Shown one piece after another: positions 1 to 64,000 of a DNA stretch of 64,000 bases (position 1 is the first letter of the stretch; the number at the start of each line of letters is the position of its first letter). The translations under genes were made by a program, and so were the position numbers. This stretch comes from Emcibacteraceae bacterium (lineage in GTDB: Bacteria > Pseudomonadota > Alphaproteobacteria > Sphingomonadales > Emcibacteraceae): NCBI GenBank assembly GCA_021774795.1, contig JAJFIR010000048.1, positions 1 through 64,000 of the forward strand, in the 5' to 3' direction. The notes under the pieces were generated by a model. That model saw only the letters and a list, made by a program, of their open reading frames with translations. It ran no database searches and was not told the DNA's origin.

Positions 1-201
1 CAGGAAAATGATCTTGAACAGCACCACCGGATCAATCGCCGGTCGACCGTTGTCGGGGCAATATAAAGGCTCGACCTTCTCGCGGATAAACTCAAAGTCA
101 ATGAAACGATCGATCTTGCGAAGAAGATGATCCTTCGGCACAAGAGATTCCATCTGGACCATCTCGAATGCAAACTGTTTCTGGCCTATTTTCTTTAACA
201 T
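1..201 (-). CDS. IS1182-family transposase, N-terminal fragment (runs off window)
   Basis: Reading the minus strand from the ATG at base 201 gives 67 codons with no stop to the window edge. The protein begins MLKKIGQKQFAFEMVQMESL and continues with PKDHLLRKIDRFIDF and a CPDNGRPAIDPVVLFKIIF stretch. This is the conserved N-terminal (InsH/DUF772-like) domain of IS1182/IS5-type transposases, which precedes the catalytic DDE domain. The catalytic part lies outside the window, so intactness cannot be judged. The ORF track misses it because it is open at its 3' end. Confidence 0.8.
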   Translation of the reverse strand, partial: MLKKIGQKQFAFEMVQMESLVPKDHLLRKIDRFIDFEFIREKVEPLYCPDNGRPAIDPVVLFKIIFL

Positions 202-254
202 GACCCATTGAATCAAAAAGTCCCGGCAAAAGCCAGGACTTTGTCAACAGTCTG
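1..254 (-). mobile_element. End of an IS1182-type insertion sequence (truncated by window edge)
   Basis: The first 201 bases encode the N-terminus of a transposase on the minus strand. Beyond its start codon lies a hairpin (about 217-242, arms AAAGTCC..GGC and GCC..GGACTTT) and then the terminal sequence CAGACTGTTGACAAAGTCC when read inward on the minus strand. I place the element boundary near base 254, just before an intrinsic terminator. Only one end is visible, so the inverted-repeat partner and target duplication cannot be checked. The family assignment rests on the transposase N-terminus. Confidence 0.7.
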
Positions 255-282
255 AAGCCCCTAAAATTAGGGGGCTTTTTTT
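255..282 (+). terminator. Rho-independent terminator, apparently orphaned by the IS
   Basis: AAGCCCC and GGGGCTT arms around an A/T-rich loop are followed by seven T residues on the plus strand. The T-tract exists only in plus orientation, so it would stop transcripts arriving from the left. The only gene visible on that side is the minus-strand transposase. The terminator therefore probably belonged to a plus-strand gene beyond the insertion sequence. Confidence 0.75.
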
Positions 283-302
283 ATTGATATAGTTTTATTA
301 GA

Positions 303-1640
303 TTAAATTTCGTCAATCGCCTTTTTCATAGCGTTTAAAGCACCGTGAAGTTTGCGATGGGTTGTTGCAAGGTTCATACGCATATAACCAACACCAGCTG
401 CACCGTAATTTTCGCCCGGATTAACGTTAACACCAGCTTTTTCAATGAAAAATCTTTGCAGCAAATCGCCAACCCGTTGATCACCATTAGGGCCACCAAG
501 TTTCTCAGCAACAGCAGAACAATCGATAAAGGCAAGGTAGGTACCTTCATGAGTTTTATATTTCACATCGCTCATGTTTTCTGCGCAGAAATTCTCAAGG
601 AAGTGGCTGTTACCATCAATATAGGCCTGCATATCATCCATGTAAGTTCGACCATATTTATAAGCGGCATTGCAGGCAATCATACCGAGCGCATTTAGCG
701 AGCCACGTTGATGGCCACTCGCTTTAAGGTTATCGACCATTTCCTGATTATCGGAAAATAGATAGGCACAATGCTGTGCGGCCAGGTTAAAGGATTTGCT
801 GGTTGATTTTAATGTAAAGCTGTTTTGCGCATATTTTTCACCAAGTGTTGCATATGGTGTATATGTGGCATGTTTGTTGACGAAATCGCAATGAATTTCA
901 TCCGCCACGACCAGCACGCCTTTTTCAATACATAAATCACCCATCGCCCGCATTTCATCCGGTGTCCAACAATTTCCTGTCGGATTTTGCGGATTGCAGA
1001 ATAGGATCACTTTACAATTATGCTCATCAATTTGATTAGCCATTGTTTCAAGATCCATCGTCCAACGGCCATCGACAAGTTTCAGGGGATTTTCGACAGA
1101 TGAAAATTGCGCATTACGGATAACGCCAAAGAAACCAGAATAGCCTGGTGTTTGCACAATAACCGGCGCTCCTTCGGTATTGTGCAGCTTGAGAATGGAT
1201 AAACAACCGTCCAAAACACCGTGAGCATTTAATATGCTGCCTGGTTTTACCGTTTGGTCATAACGGTCTTTGTTCCACGCAATAATATTTTCATAGAAAT
1301 CTGCTGGCGGCGGTTGATACCCCCAGTTCTCATGGCCCATACGCTTCATCAAGGCTTCCGTGATATGCGGCAACGTTCTGAAATCCATATCCGCAACCCC
1401 CATAGGGAACGGAACATTATGCGGCCGGTTGTTGCGGCGAATGCCGTCCCATTTGCTATCACCTGATCCTATACGGTTAAATTCTTCATTTAAATCATAA
1501 GTCATGGACATTGAAACATGTCCCATGCCTTTTGCAGATGCCGTACCTGCTGAGATGCCGGTAATCGCCGTGCCTAATAGTGCGGTAGCACCAGCACCTT
1601 TCATAAAAAATCTGCGGTCCAGTTTATTTGAATTTGTCAT
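303..1640 (-). CDS. Tat-exported PatB/MalY-like PLP-dependent aminotransferase/C-S lyase (copy 1)
   Basis: A 445-residue class I/II PLP fold enzyme. The N-terminus has a twin-arginine signal (DRRFFMK, a hydrophobic Ala/Gly stretch, then ASA-K), so export of the folded, cofactor-loaded protein is expected. Family motifs of the PatB/MalY group (cystathionine beta-lyase-like) are present: ADMDF, NPQNPTGNCW, ADEIHCDF and the PLP-lysine motif STSKSFN (Lys282 by codon count). MalY/PatB enzymes cleave C-S bonds or transaminate; the substrate here is unknown. A paralogue lies 210 bases upstream in the same orientation. A palindrome about 30 bases upstream of the start is shared with that paralogue. 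Function class is confident; substrate is not. Confidence 0.88.
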   Translation of the reverse strand: MTNSNKLDRRFFMKGAGATALLGTAITGISAGTASAKGMGHVSMSMTYDLNEEFNRIGSGDSKWDGIRRNNRPHNVPFPMGVADMDFRTLPHITEALMKRMGHENWGYQPPPADFYENIIAWNKDRYDQTVKPGSILNAHGVLDGCLSILKLHNTEGAPVIVQTPGYSGFFGVIRNAQFSSVENPLKLVDGRWTMDLETMANQIDEHNCKVILFCNPQNPTGNCWTPDEMRAMGDLCIEKGVLVVADEIHCDFVNKHATYTPYATLGEKYAQNSFTLKSTSKSFNLAAQHCAYLFSDNQEMVDNLKASGHQRGSLNALGMIACNAAYKYGRTYMDDMQAYIDGNSHFLENFCAENMSDVKYKTHEGTYLAFIDCSAVAEKLGGPNGDQRVGDLLQRFFIEKAGVNVNPGENYGAAGVGYMRMNLATTHRKLHGALNAMKKAIDEI

Positions 1641-1671
1641 ATAAAGTTTCTCCCGATTATATGGTAATATT

Positions 1672-1687
1672 TAGAAATTATTTTCTA
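1672..1687. promoter_or_regulatory. Palindrome TAGAAA-N4-TTTCTA upstream of Tat-PatB copy 1
   Basis: The perfect inverted repeat TTTAGAAA-TTAT-TTTCTAAA (full arms 1670-1689) lies about 30 bases upstream of the start at 1640. The same core with identical 4-base spacing occurs upstream of the paralogue at 3348-3363. A shared transcription-factor operator is inferred; AT-rich chance similarity is the alternative. Confidence 0.45.
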
Positions 1688-1783
1688 AAATGTAGGATAT
1701 ACCCTCATCTTAGTTTTATATTTATTTGAGTACCGCTAATGAGACTGCATCAATGCATTGTCACTGTCAACGTTAACGTAACA

Positions 1784-1822
1784 TAAAAAAGCAAGCTCTA
1801 ATCAATTGAAAAGAGCTCGCTT
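1784..1822 (-). terminator. Rho-independent terminator of Tat-PatB copy 2
   Basis: On the minus strand, downstream of the stop at 1851, AGCGAGCTCT pairs imperfectly with AGAGCTTGCT across a 12-base loop, followed by TTTTTT. It separates the two paralogues into independent transcription units. Confidence 0.75.
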
Positions 1823-1850
1823 ATTGGAATGATATAAAATAACACTTATA

Positions 1851-3254
1851 TTATAATGCGTTAATTGCTTTTTCAATATTTCCGAGCGCGTGTGTAAGTG
1901 TTTTTCGGTTTGTTGCGAGGTTCATACGCATATAGCCCATACCCCCTTTACCGTAATTTTCGCCCGGATTAATATCAATTCTGGCATTATCCATGAACCA
2001 CTCTTTAAGATAATCGCCAGTGCCATATTTTTTAATACTTGTTACACCAAAAAAATCCGTTGCAGTCACATTATTTTCAACGTTATATGCTGTAAGCTCG
2101 ATTGCTTTATTTTTAGCATCGAGCTTTTCGCTAAGTGCGCTAACATCGAGCCAGGCGAGATACGTGCCTTGGTGAACTTTATATTTGATCAGTGGAATAT
2201 TATCGGCGCAATATTTTTCGACATACCGGGCATTTTCGGTAAGATAAGCATTTTGCTCATCAATATAAGCGTCACCATGTTTAAGTGCTTCATTTGAAGC
2301 AATCATACCCATAATATTAAGAAGCAAACGTTGGTGTCCACCTTTAAGTACCTTGTCGATATAAGCGCGATTATGAGAGAACATATAACCCGTGCGATGC
2401 GCAGCAAGGTTAAATGATTTGCTTGTTGACTTTAGCGTAATGCTATTTTGTGCATATTCTTCGCCGATGGAAGCGTATGGTACATATGTTTGGCCTTCCA
2501 TCACGAAATCACAATGGATCTCATCGGCGATCACCAACACGTCATTCTTATTACAGATATCTCCCATTTTTCGAAGCTCATCGGCAGTCCAGCAGTTGCC
2601 GGTGGGGTTTTGCGGATTACAAAGGATGTATTGCTTGATACCACCGGCTGCCTGGGCTTCAAAATCATCCCAATCAACTTCATATTTTCCGTTGACCATC
2701 TTCATTTCGCTCATGGCTTCATGCATATTCGCGTGGTGAATTGTGGTGAAGAAACTTGAATAGTTTGGCGTCGTGAGCAAGACATTATCGCCCGCTTCGC
2801 CAAAAGCGTTTAATATACTTAATACACCATCAAGAACTCCAACACAGTTAAGAATATTGCCTTTTGGAACATCAGCACCGTAACGACGTTTATTCCAGTC
2901 AACAATATTTCCAGGGTAATCAAGCGGTGGGATTTCATAACCCCAGTTCTCTATCTCTAAGCGTTTTTTAAGAGCGTCCGTCACCTGTGGCAGGGTTTTA
3001 AAGTCCATATCGGCAATTCCCATGCCGACATCCAACGTTTTGCCGGGATTAAACATTTTGATCAAATCAAACTTGATGCTGTTCGTGCCAACGCGGTTAT
3101 ACCCTTCATCGAAATTAATTGTTGTAGACATAGATATGCTTTGCCCCATTCCTTTGGCCATTGCCGGAACGGTACCTAGCGCGCTTCCAAATAGTGCTGC
3201 TGCGCCTGCCGTCTTCATAAAAAACCGGCGATCGAGTTTAGTTTTATCATTCAT
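1851..3254 (-). CDS. Tat-exported PatB/MalY-like PLP-dependent aminotransferase/C-S lyase (copy 2)
   Basis: A 467-residue paralogue of the gene at 303-1640, clearly similar along its whole length. It begins with the twin-arginine signal KLDRRFFMK and an AMA-K cleavage site. The motifs ADMDF, NPQNPTGNCW, ADEIHCDF and STSKSFN are all kept, with the PLP lysine at Lys279 by codon count. The main difference is a longer segment in the C-terminal domain around VENNVTATDFFG, which may alter substrate choice. It has its own terminator and its own copy of the shared upstream palindrome, at 3348-3363. The tandem arrangement points to duplication followed by divergence. Substrate unknown. Confidence 0.88.
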   Translation of the reverse strand: MNDKTKLDRRFFMKTAGAAALFGSALGTVPAMAKGMGQSISMSTTINFDEGYNRVGTNSIKFDLIKMFNPGKTLDVGMGIADMDFKTLPQVTDALKKRLEIENWGYEIPPLDYPGNIVDWNKRRYGADVPKGNILNCVGVLDGVLSILNAFGEAGDNVLLTTPNYSSFFTTIHHANMHEAMSEMKMVNGKYEVDWDDFEAQAAGGIKQYILCNPQNPTGNCWTADELRKMGDICNKNDVLVIADEIHCDFVMEGQTYVPYASIGEEYAQNSITLKSTSKSFNLAAHRTGYMFSHNRAYIDKVLKGGHQRLLLNIMGMIASNEALKHGDAYIDEQNAYLTENARYVEKYCADNIPLIKYKVHQGTYLAWLDVSALSEKLDAKNKAIELTAYNVENNVTATDFFGVTSIKKYGTGDYLKEWFMDNARIDINPGENYGKGGMGYMRMNLATNRKTLTHALGNIEKAINAL

Positions 3255-3347
3255 GTAAAAATTTCCCTTTTATTATTTCCCAAGCTTGAAGTAGCACTAT
3301 TATATTTCCAGTGTCAACTTCACTAATTTTGGACAATAATGAAATTA

Positions 3348-3363
3348 TAGAAAGTTTTTTCTA
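3348..3363. promoter_or_regulatory. Palindrome TAGAAA-N4-TTTCTA between Tat-PatB copy 2 and ppx1
   Basis: The inverted repeat TAGAAA-GTTT-TTTCTA lies 94 bases upstream of the minus-strand gene at 3254 and about 70 bases upstream of the plus-strand gene at 3433. It matches the core and spacing of the site at 1672-1687. A TATAAT hexamer at 3387-3392 follows on the plus strand. Probably an operator for the divergent region. Confidence 0.4.
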
Positions 3364-3432
3364 GGAAGCTTAGCGCAGCGGTACTATATAATTGATAGGT
3401 ATATTTTAATTCATTATCAGGTAATTTTCAGA

Positions 3433-4614
3433 ATGCATAACACTACCAAAAATAATAATTCGTCTGAAAAAAGACCACAAAGTCAAAAAAATGAAAAGTC
3501 TTCACGTCGAAGAAACCCGGGCAAACATAAGGCAAACAATAAGAAAAAGAACCATGTTTATGGCGTAATCGATTTAGGGACTAATAATTGTCGGTTATTA
3601 GTTGCGGTTCCAAATCAGAATGGTTTTAAAGTAATTGATTCCTTTTCACGCATCGTTCGACTTGGTGAAGGGTTCAGCGAAAGCAAGACAATAAGTAAGT
3701 CAGCAACTGACCGTACGATATCGGCATTAAAAGTTTGTGTTGATAAAATGAACAGGCGGGGCGTTACCCGTATGTGGAATGTGGCAACTCAAGCATGCCG
3801 TGAAGCAAAAAATGGTGACGAATTTGTCAAAGCCGTTCACGAACATGTGGAAATAGAACTTAATATTATTGACCCTCAGGAAGAGGCACGCCTGGCGGTT
3901 TTGGGTTGTAAAGCACTGCTCGATACAAAATATAACCGTAGCGTAGTGTTTGATATCGGTGGCGGTAGTACTGAAATTATATGGATCGAATTTAATAAAA
4001 ACAGAAATCCGGAAATTATTGACTGGATTTCCATTCCTTTAGGTGTTGTCAATTTATCGGAAGAATATGGTACAAAAGAAGTTCTTCCTGATGAACATTA
4101 CCGTGAAATGAAAGATAGAATTAAAGAACATATTTTGCCGTTTGAAGAACAGCATAATATAGCCGATCACATTGGCGATAATAATGTTCAACTTATGGGC
4201 ACATCGGGAACCGTAACCACGCTTACAAGCATGCATTTGAATCAGACCGTTTATGATCGCTCAAAAGTTGATGGCTCATGGATTAAATCTGATGACTTAC
4301 TTAATATTTGCAATGAGTTATCAAAACTAAATTATGAAGAGCGTCTGGCCCTTAATAATATAGGCAATGATAGAGCTGAGCTAGTCGTGGCCGGTTGTGC
4401 AATTTTGGATGCGATTATTGAAGTATGGCCGATCGGTGATGTGCGGGTGGCTGATCGTGGTATTCGAGAAGGCATGTTGCATCATTTGATGGATCAGCAA
4501 CGAAAATTAAATAATACCAACCGCCGTAAAAGAAGTCGTAAACGGTATTATTTAAATCGTAAGAAAAAGAACAAAGACCAATCCGCCATGTCAAATAAGG
4601 GTGGTGATGATTAA
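3433..4614 (+). CDS. Ppx/GppA-family phosphatase with basic tails
   Basis: A 393-residue member of the Ppx/GppA (actin-like ATPase fold) family, which hydrolyses polyphosphate or pppGpp. The phosphate-1 motif GVIDLGTNNCRLLVA and the phosphate-2 motif VFDIGGGSTEI are visible. This is the short form, without the extra C-terminal HD-like domain seen in the copy at 54960. About 40 residues at the N-terminus and 35 at the C-terminus are very rich in Lys, Arg and Asn, suggesting contact with nucleic acid or polyphosphate. The stop overlaps the start of rlmE, so the two are translationally coupled. Exopolyphosphatase versus pppGpp hydrolase cannot be decided here. Confidence 0.85.
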   Translation: MHNTTKNNNSSEKRPQSQKNEKSSRRRNPGKHKANNKKKNHVYGVIDLGTNNCRLLVAVPNQNGFKVIDSFSRIVRLGEGFSESKTISKSATDRTISALKVCVDKMNRRGVTRMWNVATQACREAKNGDEFVKAVHEHVEIELNIIDPQEEARLAVLGCKALLDTKYNRSVVFDIGGGSTEIIWIEFNKNRNPEIIDWISIPLGVVNLSEEYGTKEVLPDEHYREMKDRIKEHILPFEEQHNIADHIGDNNVQLMGTSGTVTTLTSMHLNQTVYDRSKVDGSWIKSDDLLNICNELSKLNYEERLALNNIGNDRAELVVAGCAILDAIIEVWPIGDVRVADRGIREGMLHHLMDQQRKLNNTNRRKRSRKRYYLNRKKKNKDQSAMSNKGGDD

Positions 4615-5316
4615 AAAACCAAAATTAAGCAAAACCGGGAAAGAAAGACGTTCTGATCCGCGCGGTATTGTTCGTGGGGAAAAAACACGTGTTAAAACGG
4701 CGCGATACAGAAAATCGTCGTCAACCAGATGGCTCCAACGTCAACTCAACGACCCGTACGTTGCGGCTTCAAAGCGTGATGGTTATCGAAGTCGGGCAGC
4801 CTATAAAATAATTGAATTAGATGAAAAGTTTTCCTTTCTACATGGTGTTAAGTCCGTAGTTGATTTGGGTGCCGCTCCTGGTGGCTGGACACAAGTCGCA
4901 GCAAAGCAGTGCGCTGGAAATGTAAGTATTATTGGCATAGACCTTTTGGAAGTGGCACCAGTGGCGGGCGCAAAAATGCTTAAGATGGATTTTACAGCTA
5001 GTGAAGCGGAACAAGCTTTGCTCGATTTGATAGATGGTCCGGTTGATTTGGTAATGAGCGATATGGCTGCCGCAACAACCGGGCATCAAAATACCGATTA
5101 TATTCGTACGTTGGGTTTGGTTGAACTCGCGTTTGACTTTGTCAAAAAGGTGCTAGGTGAAAATGGTACGTTTGTCACCAAAGTATTTGCGGGCGGAACC
5201 GATAACACTTTACTTAAGGGCCTAAGGGCCCATTTTAAAACGGTGCGACATTATAAACCACCAGCCAGCCGATCAGAATCCAAAGAAACATACATGGTGG
5301 CTCAGGGATTCAAGCG

Positions 5317-5326
<10 letters not shown>
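4607..5326 (+). CDS. rlmE: 23S rRNA (uridine-2'-O)-methyltransferase RlmE/FtsJ
   Basis: RlmE methylates the 2'-O of U2552 in the ribosomal A-loop using SAM. The SAM-binding motif VVDLGAAPGGWTQVA and the catalytic K-D-K-E set (Lys in RAAYK, Asp in VMSDMAA, Lys in FVTKVF, Glu in SKETYMV) are all present. A basic N-terminal extension of about 45 residues precedes the core, as in other alphaproteobacterial versions. The ORF track starts at a GTG at 4601, but AGG at 4598-4600 is correctly spaced only for the ATG at 4607, which I chose. It overlaps the upstream phosphatase by 8 bases. An A/T hairpin at the stop codon may end the transcript. Confidence 0.92.
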
Positions 5327-6885
<1,559 letters not shown>

Positions 6886-6894
6886 GAATGGCGT

Positions 6895-8142
6895 ATGTTA
6901 CCCACCGCAAGAATTGAAGCTGTAATTGACCTTACGGCGCAGGTTGCTATTTCCGTAAACGAAAATGGCCCTGCTGCGGATGTATTGGTGCGAAAATATT
7001 TTGCCGCCCGAAGATACGCCGGATCCAAGGATCGCCGGTATGTCACCGAAACGCTTTACAATATCATTCGCCGCTGGGGTTTTTTGTCGGATATTACCAA
7101 TACGGAACCGCGCCGAATGGTTATGGCTCAGCTGCAACTTTCCGGTGAAGACGCATCATCATATTTTACCGGTGAAATTCATGCACCGGATATATTAATT
7201 GACGACGAAAAAAGTTTTTTAGAAACACTAAAACCCGAGCAGGAAGAACATCACAGACTGAATTACCCACTATGGATGCAAGCCGAACTAAAAGATCGAT
7301 TTGGAGACAAGTTTATACAGGAACTGACCGCGCTCAATGAAAGGGCGCCACTTACACTTCGCATTGCCCGAAATTCTGAAAAAGTTCTAGCGTTCTTGGT
7401 TGATAAAGAAATTGTTTATCGTCGCGGCGTTCACGCGAACAGCGCAATAATTCTTGAGGAACAAATCCAAATTCGTGATTGGCCCATATATCGACAAGGT
7501 TTAGTGGAAATTCAGGATGAAGCGGCGCAATTGGCAGTTAAATTTGTCGAATTAAAGCCGGGACATCAAGTTATGGACTTATGTGCGGGGGCCGGTGGAA
7601 AAGCTTTGGCCGCAGCAAGTTACATGAAAAATAAAGGCCAGATTTATGCTTTTGATATTGTTGAAAGTCGCTTGAAAGAGCTTAAAGTTAGGGCTAAACG
7701 ATCTAAAAATCACATTTTCCAGTCCCATGTTTTAACGGCGAAAAACCGATCAAGAATAATGGATGAATTTAAGGGAAAAATGGATCGTGTAATCCTTGAT
7801 GTGCCGTGCACCGGCACTGGAACCTGGCGGCGCAATCCCGAAGCACGTTGGCGCATCACATCGGAAAGCGTGAAAAATTATAATAAAATTCAAAAAGAAC
7901 TGTTGGACGAAGCTTGGCCGATGATAAAGATCGGCGGCAGAATAGGTTACATGACATGCTCAATATTAAAATCGGAAAATGAAGATCAGATTGAACACTT
8001 CATAGCGCATAACGCTAACGCAAAGCTCATACCGATCCGCAAACAGGGCATCGAAACAATGGAAAGAACACTTCAGTTAAGCCCGTTTAGCAGGCAAACT
8101 GACGGATTTTTTGTAGCGATAATAGAGAAACAAGGTATATAG
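6895..8142 (+). CDS. RsmB/NOP-family rRNA (cytosine-5) methyltransferase
   Basis: A 415-residue member of the NOL1/NOP2/Sun (RsmB-like) SAM-dependent RNA m5C methyltransferases. The SAM motif VMDLCAGAGGKALAAASY, motif IV DVPCTGTGTWRRNP and motif VI MTCSI are present, supplying the two conserved cysteines of the m5C mechanism. The N-terminal region resembles the NusB-like RNA-binding part of RsmB in reduced form. It starts 9 bases after guaB and is followed by guaA, a common alphaproteobacterial arrangement. The exact rRNA position modified cannot be read from sequence. Confidence 0.9.
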   Translation: MLPTARIEAVIDLTAQVAISVNENGPAADVLVRKYFAARRYAGSKDRRYVTETLYNIIRRWGFLSDITNTEPRRMVMAQLQLSGEDASSYFTGEIHAPDILIDDEKSFLETLKPEQEEHHRLNYPLWMQAELKDRFGDKFIQELTALNERAPLTLRIARNSEKVLAFLVDKEIVYRRGVHANSAIILEEQIQIRDWPIYRQGLVEIQDEAAQLAVKFVELKPGHQVMDLCAGAGGKALAAASYMKNKGQIYAFDIVESRLKELKVRAKRSKNHIFQSHVLTAKNRSRIMDEFKGKMDRVILDVPCTGTGTWRRNPEARWRITSESVKNYNKIQKELLDEAWPMIKIGGRIGYMTCSILKSENEDQIEHFIAHNANAKLIPIRKQGIETMERTLQLSPFSRQTDGFFVAIIEKQGI

Positions 8143-8186
8143 AAACCATATTTAGCAACATATTAAGATAGAATTGAATAAGCACC

Positions 8187-9734
8187 ATGACTGACCGTAT
8201 TTTAATTATTGATTTTGGCTCCCAGGTTACCCAGTTGATTGCACGACGTGTGCGCGAAAGCGGCGTATATTCCGAAATTATACCCTTCAATAAAGCTTCA
8301 GAAATATTGGAAGAATTTAATCCAAAAGGAATTATATTATCGGGTGGTCCCAACTCTGTTTATGATATGGATACACCGCGCGCGCCAGGTGCCGTTTTCA
8401 CGATGGGCGTACCCGTGCTAGGAATCTGTTACGGCGAACAAACGATGTGTGAACAAATGGGAGGCCGGGTGGAAACGTCCGATGAACGCGAATTTGGCCG
8501 CGCTTATATTGATATTCAGGATGAAAGTCCATTATTTGAAGGCTTCTGGGATAAAGGAACTAAACAACAAGTCTGGATGAGCCATGGTGATAAAATTGAC
8601 TCTATTCCGGAAGGATTTAAGGTTATCGCCGCAAGCGGAAACGCACCATATGCCGCCATTGCCAACGAAGAAAAACAATTTTACGGTGTGCAGTTTCATC
8701 CGGAAGTGGTTCATACCCTGGACGGCGCGAAATTATTATCCAACTTTGTGCAAAACATCGTTGGTTGTAGTGGTGATTGGACAATGGCTTCGTTTAAAGA
8801 AACCGCCATTGAATCCATAAGAAAACAGGTTGGCGCGGGTAAAGTCATTTGCGGCTTATCAGGGGGCGTCGATAGTTCCGTCGTTGCCGTATTATTGCAC
8901 GAAGCCATTGGTGATCAGCTAACCTGTGTTTTTGTTGATCATGGACTAATGCGGGCTAATGAAGCAAACGAAGTGGTTAAACTGTTCCGTGAACATTATC
9001 ATATTAATCTTATCCACAATGATGCGGCTGATTTATTTCTTGGCGAGCTATCCGGTGTTGATGATCCGGAAAAGAAACGCAAAATCATCGGTAGCCTTTT
9101 TATTGATGTGTTTGACGCAGAAGCCAAAAAAATTGGCGGGGCTGACTTTTTGGCGCAAGGCACATTGTATCCCGATGTAATTGAAAGTGTTTCTTTTACA
9201 GGAGGGCCTAGTGTTACCATCAAATCTCATCACAATGTCGGTGGTTTGCCAGACAGAATGAATATGGATTTGGTCGAACCACTTCGTGAGCTTTTTAAGG
9301 ACGAAGTGAGGGCACTTGGTCGTGAGCTTGGATTACCCGCCGCATTTATTGAAAGGCATCCATTCCCGGGCCCTGGGTTGGCGATCCGTATTCCCGGTGC
9401 AGTAACCAGGGAAAAATGCGATATTCTTCGAAAAGCCGATGTTATTTATCTTGATGAAATTAAAAAAGCAGGGCTTTATAATGAAATATGGCAAGCATTT
9501 ACGGTGTTGCTTCCGGTTAAAACTGTTGGTGTTATGGGGGATGCGCGCACGTACGAATATGTTTGTGGCCTTCGTGCTGTTACTTCAACAGACGGTATGA
9601 CCGCTGATTATTATCCTTACGAACATGATTTTTTGGGTCGTGTTTCGACACGAATAATAAATGAGGTTCGTGGTATCAACCGTGTTGTATATGATATCAC
9701 GTCAAAACCTCCCGGCACGATAGAGTGGGAATAA
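8187..9734 (+). CDS. guaA: GMP synthase (glutamine-hydrolysing)
   Basis: Converts XMP, ATP and glutamine to GMP. The class I amidotransferase domain covers about residues 1-195, with the nucleophile elbow GICYGEQTM and the His/Glu pair in QFHPEVVH. The ATP pyrophosphatase domain follows with the PP-loop [10 protein letters not shown], and the C-terminal dimerisation domain ends in the typical KPPGTIEWE. The 515-residue length fits the family. With guaB two genes upstream, this unit carries the complete IMP-to-GMP branch. Confidence 0.97.
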
Positions 9735-9854
9735 GCCATAAAAACGCCATCTTATTTGTTTTTATAGGCAATGCTTGATTGCCTTATGGGATAAGGTCGG
9801 CTATTTTGTCGCCTATATTGAGCTTTTAGATAATAGATTAAACAGGAGACCTTA

Positions 9855-10490
9855 GTGTCAGATTCGTTTATCCGCGAAGTAGATGAAGATATTCGCCAAA
9901 AACAATTACAGGATTTATGGAAAAGGTTCGGCAAATTTATAATTGGTATTGCTGTGGGCATTGTTGTCATCGTTGCCGGGCGCGCCATTTATACCAATGT
10001 TGTTGAAAGCAAATACAGCGAGCAAGCTGCAAACTTTTCGAGTGCGTTGAAACAGGAAGCAGCGGCGATTTCATCTGCGTTGGATCCCGTGATTTCGAGT
10101 GATGTTGATGGCTACAAGATTGTCGCAACTTTTAAAAAAGCTGAACTTGCTGTTACGGACGGTAATAATGCTGAAGCAGTGAAAATCCTCGATCAGTTTA
10201 TTCAGACTGCGGGTGTGGCACAAATATACAAAGATATGGCGAGCATACAGGCTTCGATGCTGGAACTTGATACAGCAACGACCGATCAATTGAGAGCACG
10301 GTTGGCACTGACGTTAAACAGTGGTAATGGATTTCAATATCTTGCGGAAGAACTTATTGCGCTGTCGGAATTAAAGGGCGGAGACGTGGACGCTGCGAAA
10401 GAACGATTTTTAGCACTTACCGAAAATTTAGAAGTTCCAAATGGTGTTAAAACACGTGCCGAGCAGTATCTTAGTGTTATTGACGAATAA
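9855..10490 (+). CDS. YfgM-like membrane-anchored tetratricopeptide protein
   Basis: A 211-residue protein beginning with the conserved acidic-basic cytoplasmic stretch FIREVDEDIRQKQLQDLWKRFG, then one transmembrane segment at about 28-48, then an alpha-helical TPR-like periplasmic part. This is the YfgM/TPR_21 family, known as a partner of the periplasmic chaperone network and of the SecYEG translocon. The start is GTG at 9855 with AGGAG at 9844-9848. It sits directly before bamB and der, the same order (yfgM-bamB-der) found in Proteobacteria generally. Confidence 0.85.
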   Translation: MSDSFIREVDEDIRQKQLQDLWKRFGKFIIGIAVGIVVIVAGRAIYTNVVESKYSEQAANFSSALKQEAAAISSALDPVISSDVDGYKIVATFKKAELAVTDGNNAEAVKILDQFIQTAGVAQIYKDMASIQASMLELDTATTDQLRARLALTLNSGNGFQYLAEELIALSELKGGDVDAAKERFLALTENLEVPNGVKTRAEQYLSVIDE

Positions 10491-10517
10491 GTGAACGGTT
10501 AAAATAAAGGAATTTAT

Positions 10518-11876
10518 ATGACCATCGTCTATCAGAAATTAAACGAAAAATTTAAGTTTATCTTCACCATTGCCGGGCTTCTTACAATATGTGCGCTCTT
10601 GTCGTCATGTGGTACGACTTCCACAGCTAACTCGAGAGATACCATCGAAGGTGACAGAATACCCGTGCTTACATTCGAGCAAGCTCTTGAAGCTGATCCG
10701 CAACTTGCGAGCCTGCAAATCACTTTGCCAAAACCCTATGTCAACGAAAATTGGGCGCAGGCTGGCGGGAATAGGCAGCATATCATGCAGCATCTTGAAG
10801 TGGCTGATAACCCTCAACGAATTTGGAGTTATGATATCGGTTCAGGATCCGATGGTCGTCGTTCTATCGTATCTCAGCCCGTGGTAAAAGACGGCGTATT
10901 ATATGCAATGGATGCAAATGCCAAAATTTCAGCGATTAATGCTGATACGGGAAGAAGGCTTTGGGATCGGACCATGACAATGGAAAATGAGACCGATAAG
11001 TTAGCATATGGTGGTGGTGTGGCCGTCGGCGATGACGTCCTTTATTTTACTACCGGTTACGGACATTTTGGTGCGCTTAATATTGTTGACGGTAGTGATA
11101 TCTGGATAGAAGATATTGGCTTGCCGATGAGGGGGGCACCGACCTACGCGGATGGCCGTGTATTTGGTTTATCTCACGATAATCAAGTCTATGCGATGAA
11201 TGCTGCGGATGGTGAAATACTGTGGAGCGAAGTTGGAATCGCGGAAAATGCAGGTCTCGCTGGTGCCGCCAGTCCGGCTGTTATTGGTAATACGTTGATC
11301 GTAAGTTATTCTTCAGGAGAGGTTTACGCGATGCGCGTTGAAAATGCGCGTGTATTATGGACCGATACGCTAAACCGTCAGGGGCGTTTAACGGCCATGG
11401 CGACATTGCGCGATATTGATGGCCATCCCGTCGTTTATGATGGAAACGTATATTTGATAAGTCACAGCGGCAGAATGGCCGCTGTTAATTTACGGACAGG
11501 TATTCGAGTATGGGAACAAAATATTGGTTCCGGATATATGCCGTGGGTTATTGGTGATTACATCTATATCGTAACGCCAGATTCAGAAGTTCTTTGTATA
11601 ACCAGACGCGATGGTCGCATAAGGTGGATCACACAGCTTGAACGTTTTCAGGACCCGGAAATCAGGAAAGAACCTGTCCATTGGCGTGGTCCCGTGGTTG
11701 CGGGAGACAGAGTTATCGTCACATCATCCCATGGGTATGCAGTTTCACTTTCCCCTTATACTGGAGAGGTTACAGGCGGATTGGATTTGCCAGGTGATAC
11801 AGATTTGGCGCCAATCGTCTCGAACGGAACAATTTATTTCATTTTAAGAAACGGTGAAATTATTGCCATGCGCTAA
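10518..11876 (+). CDS. bamB: Outer membrane assembly lipoprotein BamB
   Basis: BamB is the beta-propeller lipoprotein of the BAM complex that inserts outer-membrane proteins. The signal peptide ends in a lipobox (ALLSSC, lipidated Cys31). Repeated PQQ-like blades follow (GVLYAMDANAKISAINADTGRRLWD and similar), spaced along the whole 452 residues. It lies between the YfgM-like gene and der, as in many Proteobacteria. Slightly longer than E. coli BamB because of an N-terminal linker of about 50 residues before the propeller. Confidence 0.93.
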   Translation: MTIVYQKLNEKFKFIFTIAGLLTICALLSSCGTTSTANSRDTIEGDRIPVLTFEQALEADPQLASLQITLPKPYVNENWAQAGGNRQHIMQHLEVADNPQRIWSYDIGSGSDGRRSIVSQPVVKDGVLYAMDANAKISAINADTGRRLWDRTMTMENETDKLAYGGGVAVGDDVLYFTTGYGHFGALNIVDGSDIWIEDIGLPMRGAPTYADGRVFGLSHDNQVYAMNAADGEILWSEVGIAENAGLAGAASPAVIGNTLIVSYSSGEVYAMRVENARVLWTDTLNRQGRLTAMATLRDIDGHPVVYDGNVYLISHSGRMAAVNLRTGIRVWEQNIGSGYMPWVIGDYIYIVTPDSEVLCITRRDGRIRWITQLERFQDPEIRKEPVHWRGPVVAGDRVIVTSSHGYAVSLSPYTGEVTGGLDLPGDTDLAPIVSNGTIYFILRNGEIIAMR

Positions 11877-11917
11877 GCATTCAGCAGTATTATTATAAAT
11901 AATCGAATTGAAATAAA

Positions 11918-13333
11918 ATGACTTTCACTGTTGCAATTATTGGCCGACCTAATGTTGGCAAGTCGACATTGTTTAATCGGTTGGTTGGAAAACGACTTGC
12001 ACTTGTTGATGATACCCCGGGTGTCACCCGGGATAGGCGGGACGCTAAGGCATCATTAGGTGAATATAAGTTTCGTATTATTGATACCGCTGGTCTTGAA
12101 GAAGGAAAAGGGAATACGCTTTCAGCGCGCATGCGCAGGCAAACTGAAATCGCTATTGAAGAAGCTGATTTTTCCTTATTTATGATAGACGCCCGTGCCG
12201 GTGTTACGCCACTTGACAAACATTTTGCTGATATTCTACGCCGTGGTAAAAAACCGGTACTTCTTATTGCCAATAAATCTGAAGGACGGGCGGCAGAAGC
12301 GGGACGTTACGAAGCTTTTTCACTTGGCCTTGGAAATCCTATTCCGTTTTCTGCTGAACATGGTGAAGGGTTAGCCGATTTAAGTGATGGTTTTGAAGAA
12401 CTACTGCGCATGCTTGAAATTAACCCATTTGAAGATGAACAAGAAGACGTCAGTATCAAATCTGTCGCTATACATGGCGAGGTAACAGAAGAAGATGAAC
12501 TGTTAAGCGAAGAAGATAGTGATCTACCGTTGCAACTTGCTATTGTTGGTCGGCCAAACGTAGGCAAATCCACGCTGATTAATAAACTATTGGGCGAAGA
12601 ACGGATGCTCACTGGCCCGGAAGCGGGCCTTACACGGGATTCAATCGGCGTAAATTATAATTACGAAGGTCGTGAGCTGAGAATTTTTGATACAGCGGGG
12701 ATGAGAAGAAAATCAAGAGTACAGGAAAAACTTGAAAAGTTATCGGTTGCAGACACGATCCGTGCGCTAAATTTTGCTGAAGTAGTTGTTTTAATGATTG
12801 ATGCGACACAGCCTCTTGAAAAGCAGGACTTATCAATCGCAAGCTTGATTGTACAAGAAGGAAGGGCTCTTGTGATCGCGCTAAATAAATATGATCTGCT
12901 TGAAAATAGGCAAGAAGTCATGAAAGACATTGTCCATAAACTTGAACATACTTTGCCGCAGATTAAAGGCATACCCGTGGTCCCGATTTCGGCACTTACG
13001 GGTCGTGGTATTGAAAAGTTGATGCCACAGATATTTGCGACATATAAGTTATGGAACAGGCGGATAAGTACGGCAAAACTTAATAAATGGCTGGCTCAAA
13101 CATTGTCTTATCATCCCGCACCGTCAGTAAAAGGTAGGCGAACAAAAATGCGTTACATGACACAGGTGAAAACGCGGCCACCGACATTTGCGATTTTTAC
13201 CAACCGCCCTTCAGATGTTGCCGATAGCTATACCAGATATTTACTTAACGAATTAAGATGGGATTTTGATATGCCCGGTGTTCCCATTCGTATAATGTTA
13301 CGTAAAGGCGATAATCCTTATAAAAAAGACTAA
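11918..13333 (+). CDS. der: Ribosome-assembly GTPase Der (EngA)
   Basis: Tandem GTPase required for maturation of the 50S subunit. Two G1 loops are visible ([14 protein letters not shown] near residue 8 and [14 protein letters not shown] near 210), each with DTAG (G3) and NKxD-type (G4) motifs, followed by the KH-like C-terminal domain ending near [13 protein letters not shown]. The first domain's G4 reads NKSE, as in many family members. An acidic linker of about 25 residues joins the two domains. The 471-residue length is normal. Confidence 0.96.
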
Positions 13334-13360
13334 ACAAGAATAATAACCAGGAGAAATAAG

Positions 13361-13732
13361 ATGATAAGTCACGCAATGGTAGGGTCAAAAGATCTTAAGA
13401 AATCAGGTGAATTTTTCGATAAAGTATTGGGCGTGGTTGGCGCGAAACGTGTAATGGATGGTGATACATCAATTTTTTGGGCTTCTGCCGAAGATAAGCC
13501 GTTTTTTGCAATTTGTTTGCCACACAACGGGAATGAAGCTACTGCCGGCAACGGCACAATGATATCTTTTGGTGCTGAAAGTGAAGCACAAGTAGCCCAG
13601 CTTTATCAGACAGCCATTGATAATGGTGCAACTGATGAAGGTGAACCGGGCCTTCGTGGTGAAAAATATTATGTTGCGTATTTCCGTGACACCGACGGTA
13701 ATAAATTTGCTGCGTTTCATGCTCTTTCTTAA
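13361..13732 (+). CDS. VOC-superfamily (glyoxalase-like) protein 1 of 3
   Basis: A 123-residue single-domain vicinal oxygen chelate protein, starting MISHAMVGSKDLKKSGEFF and ending RDTDGNKFAAFHA. Many VOC enzymes have a metal-ligand Glu after the DGN motif; here that place is Ala (DGNKFAAF), so metal catalysis of the glyoxalase I type is doubtful. Ribosome binding site AGGAG precedes the ATG. First of three tandem paralogues downstream of der, with gaps of about 20 bases, probably co-transcribed. Substrate unknown. Confidence 0.85.
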   Translation: MISHAMVGSKDLKKSGEFFDKVLGVVGAKRVMDGDTSIFWASAEDKPFFAICLPHNGNEATAGNGTMISFGAESEAQVAQLYQTAIDNGATDEGEPGLRGEKYYVAYFRDTDGNKFAAFHALS

Positions 13733-13753
13733 AGCGTAGCAGGGGAAAATAAA

Positions 13754-14143
13754 TTGATCGGTTATATAATGCTGGGTGTTAAGGATATAAAAAAATCTGG
13801 CGCGTTTTACGATAAGGTACTCGGTACGGTGGGGGCCACCCGTAAAATGGATCATGGAAAATTTATTTTATGGAATGATGCTGCTGATAATCCTTCATTT
13901 TCAATCTGTATTCCTTATGATGGAAACCCACCGACAGTGGGTAACGGATCAATGGTTGCCTTTCCGGTTGAAAAGCCGGAAGATGTGCATAAGGTTTATG
14001 ATTGTGCTATAGAAAATGGTGCGATGGATGAGGGGTCACCAGGAATGCGGGACGGCGGTTATTATATTGGCTATTTTCGCGATCTTGACGGCAATAAATT
14101 AGCAGCCTATTTTTATGATAATGAAAATAAACAACATCTATAA
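13754..14143 (+). CDS. VOC-superfamily (glyoxalase-like) protein 2 of 3
   Basis: A 129-residue paralogue of its two neighbours, beginning IGYIMLGVKDIKKSGAFYDKV. It starts with TTG at 13754, preceded by AGGGGAAAA, which fixes the start. The terminal motif is RDLDGNKLAAYF, again lacking the usual metal-ligand Glu. Position 3, His in copy 1, is Tyr here and in copy 3. Probably forms a homo- or heterodimer with its siblings, as VOC domains pair to make an active site; that is inference. Confidence 0.83.
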   Translation: MIGYIMLGVKDIKKSGAFYDKVLGTVGATRKMDHGKFILWNDAADNPSFSICIPYDGNPPTVGNGSMVAFPVEKPEDVHKVYDCAIENGAMDEGSPGMRDGGYYIGYFRDLDGNKLAAYFYDNENKQHL

Positions 14144-14163
14144 AAAAGATAAGGGAGAAAACA

Positions 14164-14544
14164 ATGATCGGTTATACAATGGTTGGTACGGGCGATATCA
14201 AAAGAGCGGGTGATTTTTTCGATAAAGTGTTAGGCGTACTGGGCGCCAAGCGTAGTATGGACCATGATACTTTTATCGTATGGAGCGTAACGCCTGACCA
14301 GCCGTCATTTTCAGTTTGTCTGCCGCATAATGGTAGTGCGGCGACTGTTGGAAATGGCGTCATGACGGCTTTCAATGCGATGTCACCGGCACAAGTTAAA
14401 GAAGTATATGACTGTGCAATGGCAAATGGCGCAACAGATGAAGGTGAGCCAGGTGAGCGTAACGAAGGTTTTTACATCGCTTATTTCAGGGACCCTGACG
14501 GCAATAAATTTGCAGCGTTTAATTATTCCGGTGACGTTGGATAA
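14164..14544 (+). CDS. VOC-superfamily (glyoxalase-like) protein 3 of 3
   Basis: A 126-residue paralogue beginning MIGYTMVGTGDIKRAGDFFDKV and ending RDPDGNKFAAFNYSGD. Closest in appearance to copy 1, although copies 2 and 3 share Tyr at position 4. RBS AGGGAGA precedes the ATG. Its stop lies three bases from the stop of the convergent SDR gene with no terminator hairpin between. Function unknown beyond the fold. Confidence 0.85.
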   Translation: MIGYTMVGTGDIKRAGDFFDKVLGVLGAKRSMDHDTFIVWSVTPDQPSFSVCLPHNGSAATVGNGVMTAFNAMSPAQVKEVYDCAMANGATDEGEPGERNEGFYIAYFRDPDGNKFAAFNYSGDVG

Positions 14545-14547
14545 AGT

Positions 14548-15285
14548 CTAAAAGAATATATCTTTCTCGCCGCTCTTAAATTTGCGGTAGTCAACAATTT
14601 TTCCGTTATCTTGAAATTCCGGTGAACAGATTTTTAAGATAAGCGGCGTAACGTCGGCCGGTGTGTCCAAATTCATCGGATCTTCTCCCGGGACGGCGCG
14701 GGCGCGCATCGCTGTTCGAATTGCCCCGGGATTTAAAATATTTACCCGCAAGGCTGATTTCTCGACTTCCAGGGCATATGTTTTAACCAAACATTCCAGT
14801 GCTGCCTTACTGGCAGCATATCCACCCCAAAAATGTCTTGGGTCGCGAGCAATGTTTGATGATCCTAAGAAAACCGCGCGGCCATTATCAGCGGCGCGAA
14901 GCAGCGGATCAAATGAACGGATCAGGCGATAATTAGCGGTTACGTTTATGCTAAAGAGCAGATCCCAGACTTTCGGTTTCAAGTGGCTAATCGGTGTAAT
15001 GTCACCTAAAGTACCAGCGTTACCAATAAGAATGTCAAGTTTTCCGTATTTGTCGGCGATAACGCCGCCTAATCGATCAATCGCGTCATAATCAGTGATA
15101 TCAAGTGGAACAAGAGTTGCTTCGCCGCCCGCAGCCTTAATATCATCATCCAGAGCTTCAAGTGACCCGACGGTGCGGGCTACGGCGATGACATGTGCGC
15201 CTTCGCGTGCAAGTGCAACCGCAGTCGCGTATCCTATACCTCGTGATGCGCCGGTCACTACGGCGACATAATCCTTAAACATCAT
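14548..15285 (-). CDS. SDR-family NAD(P)-dependent oxidoreductase (purF-linked)
   Basis: A 245-residue classical short-chain dehydrogenase/reductase. The cofactor motif TGASRGIG (about residues 13-20), the NAG motif, the catalytic Ser in LGSSN and the YAASK motif are all intact. It overlaps the end of purF by 4 bases and is the last gene of the dnaB-to-SDR run. An SDR in this position after purF is common in Alphaproteobacteria, but its substrate is not established. Confidence 0.87.
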   Translation of the reverse strand: MMFKDYVAVVTGASRGIGYATAVALAREGAHVIAVARTVGSLEALDDDIKAAGGEATLVPLDITDYDAIDRLGGVIADKYGKLDILIGNAGTLGDITPISHLKPKVWDLLFSINVTANYRLIRSFDPLLRAADNGRAVFLGSSNIARDPRHFWGGYAASKAALECLVKTYALEVEKSALRVNILNPGAIRTAMRARAVPGEDPMNLDTPADVTPLILKICSPEFQDNGKIVDYRKFKSGEKDIFF

Positions 15286-16781
15286 TTTTGATAATCCGTG
15301 AGTAACGAGAATTGTTTATCATCATCAGAGGCGTTATTGTCGGTAAGTGGCGTAGGATATTCACCGGTAAAGCAGGCATCACAATATTGTGGAACTTTAT
15401 TATCTCGGTTTTTCTCACCTACGGCGCGATATAACCCGTCAATGGATATGAATTTAAGGCTATCGGCGCCTATGTGAGTTGCCATCTCGTCTACTGTCAT
15501 ATTGGACGCGAGCAATTTATCTTTATTAGGGGTATCAACACCATAAAAACAAGGATCAGTGGTAGGAGGGCTTGCAATGTACATATGGACTTCTTTTGCA
15601 CCGGCATGACGAACCATATCAACGATTTTAACGGACGTTGTGCCGCGTACGATACTATCATCCACGAGCACTACAATTTTACCATCAAGTTCACCGCGAT
15701 TAGCATTATGTTTTAGTTTTACACCCAAATGTCGAATGGTATCGGAAGGTTCGATGAAAGTCCGCCCAACATAATGATTGCGAATAATGCCAAGCTCAAA
15801 CGGAATGCCGGCTTCTTGCGCATAGCCGATGGCGGCGGGTACGCCGCTGTCCGGTACCGGAACAACAAGGTCTGCGTTTAATTTACATTCTTTTGCCAGT
15901 TCTTTACCAATATTCTTACGTACTTTGTATATGCTCGTACCGTTGGTTAAGCTATCCGGGCGCGAGAAATACACATGTTCAAAAATACAGGGTCTGGGAT
16001 GCGCAACTGCGAAAGGCTTTACGCTCACCAGACCATCTTTGGTTATGCAAACAACTTCACCTGCTTCCACATCGCGAATATAATCGGCACCAATGATGTC
16101 TAACGCACAAGTTTCGGACGCAAAAATATATGCGTCGTTAGGTAACTGGCCAATAACAAGCGGTCTGACACCAAGGGGGTCCCTTGCGCCAATAAGAAAA
16201 TCCTCGCTTAATGCCACAAACGCAAATGCTCCTTCGATCCGGCGCATAGCATCAATAAATTTATCTTGAAGGTTAGGATATGTGCTGGTCGCGATCAGAT
16301 GAATAACAACTTCTGAATCTGATGTTGATTGGAAGATAGCACCTTTATCAACAAGATGTTTTTTCAGAGTTAGGGCATTGGTGATATTACCGTTATGACA
16401 AACGGCAAAACCGCCACTGGCCAGATCGGCAAACAGGGGCTGCACGTTACGAAGGCCGGCACCACCAGATGTGGAATACCTAACATGGCCGATGGCACTA
16501 TTTCCCGGTAACGATTCGATGACCGGTTGAGTGTTAAAGTTATCAGCAACTTGTCCTAAAGATTTATGGGCGTAAAATTGACCACCTTTATGACTAACGA
16601 TGCCCGCCGCTTCTTGCCCGCGGTGCTGTAATGAATGAAGTCCAAGTACCGTATGAGTTGAGGCTTCCGGCGTATCAAAAACGCCAAAAACACCACATTC
16701 ATCGTGGAATTTATCATCATCAAATGGATTCGTCGTTAAAGCAGAGGGGGTATTAGTAGAGGAATTTATATGATCCGTCAT
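15282..16781 (-). CDS. purF: Amidophosphoribosyltransferase
   Basis: Catalyses the first step of purine synthesis, PRPP plus glutamine to phosphoribosylamine. The class II glutamine amidotransferase domain starts at Cys29 (DECGVFGVF), so a propeptide of 28 residues must be removed to expose the catalytic cysteine. RGQEAAGIV and the phosphoribosyltransferase PRPP loop VVLVDDSIVRGTT follow. 499 residues. It lies downstream of cvpA, the classical cvpA-purF pairing, and overlaps the SDR gene by 4 bases. Confidence 0.96.
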   Translation of the reverse strand: MTDHINSSTNTPSALTTNPFDDDKFHDECGVFGVFDTPEASTHTVLGLHSLQHRGQEAAGIVSHKGGQFYAHKSLGQVADNFNTQPVIESLPGNSAIGHVRYSTSGGAGLRNVQPLFADLASGGFAVCHNGNITNALTLKKHLVDKGAIFQSTSDSEVVIHLIATSTYPNLQDKFIDAMRRIEGAFAFVALSEDFLIGARDPLGVRPLVIGQLPNDAYIFASETCALDIIGADYIRDVEAGEVVCITKDGLVSVKPFAVAHPRPCIFEHVYFSRPDSLTNGTSIYKVRKNIGKELAKECKLNADLVVPVPDSGVPAAIGYAQEAGIPFELGIIRNHYVGRTFIEPSDTIRHLGVKLKHNANRGELDGKIVVLVDDSIVRGTTSVKIVDMVRHAGAKEVHMYIASPPTTDPCFYGVDTPNKDKLLASNMTVDEMATHIGADSLKFISIDGLYRAVGEKNRDNKVPQYCDACFTGEYPTPLTDNNASDDDKQFSLLTDYQK

Positions 16782-16850
16782 TAATCCGACTCATTAGGGG
16801 TCAACATGCTCATGTATATATTGTTATTTGAACTTTTTGTGAACTCTTTT

Positions 16851-17492
16851 TTAAGTTTTGGAGCTGTCTTTGATCAATTTATCAAGTTCCTCACGGTTTT
16901 CTTTTTCATAAAGCGCATCTTCTTCATTTGAATTGTTGCCGGAGGGGAACGAAGGGACCATATCTTTTAGCCGATCAAGTGCTTCCATATCTTTACGCCT
17001 TTCCTCAAAATTGATATCATCTTTATAAGGATTAACGGAATTTATGACGCTTGCTCCATATTCTATAAGCGGTCTTGACTTCGCTTCTTCAAACCATTCG
17101 GGATAATTTCCTGGGGAATAAAAAGGTGTAGTGAGCAGGTAAAGAAAGCTAACGAGAAGCATGCCGCGCGCAGTCCCGAATAAGACACCGAGCCCCCGGT
17201 CAAGTGCTCCAATATGGCTTTCTTTGATTGTTTTCCCCGCGATCACCGCTACAAATTTAAAAACCATCAAACTTAATATGCCGAGCGCAGCATAAGTTAT
17301 CATGCTTGCCATAAAGTCCGGTTGAACAAATTCGACGATATAGGGAAATAATATTGGATGGCCTTGAAGTGTTATAAAGATAGCCGCAGCCCATGCGACC
17401 AAGCTGAGCGCCTCCGTCGTGAAACCGCGAGTAATGGCGATTAAAATAGAAGCTCCAATTATAAGAAGCACGATTATATCAATGGCGTTAAT
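16851..17492 (-). CDS. cvpA: CvpA-family inner-membrane protein (probable ATT start)
   Basis: CvpA-type proteins are small multispanning inner-membrane proteins linked to purF and envelope function. Four hydrophobic segments occupy about the first 130 residues, followed by a charged soluble tail. The ORF track begins at an internal GTG (17471), but the in-frame codons upstream, ATT AAC GCC ATT GAT ATA ATC, spell the family's usual N-terminus (x-NAIDIIVLLIIG). An AGGA box sits 7 bases before that ATT. No ATG, GTG or TTG lies between the upstream stop and codon GTG 17471. I therefore place the start at ATT 17492, a rare initiation codon. The start is less certain than the identity. Confidence 0.82.
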   Translation of the reverse strand: MNAIDIIVLLIIGASILIAITRGFTTEALSLVAWAAAIFITLQGHPILFPYIVEFVQPDFMASMITYAALGILSLMVFKFVAVIAGKTIKESHIGALDRGLGVLFGTARGMLLVSFLYLLTTPFYSPGNYPEWFEEAKSRPLIEYGASVINSVNPYKDDINFEERRKDMEALDRLKDMVPSFPSGNNSNEEDALYEKENREELDKLIKDSSKT

Positions 17493-17519
17493 TGTCTTTT
17501 CCTTTACTAACTAATGCTA

Positions 17520-18890
17520 TTATTCCAGATTTGGGGCAATAATATCAACCAGTTTTATTAACTGGTCCAATTCAGCGACTTTTAGTTTTTTATTTTTATG
17601 CTTCATTTTTGACGGAATAAAGGCCTGAGAAAACCCGAGTTTCGCCGCTTCTTTCATTCGTGCGTCCGCTTGACCAACAGGTCTTATTTCACCGGATAAG
17701 CTTATTTCGCCGAAAACTATGGTTTCGTCAGCGATAGGATCACCCGATAGTGACGAAATAAGCGCCGCTGCCACGGCAAGATCTGCCGCTGGTTCTGTGA
17801 TTTTCAAACCACCGGCTACGTTTAAATATATATCAAACGCCCCTAGTCCAAGGCCACAACGCGCATCAAGTACGGCGATGATCATTGCAAGGCGCGCATT
17901 ATCCCAGCCGACAACGGCACGGCGCGGCGTGCCTAGTGAACTTTGCGCGACCAGCGCCTGTATTTCAACAAGCATGGGACGTGACCCTTCCATACCGGCA
18001 AAAACGGCGGAGCCAACTACTTGACCGCCCCGATCTCCCAGAAAAAGTGCAGACGGGTTTGGCACTTCCTGAAGGCCAAGATCGCTCATTTCAAAAACAC
18101 CAATTTCGTCTGTGCCGCCAAATCGATTTTTAACCGCCCGTAATATTCTAAACTGGTGACCGCGGTCCCCTTCAAAATAAAGGACCGTATCTACCATATG
18201 CTCAAGAACGCGGGGTCCTGCAATTTGCCCGTCCTTTGTTACGTGACCGACCAGCAGTACACAAACATTCTTTTTCTTGGCAAAACGTATTAGCTCCTGT
18301 GCGCAGGTTCTTACCTGTGAAACGGTGCCGGGGGCCGATTCAATCGTATCAGCATACATGGTTTGAATACTATCAATAACTACTACATCGGGGCATTTTC
18401 CCTTGCTTAAAGTGGCTAATATGTCCCTTAAATTGGTATCAGATGCCAGTGAAACAGGGCTATTGGAAAGGCCAAGCCGTTCGGCGCGCATTCTTACCTG
18501 CGCAACTGATTCTTCGCCGGAAATATAAACCGTGCTGACATTATTATTCGCTAGATTGCTAACGGCTTGCAGTAAAATTGTAGATTTACCAATACCCGGA
18601 TCGCCGCCAATAAGTATTGCTGAGCCTGGTACAAGGCCGCCGCCTGTAACACGGTCAAATTCACTAATTTTTGAAAGCATTCTCGGCAGTGCTTCATCTT
18701 CCCCTCGCAGGGCACTAAGCTCTATAATATTGCCTTTTGCATTTGATGATTTACCAAGCCCCGAAGGTGAATTCTCAGAAGCTTCTTCAACAAGAGTGTT
18801 CCATTCATTACAGCCTTCGCATTGTCCCATCCATTTGTTGAAAGTAGAACCGCAGGTGTTGCAAACATATATTCTTTTTGCTTTTGCCAT
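17520..18890 (-). CDS. radA: DNA repair/recombination ATPase RadA (Sms)
   Basis: RadA is a RecA-like branch-migration helicase. The N-terminal C4 zinc finger (CNTCGSTFNKWMGQCEGC), the Walker A motif GGDPGIGKST, the RadA-specific KNRFGGTDE motif and the C-terminal Lon-protease-like domain are all recognisable. 456 residues, normal length. It lies 13 bases from mlaF and just upstream of cvpA, matching the alphaproteobacterial alr-radA-cvpA-purF order except for the mlaEF insertion. Confidence 0.95.
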   Translation of the reverse strand: MAKAKRIYVCNTCGSTFNKWMGQCEGCNEWNTLVEEASENSPSGLGKSSNAKGNIIELSALRGEDEALPRMLSKISEFDRVTGGGLVPGSAILIGGDPGIGKSTILLQAVSNLANNNVSTVYISGEESVAQVRMRAERLGLSNSPVSLASDTNLRDILATLSKGKCPDVVVIDSIQTMYADTIESAPGTVSQVRTCAQELIRFAKKKNVCVLLVGHVTKDGQIAGPRVLEHMVDTVLYFEGDRGHQFRILRAVKNRFGGTDEIGVFEMSDLGLQEVPNPSALFLGDRGGQVVGSAVFAGMEGSRPMLVEIQALVAQSSLGTPRRAVVGWDNARLAMIIAVLDARCGLGLGAFDIYLNVAGGLKITEPAADLAVAAALISSLSGDPIADETIVFGEISLSGEIRPVGQADARMKEAAKLGFSQAFIPSKMKHKNKKLKVAELDQLIKLVDIIAPNLE

Positions 18891-18903
18891 GATATCTGGT
18901 CAA

Positions 18904-19680
18904 TCAGCCTTTGAGTATTTCCATTTTGATCGGACCTTCGGCCTTACCATTAATGAATTGGTCTATATAATCACTGCCGCTTTTATCAATATTTTCTTTA
19001 GGGCCGGTCCATATCATATTGCCGTGGTATATCATCGCGACATTATCTGCAATTTTTCTAACACTGGACATGTCATGGGTGATGGTAAGGGCCGTGGCAC
19101 CGACATCCTTCACACACTCGACGATAAGCTCGTTAATCACGTCAGACATAATTGGGTCAAGACCAGTTGTTGGTTCATCAAAGAATATAATTTCAGGGTT
19201 TGTGGCAATGGCGCGCGCAAGGCCGACACGCTTTTGCATTCCGCCGGAAAGTTCAGCCGGACTTAATTTTGCGACGTCTGGGCCAAGACCGACGCGACGT
19301 AATTTTTCGATGGCTATTTCTTTTGCGTCCTTGCGGTTATGAAGCCTTTGCGCAAGCAGCCCGAAGGCTACATTTTCCCAAACGGGAAGGCTGTCAAACA
19401 GCGCCCCGCCTTGAAACAGCATGCCGAATTTATTTAAGATCGCACTACGTTCGGAATTTGAAATGCCGATCATTTCTTTGCCATCAATTTTGATACTGCC
19501 GCCGTTTGCGGTAAGAAGCCCCAATATGCATTTAATAGTTACTGATTTGCCGGAACCGGATCCGCCGATGATGACCATGCTTTCACCGGACATTACTTCA
19601 AGATCAACACTATCGAGCACAACTTTTGTACCGAACCGTTTGTGGAGACCTTTAAGGCTTATTTTCGGAATATTGCTCAT
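18904..19680 (-). CDS. mlaF: ABC transporter ATPase, MlaF-like (phospholipid transport)
   Basis: The ATP-binding subunit of an MCE/Mla-type lipid transporter. Walker A GGSGSGKSVTIK, signature LSGGMQKRVGLARA and Walker B IIFFDEPTTGLDP are intact. The ATG at 19680 overlaps the mlaE stop (ATGA), so I chose it over the track's start 54 bases upstream, giving 258 residues. In E. coli MlaF works with MlaE, MlaD and MlaB; only mlaE is adjacent here. Confidence 0.88.
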   Translation of the reverse strand: MSNIPKISLKGLHKRFGTKVVLDSVDLEVMSGESMVIIGGSGSGKSVTIKCILGLLTANGGSIKIDGKEMIGISNSERSAILNKFGMLFQGGALFDSLPVWENVAFGLLAQRLHNRKDAKEIAIEKLRRVGLGPDVAKLSPAELSGGMQKRVGLARAIATNPEIIFFDEPTTGLDPIMSDVINELIVECVKDVGATALTITHDMSSVRKIADNVAMIYHGNMIWTGPKENIDKSGSDYIDQFINGKAEGPIKMEILKG

Positions 19681-20453
19681 GATGAAAAGAACATCTCCGT
19701 CACAACATAGTTGGATAAAAGTATCATGATACATGCCGATACAACGGCGTTGGTGGTGGAAACACCAACACCTTGCGCGCCGCCGTGGGTGTTAAAACCA
19801 TGGTAACATCCCATTAACGAAATAAAGAAACCAAATACAGCGGCTTTGGTTAAGCTGGCCATAACATCAATGGCTTCAAGAAAATCCATTGTCGATTTCA
19901 TATAATTGCCACTGTTAAAACCCAGTTTTGATGTTGCGATTAGATATCCGCCTAAAACACCAATGGTGTCCGCAACAACCACCAACATCAATGGCATCAT
20001 GATAATGGTTGCTAAAATTCGCGGCGCGATAAGATATTTAAAAGGGTCCGTAGAAAGCGTTACGAGCGCATCAATTTGTTCGGTAACGCGCATAGTACCA
20101 AGTTCGGCAGCCATCGATGCACTAACCCGACCCGCGACAATAAGCCCGCAAAGAGTTGGACCCAATTCCCGAACGATACCGATTACAACGATCGTTGGTA
20201 AGGTGCTTTCCGCATTAAACCGTGAACTTCCTTCATAAATATTGACGGCGAGTGCCGCACCAGTAAATAAAGTTGTAAGCCCAACCACCGGAAGTGAATA
20301 ATAGCCGATATTCATCATTTGCTTGAAAAGTTCACGAGGATAATATGGAGGCGATAACATATGGGTAAGGGCGTTTACCGCGAAAAGACCTATTTTTCCC
20401 GCAGCGCGCAAAAAGTTTATAACGACCCGCCCGATTAAGGCCAAAAAATTCAT
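19677..20453 (-). CDS. mlaE: ABC transporter permease, MlaE-like (phospholipid transport)
   Basis: A 258-residue MlaE/YrbE-family permease with several membrane segments. The family motif around RELGPTLCGLIVAGRVSASMAAELGTM and the following TEQIDAL stretch are clear. It is coupled to mlaF by a 4-base overlap and to alr by a 1-base overlap. The partner mlaD (MCE protein), mlaC and mlaB genes are not in the window, so either they lie elsewhere or this is a minimal two-gene locus. Confidence 0.9.
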   Translation of the reverse strand: MNFLALIGRVVINFLRAAGKIGLFAVNALTHMLSPPYYPRELFKQMMNIGYYSLPVVGLTTLFTGAALAVNIYEGSSRFNAESTLPTIVVIGIVRELGPTLCGLIVAGRVSASMAAELGTMRVTEQIDALVTLSTDPFKYLIAPRILATIIMMPLMLVVVADTIGVLGGYLIATSKLGFNSGNYMKSTMDFLEAIDVMASLTKAAVFGFFISLMGCYHGFNTHGGAQGVGVSTTNAVVSACIMILLSNYVVTEMFFSS

Positions 20454-21568
20454 TAAGTTAATGTCCTAATTTTATAATTTCTCTGAAATCTTGCCCCAAC
20501 ATTGGTCAAAATTTCATAATGTCCTAAAGTAGAGACTTCGGACGCCATTTCAAGTGTAATATTTGATCCTATCAATTCTACTTCGTCTTGAACATTTACT
20601 TTATCAAATTTTGGACCCGTAATATCAATCGCGATCATATCCATTGAAACTTTCCCGATCACCAGCGCAATTTGATCAGCTAGAAAAACCTTCCCGCAAT
20701 TATCATATAATTTTAAATATCCGTCCGCATATCCAACATTGACTAAAGCAACACGGGACGGGCGCTCAGCCGTCCAGATGGCATTATAGCCAACGGACAT
20801 GCCGGTATCTAACGGCCTTATTTGCAATATTTTACCGATAATTTCGAAAACGCCTTTTATTCCGTTGGGTGGCCGCGACATACCCGGATTGCCGCCGTAA
20901 AGCATTATTCCGGGCCTCAATAAATCAAAATGGTATTCTTCACCGAGGAATATACCTGCTGAATTACAAAGGCTTGCTTGAATATTGGGAAGTGCGCTAG
21001 ATATTTTTTTAAATTTTTCAAGTTGAATTTTATTTGTTTCGTGTTCTGCTTCTTCCGACCGAACAAAGTGGCTTAATATAAGAGCAACGTTAAGATCAAA
21101 TTCACTGTTTAAATACTGTTCTGTTTCATCCTCGCTTAATCCTAATCGATTAATGCCAGTATCGAATTGAATGGCGCAGGGTAATGCGACACCTTGCCAT
21201 AACTTTATTTGTGAAATATCATTTAATATTGGTCTAATATTATGCTCGACATATAAGTCAGGGTGTCCAGCAAACAAACCATCAAATACATAAATGATGG
21301 AGTCTTTTAATATAGACCTTAATTCAATAGCCTCTGGAAGGTTTGCTACGAAAAATATTTTGCATTCGGTATTATGGTAAAGGGCAGGGGCTACATGTTT
21401 TATGCCCATTCCGTAAGCATTTGCTTTGACCACTGCTGCACAATCCGCGCTTGCAGACGACGAGGCAAGTGTTTGATAGTTATCAATTATTGCATTTAGG
21501 TCGATATTAAGGGTGGCGGATGAACTTTCCAGAACATCTGTGGCTTCGTTAATACTTTTAGAGTTCAT
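20453..21568 (-). CDS. alr: Alanine racemase
   Basis: PLP enzyme making D-alanine for peptidoglycan. The PLP-lysine motif AAVVKANAYGMG lies near residue 45, and the catalytic tyrosine motif MSVGYNAIW is in the C-terminal half. 371 residues, normal length. The start overlaps the dnaB stop by one base. A dnaB-alr pairing is common in Alphaproteobacteria. Confidence 0.94.
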   Translation of the reverse strand: MNSKSINEATDVLESSSATLNIDLNAIIDNYQTLASSSASADCAAVVKANAYGMGIKHVAPALYHNTECKIFFVANLPEAIELRSILKDSIIYVFDGLFAGHPDLYVEHNIRPILNDISQIKLWQGVALPCAIQFDTGINRLGLSEDETEQYLNSEFDLNVALILSHFVRSEEAEHETNKIQLEKFKKISSALPNIQASLCNSAGIFLGEEYHFDLLRPGIMLYGGNPGMSRPPNGIKGVFEIIGKILQIRPLDTGMSVGYNAIWTAERPSRVALVNVGYADGYLKLYDNCGKVFLADQIALVIGKVSMDMIAIDITGPKFDKVNVQDEVELIGSNITLEMASEVSTLGHYEILTNVGARFQRNYKIRTLT

Positions 21569-23088
21569 TATTCAAATTTTTCCGGCAAATAATCATCGCT
21601 AACCGGAAGGTCGCTAAATTTTGTGATTTCAGCTTCAAATTTTAATTCAATAATGCCTGTCGGACCATGTCTTTGCTTGCCGATGATAAACTCTGCCATA
21701 CCGAAAAGCTTCTCGCCTTCTGCTTGCCACTGCAAATGCTCGGCTGTGCCAGGATCGGGTTGTTGCTGATCATGATAATATTCTGGTCGGTAAACAAATG
21801 TTACCATGTCCGCGTCCTGCTCAATGGTGCCGGATTCGCGAAGATCGGAAAGAAGCGGGCGTTTATTTTCCCGGCTTTCGATAGCCCGGCTTAACTGGGA
21901 TAAGGCAACAACGGGAATTGATAATTCTTTGGCTAGTCCTTTTAAGCCACGGGTAATTTCTGAAACTTCCTGAACCCTGTTTTCAATACCGCGTCCTTTT
22001 GTTCCGGTTCCACGTAATAATTGAAGATAATCAACAATCACAAGGCCCAAACCATGTTGGCGTTGTAAGCGGCGCGCACGGGTACGCAGCGCACCGATAG
22101 TAAGCCCAGGGGTATCATCAATAAAGAGCGGTAATTCTTCAAGCTCAATCGCGACACGGGACAGATTATTAAATTGATCCTGATTAAGTTTTCCCTGGCG
22201 CATGTTTTGCGATGAAAGACCGGCTTGTTCAGCAAGAATACGGCTTGCCAGCTGATCGGATGACATTTCCAGTGAAAAGAACCCGACAACAGCCCCCTTA
22301 TTTTCTTCCAGAGGAACCCCTAAATCCTTATCATGCTTATAGGCCTTCGCGGCGTTAAATGCGATGTTGGTTGCAAGCGCGGTTTTGCCCATCGCCGGGC
22401 GACCCGCAATGATTAATAAATCTGATTTATGAAGCCCGCCGATTTTCCTGTTGATGCTTTCAAAGCCGGTTGTGATCCCGGCAAGGTCACCTTTTCGGTG
22501 CAGGGCCGCGCCGATAACATTTACGGCTGTGATGGCTGATGTTTTGAAATTTTTAAATCCGCCTTCGGAAACACCATTTTCAGCCATACTGTAAAGCTGC
22601 TTTTCGGCTTCCTCAATTTGTTCTTTTGAGGTTTCTTCAACATCAAATTCATACGCTTTAGTGACGATATCTGTACCAAGGTCAATCAGATTGCGCCTTA
22701 TCGCCAAATCATAAATAAGCAACCCGTAATCAACGGCGTTGATTATCGTGATCGCAGACGCCGCAAGTTTTGACAGATATTTTGCACCGCCGACTTCCTC
22801 AAGAAGCTGATCTTTTTCAAAAAACGGTTTTAAAGTAACTGGTGTTACCAGTTGTCCTTTTTCGATCATTATTTGGCTTGCTTCATATATTTTATTATGC
22901 GCCGCGTTAGCAAAATGTTCCGGCAGCAGGAAATCCTGCACTTTTTCGAGCGTATCATTATTCACCAGAATTGCCCCAAGCAACGCTTGCTCAGCTTCAA
23001 GGTTATGGGGGATTTCTTTATAAGAAATATCCTCATTATCCGGCTGATCGTTATCTTGCACGATCGGTATTTCTGAATAATCTGACAT
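21568..23088 (-). CDS. dnaB: Replicative DNA helicase
   Basis: The hexameric replicative helicase. The N-terminal domain (PHNLEAEQALLGAIL) is followed by the RecA-like helicase core with Walker A GRPAMGKTAL, the DYLQL motif and the RESGTIEQDADMV segment. 506 residues. First gene of the minus-strand run to the purF-linked SDR. It is followed without a gap by alr. Confidence 0.96.
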   Translation of the reverse strand: MSDYSEIPIVQDNDQPDNEDISYKEIPHNLEAEQALLGAILVNNDTLEKVQDFLLPEHFANAAHNKIYEASQIMIEKGQLVTPVTLKPFFEKDQLLEEVGGAKYLSKLAASAITIINAVDYGLLIYDLAIRRNLIDLGTDIVTKAYEFDVEETSKEQIEEAEKQLYSMAENGVSEGGFKNFKTSAITAVNVIGAALHRKGDLAGITTGFESINRKIGGLHKSDLLIIAGRPAMGKTALATNIAFNAAKAYKHDKDLGVPLEENKGAVVGFFSLEMSSDQLASRILAEQAGLSSQNMRQGKLNQDQFNNLSRVAIELEELPLFIDDTPGLTIGALRTRARRLQRQHGLGLVIVDYLQLLRGTGTKGRGIENRVQEVSEITRGLKGLAKELSIPVVALSQLSRAIESRENKRPLLSDLRESGTIEQDADMVTFVYRPEYYHDQQQPDPGTAEHLQWQAEGEKLFGMAEFIIGKQRHGPTGIIELKFEAEITKFSDLPVSDDYLPEKFE

Positions 23089-23201
23089 AAAGTAACTCGA
23101 TTTTTTGATTAAGAGAATTATATTCCAATATTTTCAAAATGTATATTGAGAAAAGAAAAATAAACGGCAATCAAGTTGAAGCTTTAATTATGTTTCAAGT
23201 T

Positions 23202-23231
23202 TTGCAATAATTATTATAAATATTCTATAAT
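23202..23231 (+). promoter_or_regulatory. Candidate sigma-70 promoter for the GNAT gene
   Basis: TTGCAA, an 18-base spacer and TATAAT end 27 bases before the start codon at 23259. The match is good but the region is AT-rich, so chance resemblance is possible. Confidence 0.4.
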
Positions 23232-23258
23232 GATTTAATCAAGGAAGATTGCACTATT

Positions 23259-23729
23259 ATGGCATGGACTGGTTCAATTAGGTTAAGCACTCACGAAGAT
23301 ATTCCCTTCATAATTAGTTGCGAAAATTCAGAAACACATAAATATCTGCATTCGTGGACCAATGATGTTCACAAGAAAAATATGGGCGATAAGAATTTTA
23401 TCTATCTGTCAGGGTTAGATGAAAACCGCGAGATAGCAGGTTATTCACTATTGAAGAAATCGAATGAAAAAACCATTGAATACATGCGGGTCGCGTCGAA
23501 AGTTCCAAACATAGGGTTTGGAAAACCTTTTATGAAAGCTGTGCTGAATTATTTAATCCAGCAGACTTCATATGAAAAAATCTGGCTTGATGTATATGAA
23601 GCAAACGAGAGAGCAAGACACGTTTATCGGTCAATAGGGTTTATCGAAACGAGCAAAGTGCAACCGCCAGACACCATTCCATGCAACTTTGGTAGATTAG
23701 TCGTTATGCAAAAATATATTTCATCTTGA
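23259..23729 (+). CDS. GNAT-family N-acetyltransferase
   Basis: A 156-residue single-domain GNAT protein. The acetyl-CoA loop region reads VPNIGFGKPFMKAVLNYLI, followed by the family's C-terminal YEANERARHVYRSIGF segment. AAGGAAG precedes the ATG. Substrate cannot be predicted. It lies on the plus strand between dnaB and rplI, two genes that are close neighbours in many alphaproteobacteria, so it looks like an accessory insertion. Confidence 0.85.
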   Translation: MAWTGSIRLSTHEDIPFIISCENSETHKYLHSWTNDVHKKNMGDKNFIYLSGLDENREIAGYSLLKKSNEKTIEYMRVASKVPNIGFGKPFMKAVLNYLIQQTSYEKIWLDVYEANERARHVYRSIGFIETSKVQPPDTIPCNFGRLVVMQKYISS

Positions 23730-23903
23730 TAAATATCACTCTTGAAAAGCAGATCGTTAAGCACGTCTTTTTCTTCACTTTTTCATTGGTGATAATATCT
23801 AATGCGTTGCCAGAACAGTTTTCCTGTGTAAAAATGGTTGCCCGGCAATTAATTGCGCGCTGGAAGATTTATTTTTCGAAGTGGTAGGGAGAGGGAAAGA
23901 TAG

Positions 23904-24920
23904 ATGGAAGCATTTATTCAAGGTCTGTTGACGCTTTTGCAGACAGAGTTTAGTTCATTTGCGGGGCTTGAAGGTCTGGTCAGTCTTATTGAACTGATGA
24001 AAACCGATGATTACGCGTGGGTACTGACGGTCGCGGGGTTTGGCGCAATGATGGGATTGTTCTTTCCGGTGATGATCTTTCTGGAAATGATGGCCTCTGC
24101 CCTAAAAGGCAGTTTCCGCTGGAAAAATTTCAAAATTCAGGTTCTTATTTATTTCACTAATCGTGTAGTTGGCAAGGTAATCACTCTGCAACTCGGGTTT
24201 ACGTTATTCGCGTTTTTACATCAATACCGTTTTGTAGATACTAGTGTCACGTGGTACTGGTTTATTTATGGGTTTATGGTCTATGATTTTTCACATTTCC
24301 TTCAACATTATATGGCCCACAGGATACGTCTGTTCTGGTGCTTACATTCAACACACCACGTTCCGCCCCATATGAACCTGAGCGTTTCATGGGCGCATTT
24401 TTATATTGAAAATTTTTACGCAGATATTATCCGCCTGGGTATATGCGCGCTGGCAGGGCTGGAGCTGGAAATCATGGTAATGGTCTACATTATCGATTCA
24501 GTATGGGGCCACCTTATTCACACGAGTGAGGAAATTTTACCGGATGGCCGTCTGGGTTTGCTGAGCAAATTTCTGCTGACCCCTTCACATCACCGGGTTC
24601 ATCATTCCAGAAACCCTAATTATATAGATAAGAATTTTTGTAATTTGATACCAGTTTATGACCGGTTGTTTGGAACATATCAGGCCGAGATCGAAGGGGA
24701 GGCACCGATTTACGGCGTTACCCGCGACGTGGATACCGGGAGTTTGTTTGATGTATATTTCGGCGAAACAATCGAAATGCTCAACGATATCAAGAACACA
24801 TCCGGCGTCGGTAATAAAGTTGCTTATTTATTTATGCCACCTGGATGGCATCCCGACGACGTCGTTTCAAAAAAATATCGAACAACAAAAAAAGGCGGGC
24901 CAATAAACCCGCCTTTTTAA
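23904..24920 (+). CDS. Sterol desaturase / fatty acid hydroxylase superfamily protein
   Basis: A 338-residue integral membrane di-iron protein. Several hydrophobic segments occupy the N-terminal half, and the histidine clusters HFLQHYMAHR, HSTHH and HRVHHSRN supply the metal ligands of the superfamily. These enzymes hydroxylate or desaturate lipids or sterols with O2; the substrate is unknown. RBS GGGAGAGG. The last codons form part of a bidirectional terminator shared with convergent rplI. Together with the GNAT gene it interrupts the rplI-dnaB neighbourhood. Confidence 0.88.
   Translation: MEAFIQGLLTLLQTEFSSFAGLEGLVSLIELMKTDDYAWVLTVAGFGAMMGLFFPVMIFLEMMASALKGSFRWKNFKIQVLIYFTNRVVGKVITLQLGFTLFAFLHQYRFVDTSVTWYWFIYGFMVYDFSHFLQHYMAHRIRLFWCLHSTHHVPPHMNLSVSWAHFYIENFYADIIRLGICALAGLELEIMVMVYIIDSVWGHLIHTSEEILPDGRLGLLSKFLLTPSHHRVHHSRNPNYIDKNFCNLIPVYDRLFGTYQAEIEGEAPIYGVTRDVDTGSLFDVYFGETIEMLNDIKNTSGVGNKVAYLFMPPGWHPDDVVSKKYRTTKKGGPINPPF
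24887..24918. terminator. Bidirectional terminator inside the 3' end of the desaturase gene
   Basis: AAAGGCGGG and CCCGCCTTT arms with an 8-base loop are flanked by an A-run on the left and a T-run on the right, so it can stop transcription both ways. It serves the plus-strand desaturase gene and the minus-strand rplI (stop at 24940). The hairpin lies within the desaturase codons GGPINPPF. Confidence 0.85.
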
Positions 24921-24939
24921 AAACTTAACTGGAAAAGAC

Positions 24940-25581
24940 TTATTCTGATTTTTCTTCCTCAACTGGAGCTTCTTCAGCAGGAGCAGCCTCTTCTTTAACA
25001 AGGGTTTCTTCTTCAGCATCGGCAGTAGCCGCAGCTTCCGCGTCTTCCTCATTTTCAAAAAAGTCTTCAACTGCAAATTCTTCCTCGGTAACTTCGGCAT
25101 CAACGTCGCCGCCAGCAGCCTGAATTTCTGCTTCTTCAGCAGAACGGGCGATATTAGCAACAACCGTAATATCAACTTCAGGATGAAGACGTACGGCCAC
25201 GTCATAAAGGCCAAGCACTTTAAGAGAACGGTTAAGAATTATCTGATTTTTACCGACTTTATAACCCGCTTCTTCAAGTGAAAGGCTTATGTCACGCGCA
25301 GATACGGAACCGAATAACTGCCCACTTTCGCCGGCTTGACGTATAAGAATAACGGAAACATTGTCCATTTTCTTTGCAATTGCTTCGGCTTCTGATTTTG
25401 CTTTTAAGTTATCAGCTTCAATTTCTTTACGCTGAGTTTCAAACACGGCCATGTTTGCTTTTGTTGCACGAAGAGCTTTTCTTTGTGGTAAAAGGAAGTT
25501 ACGGGCATAGCCATTTTTCACTGTTACAACATCGCCAATTTGGCCAAGCTTAGTTACGCGTTCAAGCAGAATGATATCCAT
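24940..25581 (-). CDS. rplI: 50S ribosomal protein L9
   Basis: Starts [19 protein letters not shown] with the classic L9 N-terminal domain ([13 protein letters not shown]), then the long connecting helix and C-terminal domain. After about residue 150 comes an extension of some 60 residues, almost entirely Glu, Ala and Asp. E. coli L9 has about 149 residues, so the tail is additional, though acidic tails are common in alphaproteobacterial L9. Last gene of rpsF-rpsR-rplI. Confidence 0.96.
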
Positions 25582-25593
25582 AATTCAATCTCC

Positions 25594-25875
25594 TTATGGG
25601 TTAACGTATGAAATCAAGGCCAAGTTACGCGCGCGTTTGATAGCACGGGCAAGTTCGCGTTGTTTCTTTGCTGAAACAGCGGTGATACGGCTTGGGACAA
25701 TTTTTCCACGTTCTGAAACATATCGTGAAAGTGTGCGCACATCTTTATAATCAATCTTTTGTGCGTGACTGCCGGAAAACGGGCAAGTCTTGCGACGACG
25801 GAAAAAAGGTCTACGTGTTTGTTGTCCGCCTGCTGCGGATGATGATGACGATGATGAATTACGATCAAAACTCAT
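25594..25875 (-). CDS. rpsR: 30S ribosomal protein S18
   Basis: A 93-residue S18 with the conserved core [49 protein letters not shown] (quoted here only as a recognisable whole in short pieces: [32 protein letters not shown]). An N-terminal stretch of about 15 Ser residues with Gly and Gln precedes it. S18 pairs with S6 on the 30S platform. It overlaps rpsF by 4 bases, giving coupled translation. Confidence 0.96.
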
Positions 25876-26303
25876 GATTTGTCTCCTTCATTATCTGCTT
25901 TTTTGGCCACGGGCGTACTTTCGCGGGGTTTATAGCTGTCTCTTGAGCCACGGTCATCCCGTGGTGGGCGGCTATCGCGATCGCGAGATTTAAGGACTAC
26001 ACTGTCGCCTTCTTCAAATTCTTCAACGCGAATTGTCATGTAACGGATTACGTCTTCGTGAAGACGAGAGTTACGCTCCAATTCAGCGATCGCGGCGTGT
26101 GGTGCGTCAACATTCAAATGAACGTAGTGACCTTTTTTGTATTTTTTAATTCGGTAAGCAAGAGTACGAAGACCCCAAGACTCAGTCTTGGCAACTTTTC
26201 CACCATTATCATCAATGATCTTAGTGAATTGTTCTGTTATCGCATCAACCTGTTGAGGTTGGATATCCTGCCTAGCGATATATGTGTATTCATATAAAGA
26301 CAT
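25872..26303 (-). CDS. rpsF: 30S ribosomal protein S6
   Basis: A 143-residue S6 beginning [14 protein letters not shown]. The core covers about the first 95 residues ([18 protein letters not shown], then [10 protein letters not shown]). A tail of about 40 residues rich in Arg, Asp, Ser and Pro follows, typical of alphaproteobacterial S6. First gene of the rpsF-rpsR-rplI operon, divergent from fabD across a 266-base gap. Confidence 0.96.
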
Positions 26304-26502
26304 TTAGCAATTTCCATATTTAATTTTTAACGTCGGGGCAAAAGCGAATATCAAAAGATTGCATTACAAAATTAACCGACAATTCTCTTAAAGCCACAAG
26401 GACTCTTCAGAGAAGCGCGCAATATACATGAAAGCATAGGGAACGCAAGGGCTTTATAGATTAAAACATGGTCTTTCACAATAATATAAAATTCGACTTT
26501 TC

Positions 26503-26530
26503 TTGACAGTTTTAATCCATTTGTTAAGAG
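26503..26530 (+). promoter_or_regulatory. Candidate promoter for the fabD operon
   Basis: A consensus -35 box TTGACA (26503-26508) is followed after 16 bases by TAAGAG, a weak -10, about 40 bases before the fabD start. The rest of the 266-base rpsF-fabD gap is AT-rich and must hold the rpsF leader; the only structure I noticed there is a short GTCGG/CCGAC pairing. Confidence 0.35.
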
Positions 26531-26569
26531 TTGGGTAAATGATTAAAAAGTTTGAGGGAAAAATATTAT

Positions 26570-27520
26570 ATGACCACTGCATTTGTATTTCCGGGCCAGG
26601 GTAGCCAAGCCGTTGGAATGGGTAAGGAATTAAATGATGGCTCCGCTGCGGCAAGAGCAGTATTTGAGGAAGTGAACGATGCCCTAGGTCAGAATTTATC
26701 CAAACTTATGTTTGAAGGTCCCATCGATGAACTTACTCTTACCTATAACGCGCAGCCGGCCTTAATGGCGGCAAGCATCGCGGTGGTTCGGGTTCTGGAA
26801 AGTGAATTTGATATTAAAATGGCTGATATCGCTTCCTTTGTTGCCGGCCATTCCCTTGGTGAATATTCCGCGCATGCGGCAGCCGGTACGTTTAGCCTGA
26901 CGGATACAGCCAATTTGCTTAAGCTTCGTGGTGAAGCAATGCAACGTGCGGTGCCGGTAGGCATCGGGGCCATGGCCGCAATTATGGGCGGGGAATTTGA
27001 AACGATCGAAGAAATCGCCGCTGAAGCAAGCAAAGATGGTGGTAGCGACCGGGTTTGCACTGCGGCAAATGATAATGCAGACGGGCAAGTGGTTATCAGT
27101 GGTCATAAAGAAGCCGTTGAAAAGGCGATGGAAATCGCAAAAGAGCGGGGAATTAAGCGCGCTATATTGCTACCGGTCAGTGCACCATTTCACTGCCCGC
27201 TTATGCAGCCCGCCGCCGATGAAATGGCTGTAGCACTTGGCAATACAGCGTTCAACAGTCCATCTGTTCCGGTTATAACCAATGTCAGTGCTAAACCGGA
27301 AACCGATCCGGAAGTATTAAGAAGGATGCTTGTAGATCAAATCACAGGCAGAGTACGCTGGCGTGAGACCGTATTGAAAATGGGTGAACTTGGGGTCGAT
27401 CAATTGGTGGAGGTTGGTACTGGTAAAGTATTAAGCGGTCTCGTTCGTCGCATAAACCGTGATATAGCCGGTCAAAGTTTACAAAACCTTCATGACATTG
27501 AAGCTTTTGCTGAAAATTAA
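26570..27520 (+). CDS. fabD: Malonyl-CoA:ACP transacylase
   Basis: Transfers malonyl from CoA to acyl carrier protein. The opening TTAFVFPGQGSQAVGMG, the nucleophile elbow GHSLGEYSAH with the catalytic serine, and the C-terminal VEVGTGKVL are family hallmarks. I chose ATG 26570 because the homologous N-terminus begins there; the track's start adds six residues. 316 residues. First gene of fabD-fabG-acpP-fabF-mltG. Confidence 0.96.
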   Translation: MTTAFVFPGQGSQAVGMGKELNDGSAAARAVFEEVNDALGQNLSKLMFEGPIDELTLTYNAQPALMAASIAVVRVLESEFDIKMADIASFVAGHSLGEYSAHAAAGTFSLTDTANLLKLRGEAMQRAVPVGIGAMAAIMGGEFETIEEIAAEASKDGGSDRVCTAANDNADGQVVISGHKEAVEKAMEIAKERGIKRAILLPVSAPFHCPLMQPAADEMAVALGNTAFNSPSVPVITNVSAKPETDPEVLRRMLVDQITGRVRWRETVLKMGELGVDQLVEVGTGKVLSGLVRRINRDIAGQSLQNLHDIEAFAEN

Positions 27521-27547
27521 AATAATAAAAATTGGAGAAATATCCAC

Positions 27548-28285
27548 ATGTTTGATTTAACTGGAAAATGTGCTCTCGTAACGGGTGCATCGGGCGGATT
27601 AGGTAGCGCAATTGCAAAAGCATTACACGGCGCTGGAGCCAAGGTTGCCCTATCCGGAACGCGCGAAGAACCGCTTAAGAAACTGGCGACGGAACTCGGT
27701 GAGGATGCATATGTTGTTCCGGCAAATCTATCTGATCCGGCAAGTGTGGCTGCCCTTCCAAAGGCAGCGATGGAAGCAATGGGTGGTATTGATATTCTTG
27801 TCAATAATGCCGGAATAACACGGGATAATATTTCAATGCGTCTTAAAGATGCTGATTGGGATGATGTGATGCAAGTGAATCTGAAGGCAGCATTTAATCT
27901 TACGCAAGGTGTGATGCGTGGTATGATGAAAAAACGGACCGGACGCATTATTAACATAACATCAATTGTCGCCATAACCGGTAATCCTGGACAAGTAAAC
28001 TACGCCGCATCAAAAGCAGGCATGATTGGAATGTCAAAAAGTTTCGCCCATGAACTTGCGTCACGAAATATAACTGTCAATTGTATAGCACCAGGATTTA
28101 TTGAAAGCCCAATGACCGATGAGCTGGCTGATGACCAGAAAAGTGCTCTACTTGCCAATGTTCCGGCGGGCCGTCTTGGCAAGGCAGAAGAAGTTGCAGC
28201 GGGTGTTTTATACCTCTCAAGCGATCAGGCAGACTATGTTACAGGGCAGACAATTCACATAAATGGTGGTATGGCGATGATTTAA
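27548..28285 (+). CDS. fabG: 3-oxoacyl-ACP reductase
   Basis: NADPH-dependent SDR that reduces 3-ketoacyl-ACP. TGASGGLG (residues 12-19), NNAG, and the catalytic set with YAASKAG near residue 152 are present, and the C-terminus ends in HINGGMAMI as in FabG. 245 residues. It starts 27 bases after fabD and precedes acpP, the classical order. Confidence 0.95.
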   Translation: MFDLTGKCALVTGASGGLGSAIAKALHGAGAKVALSGTREEPLKKLATELGEDAYVVPANLSDPASVAALPKAAMEAMGGIDILVNNAGITRDNISMRLKDADWDDVMQVNLKAAFNLTQGVMRGMMKKRTGRIINITSIVAITGNPGQVNYAASKAGMIGMSKSFAHELASRNITVNCIAPGFIESPMTDELADDQKSALLANVPAGRLGKAEEVAAGVLYLSSDQADYVTGQTIHINGGMAMI

Positions 28286-28325
28286 GGGTTGGCAATTACT
28301 ATTTAATTGTGTTAGGAAGCCCCAA

Positions 28326-28375
28326 ACTCTATACAGAGTGATACGGAACATTTAACATAGGCTTTGATGAAAGCC
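28326..28375 (+). promoter_or_regulatory. Structured acpP leader (two hairpins)
   Basis: Between fabG and acpP are two small perfect inverted repeats: ACTCT-ATAC-AGAGT (28326-28339) and GGCTTT-GATG-AAAGCC (28360-28375). Neither has a T-tract, so they are not obvious terminators. They may be operators or mRNA-stabilising stems for the highly expressed acpP. Confidence 0.35.
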
Positions 28376-28395
28376 CTATATATAAGGAATATAAA

Positions 28396-28629
28396 ATGAG
28401 CAATGTAGCTGAACGCGTCAAAAATATCGTTGTTGAACACCTTGGTGTTGAAGAAGATAAAGTTACAGAAACAGCAAGCTTTATCGACGATCTTGGTGCT
28501 GATAGCCTTGATACAGTTGAGCTTGTTATGGCTTTTGAAGAAGAATTTGGTTGCGAAATTCCTGATGACGCCGCAGAGAAAATTCTTACTGTGAAAGACG
28601 CTATTAACTTCATCGAAGCCAATGGCTAA
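28396..28629 (+). CDS. acpP: Acyl carrier protein
   Basis: A 77-residue acidic carrier that holds growing acyl chains on a phosphopantetheine arm at Ser37 ([12 protein letters not shown]). The length and the rest of the sequence are typical. RBS AAGGAA. It sits in a gap of its own, with a structured leader before it and a long hairpin after it, consistent with a separate expression level from its neighbours. Confidence 0.97.
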
Positions 28630-28659
28630 ACACAGAGTATCGCTCTGACTTGAAATTGA

Positions 28660-28715
28660 GACCGCGAATCGTTTTATCTGTTAAATTGGATAAAATGATG
28701 TTCGCGGTCTTGTTA
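28660..28715 (+). terminator. Long hairpin after acpP, probable partial terminator
   Basis: GACCGCGAA and TTCGCGGTC form a perfect 9-base stem, continued inward by TCGTTTTATC and GATAAAATGA. Only TTGTT follows, a weak T-tract. It may reduce read-through from acpP into fabF or protect the acpP message. Confidence 0.5.
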
Positions 28716-28774
28716 TATGTGCCGAATTTAGGTAGCATCACTTTCCATAAATCAATAATAAAAAGGTTTAAAGA

Positions 28775-30040
28775 ATGAGACGAGTTGTAATAACTGGGCT
28801 TGGGCTTGTAACGCCATTGGCTTCTGGGGTTGAAGAAAGTTGGAAGAGACTTATTGCCGGTGAATCCGGAGCAGGCCCGATAACAAGATTTGATTCTGAA
28901 GGACTTTCTGCGCAAGTTGCATGCGAAGTTCCGCTTGGTGATGGTACGAACGGTACATTCAATGCAGATGACTGGATGGAGCCAAAAAATCGCAAACGTG
29001 TTGATGACTTTATTCTTTACGGTATGGCTGCCGCTGATATGGCTATTGCCGATAGTGGATATGTGGCGGAAACAATAGAACAAAAATGGCGCTCCGGTGC
29101 GCTTATTGGTTCCGGAATTGGCGGTCTTCCCGGAATTCAGGATGAAAGCATTAATATGAACGAACGTGGCGTTCGTCGGGTCAGCCCGCATTTTATTCCG
29201 CGCTGCCTAATTAATTTAGTTTCCGGTAATGTTTCAATTCGCCACGGTCTTATGGGGCCAAACCACGCAGTAGTGACAGCTTGCGCGTCCGGCACACATG
29301 CGATTGGTGATGCGGCGAGGTTGATCGCGCTTGATGATGCAGATGTTATGGTCGCTGGCGGCGCAGAAGCCGCGGTATGCCGTGTTGGCGTAGCCGGATT
29401 TAATCGGGCCCGTGCTTTGAGTACTCATTTTAACGAGACGCCCGAGCGTGCGTCACGCCCTTATGATAAAGACCGCGACGGTTTTGTCATCGGCGAGGGT
29501 GCCGGCATGGTTATTTTAGAAGAATATGAACACGCCAAGAAACGCGGTGCGAAAATTTACGGTGAAGTGGTTGGTTACGGCCTTTCTGGTGACGCGCATC
29601 ATGTTACAGCACCGTCACCGGATGGTAGCGGCGGATACCGCGCTATGGAAGCGGCCTTTAAACGGGCCAAACTTTCGCCAAGCGATGTGGGATACGTAAA
29701 TGCCCACGGTACGTCGACCCCGCTTGGTGATGAAATCGAATTTAACGCGGTTAAGCGTATGTTTGGTGACGCGGCGGGCTCCATGGCAATGTCTTCCACA
29801 AAATCAGCCATTGGCCATCTTTTGGGTGCTGCCGGTGCTGTTGAAGCTGTATTCAGTGTTCTTGCAATGAATAGGGGTGAATTGCCGCCAACATTGAACC
29901 TTGATAATCCTTCAGAAGACATTGAAGGTATCAATCTCGTTGCTCATGAAGCACAGCAAAAATCAGGAATTAAAGCCGTTCTTTCCAATAGCTTTGGCTT
30001 TGGTGGTACTAATGCCTCAATAATTATAAAGGCGGCGTAA
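28775..30040 (+). CDS. fabF: 3-oxoacyl-ACP synthase II
   Basis: Condensing enzyme that elongates acyl-ACP with malonyl-ACP. The catalytic triad is visible: Cys in VTACASGTHAIG, His in NAHGTSTPLGD and His in KSAIGHLLGAAGA. The C-terminal GFGGTNAS glycine-rich motif closes the fold. 421 residues. mltG follows after 7 bases. Confidence 0.96.
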   Translation: MRRVVITGLGLVTPLASGVEESWKRLIAGESGAGPITRFDSEGLSAQVACEVPLGDGTNGTFNADDWMEPKNRKRVDDFILYGMAAADMAIADSGYVAETIEQKWRSGALIGSGIGGLPGIQDESINMNERGVRRVSPHFIPRCLINLVSGNVSIRHGLMGPNHAVVTACASGTHAIGDAARLIALDDADVMVAGGAEAAVCRVGVAGFNRARALSTHFNETPERASRPYDKDRDGFVIGEGAGMVILEEYEHAKKRGAKIYGEVVGYGLSGDAHHVTAPSPDGSGGYRAMEAAFKRAKLSPSDVGYVNAHGTSTPLGDEIEFNAVKRMFGDAAGSMAMSSTKSAIGHLLGAAGAVEAVFSVLAMNRGELPPTLNLDNPSEDIEGINLVAHEAQQKSGIKAVLSNSFGFGGTNASIIIKAA

Positions 30041-30047
30041 CACCCTG

Positions 30048-31028
30048 ATGCAGGGTATTCGCAAATATATAATCTTATTAATCGCTGGCAGCGCAGCATT
30101 TGCGGTGCTGTTTTTCTATTTGGGTTATAGAACCTTTCATGCGGCCAATGACATCGAAAATGAAAGCGTCTTTTACGTACCCAGCGGCCAAGGACTTATT
30201 CGTACGGCGCGGCTTCTCCATGAAGCGAACCTTATTTCTAATCAGAATATATTCAAGGCGGGTGTGATGCTTAAAGGGAGCGAACGAAACCTGAAAGCGG
30301 GTGAGTTTCTTTTCCCTGCTCATCTATCGATGAATGACATAACGGAAATTTTGGTGAAGGGGGAGGTCATACAACATAAATTAACGATTGTTGAAGGCTG
30401 GACCAGTTGGCAAATTGTTGATTATCTGAACTCAGTAGAAAATTTGTCAGGTGAAATAGAAGAATTGCCCTTAGAAGGCAGCATTATGCCGGAAAGTTAT
30501 CATTATACCTATAATACTAATCGTTCAGAAATTTTAATTCGAATGCGGCTCAACCAGCAGGCTTTGGTTGACCAGCTTTGGTTAAATCGTGCCGATGATC
30601 TGCCTTTTAATACGGCAGAAGAGGCAATAATCCTTGCGTCGATTGTTGAGCGTGAAACGGGACTAGCTCATGAACGCCCACATATAGCGGGAGTTTTTAT
30701 AAACCGTTTGCGCCGTAGCATTCGATTGCAATCGGATCCTACAATCATCTATGGTATTGACCCGAAAGGTTTTTTAGATCGTGGCCTTCGCAGAAGCGAA
30801 ATCGAAGATAAGACAAATCCCTATAATACTTATCAAATAGACAGGCTTCCGCCAACGGCAATCGCGCATCCGGGCCGCGCGTCTATCGAAGCCGTGCTTA
30901 ACCCGATGCAAACCAATGATGTATATTTTGTGGCGGATGGTACGGGTGGGCATGTATTTTCCGAGACATTGAGCCAGCATAAAAAAAATGTAGCACTATG
31001 GCGCAAAATTGAAGACAGTCGTAAATGA
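30048..31028 (+). CDS. mltG: Endolytic peptidoglycan transglycosylase MltG
   Basis: A YceG-like protein that cleaves nascent glycan strands. An N-terminal transmembrane anchor (about residues 7-27) is followed by a LysM-like part and the catalytic domain with the active-site Glu in AIILASIVERETG and the RLQSDPTIIYG motif. 326 residues. In many Alphaproteobacteria it lies between fabF and yicC; here an accessory block of about 4 kb separates it from yicC. Confidence 0.93.
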   Translation: MQGIRKYIILLIAGSAAFAVLFFYLGYRTFHAANDIENESVFYVPSGQGLIRTARLLHEANLISNQNIFKAGVMLKGSERNLKAGEFLFPAHLSMNDITEILVKGEVIQHKLTIVEGWTSWQIVDYLNSVENLSGEIEELPLEGSIMPESYHYTYNTNRSEILIRMRLNQQALVDQLWLNRADDLPFNTAEEAIILASIVERETGLAHERPHIAGVFINRLRRSIRLQSDPTIIYGIDPKGFLDRGLRRSEIEDKTNPYNTYQIDRLPPTAIAHPGRASIEAVLNPMQTNDVYFVADGTGGHVFSETLSQHKKNVALWRKIEDSRK

Positions 31029-31078
31029 TCAATTAAAATTCCGGATAATTTGGAAACAAACGTAACAGAGGTGTTCAT

Positions 31079-32164
31079 ATCGCAAATCCCATATTAGGAT
31101 TATTGTTTCATTGGGTAGGGGGACTTTCAGCCGCTAGCTTTTATGTTCCCTACAAAGCAGTACGGCACTGGTCATGGGAAATTTATTGGGCAACAGGTGG
31201 TATTTTCAGCTGGATTTTCATCCCCTGGCTTTTTGCTTTTACTCAAACCAACGATCTAATTGGTGTTTTTTCAAGAACTTCAAATGAAACATTGTTTTGG
31301 TGCTATTTCTTTGGTCTTGCCTGGGGGTTTGGTGCTTTAACTTTTGGGCTAACCATGCGCTATCTAGGGCTGTCTCTCGGTATGGCTGTGGCACTTGGGC
31401 TAACGACAGTTTTTGGTACTCTAATTCCACCGATTTATGAAGGTACACTAGGGACGCTATCTCAATCGATTAGTGGAAAAATAGTTTTGTTTGGTGTATT
31501 TGTGACTTTATTTGGCATCGCGGTGGTCGCAAGTGCCGGTAGAGACAAAGAAACAGAAGTATCACAAAAAAATAGCCGAGAATCTATCGCAGAGTTTAAC
31601 TTTTCCAAGGGTATTCTGGTCGCCATTTTTTGCGGTATTATGAGTGCCTGTTTTGCATATGGCCTTGCGGCAGGCGATGAAATCCGCGCTCTCACACTTG
31701 CGGCGGGTACGGATACTCTTAATCAAGGACTACCTGTTTTGTGTATTATTCTTGCAGGTGGTGTAACGACAAATACAGTTTGGTGTATCTATCTGATCGT
31801 AAACAATAAATCAGCCGGTGAGCTTATTGGAAATGTAGAAAATGAGACACAGATAGACGCACCAAAGATCATCTTAAGCAGGAAAATACTTGCTTATAAT
31901 TATATATATTGCGCTTTAGCGGGGCTTATCTGGTATTTACAATTTTTCTTTTACACTATGGGTGAAAGTCAAATGGGCCAATATTCGTTTTCCAGTTGGG
32001 CACTTCATATGGCCAGCATTATAATTTTTTCAACATTATGGGGTTTTTATTTTAAAGAATGGCGCGGTGTTAGCCAAAAAACTTTCTTTAAAGTTTGCTC
32101 AGGCATCGCCATCTTGGTTTTTGCAACGATTATCATTGGTTGGGGGAACAGTTTGGCATCCTAA
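31079..32164 (+). CDS. RhaT-like sugar/proton symporter (probable ATC start)
   Basis: A 10-TM drug/metabolite superfamily transporter resembling the L-rhamnose/H+ symporter RhaT: AASFYVPYKAVRHWSWE, GGIFSWIFIPW and GLTMRYLGLSLGMAVALGL. The track starts at TTG 31103, but the in-frame codons ATC GCA AAT CCC ATA TTA GGA upstream spell the family N-terminus (x-ANPILGLLFHWVGG), with AGAGG just before. No ATG, GTG or TTG lies between the upstream stop (31046) and TTG 31103. I therefore favour ATC 31079; TTG 31103 with AGGA before it is the alternative. Substrate could be another sugar. No rhamnose catabolic genes are present. Its stop overlaps that of the convergent PhyH gene by 4 bases. Confidence 0.8.
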   Translation: MANPILGLLFHWVGGLSAASFYVPYKAVRHWSWEIYWATGGIFSWIFIPWLFAFTQTNDLIGVFSRTSNETLFWCYFFGLAWGFGALTFGLTMRYLGLSLGMAVALGLTTVFGTLIPPIYEGTLGTLSQSISGKIVLFGVFVTLFGIAVVASAGRDKETEVSQKNSRESIAEFNFSKGILVAIFCGIMSACFAYGLAAGDEIRALTLAAGTDTLNQGLPVLCIILAGGVTTNTVWCIYLIVNNKSAGELIGNVENETQIDAPKIILSRKILAYNYIYCALAGLIWYLQFFFYTMGESQMGQYSFSSWALHMASIIIFSTLWGFYFKEWRGVSQKTFFKVCSGIAILVFATIIIGWGNSLAS

Positions 32165-32967
32165 CCTTTGCTATAAACAATTGGATTCTGTTCTTCTGTA
32201 TTCAATTCGTCACCTATTTTGAGTGCCTTGAACTGCTCATCTGAAAGAATGTTTTGTATGCCGTTAAATGTTGCGCCGTCCGGCATAAAACCGCATGTCA
32301 TTGCGCGTCTTTGGTATGGTGTCATATTTGGCCCTGCACTGTGGATGGTTAAGCCATTGTGAAATGAGCAACTCCCTGCTTTCATTGGGGCTGCTGTGGG
32401 CATTACATCACGATATTCGGGATAATGATCGAAGATCGAGTTCGGGTCATTAGTAATGCCCGGATTTTCGTAAGTTGTTTTTAAATGCGAACCGGGCATA
32501 AAATACAGGCAGCCATTTTGCATAGTTGCATCATCAAGTGCGACCCAAATTGAAATGGCATGTTTATGATGAAATGACCAGAAGGGTACATCCAGATGCC
32601 ACGCCGTTGGATTACCCCATTCGGGTTTAATTAGTGCCTGATCATGCCAGCATCTGATGGCATCAAGATCGCTTAGCTCCGTAGCCATTTTGCCGATGCG
32701 CGGGTCTAATATCAGTTCTTTCATGCGTGGATTGTCAATCCATAAATTAAGACGCTGGGTAAAGACGGTTTCATAATAACTCTCATCATCATCAAGCGTG
32801 CCGACAGTTTTTCGATCGGGTAGTTTTTTTGAGCCGCGTTTATCCAGTGCAGCGGATAGTGCGTCACGCCAAGTATTGAGTTCTTCTTCAGATAAAAAAT
32901 CATCAATTACGATGAAGCCATCTTTCCAATATTGACTTATCTGCGCCGTAGCAAGTTCAGTTTTCAA
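32161..32967 (-). CDS. Phytanoyl-CoA dioxygenase (PhyH) family protein
   Basis: A 268-residue Fe(II)/2-oxoglutarate oxygenase. The metal-binding HxD is in TAWHLDVPFWS, the distal His is in LTIHSAGPN and the 2-oxoglutarate Arg lies shortly after in YQRRAMT. The double-stranded beta-helix core between them includes WVALDDATMQNGCLYFMPGSH. Bacterial members act on lipids, compatible solutes or secondary metabolites, and the substrate here is unknown. Convergent with the RhaT-like gene. Confidence 0.87.
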   Translation of the reverse strand: MKTELATAQISQYWKDGFIVIDDFLSEEELNTWRDALSAALDKRGSKKLPDRKTVGTLDDDESYYETVFTQRLNLWIDNPRMKELILDPRIGKMATELSDLDAIRCWHDQALIKPEWGNPTAWHLDVPFWSFHHKHAISIWVALDDATMQNGCLYFMPGSHLKTTYENPGITNDPNSIFDHYPEYRDVMPTAAPMKAGSCSFHNGLTIHSAGPNMTPYQRRAMTCGFMPDGATFNGIQNILSDEQFKALKIGDELNTEEQNPIVYSKG

Positions 32968-33078
32968 TTTATATCCCCTTTTATCAGAGGATAATATATT
33001 TGTAGTATTTAGGAAAGGGCATTAATCAATATTACTTTTTAGCACTAACATTAAATAAAAACACAAATTAATAACATT

Positions 33079-33098
33079 ACTGACACAATGCTGTCAGT
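33079..33098. promoter_or_regulatory. Perfect palindromic operator before the GST gene
   Basis: ACTGACA-CAATGC-TGTCAGT, a perfect 7+6+7 inverted repeat, lies 52 bases upstream of the GST start. A related imperfect copy (ACTGACA-TTATGC-TGCCATA) precedes the WYL regulator gene. Probably the binding site of that regulator. Confidence 0.65.
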
Positions 33099-33150
33099 AG
33101 GGCTCTGTTATTTCCTCGATTGCAATCAATCTATTAACGAGGAAAATATA

Positions 33151-33768
33151 ATGCACAAATTTTACAGCAACCCAATGTCACAACACGCTCGCCGCGTCCG
33201 CGCTCTGCTTGAAATAATAGGAATTCCCCACGAACTTATTAATGTAGGATTTGAAGATGATGAATATATGAGTGACGCCTATATGGCGATTAACCCTAAT
33301 CATCAAGTTCCGTCATTCATTGACGGTGATATCAAGATTTTTGAATCCAATGCCATTCTGCGTTATCTTTGTCATAAATACGAGCTGGATGATTGGTACC
33401 CAAACCTGTTGGAAAAAAGAGCCCTTGTAGAACAGTGGCTTGATTGGGGTCAATGCCGGTTGGCTCAGCCTGTAATGAACATCGTGCTTTATACAGTATT
33501 TATGCCGCAGCTTAACAATCAGGAAGCGATCAAGTCAGGGCACGCAGCAATGAAGGAATTAGCGCCAATTTTGAGTGCCGGACTGGAAGGTAAGGACTTC
33601 CTTGCCGGGAATACACCTACTATTGCTGACTTGGCTATTTCAAGCAGTATTATTCAACTCGCTTTCGCCGATGCAGCTCCAGTTGACAGGAATATAAATA
33701 ACTGGATGGACCGTGTGTGTTCCATTCCGGGCGTACAAGTAACGTTACCCCAAAACCAGGCGGCTTGA
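33151..33768 (+). CDS. Glutathione S-transferase family protein
   Basis: A 205-residue cytosolic GST. The thioredoxin-like N-terminal domain begins MHKFYSNPMSQHARRVRAL, keeps the cis-proline (HQVPSF) and the glutathione gamma-Glu contact (ESNAILRYL); the helical domain follows with the N-capping motif TIADLAISS. I chose ATG 33151, preceded by ACGAGGAAAA, instead of the track's start 63 bases upstream, which would run through the operator. It lies before a WYL regulator with a matching operator and is probably controlled by it. Electrophile detoxification is likely but unproven. Confidence 0.88.
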   Translation: MHKFYSNPMSQHARRVRALLEIIGIPHELINVGFEDDEYMSDAYMAINPNHQVPSFIDGDIKIFESNAILRYLCHKYELDDWYPNLLEKRALVEQWLDWGQCRLAQPVMNIVLYTVFMPQLNNQEAIKSGHAAMKELAPILSAGLEGKDFLAGNTPTIADLAISSSIIQLAFADAAPVDRNINNWMDRVCSIPGVQVTLPQNQAA

Positions 33769-33793
33769 TCCATTTTCAAAAATCGGTTCCACT

Positions 33794-33813
33794 ACTGACA
33801 TTATGCTGCCATA
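33794..33813. promoter_or_regulatory. Imperfect operator before the WYL regulator gene
   Basis: ACTGACA-TTATGC-TGCCATA matches the left half and centre of the palindrome before the GST gene (shared TACTGACAnnATGCTG). It is about 33 bases upstream of the regulator's start, suggesting autoregulation with weaker binding. Confidence 0.5.
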
Positions 33814-33845
33814 ATATTGGTAGTGGATTATTTAGGAGCCAGTAA

Positions 33846-34535
33846 ATGAGGCGGTCTGATCGGTTATTTCAAATTATACAAATTTTAAGAAGTGCATCAA
33901 GAAACCCGATTACAGCGCAGGATATTTCAGAAGAACTGGAAACATCGACACGCACCATCTACCGCGACATTGCCGACCTTATGGCTCAGAAGGTACCTAT
34001 ACGCGGGGAAGCTGGTATCGGCTATATATTAGAAAGCGGATATGATTTTCCGCCTTTAATGCTCACCGAATCTGAAGTTGAAGCCGCTTTGCTAGGGGCG
34101 CAGTGGGTGGCCAATCAAGGGGATAATGATTTAGCGACAGGGGCACGTGATCTGATCGCCAAAATAGGCGAAGTCATTCCTAAAGAAATGCAAGCAATTG
34201 TTTTGGAACCGGTCACGATGACGCCTAAAATTGCACCGCTTGAGTCTGATAATATCGACATGCAGCAATTAAGGAATGCTATTCGTCAACGAAATAAAAT
34301 AGATATTACTTACAAAGACGTTGATCAAAATGTGAGTGAACGACTTATATGGCCCATTGCTGTTGCTTATTTTCAAACCGTTCGTCTAATTATTGCATGG
34401 TGCGAGAAACGCGAAGATTTTCGAAACTTTCGAACTGACCGCATAGCGAATTGGCAGATATCAGATGAGATATTCTCAACATCTGTATCCGAGCTACGAA
34501 AAAATTGGTACAAAAAAGAAAGATGCAGAATGTAA
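33846..34535 (+). CDS. YafY-type HTH/WYL transcriptional regulator
   Basis: A 229-residue regulator. The N-terminal winged helix (about 1-60, RLFQIIQILRS and TSTRTIYRDIADL as recognition helix) is followed by a WYL ligand-binding domain (VRLIIAWCEKREDFRNFRTDRI). YafY-like proteins usually repress or activate a neighbouring detoxification gene, and the adjacent GST with its related operator fits. RBS AGGAG. Its stop is one base from that of the convergent SDR. Effector unknown. Confidence 0.88.
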   Translation: MRRSDRLFQIIQILRSASRNPITAQDISEELETSTRTIYRDIADLMAQKVPIRGEAGIGYILESGYDFPPLMLTESEVEAALLGAQWVANQGDNDLATGARDLIAKIGEVIPKEMQAIVLEPVTMTPKIAPLESDNIDMQQLRNAIRQRNKIDITYKDVDQNVSERLIWPIAVAYFQTVRLIIAWCEKREDFRNFRTDRIANWQISDEIFSTSVSELRKNWYKKERCRM

Positions 34536-34536
34536 T

Positions 34537-35289
34537 TTACTTATCGGGAAGTCGTCGCAATAATTTCTCTAATATAAACTCGGGCAGCATCCTTACCAGC
34601 GTCGCAAAAATCAATTTTGTTTGCCACGGAAAGGCGATGTGGCCTTTGTTTTTTTCCAAACCATTGCGAATAATTATTGCGGCCTTGTCCGCTTCCATAA
34701 AAAATGGCATTGGGAAATCATTTTTATCTGTGATACGGCTTCTGACAAATCCGGGGCAAACCACATTTATTTTAATGCCATGTTTATGATAAAACCCGCG
34801 CAGTGCCTCGCCATACGCTTTAACGGCTACCTTACTGGTGGAATATGCCGGTGCGGATGGCATTCCATGATAACCGGAGAGGGACGAAATAATCGCAATT
34901 TGGCCGTGTCCTCGTTTTTTCATCAAATCGATAGCAGGGTGAATGGTGTTTAAGACGCCGTTCCAATTAACATCAAAAATTTCCTTAGCATGCTCTGCCA
35001 AATCATCTTCAACTTTAAATGATTTACCAATCCCCGCATTGGCAATAACCATATCAAGTGGCTCTATAGCGTCTATCCAATCCTTCATGGCTTGCTCGTT
35101 GGTAACATCAATAGCCTTTTCATAAACCACGGCGCCCTTTATCTGGCAATTTAACTTAACTGTGTTCAAGCGTTCTTGATTTCGTCCGGAAATATAAAGG
35201 CTGACCCCCTCACACGCATATTCCATGGCAAGCGCTTCACCAATGCCCGAGCTTGCGCCGGTAATCAATATGGATTTGGGGTTTTTCAA
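34537..35289 (-). CDS. SDR-family oxidoreductase
   Basis: A 250-residue short-chain dehydrogenase with ITGASSGIGEAL near the N-terminus, ANAG, the catalytic Ser in IISSLSG and YSTSK. The C-terminal part (PWQTKLIFATLVRMLPEFILEKLLRRLP) is hydrophobic and basic, as in membrane-associated lipid-type SDRs. Divergent from yicC. Substrate unknown. Confidence 0.86.
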   Translation of the reverse strand: MKNPKSILITGASSGIGEALAMEYACEGVSLYISGRNQERLNTVKLNCQIKGAVVYEKAIDVTNEQAMKDWIDAIEPLDMVIANAGIGKSFKVEDDLAEHAKEIFDVNWNGVLNTIHPAIDLMKKRGHGQIAIISSLSGYHGMPSAPAYSTSKVAVKAYGEALRGFYHKHGIKINVVCPGFVRSRITDKNDFPMPFFMEADKAAIIIRNGLEKNKGHIAFPWQTKLIFATLVRMLPEFILEKLLRRLPDK

Positions 35290-35343
35290 CGGATCACTTC
35301 CTGCTATAGCTATTTAGTCCAAAAACAAACAATAATGAGTATT

Positions 35344-36231
35344 ATGACTTTATCAAGTATGACAGGTTTCGGTCGCTCACAAGGCCAATTTAATAATTAT
35401 AGTTGGGTTTGGGAAATTAGAAGCGTAAACGGTAAAAATGTTGATGTCCGGGTGCGTATCCCGCCGGGGCTTGATGCATTTGATCAATTTATTAAAACGG
35501 CTGTTAAGAAAACTATTTTCCGCGGTAGTCTTAATGTTTCATTACAGCTTACTAAAGACAGCACCGAAACAAATGTTATTGTTAATGAAATTGCCCTTGA
35601 TAAACTGATTAAGGTGGCCAAGGATGCTTCAAAAAAACATGATCTTGCCATGCCTTCTATAGACCGCTTATTAGCGATCCGCGATGTGGTCGAAATAACC
35701 GACATGGATGAAAACGAAGACGCGCTGAAAGAACGTGATGACGCCCTTAAAAATAGTCTCCTTGAAACGGTTTCCGCACTTAAAAAATCCCGACAGGAAG
35801 AAGGAAAAGCGACCTTTGGTATGCTTAGCAATATTCTTGATGACGTTGAAAGTTTATTAAAGCGAGGCGAAGCCATCGCCGCGAAGCAACCTCACCTTCT
35901 TAAGGAAAAATTTGAGGAGAAAGTGGGAAAGCTATTCAATAATCAGCAGGGATTAGATCAGGATCGTTTGTCGCAGGAAATTGTCCTTCTTGCTACAAAA
36001 GCCGATGTGAAAGAAGAAACTGATAGACTTCATGCGCATATTACTTCCGCACGAAATCTATTGCAGGAAAGCGGTCCTGTTGGCCGTAAGCTTGAATTTT
36101 TGGCGCAGGAATTTAACCGCGAAGCGAATACGCTTTGCTCAAAATCTTCGGATATAGAATTGACGAATATCGGCTTATCTCTTAAAACCGCAATAGATCA
36201 ATTTAGGGAGCAGATCCTCAATGTCGAATGA
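35344..36231 (+). CDS. YicC-family endoribonuclease
   Basis: YicC-type proteins are RNases linked to stress survival and small-RNA turnover. The N-terminal signature SSMTGFGRSQG and the C-terminal HEEVDRLHAH-like segment (KEETDRLHAHITSARNLL, then GRKLEFLAQEFNREANT) are clear. I chose ATG 35344 from the family's usual N-terminus; ATG 35335, three codons earlier, is equally possible, while the track's start at 35176 is far too early. Its end overlaps gmk by 11 bases. Confidence 0.9.
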   Translation: MTLSSMTGFGRSQGQFNNYSWVWEIRSVNGKNVDVRVRIPPGLDAFDQFIKTAVKKTIFRGSLNVSLQLTKDSTETNVIVNEIALDKLIKVAKDASKKHDLAMPSIDRLLAIRDVVEITDMDENEDALKERDDALKNSLLETVSALKKSRQEEGKATFGMLSNILDDVESLLKRGEAIAAKQPHLLKEKFEEKVGKLFNNQQGLDQDRLSQEIVLLATKADVKEETDRLHAHITSARNLLQESGPVGRKLEFLAQEFNREANTLCSKSSDIELTNIGLSLKTAIDQFREQILNVE

Positions 36232-36847
36232 TCAGGTAAACAGAAGGGGGCTTTTACTCGTTTTGTCGTCCCCATCGGGCGCCGGAAAATCTACGCTTTC
36301 AAAATTGCTTCTGGAAAAAGATGATAATATCAGCTTGTCAATTTCGACGACCACCAGACGCCCGCGCCTGGGTGAAGTTGACGGCAAGGATTATAATTTC
36401 GTCTCGCAAAATGAATTTGATATGATGGTCGAGCAGAATGTTTTTTTGGAGTATGCGAAGGTTTTTGATCATTCTTACGGTACGCCCGCGGAGCCAGTAC
36501 AAAAGGCTCTTAATGAAGGTAAAGATGTTCTTTTTGATATTGATTGGCAGGGTACACAACAGCTCAATGATAAAGTCGAACATGATCTTGTCAGGGTGTT
36601 TATTCTTCCGCCTAGTAAAGAGGAACTGGAAAAACGTCTTAAATCACGTGCGCAGGATAGCGACGAAGTCGTTGCCAAACGTATGGCGAAAGCTAACGGT
36701 GAAATAAGTCATTGGGCGGAATATGACTATGTTATTATTAATGAAAATCTTGAACATGCAGAAGCTGAACTTTTCGTAATATTACAAGCCGAACGAATGA
36801 GAAGAATGCGCCATGCGCCCTTCGTTAATGAGCTGACGAAGGATTAG
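36221..36847 (+). CDS. gmk: Guanylate kinase
   Basis: Phosphorylates GMP to GDP. The P-loop SSPSGAGKST lies near residue 17, followed by STTTRRPRLGEVDGKDY, the GMP-binding segment, and the lid region. 208 residues, normal. It overlaps yicC by 11 bases and is tail-to-tail with rsmA with a 4-base overlap of the stop codons and no terminator. Confidence 0.96.
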   Translation: MSNDQVNRRGLLLVLSSPSGAGKSTLSKLLLEKDDNISLSISTTTRRPRLGEVDGKDYNFVSQNEFDMMVEQNVFLEYAKVFDHSYGTPAEPVQKALNEGKDVLFDIDWQGTQQLNDKVEHDLVRVFILPPSKEELEKRLKSRAQDSDEVVAKRMAKANGEISHWAEYDYVIINENLEHAEAELFVILQAERMRRMRHAPFVNELTKD

Positions 36848-37692
36848 TTTTCATATTCTTTTGCTAATTTGCAGAAATCCCCAACTGATAATTCTTCGGC
36901 GCGCGCGGTGTCTTTAATTCCTGCCGCCATAAGCTTCGGTAGCGGATCGGTGTTAAGTGATTTTAGGCTGGAACGAAGCATTTTCCGCCTCTGATTAAAG
37001 GCGGCTGATACCAATTTTTCCAGTATTTTTTGTGTCGGCGCATCTATATTTTCGTCGCGCGGTATAATTTGCACGATGCAAGATGTTACCTTTGGCGATG
37101 GGCTAAAGGCGCGCGGCGAAATATCAAACAGAATTTCTGTTTTAGCACGGTACTGACATAGTACCGATAATCGACCATACGCTTTGGTTTTCGGTTTCGC
37201 GACAATCCGCTCACCTACTTCTTTTTGAAACATCAATGTAAGTGACTTAAACCAGGGTCTCCATTGGTCAACCGCCATCCATTTCACGAGAAGCGCGGTA
37301 CCCACATTATAAGGCAGGTTTGCAACGATAAGTATATCTTTGTCCTTGTGATCACCAATCAGCGCAAGTTCATCTATTTTTAAGGCATCACCTTCGTGAA
37401 CGATTAATCGTCCTTCATACGCATTGGAAACATCCACGAGGGCATCAATACAGCGGTGGTCCATTTCAACCGCGATAACTTTTGACGCCCCATTCATCAA
37501 CAAACCGCGGGTAAGCGCACCCGGGCCGGGCCCAACTTCATAGACGATTGAATTATCAAGTTTTCCTGCTGATCTTGCTATCTTGCCTGTTAGGTTCAAA
37601 TCGGTTAAAAAATTTTGACCAAGCTTCTTTTTTGCTTGTAATTCATAATGATTAATTACTTCCCTGAGTGGGGGAAGGTTATCTTCAGACAT
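36844..37692 (-). CDS. rsmA: 16S rRNA (adenine1518-N6/adenine1519-N6)-dimethyltransferase
   Basis: Dimethylates two adenines in helix 45 of 16S rRNA. KKLGQNFLTD, the SAM motif VYEVGPGPGALTRGLL and the catalytic NLPYNVGT are intact. I chose ATG 37692 (MSEDNLPPLREV), which overlaps the pdxA stop by 8 bases and gives 282 residues; the track's start is 60 bases upstream inside pdxA. Last gene of lptD-surA-pdxA-rsmA. Confidence 0.95.
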   Translation of the reverse strand: MSEDNLPPLREVINHYELQAKKKLGQNFLTDLNLTGKIARSAGKLDNSIVYEVGPGPGALTRGLLMNGASKVIAVEMDHRCIDALVDVSNAYEGRLIVHEGDALKIDELALIGDHKDKDILIVANLPYNVGTALLVKWMAVDQWRPWFKSLTLMFQKEVGERIVAKPKTKAYGRLSVLCQYRAKTEILFDISPRAFSPSPKVTSCIVQIIPRDENIDAPTQKILEKLVSAAFNQRRKMLRSSLKSLNTDPLPKLMAAGIKDTARAEELSVGDFCKLAKEYEN

Positions 37693-38743
37693 GCACTTGG
37701 ATCTTTTCTTCTGTCTCTTCGATTGTGAAATTTTTTGACATTCTATCTGCAAGTTTTAATGAATTTATCATACTCGTAGGATTAGCTAGTCCCTTGCCGG
37801 CAATGTTAAGGGCGGTGCCGTGATCAGGCGATGTTCTGACAATAGGAAGTCCAAGTGTGACATTTACCCCGGCGTCAAAATCTATGGTTTTGATGGGTAT
37901 TAATGCTTGATCGTGATACATACAAAGAGCAACATCATATTTATCCCGTGCCGCCTTATGAAACATTGTGTCGGCAGGCAGGGGGCCGCTTACACGAATT
38001 GCCGTTTGTTTTAAGGTTGCGATAGCCGGCGCAATTATTTCACTATCTTCGCGACCCATAGAATTATTTTCACCAGCATGTGGGTTCAGACCACTTACGG
38101 CAATAGATGGAAACTGCAATCCAAAATATTTTTTCATGGAATTATGGATGATTTGTGCCGTTTCAATAATCAGCTCTTTACTGAGTAAGGCAGGGACTTC
38201 ATTTAAAGGTATGTGAATTGTCAGCGGCACGACACATAATTCCTCTGAGGCCAGCATCATAACCGGATGATAGGGCTTATTCGTATGTTTGGTTGCGAGC
38301 TTGGCAAGATATTCGGTATGGCCTGGTGACGTAAAACCTGCTTTATATAGTGCGGCTTTGTGAATTGGCGCCGTGGCCATCGCACGTGCTTTACCTTCCA
38401 GTATTAACTCGACCGCCTTATCGATAGCGCCGATTACCATTGGTGCTGTCGATGGGAGCGGATTACCATATTCGAATTCACTTGATATATTTAAATCAAG
38501 AACAGGTAGGGCACTATGGAAAATATTTTCAGCCTGGTCAGGAACATTTATGGCCCGTAAGGGAATGTTAAGGTTAAGTTGCGCCGCAGTTTTCTTCATA
38601 ATTTCAGCACTGCCAATTACAAAAAATTCCGGGAGTGCGTACTCTGCGCGTTTATACCAACACTTTAAAATAACCTCCGGGCCAACACCCGATGGCTCAC
38701 CTATGGTTACTGCAATGGGAAGGTTATTTTCGATATCATCCAT
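37685..38743 (-). CDS. pdxA: 4-hydroxythreonine-4-phosphate dehydrogenase
   Basis: Oxidises 4-phosphohydroxy-L-threonine in the DXP-dependent PLP pathway. The opening AVTIGEPSGVGPEV, the metal-ligand His in PGHTEYLA, LNPHAGENNSMG, and MYHDQALIPIK are diagnostic. 352 residues. It lies between surA and rsmA, the classical order. Confidence 0.95.
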   Translation of the reverse strand: MDDIENNLPIAVTIGEPSGVGPEVILKCWYKRAEYALPEFFVIGSAEIMKKTAAQLNLNIPLRAINVPDQAENIFHSALPVLDLNISSEFEYGNPLPSTAPMVIGAIDKAVELILEGKARAMATAPIHKAALYKAGFTSPGHTEYLAKLATKHTNKPYHPVMMLASEELCVVPLTIHIPLNEVPALLSKELIIETAQIIHNSMKKYFGLQFPSIAVSGLNPHAGENNSMGREDSEIIAPAIATLKQTAIRVSGPLPADTMFHKAARDKYDVALCMYHDQALIPIKTIDFDAGVNVTLGLPIVRTSPDHGTALNIAGKGLANPTSMINSLKLADRMSKNFTIEETEEKIQVHV

Positions 38744-38756
38744 TGCCGTTTTCTTG

Positions 38757-40049
38757 TTATCTATAATCTACGATTGCATCTCTGCGAAGATCCCGCAAAT
38801 GCCGTTTGGCAATTAATTGTACCCTGGATTGCGTTAAATTCTCTAATACGTCATCATAATCAGGTAGTTCAACGACTGGAACTTCCTTGCCACAAAGCAC
38901 AAAAGACCTGTAACCCGTGGGCTCTTGATAAAGATTAGTACCGGCACCTTCTTCCAACGTCAGTATTTCTTCACGAATTTCAGCCGGTAATTCACCAATT
39001 CTGAATGTCCCCAAAACGCCGGACTCTTTGGCACCTAATTCAGCGGCATCCTGATCATTCATTTCACAACTTTGGGAATCACTTACACCCGCTACTACCT
39101 TTTTGTTCAGGGCCTCAAATTTTCCATCGGCGCCATCTTCAGGGGCAAAAAGTAAATGCTTAAGTTGAACCGCTATATCATTGTCATTGAGCGTTAAAAT
39201 TTGCCTTCTATCTGTTACTTGAATAACATAGATGCCATCTTCCGTTTCGATCGGCTCAGAAGTTTCTCCCACACTCATGGTTAGTAATTTTTCATTCACT
39301 TCCGTAGGAAGAGTATCCTGCATAACCCATCCTAAGTCACCACCAACGGCTGCAGTCGATGCCTGTGAAAATTGCTGGGCCATAGCAGCGAACGGCGAAC
39401 CTTCATTAAGTTGTTGTTGTATTGCAACTGCATTTGCCCTTGCTTGATCACGAAACGCGTTGTCGCTGACAAGAATATATATTTCGCTCACCCTATACTG
39501 ATCTTTACCTTTATTGCGTTCTAAATTGTCAATAAAATTATACACCTCATCGTCTGTAATATTAACCTGCTGCTCTAGCAATCCACCGACTACGCTTTGC
39601 CACGCCATTGTCCCTCTAATTTGATCAAGTAATGTATTTTTCTTAACACCTGCTGAGTTTAACTGTTTTTCAAGTTCATCGGGATCAAGTTGAAAACGTC
39701 CCGCATAGTTTTCGTATGATGCGATGACGTCTTTTTCGGGCATAACGGCATCATATTTGGCGGCTTCCTGAAGTTTTAGCCGGTCATCGATTAAAGCCTG
39801 CATAGCTTGTTGCTTGATATAATCCAGCTCTTCCCTTGAGATTGTTCGACGCCCGCCCGCCAGGGCCAGAAGTTTAGTTCGCTGGTCAAGGTCATAAACT
39901 GATATAAGCTTATCATTTACAATAGCAATAATTTCCTGCACATCCTGCAAGGTTGTGTTATTTTGTGCTCTAACCGCGCCCGTCGAAAGCAGCGATAATC
40001 CAATCGCGTAGGGAAGTATTTTAAAACAAAAAGTTCCGTAAAATTTCAT
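38757..40049 (-). CDS. surA: Periplasmic chaperone/peptidyl-prolyl isomerase SurA-like
   Basis: Escorts outer-membrane proteins to BAM. A Sec signal peptide ends near AVRAQ. The SurA N-domain follows (IIAIVNDKLISVYDLDQR), then a recognisable parvulin domain (VSEIYILVSDNAF to GEMSEPIE-type region, here VGETSEPIETEDGIYVIQV), and a second, more diverged one (QLKHLLFAPED). 430 residues. It lies in the lptD-surA-pdxA-rsmA operon. A 22-base tandem repeat precedes its start. Confidence 0.9.
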   Translation of the reverse strand: MKFYGTFCFKILPYAIGLSLLSTGAVRAQNNTTLQDVQEIIAIVNDKLISVYDLDQRTKLLALAGGRRTISREELDYIKQQAMQALIDDRLKLQEAAKYDAVMPEKDVIASYENYAGRFQLDPDELEKQLNSAGVKKNTLLDQIRGTMAWQSVVGGLLEQQVNITDDEVYNFIDNLERNKGKDQYRVSEIYILVSDNAFRDQARANAVAIQQQLNEGSPFAAMAQQFSQASTAAVGGDLGWVMQDTLPTEVNEKLLTMSVGETSEPIETEDGIYVIQVTDRRQILTLNDNDIAVQLKHLLFAPEDGADGKFEALNKKVVAGVSDSQSCEMNDQDAAELGAKESGVLGTFRIGELPAEIREEILTLEEGAGTNLYQEPTGYRSFVLCGKEVPVVELPDYDDVLENLTQSRVQLIAKRHLRDLRRDAIVDYR

Positions 40050-40104
40050 ATTCTTAACTCATCCATATTGCTCTATTGGCACTTTTATCAACTTTTAATG
40101 CATT

Positions 40105-40148
40105 ATTATATATCAGATCAAATTTCATTATATATCAGATCAAATTTC
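40105..40148. repeat. Perfect 22-bp tandem repeat (two copies) between lptD and surA
   Basis: ATTATATATCAGATCAAATTTC occurs twice in immediate succession. Read on the minus strand each copy ends in TATAAT, so the duplication doubles a -10-like hexamer upstream of surA. The copy nearest lptD can also form an ATCAGA/TCTGAT stem with the following bases. Confidence 0.85.
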
Positions 40149-40190
40149 TGATCCATAATTATGTTTATTTTATGCTGATTTAATTTTTAA

Positions 40191-42380
40191 TTATCCCAGG
40201 TTTCTCAAGATTAAACGAAAATGAATTGTGCTGGAGGGTGCAATATCCCGGTCGCTCGTAAACCGTCTTTCATAACTTAATCCAAATTCCAGGCAATCAT
40301 CTTTATATACAATTCCTGCATTATATGAGACAGTCTTGTTATTCAGTATATCTTTTACCCAGTTGCCTTGCATAGACCATTTATCATCAATAAATACATT
40401 AATTCCTGTGCCTATTTCACGTCTATTTTCGAGTTCGGTACCAATTAAGCTATCTTCACGTTCAAGATCAAGATCAAGATACCGTATCGACGCTTTAACC
40501 CATTTTGGTCCGCCAGATAATATCATCTCATTTCGTCGAAGCCGAAAACTATTTTTGTCGAGCCTAAATCGATGAACATAATCAACGTAGTTGCCGACTG
40601 TTAAGTCAATGCGCCCTACAAAGTCTGATGCCTTTCCTTCATAGCCGGAACCAACTGGGAAGGTCTCGGTATTGTTAAGGCGAACGCTCTGACCTATGGT
40701 GGCGATCATATTTATTTGATCAGTATAAAGATTATAACGTAAACCGTAATTTACGCGGGTTCCGCCTTCCCAACGATCATAACCGTTAAACCGATTATGA
40801 CTGAATAGGTTATTTTCATCAAATTCGAAATTACGGCTGTCTTCATTAGAAAAATTAATAACATTCTCAGGTAGGTTTGGTTTTGTTGGGGCAACGATGA
40901 TAGAAAACATTGGCTCCAGGACCTGGCTCATGTTCGATGTAGATTTTATAAATGGCATGCGCCAATCCAGGGCTACCTTAGGCAAAATTCTGGTATGCGT
41001 GCCGTCAACCCCAGCATATTGCGGTAGATCAGGAAAAGCAGAGTCGCTATTGTCGTAAACATCACTGCGAATTGTTGTCGAGAGAGTATAGAAATCACCC
41101 ATAGATGATTGAAATGGTAGTTCCCAACCTGCTTTAGCACTCATTCGCCGGCTTCTCATGCCTTCTCTGCGGTAAATTTGAACGCCGCTAGCGTCAAACG
41201 TAAATTTACTATTTAGAAATCCTGTATTCTCTCTCATATTTAAATCGAAAGAAGGCAGTGCCTGGCCTGTTAGGTTGATATTATCTTCTTCATCAAGTCC
41301 TTGAAAAAGATATGTCCCAAATGTCGCATAATTTTGCCCCCAAAAGCGCTCAATCTTTGCGTGGCTCTCCAAGACATCAGATCTGTCGTCATAGTACCGT
41401 CTTAGATAGGTATCATCACTGACCCAATTTACAGCATAATCCCATTGCCAGTCGCCGCCCAGACCGTCCAGACTTTTTAGATCAAACGCGCCGTTCGAAA
41501 AAAGATGTCCTCTTAATTCATGATCGCCGGTTTTGTTAAAGTTATTATCACGCTCATTAACGTTCGCTATAGACCCACTGGTAGTAAACACTCCATTTCC
41601 GGTGTGTTGGCGGTATGTTCCGCCGAAAACAACACCTTCACGGCTGGTGATTATCGGTTCGAATGTAAAATCCTGGTGCTGGCTAATATCAAAATAATAT
41701 GGAATTTGAATAAACTCACCAAGTTCCGTTGAGCGTCCAATTTTTGAAGGAGGTAATATTCCAGTTCGTGATCTGACTGTTGGGTCGGGGTGAGAGAAGA
41801 AAGGCGAATAAAAAATAGGAATTCCGGCTATCTCTAACCTTACATTTCTATATTTGATGGTTTTATCATCACTATCATGTGTGACCTCATCAGCCCGTAT
41901 TTGCCAAACTGGTTTTTCTCCACCTTCCTCAAGGCAGATTTTACACGGCGTATATATAGCGTTCTTTAAAATTGTCTTTTGGCCGCTTCGCTCACCGCTA
42001 TTTGCAATAAGTTTTGAACCATCGGTAAAAATAACACGAGTTTGATTGATGAAACCCTGCTTTAGGTCACCATTCAAGGTGGCGTCTTCCATATATATTA
42101 TGTTACCCGATGGTTCGCGAATGGTAATACCGCCACTGGCCGTGACTTGGCCGGTCTTTCCATCATATATGACGGTTTGTGCATTTAACTGATTACCATT
42201 TTGCTGGAGAATAACGTTGCCGCTGGCGGTGACAATATTGGTTTTTTGATCATAAATAACTTTGTCAGCAGAAAAGTTTATTTGTTTTTCAGACACCGGC
42301 ACTTCTTGCGCCTTGCCTACGGTAGACAGCACAAAAGAGTATAAAAATATAAACCCGATAATATGTAGCAATTTATTCAT
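40191..42380 (-). CDS. lptD: LPS-assembly protein LptD
   Basis: The outer-membrane translocon for lipopolysaccharide. A signal peptide (to about residue 24, GKAQ) precedes the periplasmic OstA/LptA-like jelly-roll (NFSADKVIYDQKTNIVTASGNV) and then a long beta-barrel domain. Two cysteines near YTPCKICL and one in DDCLEFGLSYERR near the C-terminus are candidates for the inter-domain disulfide known in E. coli. 729 residues. lptF and lptG, often upstream of lptD in Alphaproteobacteria, are absent; pepA diverges directly. Confidence 0.94.
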   Translation of the reverse strand: MNKLLHIIGFIFLYSFVLSTVGKAQEVPVSEKQINFSADKVIYDQKTNIVTASGNVILQQNGNQLNAQTVIYDGKTGQVTASGGITIREPSGNIIYMEDATLNGDLKQGFINQTRVIFTDGSKLIANSGERSGQKTILKNAIYTPCKICLEEGGEKPVWQIRADEVTHDSDDKTIKYRNVRLEIAGIPIFYSPFFSHPDPTVRSRTGILPPSKIGRSTELGEFIQIPYYFDISQHQDFTFEPIITSREGVVFGGTYRQHTGNGVFTTSGSIANVNERDNNFNKTGDHELRGHLFSNGAFDLKSLDGLGGDWQWDYAVNWVSDDTYLRRYYDDRSDVLESHAKIERFWGQNYATFGTYLFQGLDEEDNINLTGQALPSFDLNMRENTGFLNSKFTFDASGVQIYRREGMRSRRMSAKAGWELPFQSSMGDFYTLSTTIRSDVYDNSDSAFPDLPQYAGVDGTHTRILPKVALDWRMPFIKSTSNMSQVLEPMFSIIVAPTKPNLPENVINFSNEDSRNFEFDENNLFSHNRFNGYDRWEGGTRVNYGLRYNLYTDQINMIATIGQSVRLNNTETFPVGSGYEGKASDFVGRIDLTVGNYVDYVHRFRLDKNSFRLRRNEMILSGGPKWVKASIRYLDLDLEREDSLIGTELENRREIGTGINVFIDDKWSMQGNWVKDILNNKTVSYNAGIVYKDDCLEFGLSYERRFTSDRDIAPSSTIHFRLILRNLG

Positions 42381-42536
42381 GAGGCCGTTTTACATAATTT
42401 TTAACTAACTTACAGCTAATAAATATAAAATCCAATTATAAGCTGTCTATTTTCCTTGATAACATTTAAAGCTATCTTTATCTGTTAAATTAATGACACG
42501 CTATATTGGCGAAGCTAGACGAAATTGAGGCACCAA

Positions 42537-44009
42537 ATGAAAATAAATATAACTGAAAAAAACTTAGTCCAACCAGGGGCACTTGTTGTGTTCGGATTTG
42601 TTGAAAATGAAGAAGCAAAGTTATCAGAAACGGCCGCTAAAATTGATAAAAAAACTGGTGGTGCCTTGAGTAAAGCCACGTCCCTGGGAGAGTATAAAGG
42701 CAAGTTTGGTCAAATGATTGAAATTCTTGCTCCAAATGGAATTAAAGCAAGCCGGGTTCTTATTGTCGGTTTAGGGAAGGGTTATGAAATTTCAGAAAAG
42801 CAGGCCGAACAAATTGGTGGTAAAATTATCAACAAACTGATTTACAGTGGTGAAGAGAGTGTCTCGATTGCCGCAGGTGAGCATGCGGCTCATGTTGGTT
42901 TTGGTGTGTTGTTACGCCAATATAAATTTGATAAATATTACACGACGGAAAAAAATATAAAACGGCCGACCGTGCAAACTGTTAATGTGATGACATCCGA
43001 TATAGATAAGTCAAAAAAAGAATTTAGTATTCTTGAAAAAATTGCTGATGGTGTAATTATGGCTCGTGATCTTGTATCTGAACCAGGAAACATACTCTAT
43101 CCAGAAAGTTATGCTCAACAAATTACCGAACTTGAAAAATTAGGTATTGAAGTTGAAGTGCTTAATGAAGATGCCATGGAAGAACTTGGCATGGAATCGA
43201 TCCTCGGTGTAGGACAAGGCAGCTCAAGCGAAACATTAATGGTGATCATGAAATGGCCAGGTTCAAAAAACAAAAATGAAGCACCGGTAGCTTTGGTTGG
43301 TAAAGGCGTAACTTTTGACACAGGGGGTATTTCTCTTAAGCCCGGAGCGGGCATGGAAGATATGAAATTTGATATGGGGGGTAGTGCTGCCGTTGTGGGC
43401 GCTATGAAAGCAATCGCCGGTCGTAAAGCTAAAGCAAACGTTATTGGTGTTGTGGGTCTTGTAGAAAATATGCCGTCAGGAACCGCTCAACGCCCAGGCG
43501 ACGTCGTGAGTTCAATGTCAGGCCAGACGATCGAAGTCATTAATACTGACGCAGAAGGCCGATTGGTGTTGGCTGATTGTCTCTGGTATACACAGGATAA
43601 ATATAAACCAAAGTTTATGATTGATCTTGCGACTTTGACTGGTGCGATGCTGGTGGCTTTAGGGCAAGATTACGCTGGAATATTTTCAAATGATGATGAT
43701 TTGTGCAATCAACTCATTAAAGCTGGCGATGCAGTGGATGAACCCGTCTGGCGGATGCCAATTGGCGACGGATACGATAAACTCATCAATTCTGATATTG
43801 CGGATATGAAAAATGTTGGTGGCCGCTATGCCGGAAGTATTACGGCGGCACAATTTTTACAGCGTTTTGTTAACGATACACCGTGGGTACATATTGATAT
43901 AGCGGGTACTGCGTGGAAGCAAAAAGCTTCTGATGTAGCAGAAAAAGGGGCGACCGGTTACGGGGTGAGGTTACTCGACAGGCTTATCAAAGATAACTAT
44001 GAGGACTAA
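42537..44009 (+). CDS. pepA: Leucyl aminopeptidase
   Basis: M17-family two-metal cytosolic aminopeptidase. The metal-binding and catalytic motifs VTFDTGGISLKPGAGMEDMK and NTDAEGRLVLAD are intact. I chose ATG 42537 with TGAGG seven bases before it, giving 490 residues. It diverges from lptD and precedes holC by 3 bases, matching the conserved pepA-holC pair. Confidence 0.96.
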   Translation: MKINITEKNLVQPGALVVFGFVENEEAKLSETAAKIDKKTGGALSKATSLGEYKGKFGQMIEILAPNGIKASRVLIVGLGKGYEISEKQAEQIGGKIINKLIYSGEESVSIAAGEHAAHVGFGVLLRQYKFDKYYTTEKNIKRPTVQTVNVMTSDIDKSKKEFSILEKIADGVIMARDLVSEPGNILYPESYAQQITELEKLGIEVEVLNEDAMEELGMESILGVGQGSSSETLMVIMKWPGSKNKNEAPVALVGKGVTFDTGGISLKPGAGMEDMKFDMGGSAAVVGAMKAIAGRKAKANVIGVVGLVENMPSGTAQRPGDVVSSMSGQTIEVINTDAEGRLVLADCLWYTQDKYKPKFMIDLATLTGAMLVALGQDYAGIFSNDDDLCNQLIKAGDAVDEPVWRMPIGDGYDKLINSDIADMKNVGGRYAGSITAAQFLQRFVNDTPWVHIDIAGTAWKQKASDVAEKGATGYGVRLLDRLIKDNYED

Positions 44010-44012
44010 GCT

Positions 44013-44459
44013 TTGGAAATCAGTTTTTACCATCTTACATTTCAACCGTTAAATATTGCATTACCTAAACTCCTTGAAAAAGTTGTAGATGCAAATATGA
44101 AGGCGGTGGTGAAGGTTGCTACTAAAGTTCAAATGGATGATATTGATCAAGCGCTTTGGGTTTATGATAAAAAGAGCTTCCTTCCTCATGATACGGAAAA
44201 AAGCAATTATAAGGAAGAGCAACCGATTTATATTACGGCAGATGATGAAAATCCGGCGAATGCTGACGTTCTAATCTTGACAGACGGCGTAATAAGTGAA
44301 AATTTTCAAGAGTATAGCCGAGTTCTGGAAATGTTTGACGGCAGCAACCCAACCGCTGTCGAACAAGCGCGGGAGAGGTGGATTGCGTATAAGGATAGTG
44401 GTCACGACCTCACCTATTGGCAACAGTCAGAAATGGGTGGATGGAAAAAGAAATCTTAA
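44013..44459 (+). CDS. holC: DNA polymerase III chi subunit
   Basis: HolC links the clamp-loader complex to SSB. The 148-residue protein begins xEISFYHLTFQPLNIALPKLLEK and contains the PIYITADDENPANADVLILTDG core, both diagnostic. Start codon TTG at 44013, with GAGG eight bases upstream inside the end of pepA. pepA-holC is a conserved pair. Confidence 0.92.
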   Translation: MEISFYHLTFQPLNIALPKLLEKVVDANMKAVVKVATKVQMDDIDQALWVYDKKSFLPHDTEKSNYKEEQPIYITADDENPANADVLILTDGVISENFQEYSRVLEMFDGSNPTAVEQARERWIAYKDSGHDLTYWQQSEMGGWKKKS

Positions 44460-44479
44460 TAATATATGGGACTTAATAT

Positions 44480-45568
44480 TTGGATGATCACAGCAAGAAG
44501 ATAAAGATACTGGTTATCGCATCTGGCCGTGTTGATCCCGATTGGACATGGTTGTCGAAATATTTCGACAAGGAAAAGTATGAGTGGGAATTTTGTGGTT
44601 TAGATACTGAAAAAACCACGAAAATGGTTAGTCGAGTTTTCCAGACAGGTAAGGATCTCAGTCAGTATGATTTTGTAATCTCTTTGGGGATTGGATATTG
44701 CATCAGTTTTGCTGTCGCACTTAGGCTAAAAATTCTAGGGAGGAAAGCGAAGGACGTAAAACATATTTCATACAGTTTTGTGCAAACGCGACGTCTTTTT
44801 ATTACAAAATTCACTTTTCTAAATAGCATTATCAATGGTATTTTTGATCGTTCAGACGTTTTTATCGTCCATTCGCTTATAGAACGAAAAATTCTCTCAA
44901 ATGCCCATGGTCTGGACATGAGAAAATTTATTTTTTCCCACTGGGGATATGATATTTCAACGATTTCGCCGACGAGGTTTTCGAAACGGACGCGTCCGTA
45001 TGTATGTTGCATTGGTCGCGTAAACAGGGACTTTAAGACCTTTGTTAAGGCCATAGAAGGTCTTGATGTCGATGGGGTCTTGATTACGGCCTCGTACAAA
45101 CTTGCAACATTGGATGTGCAGGAAACAGCTCAGCTTAAAATATATACCGATCTAGACATGGCCAGTTGTCTGGATTGTATTCAAAATTCTGAAGTTAATA
45201 TTATCCTAGTTAATCACGGTAATTCCGGCGCAGGTCATATTACACTTGTTGTTTCCATGTTGATGGGTAAAGTGCAAATTATAACGGGTGTGGAAACCAT
45301 CAAGGAATATTTTATCGATGGAATCCATGGTTATAACGTCAGTATCGCGGATGAAGTGGGGGTCAGAAATGCCATTATCGATATATTGGATGATCCCGAA
45401 AATACGAAAATTAAGGAGAGAGCAGCTCGATCATACGCTGATCAATGGCTCACCGAAAAAAGGGCTGCGAAAAGACTGGAATATGTCATGCAATGTTTGA
45501 TGCGGGGTAATGATATAGAACCGGTCGATCAAAGATGGCAGAGTGACTATATTAAATTGACGGAGTAG
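44480..45568 (+). CDS. GT-B-fold glycosyltransferase-like protein
   Basis: A 362-residue protein whose layout fits a GT4-like retaining glycosyltransferase. An N-terminal Rossmann half (KILVIASGRVDPDWTWL) is followed by a second half starting near RTRPYVCCIGRVNRDFKTFV and ending NAIIDILDDPENTKIKERAARSYADQWL. There is no signal peptide or membrane segment. Start codon TTG at 44480. The acceptor and donor sugars are unknown. It is an accessory gene between holC and the ABC-F gene, with no other polysaccharide genes nearby. Confidence 0.65.
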   Translation: MDDHSKKIKILVIASGRVDPDWTWLSKYFDKEKYEWEFCGLDTEKTTKMVSRVFQTGKDLSQYDFVISLGIGYCISFAVALRLKILGRKAKDVKHISYSFVQTRRLFITKFTFLNSIINGIFDRSDVFIVHSLIERKILSNAHGLDMRKFIFSHWGYDISTISPTRFSKRTRPYVCCIGRVNRDFKTFVKAIEGLDVDGVLITASYKLATLDVQETAQLKIYTDLDMASCLDCIQNSEVNIILVNHGNSGAGHITLVVSMLMGKVQIITGVETIKEYFIDGIHGYNVSIADEVGVRNAIIDILDDPENTKIKERAARSYADQWLTEKRAAKRLEYVMQCLMRGNDIEPVDQRWQSDYIKLTE

Positions 45569-45654
45569 ATACTCTCCATTTCACTAAATTGTTATTTAGT
45601 TTTTCAAGATATATTTGCTAATCTATTTATAATTTAATAGCAGCGGAGAATATA

Positions 45655-46419
45655 ATGAATATGCAGGTAACTTTAAGTACGGTTTTGATGTCAATACTGG
45701 GTATATGTACGGCGTTTGCGCAAGGCAATATATCTGAAAACATAAGAATTGACAGTGATGTTCTGGGTTACGGATTGCAATATCGGGTTTATACTCCCGA
45801 AGGGATGACTTCGGCGGATGAATTACCAACAATATATGTAACCGATGGTCAGTGGTATATTAACCAAGGTGAGATGGTAAGCTTGATGGATAAATTAATT
45901 GCTGAAGGAAAAATGACGCCCATAATAGCCATATTCATTGATAATCGTAACCCGGATAATTTGAAAGAAAATAGAAGAAATCAGCAATTTTTTTGTAATT
46001 CTAAATATGTTAATTTTTATACAAATGAGTTGATAGCTGCCATAGAAAATAATTATCCGGTTAGTCATGACCGAAAGGATCGGGTCATTCAGGGTGTGTC
46101 GTTCGGCGGGTATAATGCAGCGTGTTTTGGTTTGATGGCGCATGATAAATTTGCTGGAATTTCTATGCATTCGCCCGCCAACAGCCGGTTTTTAAAGCAA
46201 CTTCAGGATCAATATCGTGGGATTGATAAACTGGATCTTAAAATGTTTTTAAGCTTCGGTAATGAAACTGACAATTTGAGGGAAGGCCGGCGTTTTAAAG
46301 AAACGCTATCCCAACTTAATTATGATGTGAATTACCATGAAGTACGTTTTGGCCATAATTGGAAAAACTGGAAACCGTTACTCGATGATGCACTGCTGAC
46401 ATTTTTTGCTACTGATTGA
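45655..46419 (+). CDS. Exported alpha/beta-hydrolase esterase (esterase D/Fes-like)
   Basis: A 254-residue protein with a Sec signal peptide (to about AFAQ, residue 22). The nucleophile elbow is GVSFGGYNA, and the early DGQWYIN segment is typical of the putative esterase (PF00756) family that includes esterase D and enterochelin esterase. GGAG precedes the start; a second ATG two codons in is possible. A catalytic His is likely in RFGHNWKNW near the end. Its tail overlaps the convergent ABC-F gene by 11 bases. Substrate unknown. Confidence 0.82.
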   Translation: MNMQVTLSTVLMSILGICTAFAQGNISENIRIDSDVLGYGLQYRVYTPEGMTSADELPTIYVTDGQWYINQGEMVSLMDKLIAEGKMTPIIAIFIDNRNPDNLKENRRNQQFFCNSKYVNFYTNELIAAIENNYPVSHDRKDRVIQGVSFGGYNAACFGLMAHDKFAGISMHSPANSRFLKQLQDQYRGIDKLDLKMFLSFGNETDNLREGRRFKETLSQLNYDVNYHEVRFGHNWKNWKPLLDDALLTFFATD

Positions 46420-48298
46420 GTTTTTCTTCGAGTTCAATCCAGTTTTCCTCAGTTGTCTGTAGTTTTAATTTAAGTTCTTTCTTTTCACGCGTAAATTGCT
46501 GCAATGCTCTTTTTGCGGCCGGATCGCCTTTAACATATAGTTTCGGATTACCAAGGGCTTTCGAATATTTCTCTACTTCTTTTGCCAGATATTCTATGCG
46601 TCTTTCAGCTTCGCGGATTTTGTCCCTTATCTGGCTTTTGTCACCGCCGGAAATTCGCCGTTTAGGCTTTTTATTGGGCTGCGCGGGAACTTTTGCATCG
46701 GGCTTCTTTTCGGCGTTGACTTTTTTCTGCGAGTTTTTTTTCCCTAATACTTCCGCTTTATAATCATTTATATCGCCGTCGAAATTTTTTACAGTGCCAT
46801 CATTGACTACCATAATTTTATCCGCGCACGCTTCCACCAGATAACTGTCATGGCTGATGATAATTACTGCACCTTCATATTCATTGATGGCATGGATCAA
46901 TGACTGGCGGCTGTCCATGTCCAAATGGTTTGTGGGTTCATCAAGAATGATCATTTGCGGCGCGTTAAAGCTCATTAACGCAAATAAAAGCCGCGCCTTT
47001 TCGCCACCGGATAGTGTGGAAATTTTATTTGTTGCTTTATCGACACCGAAACCAAATCCCCCCAACCTGGCTCGCACCTGGGTTTCTGTCGCCCCTTTCA
47101 TCAACAAACCAAGATGGGTAAGTGGCGTGCCGCTCGGCTCCAGCTCATCCTGTTGGTGTTGCGCGAAATAACCGATGCCCAGTTTTCGTGATCTGACAAT
47201 ATTACCGTCCATTGGGTTTAAACGACCGGACAGCAGTTTCGCAAAGGTTGATTTACCATTGCCGTTTTGACCAAGTAGCGCGATGCGGTCTTCTATATCA
47301 ATCCGTAAATTGAGGTTTCTGAGTATTGGTTTGTTTTCTTCATATCCAACAGAAAGTTTTTCCACTGTGATGAGCGGCGGTGCGAGTTCAACCGGGTTTG
47401 GAAAATTAAATTGAACGGTGTGCTCTTCAGCAAGGGCCGCAAGCGGCTCCATCTTTTCCAGCATTTTAATGCGGCTTTGCGCTTGCTTGGCTTTGCTGGC
47501 TTGATAGCGAAACCGGTTCACATATTTTTGAATATGGGCCCGTTCGAGTGTTTGTTTTTTAATTGCAGCGCGCCTTAGTTCTTTTTGCTCGCGGTAGGTT
47601 TTTTCGAACTTGTCGAAATTTCCACCGAAATAAGTCAGCCCACGATTTTCCAGATGAACAATGCCGTTTGCCGCTTGATTAAGCAGGTCACGATCATGGC
47701 TGATGATTAGGATAGTGTAGGGATAGTTTTTAATGAAATTTTCGAGCCATAATACGCCCTCAAGGTCCAGATAGTTTGTCGGCTCATCAAGCAAAAGTAA
47801 ATCAGGCTGCGTAAAAAGTGTGCAGGCGAGCGCCACACGCATCCGCCAGCCACTAGAAAATTCACTGCATGGGCGATGTTGTTCCTGGTCGTTAAACCCA
47901 AGGCCCGAAAGCAGACTGGCCGCGCGGGCTTCGGCGTCGTAAGCACCAATATCCTGTAATCTTTCATGGATTTGGGCAATACGTATCGGATCATCGCTGG
48001 TTTCTGCTTCTTTGTGAAGAGAGACGAGCTCTTTGTTAGAGGCGAGAACCGTTTCCAACAGTGTTTCCGGCCCGCCGGGGGCTTCCTGCGCCACTTGACC
48101 AATTTTTGCGGTTTTGCGAACTCGAATATTTCCATCGTCGCTTTCAAGTTCACCTAAAATCAACTTATAAAGGGTGGTTTTTCCAGAACCGTTTCTTCCG
48201 ACAATACCAATCTTATGCCCAGCTGGCACTGTAACGCTGGCTTTTTCAAGTAACAATTTACCTGCAATTCGATATGTAAGATCGGTTATTTGTAACAT
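46409..48298 (-). CDS. ABC-F family ATPase (YheS/Uup-like)
   Basis: A 629-residue soluble protein with two ABC domains. Walker A motifs GRNGSGKTTLYKL and GQNGNGKSTFAKL, two signature motifs (the second LSGGEKARLLFAL) and two Walker B DEPTNYLDL/DEPTNHLDM stretches are present, with the ABC-F interdomain linker (RYQASKAKQAQSRIKMLEKME). ABC-F proteins bind the ribosomal E-site to relieve stalling. The length and a C-terminal charged coiled coil point to YheS or Uup rather than EttA. Position beside ndk is usual in Alphaproteobacteria. Confidence 0.92.
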   Translation of the reverse strand: MLQITDLTYRIAGKLLLEKASVTVPAGHKIGIVGRNGSGKTTLYKLILGELESDDGNIRVRKTAKIGQVAQEAPGGPETLLETVLASNKELVSLHKEAETSDDPIRIAQIHERLQDIGAYDAEARAASLLSGLGFNDQEQHRPCSEFSSGWRMRVALACTLFTQPDLLLLDEPTNYLDLEGVLWLENFIKNYPYTILIISHDRDLLNQAANGIVHLENRGLTYFGGNFDKFEKTYREQKELRRAAIKKQTLERAHIQKYVNRFRYQASKAKQAQSRIKMLEKMEPLAALAEEHTVQFNFPNPVELAPPLITVEKLSVGYEENKPILRNLNLRIDIEDRIALLGQNGNGKSTFAKLLSGRLNPMDGNIVRSRKLGIGYFAQHQQDELEPSGTPLTHLGLLMKGATETQVRARLGGFGFGVDKATNKISTLSGGEKARLLFALMSFNAPQMIILDEPTNHLDMDSRQSLIHAINEYEGAVIIISHDSYLVEACADKIMVVNDGTVKNFDGDINDYKAEVLGKKNSQKKVNAEKKPDAKVPAQPNKKPKRRISGGDKSQIRDKIREAERRIEYLAKEVEKYSKALGNPKLYVKGDPAAKRALQQFTREKKELKLKLQTTEENWIELEEKLNQ

Positions 48299-48461
48299 AA
48301 GGTCGGTACGCGCTTTGTCTAAAAAGAAATATCATTAGTTGAAAAAAGTCTTGTATCAGGTTCACCGGAAAGATCAACGCAAATTAAACGTTGAAGTTTA
48401 GCAAAATACACACTATAACGCGCGCCAATAGCTCAGTAATTTAAAAGTTAAGGAAATCAGC

Positions 48462-48884
48462 ATGGCTTTACAACGTACATTTTCGATCATCAAACCTGAT
48501 GCAACAAAACGCAACCTGACGGGTGCAGTTATCAAAAAATTGGAAGATGGTGGCCTACGTGTTGTTGCCTCAAAGCGTATCCATATGACCAGAGAAAAAG
48601 CAGAAGGTTTCTATGCCGTTCATTCAGAGCGCCCATTTTTCGGTGAACTATGTGATTTTATGATTTCCGAGCCAGTTGTCGTCCAGGTACTTGAAGGCGA
48701 AAACGCGGTTGCGTTAAATCGGGAAATTATGGGTGCAACCAACCCGGAAGAAGCCACGGAAGGCACAATTCGTAAGGAATTCGCGTTATCAATCGGTGAA
48801 AATTCCGTTCACGGGTCAGACAGCCTGGAAAACGCAAAAATTGAAATCGAATATTTCTTCAATGATGCTGAAATCGTTGGCTAA
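48462..48884 (+). CDS. ndk: Nucleoside diphosphate kinase
   Basis: Balances NTP pools by phosphate transfer through a phospho-histidine. [16 protein letters not shown] opens the protein and the active-site region [13 protein letters not shown] holds the catalytic His near residue 117. 140 residues. A terminator follows directly. Confidence 0.97.
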
Positions 48885-48910
48885 GTTCCGATTTTATTTA
48901 ACACGTTAAG

Positions 48911-48944
48911 AAACCGTTTTTGAATTTCAAAGACGGTTTTTTTA
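48911..48944 (+). terminator. Rho-independent terminator of ndk
   Basis: AAACCGT and ACGGTTT arms around a 15-base loop are followed by eight T residues. The T-tract runs into the stop codon of convergent purN (48942-48944). The left flank has no A-run, so it works only for ndk. Confidence 0.8.
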
Positions 48945-49589
48945 TTCGATGACTGGATTGATGATATTTTTATCCGCGTAATCAGTATTACTAATTCTAA
49001 TTTTATTGCTAACGACGCGGACACGACCTTCCGCCACCAGTTTTAAAGCTTGCGGATATATTAAATGCTCTAGTTCAAGCACTCGCGCGGCTAATTCTTC
49101 CGCGGTTTCATTTGGATTTATTGCAATCACTGCTTGATTAATTATTGGCCCGTCATCAAGTTCTGGATTGACGAAATGGACGGTGCAGCCGCTGAAGCGC
49201 ACACCGGCTTCGAGTGCCCGTTCTTGGGTGTGAAGGCCTCTGAAAGCGGGAAGCAGGGAAGGGTGAATGTTAAGCATCCTGTTTTTCCAGCGGTTTACGA
49301 ACCGCGCATCCAATATTCTCATGAATCCTGCTAAACAAATAAGTTTTGCACCGCTAGCTGTAATCTCGGTATGTAGTCTCTCTTCAAATGCTTCGCGACT
49401 TTCAAAGTCACGATGGTTGATAACCATGGTATCAATACCGGCCTTTTTTGCACGCTCTAAGCCATATGCGTCAGGCACATTGGAAAATACTTTTAAAATT
49501 TCAGCAGGAAAGCCATCTTGTGCGCATGCATCTATTAACGCTTGTAGGTTTGTTCCTCCGCCTGATATTAAAACCGCGACTTTGACCAT
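48942..49589 (-). CDS. purN: Phosphoribosylglycinamide formyltransferase
   Basis: Formylates GAR using 10-formyl-THF in purine synthesis. AVLISGGGTNLQALIDA, the catalytic segment NIHPSLLPAFRG and the CTVHFVNPELDDGPII motif are diagnostic. 215 residues. It follows purM by 17 bases in the usual purM-purN order. Confidence 0.96.
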   Translation of the reverse strand: MVKVAVLISGGGTNLQALIDACAQDGFPAEILKVFSNVPDAYGLERAKKAGIDTMVINHRDFESREAFEERLHTEITASGAKLICLAGFMRILDARFVNRWKNRMLNIHPSLLPAFRGLHTQERALEAGVRFSGCTVHFVNPELDDGPIINQAVIAINPNETAEELAARVLELEHLIYPQALKLVAEGRVRVVSNKIRISNTDYADKNIINPVIE

Positions 49590-49606
49590 TCATATATTCC
49601 TATCTA

Positions 49607-50707
49607 TTAATGAGCTGAACTCGCGGTCCAATCTTCGGCATAACCCCAACTGCCATTCTTCCCTGTGACGACCGTAGAAGATTCCGGTCCTGTTTTTACC
49701 CGGACAGTGCCAATATTGTATACTGTTTCGCCATACTCCTTGAATATCTGGGTGGTTTCGGCCACTTTTTCCGCCGGAACGATAACTGCCATTCCAATAC
49801 CGCAGTTAAATGTCTTGGCCATTTCCATTGGGGTAATGTTTCCGGTAACGCGTAACCAGTTAAATACGGGCGGTAAATTCCATAAGCTCGCATCCACATC
49901 AACGGTGACACCCCCCGGTAATATGCGCGGAATATTTTCAACGAATCCGCCACCCGTTATGTGGCTAAGTCCTTTAATACAGTCATTTTTAAGGGCGGCA
50001 AGGCAGCTTTTTACATAAATTTTTGTTGGCTCAAGCAATGCTTCGCCGTACGTTTTACTTTCGTCGAAAGAACATTTGTCGTTATAAGAAGTGCCTGATA
50101 TTTCAATTAGCTTCCTAACCAATGAAAAGCCGTTAGAATGTACGCCACTTGACGCAAGCCCAAGCACAACGTCACCTTCGCAAACAGACTTGCCGTCAAT
50201 TATGCGTGATCTTTCGACAGCGCCGACACAAAAGCCAGCAAGATCATAGTCACCGTCCGAATACATTCCAGGCATTTCTGCGGTCTCACCGCCGATTAGC
50301 GCAGCATTTGATTGACGACATCCTTCTGCGATACCGTCGATGATTGCCTTTCCAACGTCGATCGTTAAATGGCCGGTGGCATAGTAATCAAGAAAGAACA
50401 ACGGTTCAGCACCCTGCACAATCAAATCGTTGACGCACATTGCAACCAAATCAATGCCGACTGTGTCGTGTTTTCCGCTTTCAATAGCTACTTTCAACTT
50501 CGTACCAACACCATCGGTCCCGGAAACAAGGATGGGATCGTTGAAACCTGCTGCTTTAAGATCAAACAGCGCACCAAACCCTCCCAGATCGGGATTTGAC
50601 CCAGTCCTTTGTGTAGACGCGGCCGCGGGTTTGATGGCATCTACGAGGGCGTTGCCGGCATCAATGTCGACACCAGCGTCCTTATAACTATAAGATTTAT
50701 TGCTCAA
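49607..50707 (-). CDS. purM: Phosphoribosylformylglycinamidine cyclo-ligase
   Basis: AIR synthetase, step five of purine synthesis. [26 protein letters not shown] and [11 protein letters not shown] are present. The likely start is TTG 50707 ([13 protein letters not shown]), with GGGAAAG about eight bases before it; the track's TTG at 50728 is seven codons earlier and less well placed. 366 residues. Divergent from the DUF2066 gene across about 210 AT-rich bases that must hold both promoters. Confidence 0.94.
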
Positions 50708-50918
50708 TTTGAATTCTTTCCCGTACAAATTATATAAGAATAAGATATAAGGTGCTTGATAAAAAAAGGCTATAAAAAATTACGCTGAAATATAAATCAT
50801 ATACCTACATTAAAGTTGCAATTAAACTGTAACATAAGTTAATTATAACTACTGCCATAGTGATGACATGATAGATTATTATATTAAGCTCTCTATAATC
50901 AAAAAAGAGTAATAAAAA

Positions 50919-52109
50919 TTGACAATAAAATACTTTAAAACAAATACTTATTATGTATACTTAATCTTATTGTTTAATGTAAGTCTTGCTTTAACATATA
51001 CAGCTTTCGGGCAGGCAGGATTGGACAGTCTGGACCGGGAAGCCAGCATTTATACCATTTATAATGTTGAAGTGGATGAAACTTCTCGAAATGTAACGAC
51101 AGCACGTGACCGCGCGCTAAGCAAAGGACAACGTCAAGCGCTAGAAGGTTTATTTAGGCGTATTATCTTAATTTCTGACCGGGAAAAATTACCTGAATTT
51201 TCGGATGCGGAGGTGACAGAATTCATTAGCGGATTTGAAATAAATAATGAACGTCGATCGACGGTGCGCTATATCGCATCTTTGGTGGTTCATTTTAACC
51301 GCACCAAAATCACTGAAGTTTTAAGTGACTACGAAATACCCTATGCGGAAACCCTTGGCACAGCAGTAAGCGTGCTTCCTGTTCTTGAGGAAGCGGGTGC
51401 TTTAAGATTGTGGGAAAAGGACAATAAGTGGCGGGAAGCATGGGAAAACTACGACGTTATTAACAATTTGGTACCAATTAATACGCCGGTACCCACGTTG
51501 AAGAACCGCATGTATATTAGTGCCTTACAAGCAAAGTCCGGTGATCAAAGGAGTATTAAGTCATTTATAGGTGAAAATAGATTAAATGATTTAATCATAG
51601 CCACTGCGACGATAAAAAAAGATGTCAATAACGATCAGTTGCAGCTGAATATTCATTTAAAGCGTAACAATCCAAATTTGGAAGAAGATAATATGTCGAA
51701 AGACATTTCGGTGTCCGTTCCGACGCACAATGAAATGGGTGAAATCAATGATAAGGCGTTATTTGAAGCAGGTGTAGATGCAGCCAGTGACTGGGTAGAT
51801 GATTTATGGAAATCAAAAGTGCTTGTGAATTATGGTGTTGCATCAAAAATTAGAGCCAGCGGATATTTGAACGAGGTTAGCGATTGGCTAATTATTCAAA
51901 AGCAGCTCGCAAAAGTAAATTTGGTTCGAAACATCAATCTAAAAAGCATCACTATCAATAATGTAGACCTCGAAATCGAATTTGCCGGTGATGAAGAACA
52001 ACTGGCTTTATCTCTTGCCCAACAGGGGCTTACCCTGGAACAAGGTGAAATTGACAACAAATGGGCTATTGGCTTAACCGGCTTTGCACAATCTACGGGT
52101 AGAAACTAA
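50919..52109 (+). CDS. DUF2066-domain protein, exported
   Basis: A 396-residue protein with an N-terminal signal sequence (hydrophobic YLILLFNVSLALTYTAF, then GQ). The region starting YTIYNVEVDETSRNVTTARDRALSKGQRQAL is the DUF2066 signature. Members typically lie between purM and hda in Alphaproteobacteria, as here, and have no established function. Start TTG 50919; a TATAAT hexamer at 50894-50899 is the only clear promoter element. It is 2 bases from hda, so they are probably one transcript. Confidence 0.85.
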   Translation: MTIKYFKTNTYYVYLILLFNVSLALTYTAFGQAGLDSLDREASIYTIYNVEVDETSRNVTTARDRALSKGQRQALEGLFRRIILISDREKLPEFSDAEVTEFISGFEINNERRSTVRYIASLVVHFNRTKITEVLSDYEIPYAETLGTAVSVLPVLEEAGALRLWEKDNKWREAWENYDVINNLVPINTPVPTLKNRMYISALQAKSGDQRSIKSFIGENRLNDLIIATATIKKDVNNDQLQLNIHLKRNNPNLEEDNMSKDISVSVPTHNEMGEINDKALFEAGVDAASDWVDDLWKSKVLVNYGVASKIRASGYLNEVSDWLIIQKQLAKVNLVRNINLKSITINNVDLEIEFAGDEEQLALSLAQQGLTLEQGEIDNKWAIGLTGFAQSTGRN

Positions 52110-52111
52110 CA

Positions 52112-52822
52112 ATGGGCAAGCAGCAAAAAACGCCGAAACAGTTGTTGCTCAACTGGCCGGTAAGTGAAAAATTTGCGCAAAGCAATTTTCTTCCAGCAGT
52201 TTCAAACGAAAAAGCAGTAAAATGGATTGATAGCTGGCCGAACTGGCAACGCGGCGAAGAACAATTTCATTGTTTAATTATATATGGGCCAGACGGATGC
52301 GGAAAAACGCATCTTGCCCATGTGTGGCAAAAGATTTCAAAGGCAAAAATTATTGCTGGTGAAGATCTTGGCAAATCGGACTTTATTTCGGGGGATAATT
52401 TAGTTTTTGTTGTTGAAGATGTCGATAGTTTTGTGAACAATTCAACTACTCAGGAAGCTCTTTTGCATCTTTTAAACTGGACCAGAGAGCAGGGTGGTTA
52501 TATTTTATTGACGGCACGGAAACGACCGAAGAAGTGGCCGATCAATTTAGCGGACTTATCTTCGCGACTATTAGCTTCGGAGGCTTCAAAAATAAGTTTG
52601 CCGGATGATGATCTTCTGAAAGATATCATGATTAAGCAGTTTTCCGATCGTCAAATTACTTTATCTAAGGACGTAATTAAGTATCTTATTGCGCGTACAG
52701 AACGATCTTTTGATGCAATAAGAAACTTGGTTAAAGATATTGATAACTTGTCGATGTCAGAAAAAAAGAAAATCACGATACCTGTGGTGAAAAGGGTGCT
52801 TGAAGATAGGGTTGAGGGATAA
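52112..52822 (+). CDS. hda: DnaA-homologous replication regulator Hda (HdaA)
   Basis: Hda with the loaded clamp stimulates hydrolysis of DnaA-bound ATP, preventing re-initiation. The 236-residue protein matches DnaA's AAA+ domain without the DNA-binding domain: Walker A GPDGCGKTHLAHVW, Walker B FVVEDVDSF, sensor-1 GYILLTARKRP and the lid SRLLASEASKISLPDDDLLKDIM. The N-terminal KQLLLNWPV stretch resembles the QLxLxF-like clamp-binding peptide expected there. It is followed by ppk 8 bases later. Confidence 0.92.
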   Translation: MGKQQKTPKQLLLNWPVSEKFAQSNFLPAVSNEKAVKWIDSWPNWQRGEEQFHCLIIYGPDGCGKTHLAHVWQKISKAKIIAGEDLGKSDFISGDNLVFVVEDVDSFVNNSTTQEALLHLLNWTREQGGYILLTARKRPKKWPINLADLSSRLLASEASKISLPDDDLLKDIMIKQFSDRQITLSKDVIKYLIARTERSFDAIRNLVKDIDNLSMSEKKKITIPVVKRVLEDRVEG

Positions 52823-52830
52823 AATAATAT

Positions 52831-54939
52831 ATGAAATCGTTAGACGAATTTAGTGCTTCTCAGAAGTTAATTAATCGCGAACTATCGTGGCTTTCCTTTA
52901 ATATACGGGTGATGGAGCAATCTTCAAATAAAAGATATCCTTTGCTTGAAAGGTTACGGTTTTTATCAATTTCTGGCAGCAATCTTGACGAATTTTATAT
53001 GGTTAGAGTCGCCGGCCTTAGAAATTTAATGATGGCAGAGGCAAATGTCATAAGCGATGACGGCCTTACAGAAAGTGAACAACTTATAAAAATCAGTGCT
53101 CTCTCATCAGAACTTGTAAAAAAACAACAAGTTGAGTGTGCTGAACTATTAAGAGAACTAAAAAAAAATAAATTGAGCCTTCTCGAAGCTGATGATTTAA
53201 CCAATGGGGAAAAAAAATGGCTTGAAGTATATTTTTTGGAAGAATTATTTCCTATCTTGACGCCACTGGCGATTGATTTAGCACATCCTTTCCCTTTTAT
53301 TGCAAACCTTGGTTTTTCATTGATTGTCGATTTAAGACGCAATGAAGACAATAAGCCGTTATTAGCACTGATACCTATCCCTACCCAAACTAAGCGATTT
53401 ATCAGGCTAGCCGATATAAAAGGTGAGATAAGGTTTATTTCTCTCGAAAATGTGCTTAGCTTGTTTATCGGTCATATTTTTCCAAACTATGCATTGATAG
53501 GTGAAGGTATCTTCCGGATTATCAGGGATAGTGAGCTGGAAGTGGAAGAAAAAGCCGAAGATCTGGTGCTGGTTTTTGAGAGCGCATTGAAAAGAAGACG
53601 TCGCGGCAATGTTGTTAGACTCGAAGTAAATTCATCGATGCCAAAAAATTTACGACGGATCATTAGAAAAGAGCTCGAAGTCAGTAAAGAAGAAATTATC
53701 AATATAGATGGAATATTAGGCCTATCTGAACTCAGTGATTTGATCGTGGATGACAGGAAAGACTTGATATTCGAGCCTTTCAGCCCCCGCTTTCCAAGAA
53801 GGGTCAAAGAATTTAGTGGCGATATATTTGCCGCAATAACTCAAAAAGATTTTGTTGTTCATCACCCGTTTGAAAGTTTTGATGTGGTTGTAAGTTTTAT
53901 TCAGCAGGCAGCCCAGGATGACGATGTGCTGGCTATTAAACAAACATTATACAGAACCGGTGATAATAGCCCTATCGTCGAAGCACTTATTAAAGCCGCA
54001 GAGTCAGGAAAGTCAGTTACTGCTCTTGTGGAACTTAAGGCGCGCTTTGATGAAGCCAGGAATATTAAATGGGCGCAGGATATGGAGCGCGCCGGTGTAC
54101 AGGTAGTTTTCGGGTTTCTTGAACTTAAAACACATGCAAAAATTTCGGTGGTAATTCGCCGTGAAGACGAGAAGCTGAAGTCATATGTTCATTTTGGAAC
54201 GGGTAATTATCACCCGCAAACTGCAAAAGTATATACTGATATTTCATTCTTTACCGACAATAAAGAGCTTGGTCATGATGCTGTTCACATTTTTAATTAT
54301 CTGACGGGTAACACAGTACCCACTTCGCTACAAAAAGCAAAGATATCCCCTTTTTATATTAGATCGAGTTTAATTGGCCTCATCGATCAGGAAATAGAAT
54401 TTGCGCGAATAGGTAAGCCGGCTAATATCTGGATCAAATTAAACGCATTAGTCGATCCTGCTATCATCGAGAAGCTATATGAAGCATCAAATGCCGGTGT
54501 TAGTATTGACATGGTTGTTCGTGGGATTTGTTGTCTAAGAGCTGGTGTTAAAGGTATGTCAGAAAATATTCGGGTAAAAAGCATCGTTGGTCGGTTTTTG
54601 GAGCATGCTAGAATCGTATGTTTTGGCAATGGAGAGTTATTACCCTCTAAAAATGCGAAAGTGTTTATATCATCGGCGGATTGGATGCCACGAAATTTTG
54701 ATCGTCGGGTTGAAATTCTTGTTCCACTCGAAAACCCGACTGTGCACTCGCAAGTGCTGGACCAAATTATGGTCTCGAATATAAAAGATACAGAACAGAG
54801 TTGGACTTTAAAAAATGATGACCGCTATAAGAAAGTTGAAGCTGAAGATGAAATATTTTCCGCTCATCAATATTTTATGACCAATCCGAGTCTGTCCGGG
54901 GTGGGCTCCGTTAATGTTGAAGACGAAGATAAAGAATAA
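52831..54939 (+). CDS. ppk1: Polyphosphate kinase 1
   Basis: Makes polyphosphate from ATP. The N-terminal INRELSWLSFNIRVMEQ, the SGSNLDEFYMVRVAGL segment, the PLD-like catalytic domains and the phospho-histidine region VHFGTGNYHPQTAKVYTD are all recognisable. 702 residues, normal length. Directly upstream of an exopolyphosphatase gene, giving a synthesis-degradation pair. Confidence 0.96.
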   Translation: MKSLDEFSASQKLINRELSWLSFNIRVMEQSSNKRYPLLERLRFLSISGSNLDEFYMVRVAGLRNLMMAEANVISDDGLTESEQLIKISALSSELVKKQQVECAELLRELKKNKLSLLEADDLTNGEKKWLEVYFLEELFPILTPLAIDLAHPFPFIANLGFSLIVDLRRNEDNKPLLALIPIPTQTKRFIRLADIKGEIRFISLENVLSLFIGHIFPNYALIGEGIFRIIRDSELEVEEKAEDLVLVFESALKRRRRGNVVRLEVNSSMPKNLRRIIRKELEVSKEEIINIDGILGLSELSDLIVDDRKDLIFEPFSPRFPRRVKEFSGDIFAAITQKDFVVHHPFESFDVVVSFIQQAAQDDDVLAIKQTLYRTGDNSPIVEALIKAAESGKSVTALVELKARFDEARNIKWAQDMERAGVQVVFGFLELKTHAKISVVIRREDEKLKSYVHFGTGNYHPQTAKVYTDISFFTDNKELGHDAVHIFNYLTGNTVPTSLQKAKISPFYIRSSLIGLIDQEIEFARIGKPANIWIKLNALVDPAIIEKLYEASNAGVSIDMVVRGICCLRAGVKGMSENIRVKSIVGRFLEHARIVCFGNGELLPSKNAKVFISSADWMPRNFDRRVEILVPLENPTVHSQVLDQIMVSNIKDTEQSWTLKNDDRYKKVEAEDEIFSAHQYFMTNPSLSGVGSVNVEDEDKE

Positions 54940-54959
54940 AAAGATTTAAGGGAAAATAA

Positions 54960-56429
54960 GTGGGAAAATTTGCTGTCATAGATATAGGTTCCAATACCGT
55001 GCGCCTTGTTGTCTACGAAAACCGCGAGCGGGCGCCCTATGTGGTTTTTAATGAAAAAGTCTTCTGTGGTCTGGGCCGGGGTGTATCAGAAACCGGTATA
55101 ATGATAGATGAAGCCATGGATCTTGCCACCTCGACGTTAAAGCGGTTTGCACTGCTTCTTGGTAAGATGGACATCAAGGATCCACGCGTCGTTGCGACTT
55201 CTGCCGTTCGCGATGCCGGCAACGGTCAATATTTTATTGAGCATATAAAAAACGTAACCGGCCTTGTTATTGAGGTGATTGACGGTATAGAAGAAGCTAG
55301 ACTAACGGGATGTGGTGTTATTTGTGCGGTACCTCATGCGTCCGGAATAGTAGGCGATCTTGGGGGAGGTAGTCTTGAGTTGGCGATTGTTAACGATAAA
55401 CGCGTATCCAATGAAAAAACCTTGCCTATCGGTCCTCTCAGGCTTCAGGATCGGGACGGACGATGGATGAATAGTCCTAAATCAATCGTAAAACGCAATT
55501 TGAGAACGGTCGAATGGTTGAATGATGCCAAGGGTAAAAAATTCTATGCTGTTGGCGGGGCGTGGCGTTCGCTGGCGCGGATACATATGAAAGTTGTCGG
55601 GTATCAACATATCAATATGCACAACTATCTTATACCGGTTGATGAAATTACGGCTCTGGCTAAACGTATTTCTAAAATGAGCTTAATTGAGCTGGACGAA
55701 TATCGCCCTTATATTTCTGAAAAGCGTGTAAATATAATTTCTCTTGCGTCATTAACGCTTTATCAATTATTGAAGATCATAAAACCATCCAAATTCATTG
55801 TGTCTGCTTTTGGCGTGCGTGAAGGATTGCTCTATGATGAAATGGATGAGGAAGTCAGAAAACAGGACCCACTTATAGTAGGGTGTCATCAAGTGGCGGA
55901 AATGACCGGCCGTTTCACAGAACACGGAAAAAGGCTATATGACTGGATTAATCCGTTATTCAGTGATGAAACCGATGAACACAGACGCCTGCGCCTTGCT
56001 ATTTGCATATTGAGCGATGTTGGATGGCGTGGTCATCCCGAATACCGCGCGGAAAAAGTGGTGGCCGAAGTTTTATACGGGCGTCTTGGCGGTATAAATC
56101 ATTGGGGTGCGGGACTTATTGCCATGGCTTTATATGTTTGCTATGGCGGTTCTAAAAATCGTGCGCGGCAGGTTGATACGGCAATGTCACTGATAAGTAG
56201 GGAAGATATGTATTATGCCAAAAAAATTGGTATGGCGTTAAGACTGGCGCAAAGACTATCAGCAGGTACGTCCAGAGGATTAAAACTAGCAGAATTATCC
56301 GTGAATAGTACAAGGCTTCTTATGAAAGTTAAAGAAGATAAGGTGGATATAGTGAATGATGTTGTCACCAGTCGGCTTGATGATTTAGCAGAATATATTG
56401 ATCTGGAGTCTCGGATTACAACTTTTTGA
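54960..56429 (+). CDS. ppx: Exopolyphosphatase, Ppx/GppA family (long form)
   Basis: A 489-residue family member with phosphate-1 motif FAVIDIGSNTVRLVVYE, phosphate-2 motif VGDLGGGSLELAI, and a C-terminal HD-like helical domain of about 180 residues missing in the short paralogue at 3433. Located 20 bases after ppk, so polyphosphate hydrolysis is the likely role. Start GTG 54960 with AGGGAAAA before it. Confidence 0.92.
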   Translation: MGKFAVIDIGSNTVRLVVYENRERAPYVVFNEKVFCGLGRGVSETGIMIDEAMDLATSTLKRFALLLGKMDIKDPRVVATSAVRDAGNGQYFIEHIKNVTGLVIEVIDGIEEARLTGCGVICAVPHASGIVGDLGGGSLELAIVNDKRVSNEKTLPIGPLRLQDRDGRWMNSPKSIVKRNLRTVEWLNDAKGKKFYAVGGAWRSLARIHMKVVGYQHINMHNYLIPVDEITALAKRISKMSLIELDEYRPYISEKRVNIISLASLTLYQLLKIIKPSKFIVSAFGVREGLLYDEMDEEVRKQDPLIVGCHQVAEMTGRFTEHGKRLYDWINPLFSDETDEHRRLRLAICILSDVGWRGHPEYRAEKVVAEVLYGRLGGINHWGAGLIAMALYVCYGGSKNRARQVDTAMSLISREDMYYAKKIGMALRLAQRLSAGTSRGLKLAELSVNSTRLLMKVKEDKVDIVNDVVTSRLDDLAEYIDLESRITTF

Positions 56430-56502
56430 TTTTATAGCAAAACGCTTAGTATAGTGTTTTGTCAATTTACAGACAGGTTTTATTAAATGCAAAGGAAATA
56501 TC

Positions 56503-56820
56503 ATGGCAACTGCTATCGTCAAATATACATTGGATAAAGATATCCAGCGATCTGAAGTAATTGAACGCTTCAATATGGCTGCGGAGACCACTTTTAAAGG
56601 CATGGTCGGACTATACAGTAAACAATTTTGTTATGACAAATCGACTGGTAATTGTTTGTCAGTCTATCATTGGCATTCTAAAGATCATGCCGAAGCATTT
56701 TTCTCAGATAATTTTATTGAAAATTTCGAAAAAATTGTTGGCGTCGTGCCGTCGTTTGAAATTTTGGATTGTCTGGTCGCGGTTGATAACAGAGCCGGTG
56801 ACATTATTATTCACGAATGA
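56503..56820 (+). CDS. Small protein, probable dimeric alpha/beta-barrel (monooxygenase-like) fold
   Basis: A 105-residue protein not confidently assigned. The pattern of an initial strand (ATAIVKYTLDKD), a helix (SEVIERFNMAAETTF), then GLYSKQFCYDK and CLSVYHWHSKDHAEAFF resembles YdhR/ABM-type ferredoxin-like dimeric barrels, some of which are monooxygenases or haem-degrading enzymes. AAAGGAAA precedes the ATG. It lies between ppx and convergent rnd, with a 10-base gap to the rnd stop. Fold is an inference; function unknown. Confidence 0.65.
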   Translation: MATAIVKYTLDKDIQRSEVIERFNMAAETTFKGMVGLYSKQFCYDKSTGNCLSVYHWHSKDHAEAFFSDNFIENFEKIVGVVPSFEILDCLVAVDNRAGDIIIHE

Positions 56821-56830
56821 TACGCCGACG

Positions 56831-57985
56831 TTAATTTTCAATAGGGAAAATAACAATTTCGTTATTTCTTATTGCAAATGCAACTTCACCATTTTTTAAG
56901 GCCTGTGCATCCTTACCAAATATATCATAACGCCATCCTTTGAGGGCTCTAACATCGGCATTATCATTTTCGGCAATTTTCTCCAAATCTTCAACATTAG
57001 CGATCAATTTGGGGGCAACATTTTCGCTTTTGCAAACAAGCTTAAGCAGCACTTTTAATAGTTCAACGATTGGATCAGTATTCTGTGAAGGTGGTTTCCT
57101 TCTAGAAATTACCGGAAGTTGATCTTCGGGCATGTCTAATGATTCTTTAATGGCTTTAATAATATATTCGCCGCCTCCGCTGGATGCAAAATTTGCCCCA
57201 AGACCCCTCACGCTAGTTAGCGCGTTTGTGTGAGTAGGGCGTACTGCACTTAATTCGAGGAGAACCTCATCCCGCATCACACGGTTTCTTGGAATATTGC
57301 GCCGCTGTGCTTCCGCTTCCCGCCACTCGGCTATTTTATGAACGATAGCGTTAAAACGACGATTATTATTTCTTATTTTTATTCGCTTCCACGCGTTCTC
57401 CGGCTGAATGGTATAGCTGTCTTTATCAAGTAGACCGGTTATTTCTTCTGAAAGCCAGTTTTCACGGCCCGATTGAGCCAATTGAAGTTTTAATTTCTTA
57501 TATATAACCCGCAAATGCGTAACATCGCCCAGCGCATAGTCGATCTGGCGCTCGGTCAGGGGGCGACGCGACCAGTCTGTAAATCTTGTACTTTTATCCA
57601 GTGGTTTATTACAAAGTGCCAAGACCAGCTTTTCGTAGCCGATACTATCACCAAACCCACAAACCATTGCAGCAATTTGGCTGTCAAATAGTGGTTTTGG
57701 CACAACGCCTGCCATATTGACGAAAATTTCGATATCCTGGGTTGCAGCATGAAAAACTTTCACGACTTTCTCATTTTCCATCAAATCATAGAACGGCGTT
57801 AAATCCAGACCAGGAGCCAACGTATCGATCGCATGATATTCATCGTCATTTGCAATTTGAATAAGACACAATTTCGAATAATAGGTTTTATCCCTCAGAA
57901 ATTCCGTATCCACAGTGACATATTCTGAAGTAGAAAGACGGTCACACAATGCTTTCAACACTTCACTGGAAGTAATTACACTCAT
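56831..57985 (-). CDS. rnd: Ribonuclease D
   Basis: 3'-5' exoribonuclease that trims tRNA precursors. The DEDD exonuclease domain begins at YVTVDTEFLRDKTY and includes IQIANDD, KVFHAATQDIEIF and the RPLTERQIDYALGDVTHL motif. One HRDC domain follows (RNIPRNRVMRDEVLLELS). 384 residues. Divergent from aspS, the common alphaproteobacterial rnd/aspS pair. Confidence 0.94.
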   Translation of the reverse strand: MSVITSSEVLKALCDRLSTSEYVTVDTEFLRDKTYYSKLCLIQIANDDEYHAIDTLAPGLDLTPFYDLMENEKVVKVFHAATQDIEIFVNMAGVVPKPLFDSQIAAMVCGFGDSIGYEKLVLALCNKPLDKSTRFTDWSRRPLTERQIDYALGDVTHLRVIYKKLKLQLAQSGRENWLSEEITGLLDKDSYTIQPENAWKRIKIRNNNRRFNAIVHKIAEWREAEAQRRNIPRNRVMRDEVLLELSAVRPTHTNALTSVRGLGANFASSGGGEYIIKAIKESLDMPEDQLPVISRRKPPSQNTDPIVELLKVLLKLVCKSENVAPKLIANVEDLEKIAENDNADVRALKGWRYDIFGKDAQALKNGEVAFAIRNNEIVIFPIEN

Positions 57986-58096
57986 ATATACCCTTAATAT
58001 ATTGGGTCAAATTAAAGATTAACTTGACAAAGCGACAATAAAGCACAAAAAGACACTAAATTGAACTTGAATATTTAAAAAAATAGAAGAAATAAC

Positions 58097-59881
58097 ATGC
58101 ATGAATATAGATCTCATAATTGTAGTGAGTTAGGAAGTGAAAATGTTGGCGATATAGCCCGCCTGTCTGGATGGGTTCATCGTAAACGCGATCATGGTGG
58201 TCTTTTGTTTATTGACCTGCGGGATCACTACGGGGTCACGCAGTGTGTTTTTGACAGCGATTTTAAAGAAATATTTGAAGTTGCAGAAAATGTTCGCGCT
58301 GAAACTGTGATCCGCGTTGAAGGTGAAGTAATAAAAAGAGATGCGGAAGCAATCAATCGTGAATTACCAACAGGATCAGTGGAAATACTTGTCAAAAAAG
58401 TAGATGTTCTAAATGCTGCCGAAGAGCTTCCGCTACCGGTTTTTGGTGATCAAGAATATCCGGAAGACATTCGCCTTAAATACCGTTTTCTTGATTTGCG
58501 CCGCGAACGTATTCATAATAACATCGTACTTCGTTCTGATATTATTTCCAGTATTCGCCGACGTATGGTTGGTCAAGGATTTAAAGAATTTCAAACACCG
58601 ATTCTAACTGCTTCTTCACCCGAAGGCGCGCGTGATTTTTTGGTGCCGAGCCGCATGCATCCCGGTAAGTTTTATGCGCTTCCGCAAGCACCACAGCAGT
58701 TTAAACAGCTTTTGATGATTGCAGGTTTTGATCGTTATTTTCAGATCGCTCCATGTTTTAGAGATGAAGACGCCCGCGCTGACCGCTCGCCGGGCGAATT
58801 TTATCAACTTGATATGGAAATGTCTTTCGTTACACAGGAAGATGTATTCGCGGCAATTGAGCCCGTAATGCAGGGAATATTTGAAGAATTTTCCGACAGA
58901 AAAGTGACCTCTGCTCCATTCCCTCGTATTTCTTATAAGGATTCAATGCTTAAATACGGTAATGATAAGCCGGACCTTAGAAACCCGATTGAAATATGTG
59001 ATGTCACAGAAGTGTTTGACGGCTCTGGATTTGGTATATTTGCCGGTGCCATTAAAAATGATGCCGTTGTTCGCGCTATTCCGGCACCGGGCGCAGGGGG
59101 CGGACAACCACGTAGTTTCTTTGATAAGATGAATGACTGGGCGCGTGCAGAAGGGTTTGCCGGCCTTGGTTATATCCGCTTCAAGGACGGCGAAGCGATG
59201 GGACCGATCGCCAAGAACCTTGATGAAAACCGAATTGCTAAACTTAATGAAATTGCCAATTTTTCTGATCAAGACGGTGTTTTCTTCGCATGTGGCAAAG
59301 CGGAGGAAGCCGCAAAACTGGCAGGGTTAGCCCGTACTAAAGTTGGTGAAGACCTGGATCTCATTGGTGATGACGAGTTTAAATTTTGCTGGATCGTCGA
59401 CTTCCCCATGTATGAGTATGACGAAGTTGAAAAGAAGCTTGATTTTAGCCACAATCCGTTTTCAATGCCGCAAGGCGGACTGGATGCTCTGAATACGATG
59501 AAGCCCGAAGATATTCTTGGCTACCAATATGACATAGTCTGTAACGGTATCGAACTTTCATCCGGTGCAATTCGTAATCATGTTCCCGAAATTATGTATA
59601 AAGCTTTCGAAATTGCCGGTTATGGACCAGAAGTTGTTGAAGAAAGGTTCGCGGGAATGCTTAACGCACTAAAATATGGCGCCCCGCCCCATGGAGGCAT
59701 AGCACCCGGCGTTGACCGAATTGTTATGTTACTTGCTGATGAGCCAAATATTAGAGAAGTAATTGTCTTCCCGATGAACCAAAAAGCTGAAGATTTGATG
59801 ATGAATGCGCCTAGCGAGGTCGAAATGAAGCAACTTCGGGAGCTTCATTTGCGGACCATAGTGCCAGATGACAAAAACTAA
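58097..59881 (+). CDS. aspS: Aspartyl-tRNA synthetase (bacterial type)
   Basis: Class II synthetase charging tRNA-Asp, and possibly tRNA-Asn if the cell uses the transamidation route. The N-terminal OB-fold ([22 protein letters not shown]), motif 2 region [19 protein letters not shown], the bacterial GAD insertion domain in the middle, and motif 3 [16 protein letters not shown] are present. 594 residues, normal for the long bacterial form. It is followed by a bidirectional terminator. Confidence 0.96.
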
Positions 59882-59902
59882 GGTTTTTTTCGGTATTAAA
59901 AT

Positions 59903-59937
59903 AAAAAGGCATGATCTTATCGATCACGCCTTTTTTA
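59903..59937. terminator. Bidirectional terminator between aspS and a small minus-strand gene
   Basis: AAAAAGGCATGATC and GATCACGCCTTTTTT form a stem with one mismatch and a short loop. A and T runs flank both sides, so it can serve aspS and the minus-strand gene ending at 59964. Confidence 0.85.
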
Positions 59938-59963
59938 TTCTAAGATATGAATAATGTAATTTC

Positions 59964-60158
59964 TTAGGCCTGTATGTCCACGCTGTTACCAACGTCCGGG
60001 CCTGTACCGGCTTCAACCGCTTTTCGCTCATTCACAGAATCTTCAATTTTGTCTTGTTCAACGTCTTTTGCAATAGCCGCATTTTCTTGCGAACTACTGC
60101 GTCCTGCATCGACTTGAACTTGTGAAGACGCGTTACTTGCTGCTGCTATATCAACCAT
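59964..60158 (-). CDS. Small hypothetical protein, acidic
   Basis: A 64-residue protein (VDIAAASNASSQVQVDAGRS start, ending GPDVGNSVDIQA) with no cysteine, no membrane segment and many Ala, Asp, Ser and Gln. The hydrophobic-poor composition and the VDIAAAS..Q start with an xVDIQA end loosely resemble YjfB-type putative motility proteins, but the middle differs. It shares a bidirectional terminator with aspS. An ORF this short could be chance; the terminator and biased composition favour a real gene. Confidence 0.5.
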   Translation of the reverse strand: MVDIAAASNASSQVQVDAGRSSSQENAAIAKDVEQDKIEDSVNERKAVEAGTGPDVGNSVDIQA

Positions 60159-60352
60159 AATAATCCTAACTTTTTTAAACTACACCCCAAATTATCAATT
60201 ACATTTTAATAAACTATTAATAATTTGATCCATTTTTACACATCTAAAATTTAATATGTGTTATTAAGCATTTATGGTTTAATTTAATCAACAATAATTG
60301 TATAAATATGTCTGAATAAGAGCAGGGTTTAACTAAATACGGGCCAGATTAA

Positions 60353-61645
60353 ATGCAAAATACCGTGCAGATGGCGCACTTTTCGCCAAAAATTCTACTG
60401 ATGACTTCGGCTGTCTTGTTATTAACGGCTTGTGGTGGTGGAGCAGATTTGCCGAATTATGATGAGATGCAGACGCCCCAGATTAATGATCGACCCACCA
60501 GTTTATCGACACCTTCATGGATAAAAATGGCCAATTCCTTTAGAATTGCCGGGGATTATTCCAACGCAATAAGGTTGTATCAAAACGCCGCCACCGAAGA
60601 TCCAACCAATGTACCATCCCGCGTTGCTCTTGGGCAAATATACCAACGATTGGGGGCAACGGATGGAGCCATCGTATATTACAGACAAGCTCTGGATTTA
60701 GATCCGGAAAACCTGGATGCCCAATTAGGGTTGGGTCAAATGATGGTCACGTCCAATAAACCTCTTGAAGCAATTTCATATCTGGAGGAAGTTGCAAAAA
60801 AATCCCCTGATAACTACCGGATATATAATAGTATTGGGTTGGCTTACGATCTGGAAGGGTTGCATGAAAAAGCACAGCTCGCATATGGGGAAGGGCTTAA
60901 TAAAAAGCCGGATCATATATCGCTCCTTAACAACCTTGCACTTTCTTTTGCAATTGACGGGGAATACGCGCCTTCAATTCAATTGCTTAGTAAAGCTATC
61001 AATTTGGACTATAGCCAAACCACGGCCCAAAGAAATCTTATCATGGTTTATGCTCTTTCAGGGGAAGAAGAGGCCGCAAGAACAATGGCAAATACATTCA
61101 TGACGCCAGCGGAAATTGAAGAAAATGTCCTACATTATAATTGGTTAAAGACATTATCCAGTAAACGGCGTGCACAAGCTATTTTTCTGAATTTAAAATC
61201 ATTCCCTATTGAAGAAGAAAAGATAACGACGGAAATCGATACTGTTGCCGACACTGCTACTAAATCCCAGTCGGTGGTTATCGAAACCGACCCAAAAAGA
61301 CAAATGCTCAATGATATATTAAGTTCTGAAGAAGGATTGGTAGGGGGGGCTCTTTCTGAAGGTGAAGTGATAATTTCTGATAATTTCTATCATCTGCAAA
61401 TTGGTTCTAAAGCAACGGTGGGAGAAGTTATTACAGAATGGGACCGTATTAAAGATTTAGCACCGGACATACTTAGCGGTACAAATCTAGACGTTGAAAA
61501 AGTTATAAATGCCAATAATGAAGAAATATTCAGATTATACATAGGTAATTTTGATAATAATGTTGCCGCAGATGAGTTCTGTAAAGCATTAATGGATAAA
61601 CAAATATCTTGTTCTGTTGAAATATTAGAGGCATTAAGCGAATAA
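60353..61645 (+). CDS. TPR lipoprotein with C-terminal SPOR-like domain
   Basis: A 430-residue lipoprotein. The signal peptide ends in the lipobox LLLTAC (Cys27). TPR repeats run from about residue 60 to 240 (SNAIRLYQNAATEDPTN, DGAIVYYRQALDLDPEN and further copies), similar to the pilus-assembly protein TadD. A linker of about 80 residues leads to a C-terminal domain, FYHLQIGS to QISCSVEIL, with the pattern of a SPOR (peptidoglycan-binding) domain. The upstream gap (60159-60352) is very AT-rich with no clear element. No tad genes are nearby, so the role is open. The tail nearly meets the convergent small gene at 61650. Confidence 0.82.
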   Translation: MQNTVQMAHFSPKILLMTSAVLLLTACGGGADLPNYDEMQTPQINDRPTSLSTPSWIKMANSFRIAGDYSNAIRLYQNAATEDPTNVPSRVALGQIYQRLGATDGAIVYYRQALDLDPENLDAQLGLGQMMVTSNKPLEAISYLEEVAKKSPDNYRIYNSIGLAYDLEGLHEKAQLAYGEGLNKKPDHISLLNNLALSFAIDGEYAPSIQLLSKAINLDYSQTTAQRNLIMVYALSGEEEAARTMANTFMTPAEIEENVLHYNWLKTLSSKRRAQAIFLNLKSFPIEEEKITTEIDTVADTATKSQSVVIETDPKRQMLNDILSSEEGLVGGALSEGEVIISDNFYHLQIGSKATVGEVITEWDRIKDLAPDILSGTNLDVEKVINANNEEIFRLYIGNFDNNVAADEFCKALMDKQISCSVEILEALSE

Positions 61646-61649
61646 TCTA

Positions 61650-61868
61650 CTAATTCTGCATTGAACAAAAATCGATATTAAGTTTCCTAAGACCTTGGTT
61701 TTTAACAAGATAAAATGATTTAGCCTCTAACGGTACTTCAGATAACTTAACATCAGTTATCTGATAATGTTCTCTTAATCCTTGATAAATTTCATTCAAG
61801 CCGCTGAGCACGAGCATAAGCATTAATGGAATGAAGCTTAATCCAATTATATTCAATAAAATGTCCAT
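61650..61868 (-). CDS. Small single-span membrane protein
   Basis: A 72-residue protein starting at ATG 61868 (MDILLNIIGLSFIPLMLML), preceded by GGAG at good spacing; the track's upstream ATG lies within that ribosome-binding site. One N-terminal membrane helix is followed by a soluble part of about 45 residues. I recognise no family. It is divergent from the phosphatase array, with a GTTC/GAAC repeat array between the two, 35-80 bases upstream of its start. Confidence 0.55.
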   Translation of the reverse strand: MDILLNIIGLSFIPLMLMLVLSGLNEIYQGLREHYQITDVKLSEVPLEAKSFYLVKNQGLRKLNIDFCSMQN

Positions 61869-61902
61869 TTTTATCTCCATTTAAAATTATGTGTACTTGT
61901 AA

Positions 61903-61950
61903 TGTTCTAATTCATGTTGTTCTTTTAGTCAAGAACAAAAAAGAACAAAA
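61903..61950. promoter_or_regulatory. Array of GTTCT/AGAAC half-sites before the phosphatase cluster
   Basis: A perfect inverted repeat TTGTTCTT-TTAGTC-AAGAACAA spans 61917-61938. The right arm is repeated in direct orientation (AAGAACAAAA at 61931-61940 and 61941-61950), and a further half-site TGTTCT lies at 61903-61908. This is typical of a multi-site operator. It lies between a small membrane-protein gene and the first phosphatase gene and could control either or both. Confidence 0.6.
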
Positions 61951-62048
61951 GTGGAAAATATAAAAATCCAAGATAAAATAATCTTGTTGAATAGTTTCAG
62001 CAGAATTCGTATAGTTTTTAGACATGATAACAATCAGGAATCTTCGTT

Positions 62049-62624
62049 ATGCACATACAGAAAATGGCCAAGAAAATTTCTCACGGTATTATTTATTCAA
62101 TAGTCGTAGCGTTTTTAATGTCCAACATTTCATATGCACAAGATGCGTCATTAGGTGTAAAAGGTGATCAAATTGAATTTGGAAACTTAAAGAAAGTCAG
62201 TCAGTTTGGCCATGTTGTTTTTGCCGACCAACCAGATAAAAATACGATTGGAATGCTGAAAGATAACGATATTAAGCTTGTTTTAAATATAAGAGCTTTT
62301 AACGAAAATGAAGGTTATGACGAACAAAAGGCCGTTGAAGCCGAGGGTATAGCCTATCTTCAAATTCCATATATGAAAGGCAGATCAATTAACGGAGAGG
62401 CCCTGGATGAAATTTTGGATGTTGTTTACGCAGCCGGTAAGAATGGTACTAAGATGATGCTTCACTGTACCCGGTCAGAACGTGCCGGTTCCGTCCTGGG
62501 AGCGGCGTTATACCGCGATTTAGGATTTTCGAGGGAAGATGCGGGTGTAATGGCAAAAGAGGCAGGATTAACCAGTGAGTTTTTAACCAAGATTCATAAT
62601 GAATATTTAGACGGTCTTAAATAG
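62049..62624 (+). CDS. Exported DUF442-like (C-x4-R) phosphatase, paralogue 1
   Basis: A 191-residue protein with a Sec signal peptide ending SYAQ, about residue 31. The mature part matches the beta-lactamase-hydrolase-like/DUF442 branch of dual-specificity phosphatases: FGHVVFADQPDKNTIGMLKD, LVLNIRAF, then the P-loop HCTRSERAGS with Cys140 and Arg145 (C-x4-R, one residue shorter than the classical C-x5-R), and the LYRDLGFSREDA helix. Substrate unknown; periplasmic location inferred from the signal. First of three tandem paralogues. Confidence 0.82.
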   Translation: MHIQKMAKKISHGIIYSIVVAFLMSNISYAQDASLGVKGDQIEFGNLKKVSQFGHVVFADQPDKNTIGMLKDNDIKLVLNIRAFNENEGYDEQKAVEAEGIAYLQIPYMKGRSINGEALDEILDVVYAAGKNGTKMMLHCTRSERAGSVLGAALYRDLGFSREDAGVMAKEAGLTSEFLTKIHNEYLDGLK

Positions 62625-62644
62625 TTTTAAAAGGGAATAGAAAA

Positions 62645-63238
62645 ATGACATATAGAAGCTTCATCAAATATACTCGATACTTAAGCGTTATAAGTATGGC
62701 CTTTCTTATTATTATAAACTGCGCCAGTGCACAAAATATATCGCTTATAACCGAGGGTAGCCAAACACCGTTCGGAAATTTGGATAAAACACCAATGCTT
62801 GGAAATGTAGTTTATAGCAGGCAGCCGGATGAAAATACTATTCCAATGCTCAAAGATAAAGGATTTGATCTGGTTTTGAGTGTACGTTTCGATGATGAGC
62901 CTGTCGGGTTTAATGCACGTGAAATAATTGAGCAAAACGGAATGTCATTTGTACAAATTTCTTATTTCAAGGGCAGTATAAAGGACCGACCGCGCCAGGT
63001 CGATGATCAAGCAGTAGAACAAATTAAACAGGTTCTGGAAAGTAGTCTGGCTAAGGGCGACAAGATATTGATGCACTGTCAATCCGGCCAACGCGCGGCG
63101 GCGGCGCTAGGTTCAATTTTATATCGCGACTACGGTTTTTCTAAAGAGGAAGCCAGAAAATATGCGGAAAAAGCTGGGTTGACCAGTAAAAATACAGGTG
63201 CAGTTTATGATCGATATATTGATGATATAAAGCGTTAA
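62645..63238 (+). CDS. Exported DUF442-like (C-x4-R) phosphatase, paralogue 2
   Basis: A 197-residue paralogue of the preceding gene, 20 bases downstream. A hydrophobic signal sequence ends near CASAQ, about residue 30. The same blocks recur: FGNLDKTPMLGNVVYSRQPDENTIPMLKDK, LVLSVRF, the P-loop HCQSGQRAAAALGS (Cys145) and ILYRDYGFSKEEA. GGGAATAG precedes the ATG. Probably co-transcribed with its siblings. Substrate unknown. Confidence 0.83.
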   Translation: MTYRSFIKYTRYLSVISMAFLIIINCASAQNISLITEGSQTPFGNLDKTPMLGNVVYSRQPDENTIPMLKDKGFDLVLSVRFDDEPVGFNAREIIEQNGMSFVQISYFKGSIKDRPRQVDDQAVEQIKQVLESSLAKGDKILMHCQSGQRAAAALGSILYRDYGFSKEEARKYAEKAGLTSKNTGAVYDRYIDDIKR

Positions 63239-63259
63239 AATATAATCTGGGATTAAATT

Positions 63260-64000
63260 ATGTGTAATGTTTTTCGCAGCCTTAAAATCATACTATTATC
63301 TGTTTTTATATCATCCTGCACACAATCAACAACTTTATCTAACGTGGATCGCCTTGAGGAACGCCAGCAAGCACCTTTTGGAAATTTGGAAATTACGCCC
63401 TATTTGGGAAATGTTGTTTATGCCGCGCAGCCAGATGAAGAGACGGCCAGAATGTTTAAGGAACAAGGATTCGATTTGGTGATTAATCTTCGCGAGTTAA
63501 ACGAAGATTTAGGTTTTGACGAAAAAAAAATTGTTGAAGAACTAGGCATTACATATATGCAAATCCCTTATCTTGAAGAACCTGACCTTAGTGCTGACTT
63601 CAGTAATGATGCCCTTAGTAAAGTGAAAACGGCAATAGATGAGGCAACGGATAAAGGCGAGAAAATACTCTTACATTGTAGCCATGGTCAGCGGGCAGGG
63701 TCATCTTTAGGGATGATCTTATATCGGGATTATGGATATTCGAAGGAAGATGCCTTTAAATATGCCACAGCTGCGGGAATGAACTCAGAATGGGCGGTGC
63801 CAAAATATCATAAATTTATTGATAACTCGTTGGTCAGGGTGAAATCGTTTGGCGGTATTAATAATATAGTTAAGTATAAGAATTTTTATATTGCCAGCCA
63901 ACCAAGTGCTGATGCCATCAATATGATGAAAGAAAGGGGTATTTCAACCGTTATTACTAATCGTGCGCAAAAAGAAAATGGTGGATTTGAAGAACAAAAG
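63260..64000 (+). CDS. DUF442-like phosphatase lipoprotein with second domain (runs off window)
   Basis: Open from ATG 63260 to the window edge (247 codons), missed by the ORF track because it has no stop in view. The N-terminus is a lipoprotein signal with lipobox FISSC (Cys20). The first domain repeats the family blocks: FGNLEITPYLGNVVYAAQPDEETARMFKE, P-loop HCSHGQRAGSS (Cys140) and LYRDYGYSKEDA. After about residue 190 a second copy of the domain begins (SFGGINNIVKYKNFYIASQ, then ISTVITNRAQ) and is cut by the window end. So this gene is a fusion of two phosphatase-like domains. Whether the second keeps its P-loop is outside the window. Confidence 0.8.
   Translation, partial: MCNVFRSLKIILLSVFISSCTQSTTLSNVDRLEERQQAPFGNLEITPYLGNVVYAAQPDEETARMFKEQGFDLVINLRELNEDLGFDEKKIVEELGITYMQIPYLEEPDLSADFSNDALSKVKTAIDEATDKGEKILLHCSHGQRAGSSLGMILYRDYGYSKEDAFKYATAAGMNSEWAVPKYHKFIDNSLVRVKSFGGINNIVKYKNFYIASQPSADAINMMKERGISTVITNRAQKENGGFEEQK

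Follow-up and report, generated by a model that had tools for sequence, protein, structure and literature searches.

The window (the whole stretch of DNA analysed, 64,000 nucleotides in length, from a marine alphaproteobacterium) ends within a tandem array of three consecutive genes, A, B and C, which encode related and apparently exported proteins with a Cys-X4-Arg loop. The array and the features directly upstream of it are as follows.

61650..61868, - strand: small membrane-protein-like open reading frame of 72 aa, divergent from gene A, with a hydrophobic N-terminus
61987..62015, + strand: weak sigma-70-like promoter candidate, TTGAAT-17-TATAGT (9/12), about 34 bases 5' of gene A
62049..62624, + strand: gene A, 191 aa, apparently exported, single-domain Cys-X4-Arg protein
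62463..62483, + strand: loop of A, HCTRSER
62645..63238, + strand: gene B, 197 aa, apparently exported, single-domain Cys-X4-Arg protein
62972..63001, + strand: B-specific insert GSIKDRPRQV, preceding the catalytic helix, its Asp being invariant in the B clade
63074..63094, + strand: loop of B, HCQSGQR
63260..64000 in the window, continuing to contig position 64315, + strand: gene C, 351 aa, lipoprotein-like, two-domain Cys-X4-Arg protein
63674..63694, + strand: loop of C1, the first domain of C, HCSHGQR
64148..64168 of the contig, past the window, + strand: loop of C2, the second domain of C, HCGSGDR

Gene C continues for 315 bases beyond the end of the window, with its stop at contig position 64315. 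The sequence-only reading had described three consecutive related genes with the first three of these loops, and all of the open reading frames and motifs lie where it placed them. The tandem paralogy stands as well, although the count of three copies does not: since C carries a second domain beyond the window, the array comprises four Cys-X4-Arg domains (A, B, C1 and C2) in three genes. The extension of the contig that had been proposed for counting the copies revealed this fourth loop and demonstrated that the array ends after C, no further copy being present 3' of gene C in the extended contig. A profile search of the remainder of the host genome likewise returned no other array-type copy. 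A and C1 share 41-44% identity with B, and C2 shares 23%, while E-values for the array domains in their own genome ranged from 1e-65 to 6e-77 with a profile built from these same domains. Those identities and E-values, together with the recurrence of the array in 12 of the 14 genomes of its own genus (family sample, n = 33 genomes), indicate that the arrangement does not arise by chance.

The three genes share the + strand and are separated by gaps of 20 bases (A/B) and 21 bases (B/C), a spacing from which a single transcript is likely; as judged from the sequence, A, B and C probably form one operon and would be made together. Regarding the promoter candidate, it should be noted that sigma-70-like matches are abundant in the AT-rich stretch around it, with 17 found against 9.8 expected. 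The divergent 72-aa open reading frame was recovered in 11 genus loci, always upstream of the array, with 32-63% identity over the matched stretches, and it matched no Pfam or NCBIfam model. That it belongs to the array system is a guess.

Signal peptides were assigned by eye. Type I-like signals can be observed in A (SYA/Q) and B (ASA/Q), while C begins with the lipobox FISSC, and all three products are apparently located in the periplasm. The signals are thus as described in the sequence-only reading, in which two of the proteins were taken as soluble in the periplasm and the third as a lipoprotein. Conservation does not extend to the lipidation of C, however, because C in most relatives carries a type I-like signal in place of the lipobox, for example FFTLASAQ. 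All 14 single copies from the sister genus begin with signal-like or lipoprotein-like peptides, as do many of the gammaproteobacterial single copies, others of which appear cytosolic. Because exported single copies are frequent in the clade, export is ordinary there and the special part is the tandem expansion; the view that a secreted tandem family is unusual holds for the second of these attributes and not for the first.

The domains are predicted to possess the PTP/dual-specificity-phosphatase (DSP) fold in its DUF442-type variant, an assignment supported by modelling. The AlphaFold model of B, calculated on 15 aligned domains taken from the window and from loci L004-L006, displayed a mean pLDDT of 92.6 and a pTM of 0.88. 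In Foldseek its best PDB matches were the DUF442 structures 3gxg/3gxh (E 3.4e-9), followed by archaeal and eukaryotic PTPs and TpbA. The two-domain C orthologue of L004 (77% identical to C), modelled from four sequences with a pLDDT of 80.4, placed Cdc14 on top and also recovered the same DUF442 entries, with E down to 1.5e-7. Sequence-profile matches were obtained for 3gxg (E 4.9e-9), NMA1982 (9.8e-5) and TpbA (1.1e-4). The earlier proposal of a phosphatase-type fold, in which a P-loop carries the Cys and the Arg, is therefore supported by structure prediction and Foldseek, which place the domains within the PTP/DSP fold and not outside it. A rhodanese fold was rejected, since no rhodanese appeared among the first 50 Foldseek matches and the model is DSP-like; the scores of B (18.1 bits) and C (21.9 bits) against the rhodanese model PF00581 are both under its cut-off of 22.2 bits.

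Comparison with these structures reveals both likenesses and differences. The DUF442 protein of Shewanella putrefaciens CN-32 (3gxg/3gxh, YP_001181608.1), the best match by both profile and structure, shares the fold and a C-X4-R loop, but its loop (HCLANYR) is without the central Gly, the identity is 17-18% over the structural alignment, and it has been described only as a putative phosphatase. TpbA of Pseudomonas aeruginosa (4r0s/4r0t) is periplasmic and has the DSP fold, as the array proteins are predicted to be and have, but it is a single domain with a C-X5-R loop and a catalytic Asp. Cdc14 resembles C in carrying two tandem DSP-fold domains per chain; the likeness to the C orthologue is one of layout only, with about 12% identity and an rmsd above 12 Å over the pair.

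In terms of curated families, the proposed DUF442/BLH membership is formal for C, which as a whole protein reaches 28.9 bits (two stretches summed) against PF04273 (BLH_phosphatase/DUF442, gathering cut-off 26.1 bits) and also exceeds the Pfam cut-offs of DSPc and Tc-R-P. It does not extend to A and B, for which no match to PF04273 was listed at E up to 10 and no Pfam model scored above its cut-off. C scores about equally with NF040641 (52.8 bits, E 3e-14), TIGR01244 (46.7 bits, E 3e-12) and DSPc (52.9 bits), and it is far below the cut-offs of the first two (625 and 85.85 bits, respectively). B reaches 20.3 bits with TIGR01244 and 27.8 bits with NF040641, and A gives no match to the former and 18.6 bits with the latter, all under the curated cut-offs. 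The DUF442 domain of Blh, to which these two models correspond, thus has the fold family and the C-X4-R loop in common with the array domains, with weak but significant HMM matches, but in Blh it is fused to a persulfide dioxygenase, whereas the array domains are unfused to such a partner and apparently exported. As a separate observation, L166 (C25:414943-415812) encodes a stand-alone persulfide-dioxygenase half of Blh without the DUF442 half, and no DUF442-type copy beyond the exported array was found in the same genome.

The distribution of related proteins was analysed in samples of increasing breadth. In the sister genus, 14 of 16 genomes carry one copy, and none was found in three single-genome genera of the family; the relatives that bear names belong to Kordiimonadaceae, apart from an alphaproteobacterial MAG that is unplaced. 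With the first profile, one further genome matched at 1e-8 in the class sample (n = 385 genomes). A broader profile matched 84 of 399 genomes of the phylum sample at 1e-7, many of the hits being ordinary DUF442/Blh proteins, and a class search centred on a gammaproteobacterium, with class inferred, matched 61 of 368 genomes at 1e-12. Outside the genus, no two adjacent matches occurred in the family, class, phylum or gammaproteobacterial lists, which represent a sample and not a census. In G022 and G023, the two genomes of the genus that lack the array, the flanking genes match only distantly. The closest relatives in sequence are single copies (with E-values between 1e-27 and 3e-36 within the family and between 1e-20 and 3e-30 within the phylum), namely HCSSGNR-type proteins of the sister genus and gammaproteobacterial HC[AG][ST]GNR-type proteins, many with signal-like peptides. 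They differ from the array in lying singly at unrelated places and in the end of the loop, GNR versus SQR, GQR or GDR. In another proteobacterial genome (L099:3229-5655, + strand), an S9-family peptidase and, C-terminal to it, a Cys-X4-Arg DUF442-like domain form a single, apparently exported fusion protein of 808 aa.

In a tree built from 72 domains, each of the four types (A, B, C1 and C2) forms its own clade with a bootstrap value of 99-100. A, B and C1 are united in a larger clade (100/100) whose branching point lies among the single copies of the sister genus, which fits duplication from a single exported ancestor, while C2 is located on a long branch whose deeper placement is uncertain. 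The best explanation is that the four domain types arose by duplication in an ancestor of most of the genus. Values of dN were 0.16-0.48, with dS above 1.5 or saturated, and the low dN relative to the high dS therefore indicates purifying selection on all three genes. The fusion pattern varies: C1-C2 in most genomes, an A-B fusion with a lone C1 in L045, and an A-B fusion with broken remains in L051. It should be noted that the rearranged arrays of L045 and L051 also lack the TPR lipoprotein and GGDEF genes as neighbours. The array thus represents a genuine expansion, conserved and specific to the lineage, within a known and poorly characterised family. It had been put forward as the best candidate for an undescribed system, which holds for the tandem expansion in so far as literature searches on C-X4-R enzymes and on Kordiimonadaceae phosphatases returned nothing on the array; the enzyme family itself was already known.

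With respect to the active site, the loop in all four domains has six residues, one shorter than C-X5-R, and the classical signature is not present. His-Cys-X4-Arg is kept in 43 of the 43 intact genus domains in the tree, and alignment of 56 domains demonstrates that H115, C116, R121 and E56 are invariant, the Glu probably holding the loop Arg. As had been proposed, each paralogue has its own loop across the genus: HCTHSQR in A, HC[QAGE]SGQR in B, HCSHGQR in C1 and HCGSGDR in C2. The variant HCTRSER is found only in the genome of the window, the other 11 genus copies of A carrying HCTHSQR.

The sequence-only reading had called these C-x4-R proteins phosphatase-like. The phosphatase signature, however, is C-X5-R (PMC10716126), and sulfurtransferase activity has been shown for the DUF442 domains (CRTGTR) of both Blh and a Cupriavidus protein, in the latter of which the loop Arg is essential for taking sulfur from thiosulfate (PMC5823870, PMC8533005). 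Because C-X4-R is equally the loop of these Blh-type enzymes, phosphatase activity does not follow from it. Nor does loop length decide the chemistry, since NMA1982 of Neisseria meningitidis (2f46) has a loop of the same length (CRTGTR) and is a protein tyrosine phosphatase of proven mechanism, in which C95 and R100 act together with E53 and a putative general acid, D71 (PMC10716126). NMA1982 has the fold, the six-residue loop and the E-loop Glu in common with the array, but it is a single-domain protein, and its D71 has no conserved counterpart in the array. At this column S/G/T/E/Y/A/D are found in A, Q/H/A/N/S/T/G in B, D/E/G in C1 and mostly K in C2, so that the position is conserved neither within nor between the four types. 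The surrounding region is type-specific, with no insert in A, a GSIxDxxR-like insert in B, a short one in C1 and an NDRYGDIxDGK-like one in C2. The B insert contains an invariant Asp and several Asp are kept in C2; therefore another Asp could serve as the acid in B and C2. On sequence grounds, the invariant Cys, Arg and Glu fit both phosphatase and sulfurtransferase chemistry.

It is quite conceivable, if doubtful, that the array proteins are periplasmic phosphatases that follow the PTP mechanism with a shortened loop, the paralogues differing in their phosphorylated targets in the periplasm, whether proteins, lipids or small molecules. The PTP/DSP fold, the score of C above the DSPc cut-off of Pfam, the proven activity of NMA1982 (PMC10716126), the presence of TpbA, a periplasmic DSP, among the nearest structures and the invariant Arg-orienting Glu all point in this direction. 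Against it stand the general-acid position, conserved in none of the four types, the low turnover of NMA1982 itself and the replacement of the P-loop Gly by Ser throughout type A, a residue that all NMA1982 homologues reportedly share (PMC10716126). Furthermore, no kinase or phospho-metabolism gene is located near the array.

The neighbourhood consists of aspS, TPR/SPOR lipoprotein, enoyl-CoA hydratase, GGDEF, DEAD-box and parE genes, the end of gene C lying a few bases from the convergent enoyl-CoA hydratase gene. The synteny search that had been suggested placed the array at one position across the genus, with aspS and the TPR-lipoprotein gene on one side and the GGDEF and DEAD-box genes on the other, and this single position led to rejection of a mobile or recently acquired island. 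In most genus loci the convergent GGDEF gene is one or two genes away, which, together with the structural proximity of TpbA, recalls the TpbA/TpbB pair, a c-di-GMP module in which a periplasmic phosphatase would act on a diguanylate cyclase encoded nearby. Such a module is highly improbable here: the GGDEF protein has no obvious N-terminal membrane segment in its sequence and should be cytosolic, and in the A-B fusion genomes L045 and L051 there is no adjacent GGDEF gene and no copy was found elsewhere.

No sulfur gene adjoins the array, and sulfur genes were not enriched around about 35 relatives, mostly gammaproteobacterial (73 neighbours). Among 44 relatives, no recurrent neighbour family was found beyond synteny in one gammaproteobacterial family and a short-chain-dehydrogenase-type group. 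A sulfur context was observed in two distant relatives only, a YgaP-like rhodanese with an ArsR-family regulator in L092 and sulfur-transport genes in L098. In the sister genus (L054-L060), the exported copy lies beside presumed NAD-dependent formate dehydrogenase genes, with the sulfate-activation genes cysDN also present at several loci as judged by sequence. This context is at most a hint, because the genes in question run either towards the copy or away from it. At the opposite end of the window, two adjacent PatB-family C-S lyase-like PLP enzymes (303-1640 and 1851-3254, both - strand; 320 and 307 bits, cut-off 340) carry twin-arginine-like signal peptides (RRFFMK) and are apparently exported carbon-sulfur lyases.

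Sulfur transfer is slightly favoured over phosphatase activity. Our best guess at the chemistry, conjectured from sequence comparison, is that the array domains handle sulfane sulfur, to which we assign a probability of about 0.42, since the non-conserved D71 column counts against a proficient phosphatase of the NMA1982 kind. Sulfur transfer requires no general acid of the D71 kind, and the loop length with its Cys and Arg is that of Blh-type DUF442 (CRTGTR). The near-equal HMM scores of C with the sulfurtransferase models and DSPc, although the former are far below cut-off, and the two relatives beside sulfur genes (L092 and L098) also speak for it. The His preceding the Cys is typical of PTPs and counts against the sulfur reading, as does the array's own neighbourhood. 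In the proposed mechanism, each domain would present a nucleophilic Cys and an Arg on its six-residue loop. The Cys would take sulfur from thiosulfate, a persulfide or a polysulfide to form an enzyme persulfide, whose sulfur might subsequently pass to a thiol or, in a conjectured relay, to a neighbouring domain, and the four domains may differ in donor or acceptor. The more specific idea of a periplasmic relay, in which four specialised Cys-X4-Arg domains of the DSP fold and not the rhodanese fold, made from one operon, would take sulfane sulfur from a donor outside the cell or in the periplasm and hand it on to a dedicated acceptor, is itself improbable; we know of no exported DUF442 relay of this kind.

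It is rather unlikely that the domains are idle or weak enzymes which, as sensors or scaffolds, bind an anion or a periplasmic partner through the P-loop. One domain of tandem PTPs is often inactive, and the unconserved general-acid column, the tandem domains and the varying fused arrangement (mostly C1-C2, A-B in L045 and L051) would suit such a role. Binding alone, however, would not demand the Cys, which is kept with the Arg in every intact domain.

The sulfur-transfer reading and the phosphatase reading meet in a family where the assignment of C-X4-R domains to phosphate or to sulfur chemistry goes back, in each case, to one or two characterised proteins. Four natural paralogues in one probable operon, with fixed and different loops and general-acid regions, represent a ready set for separating the two chemistries. 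They also belong to an exported branch of the family that is common in Gammaproteobacteria, has expanded in one alphaproteobacterial genus and is partly missed by current family models.
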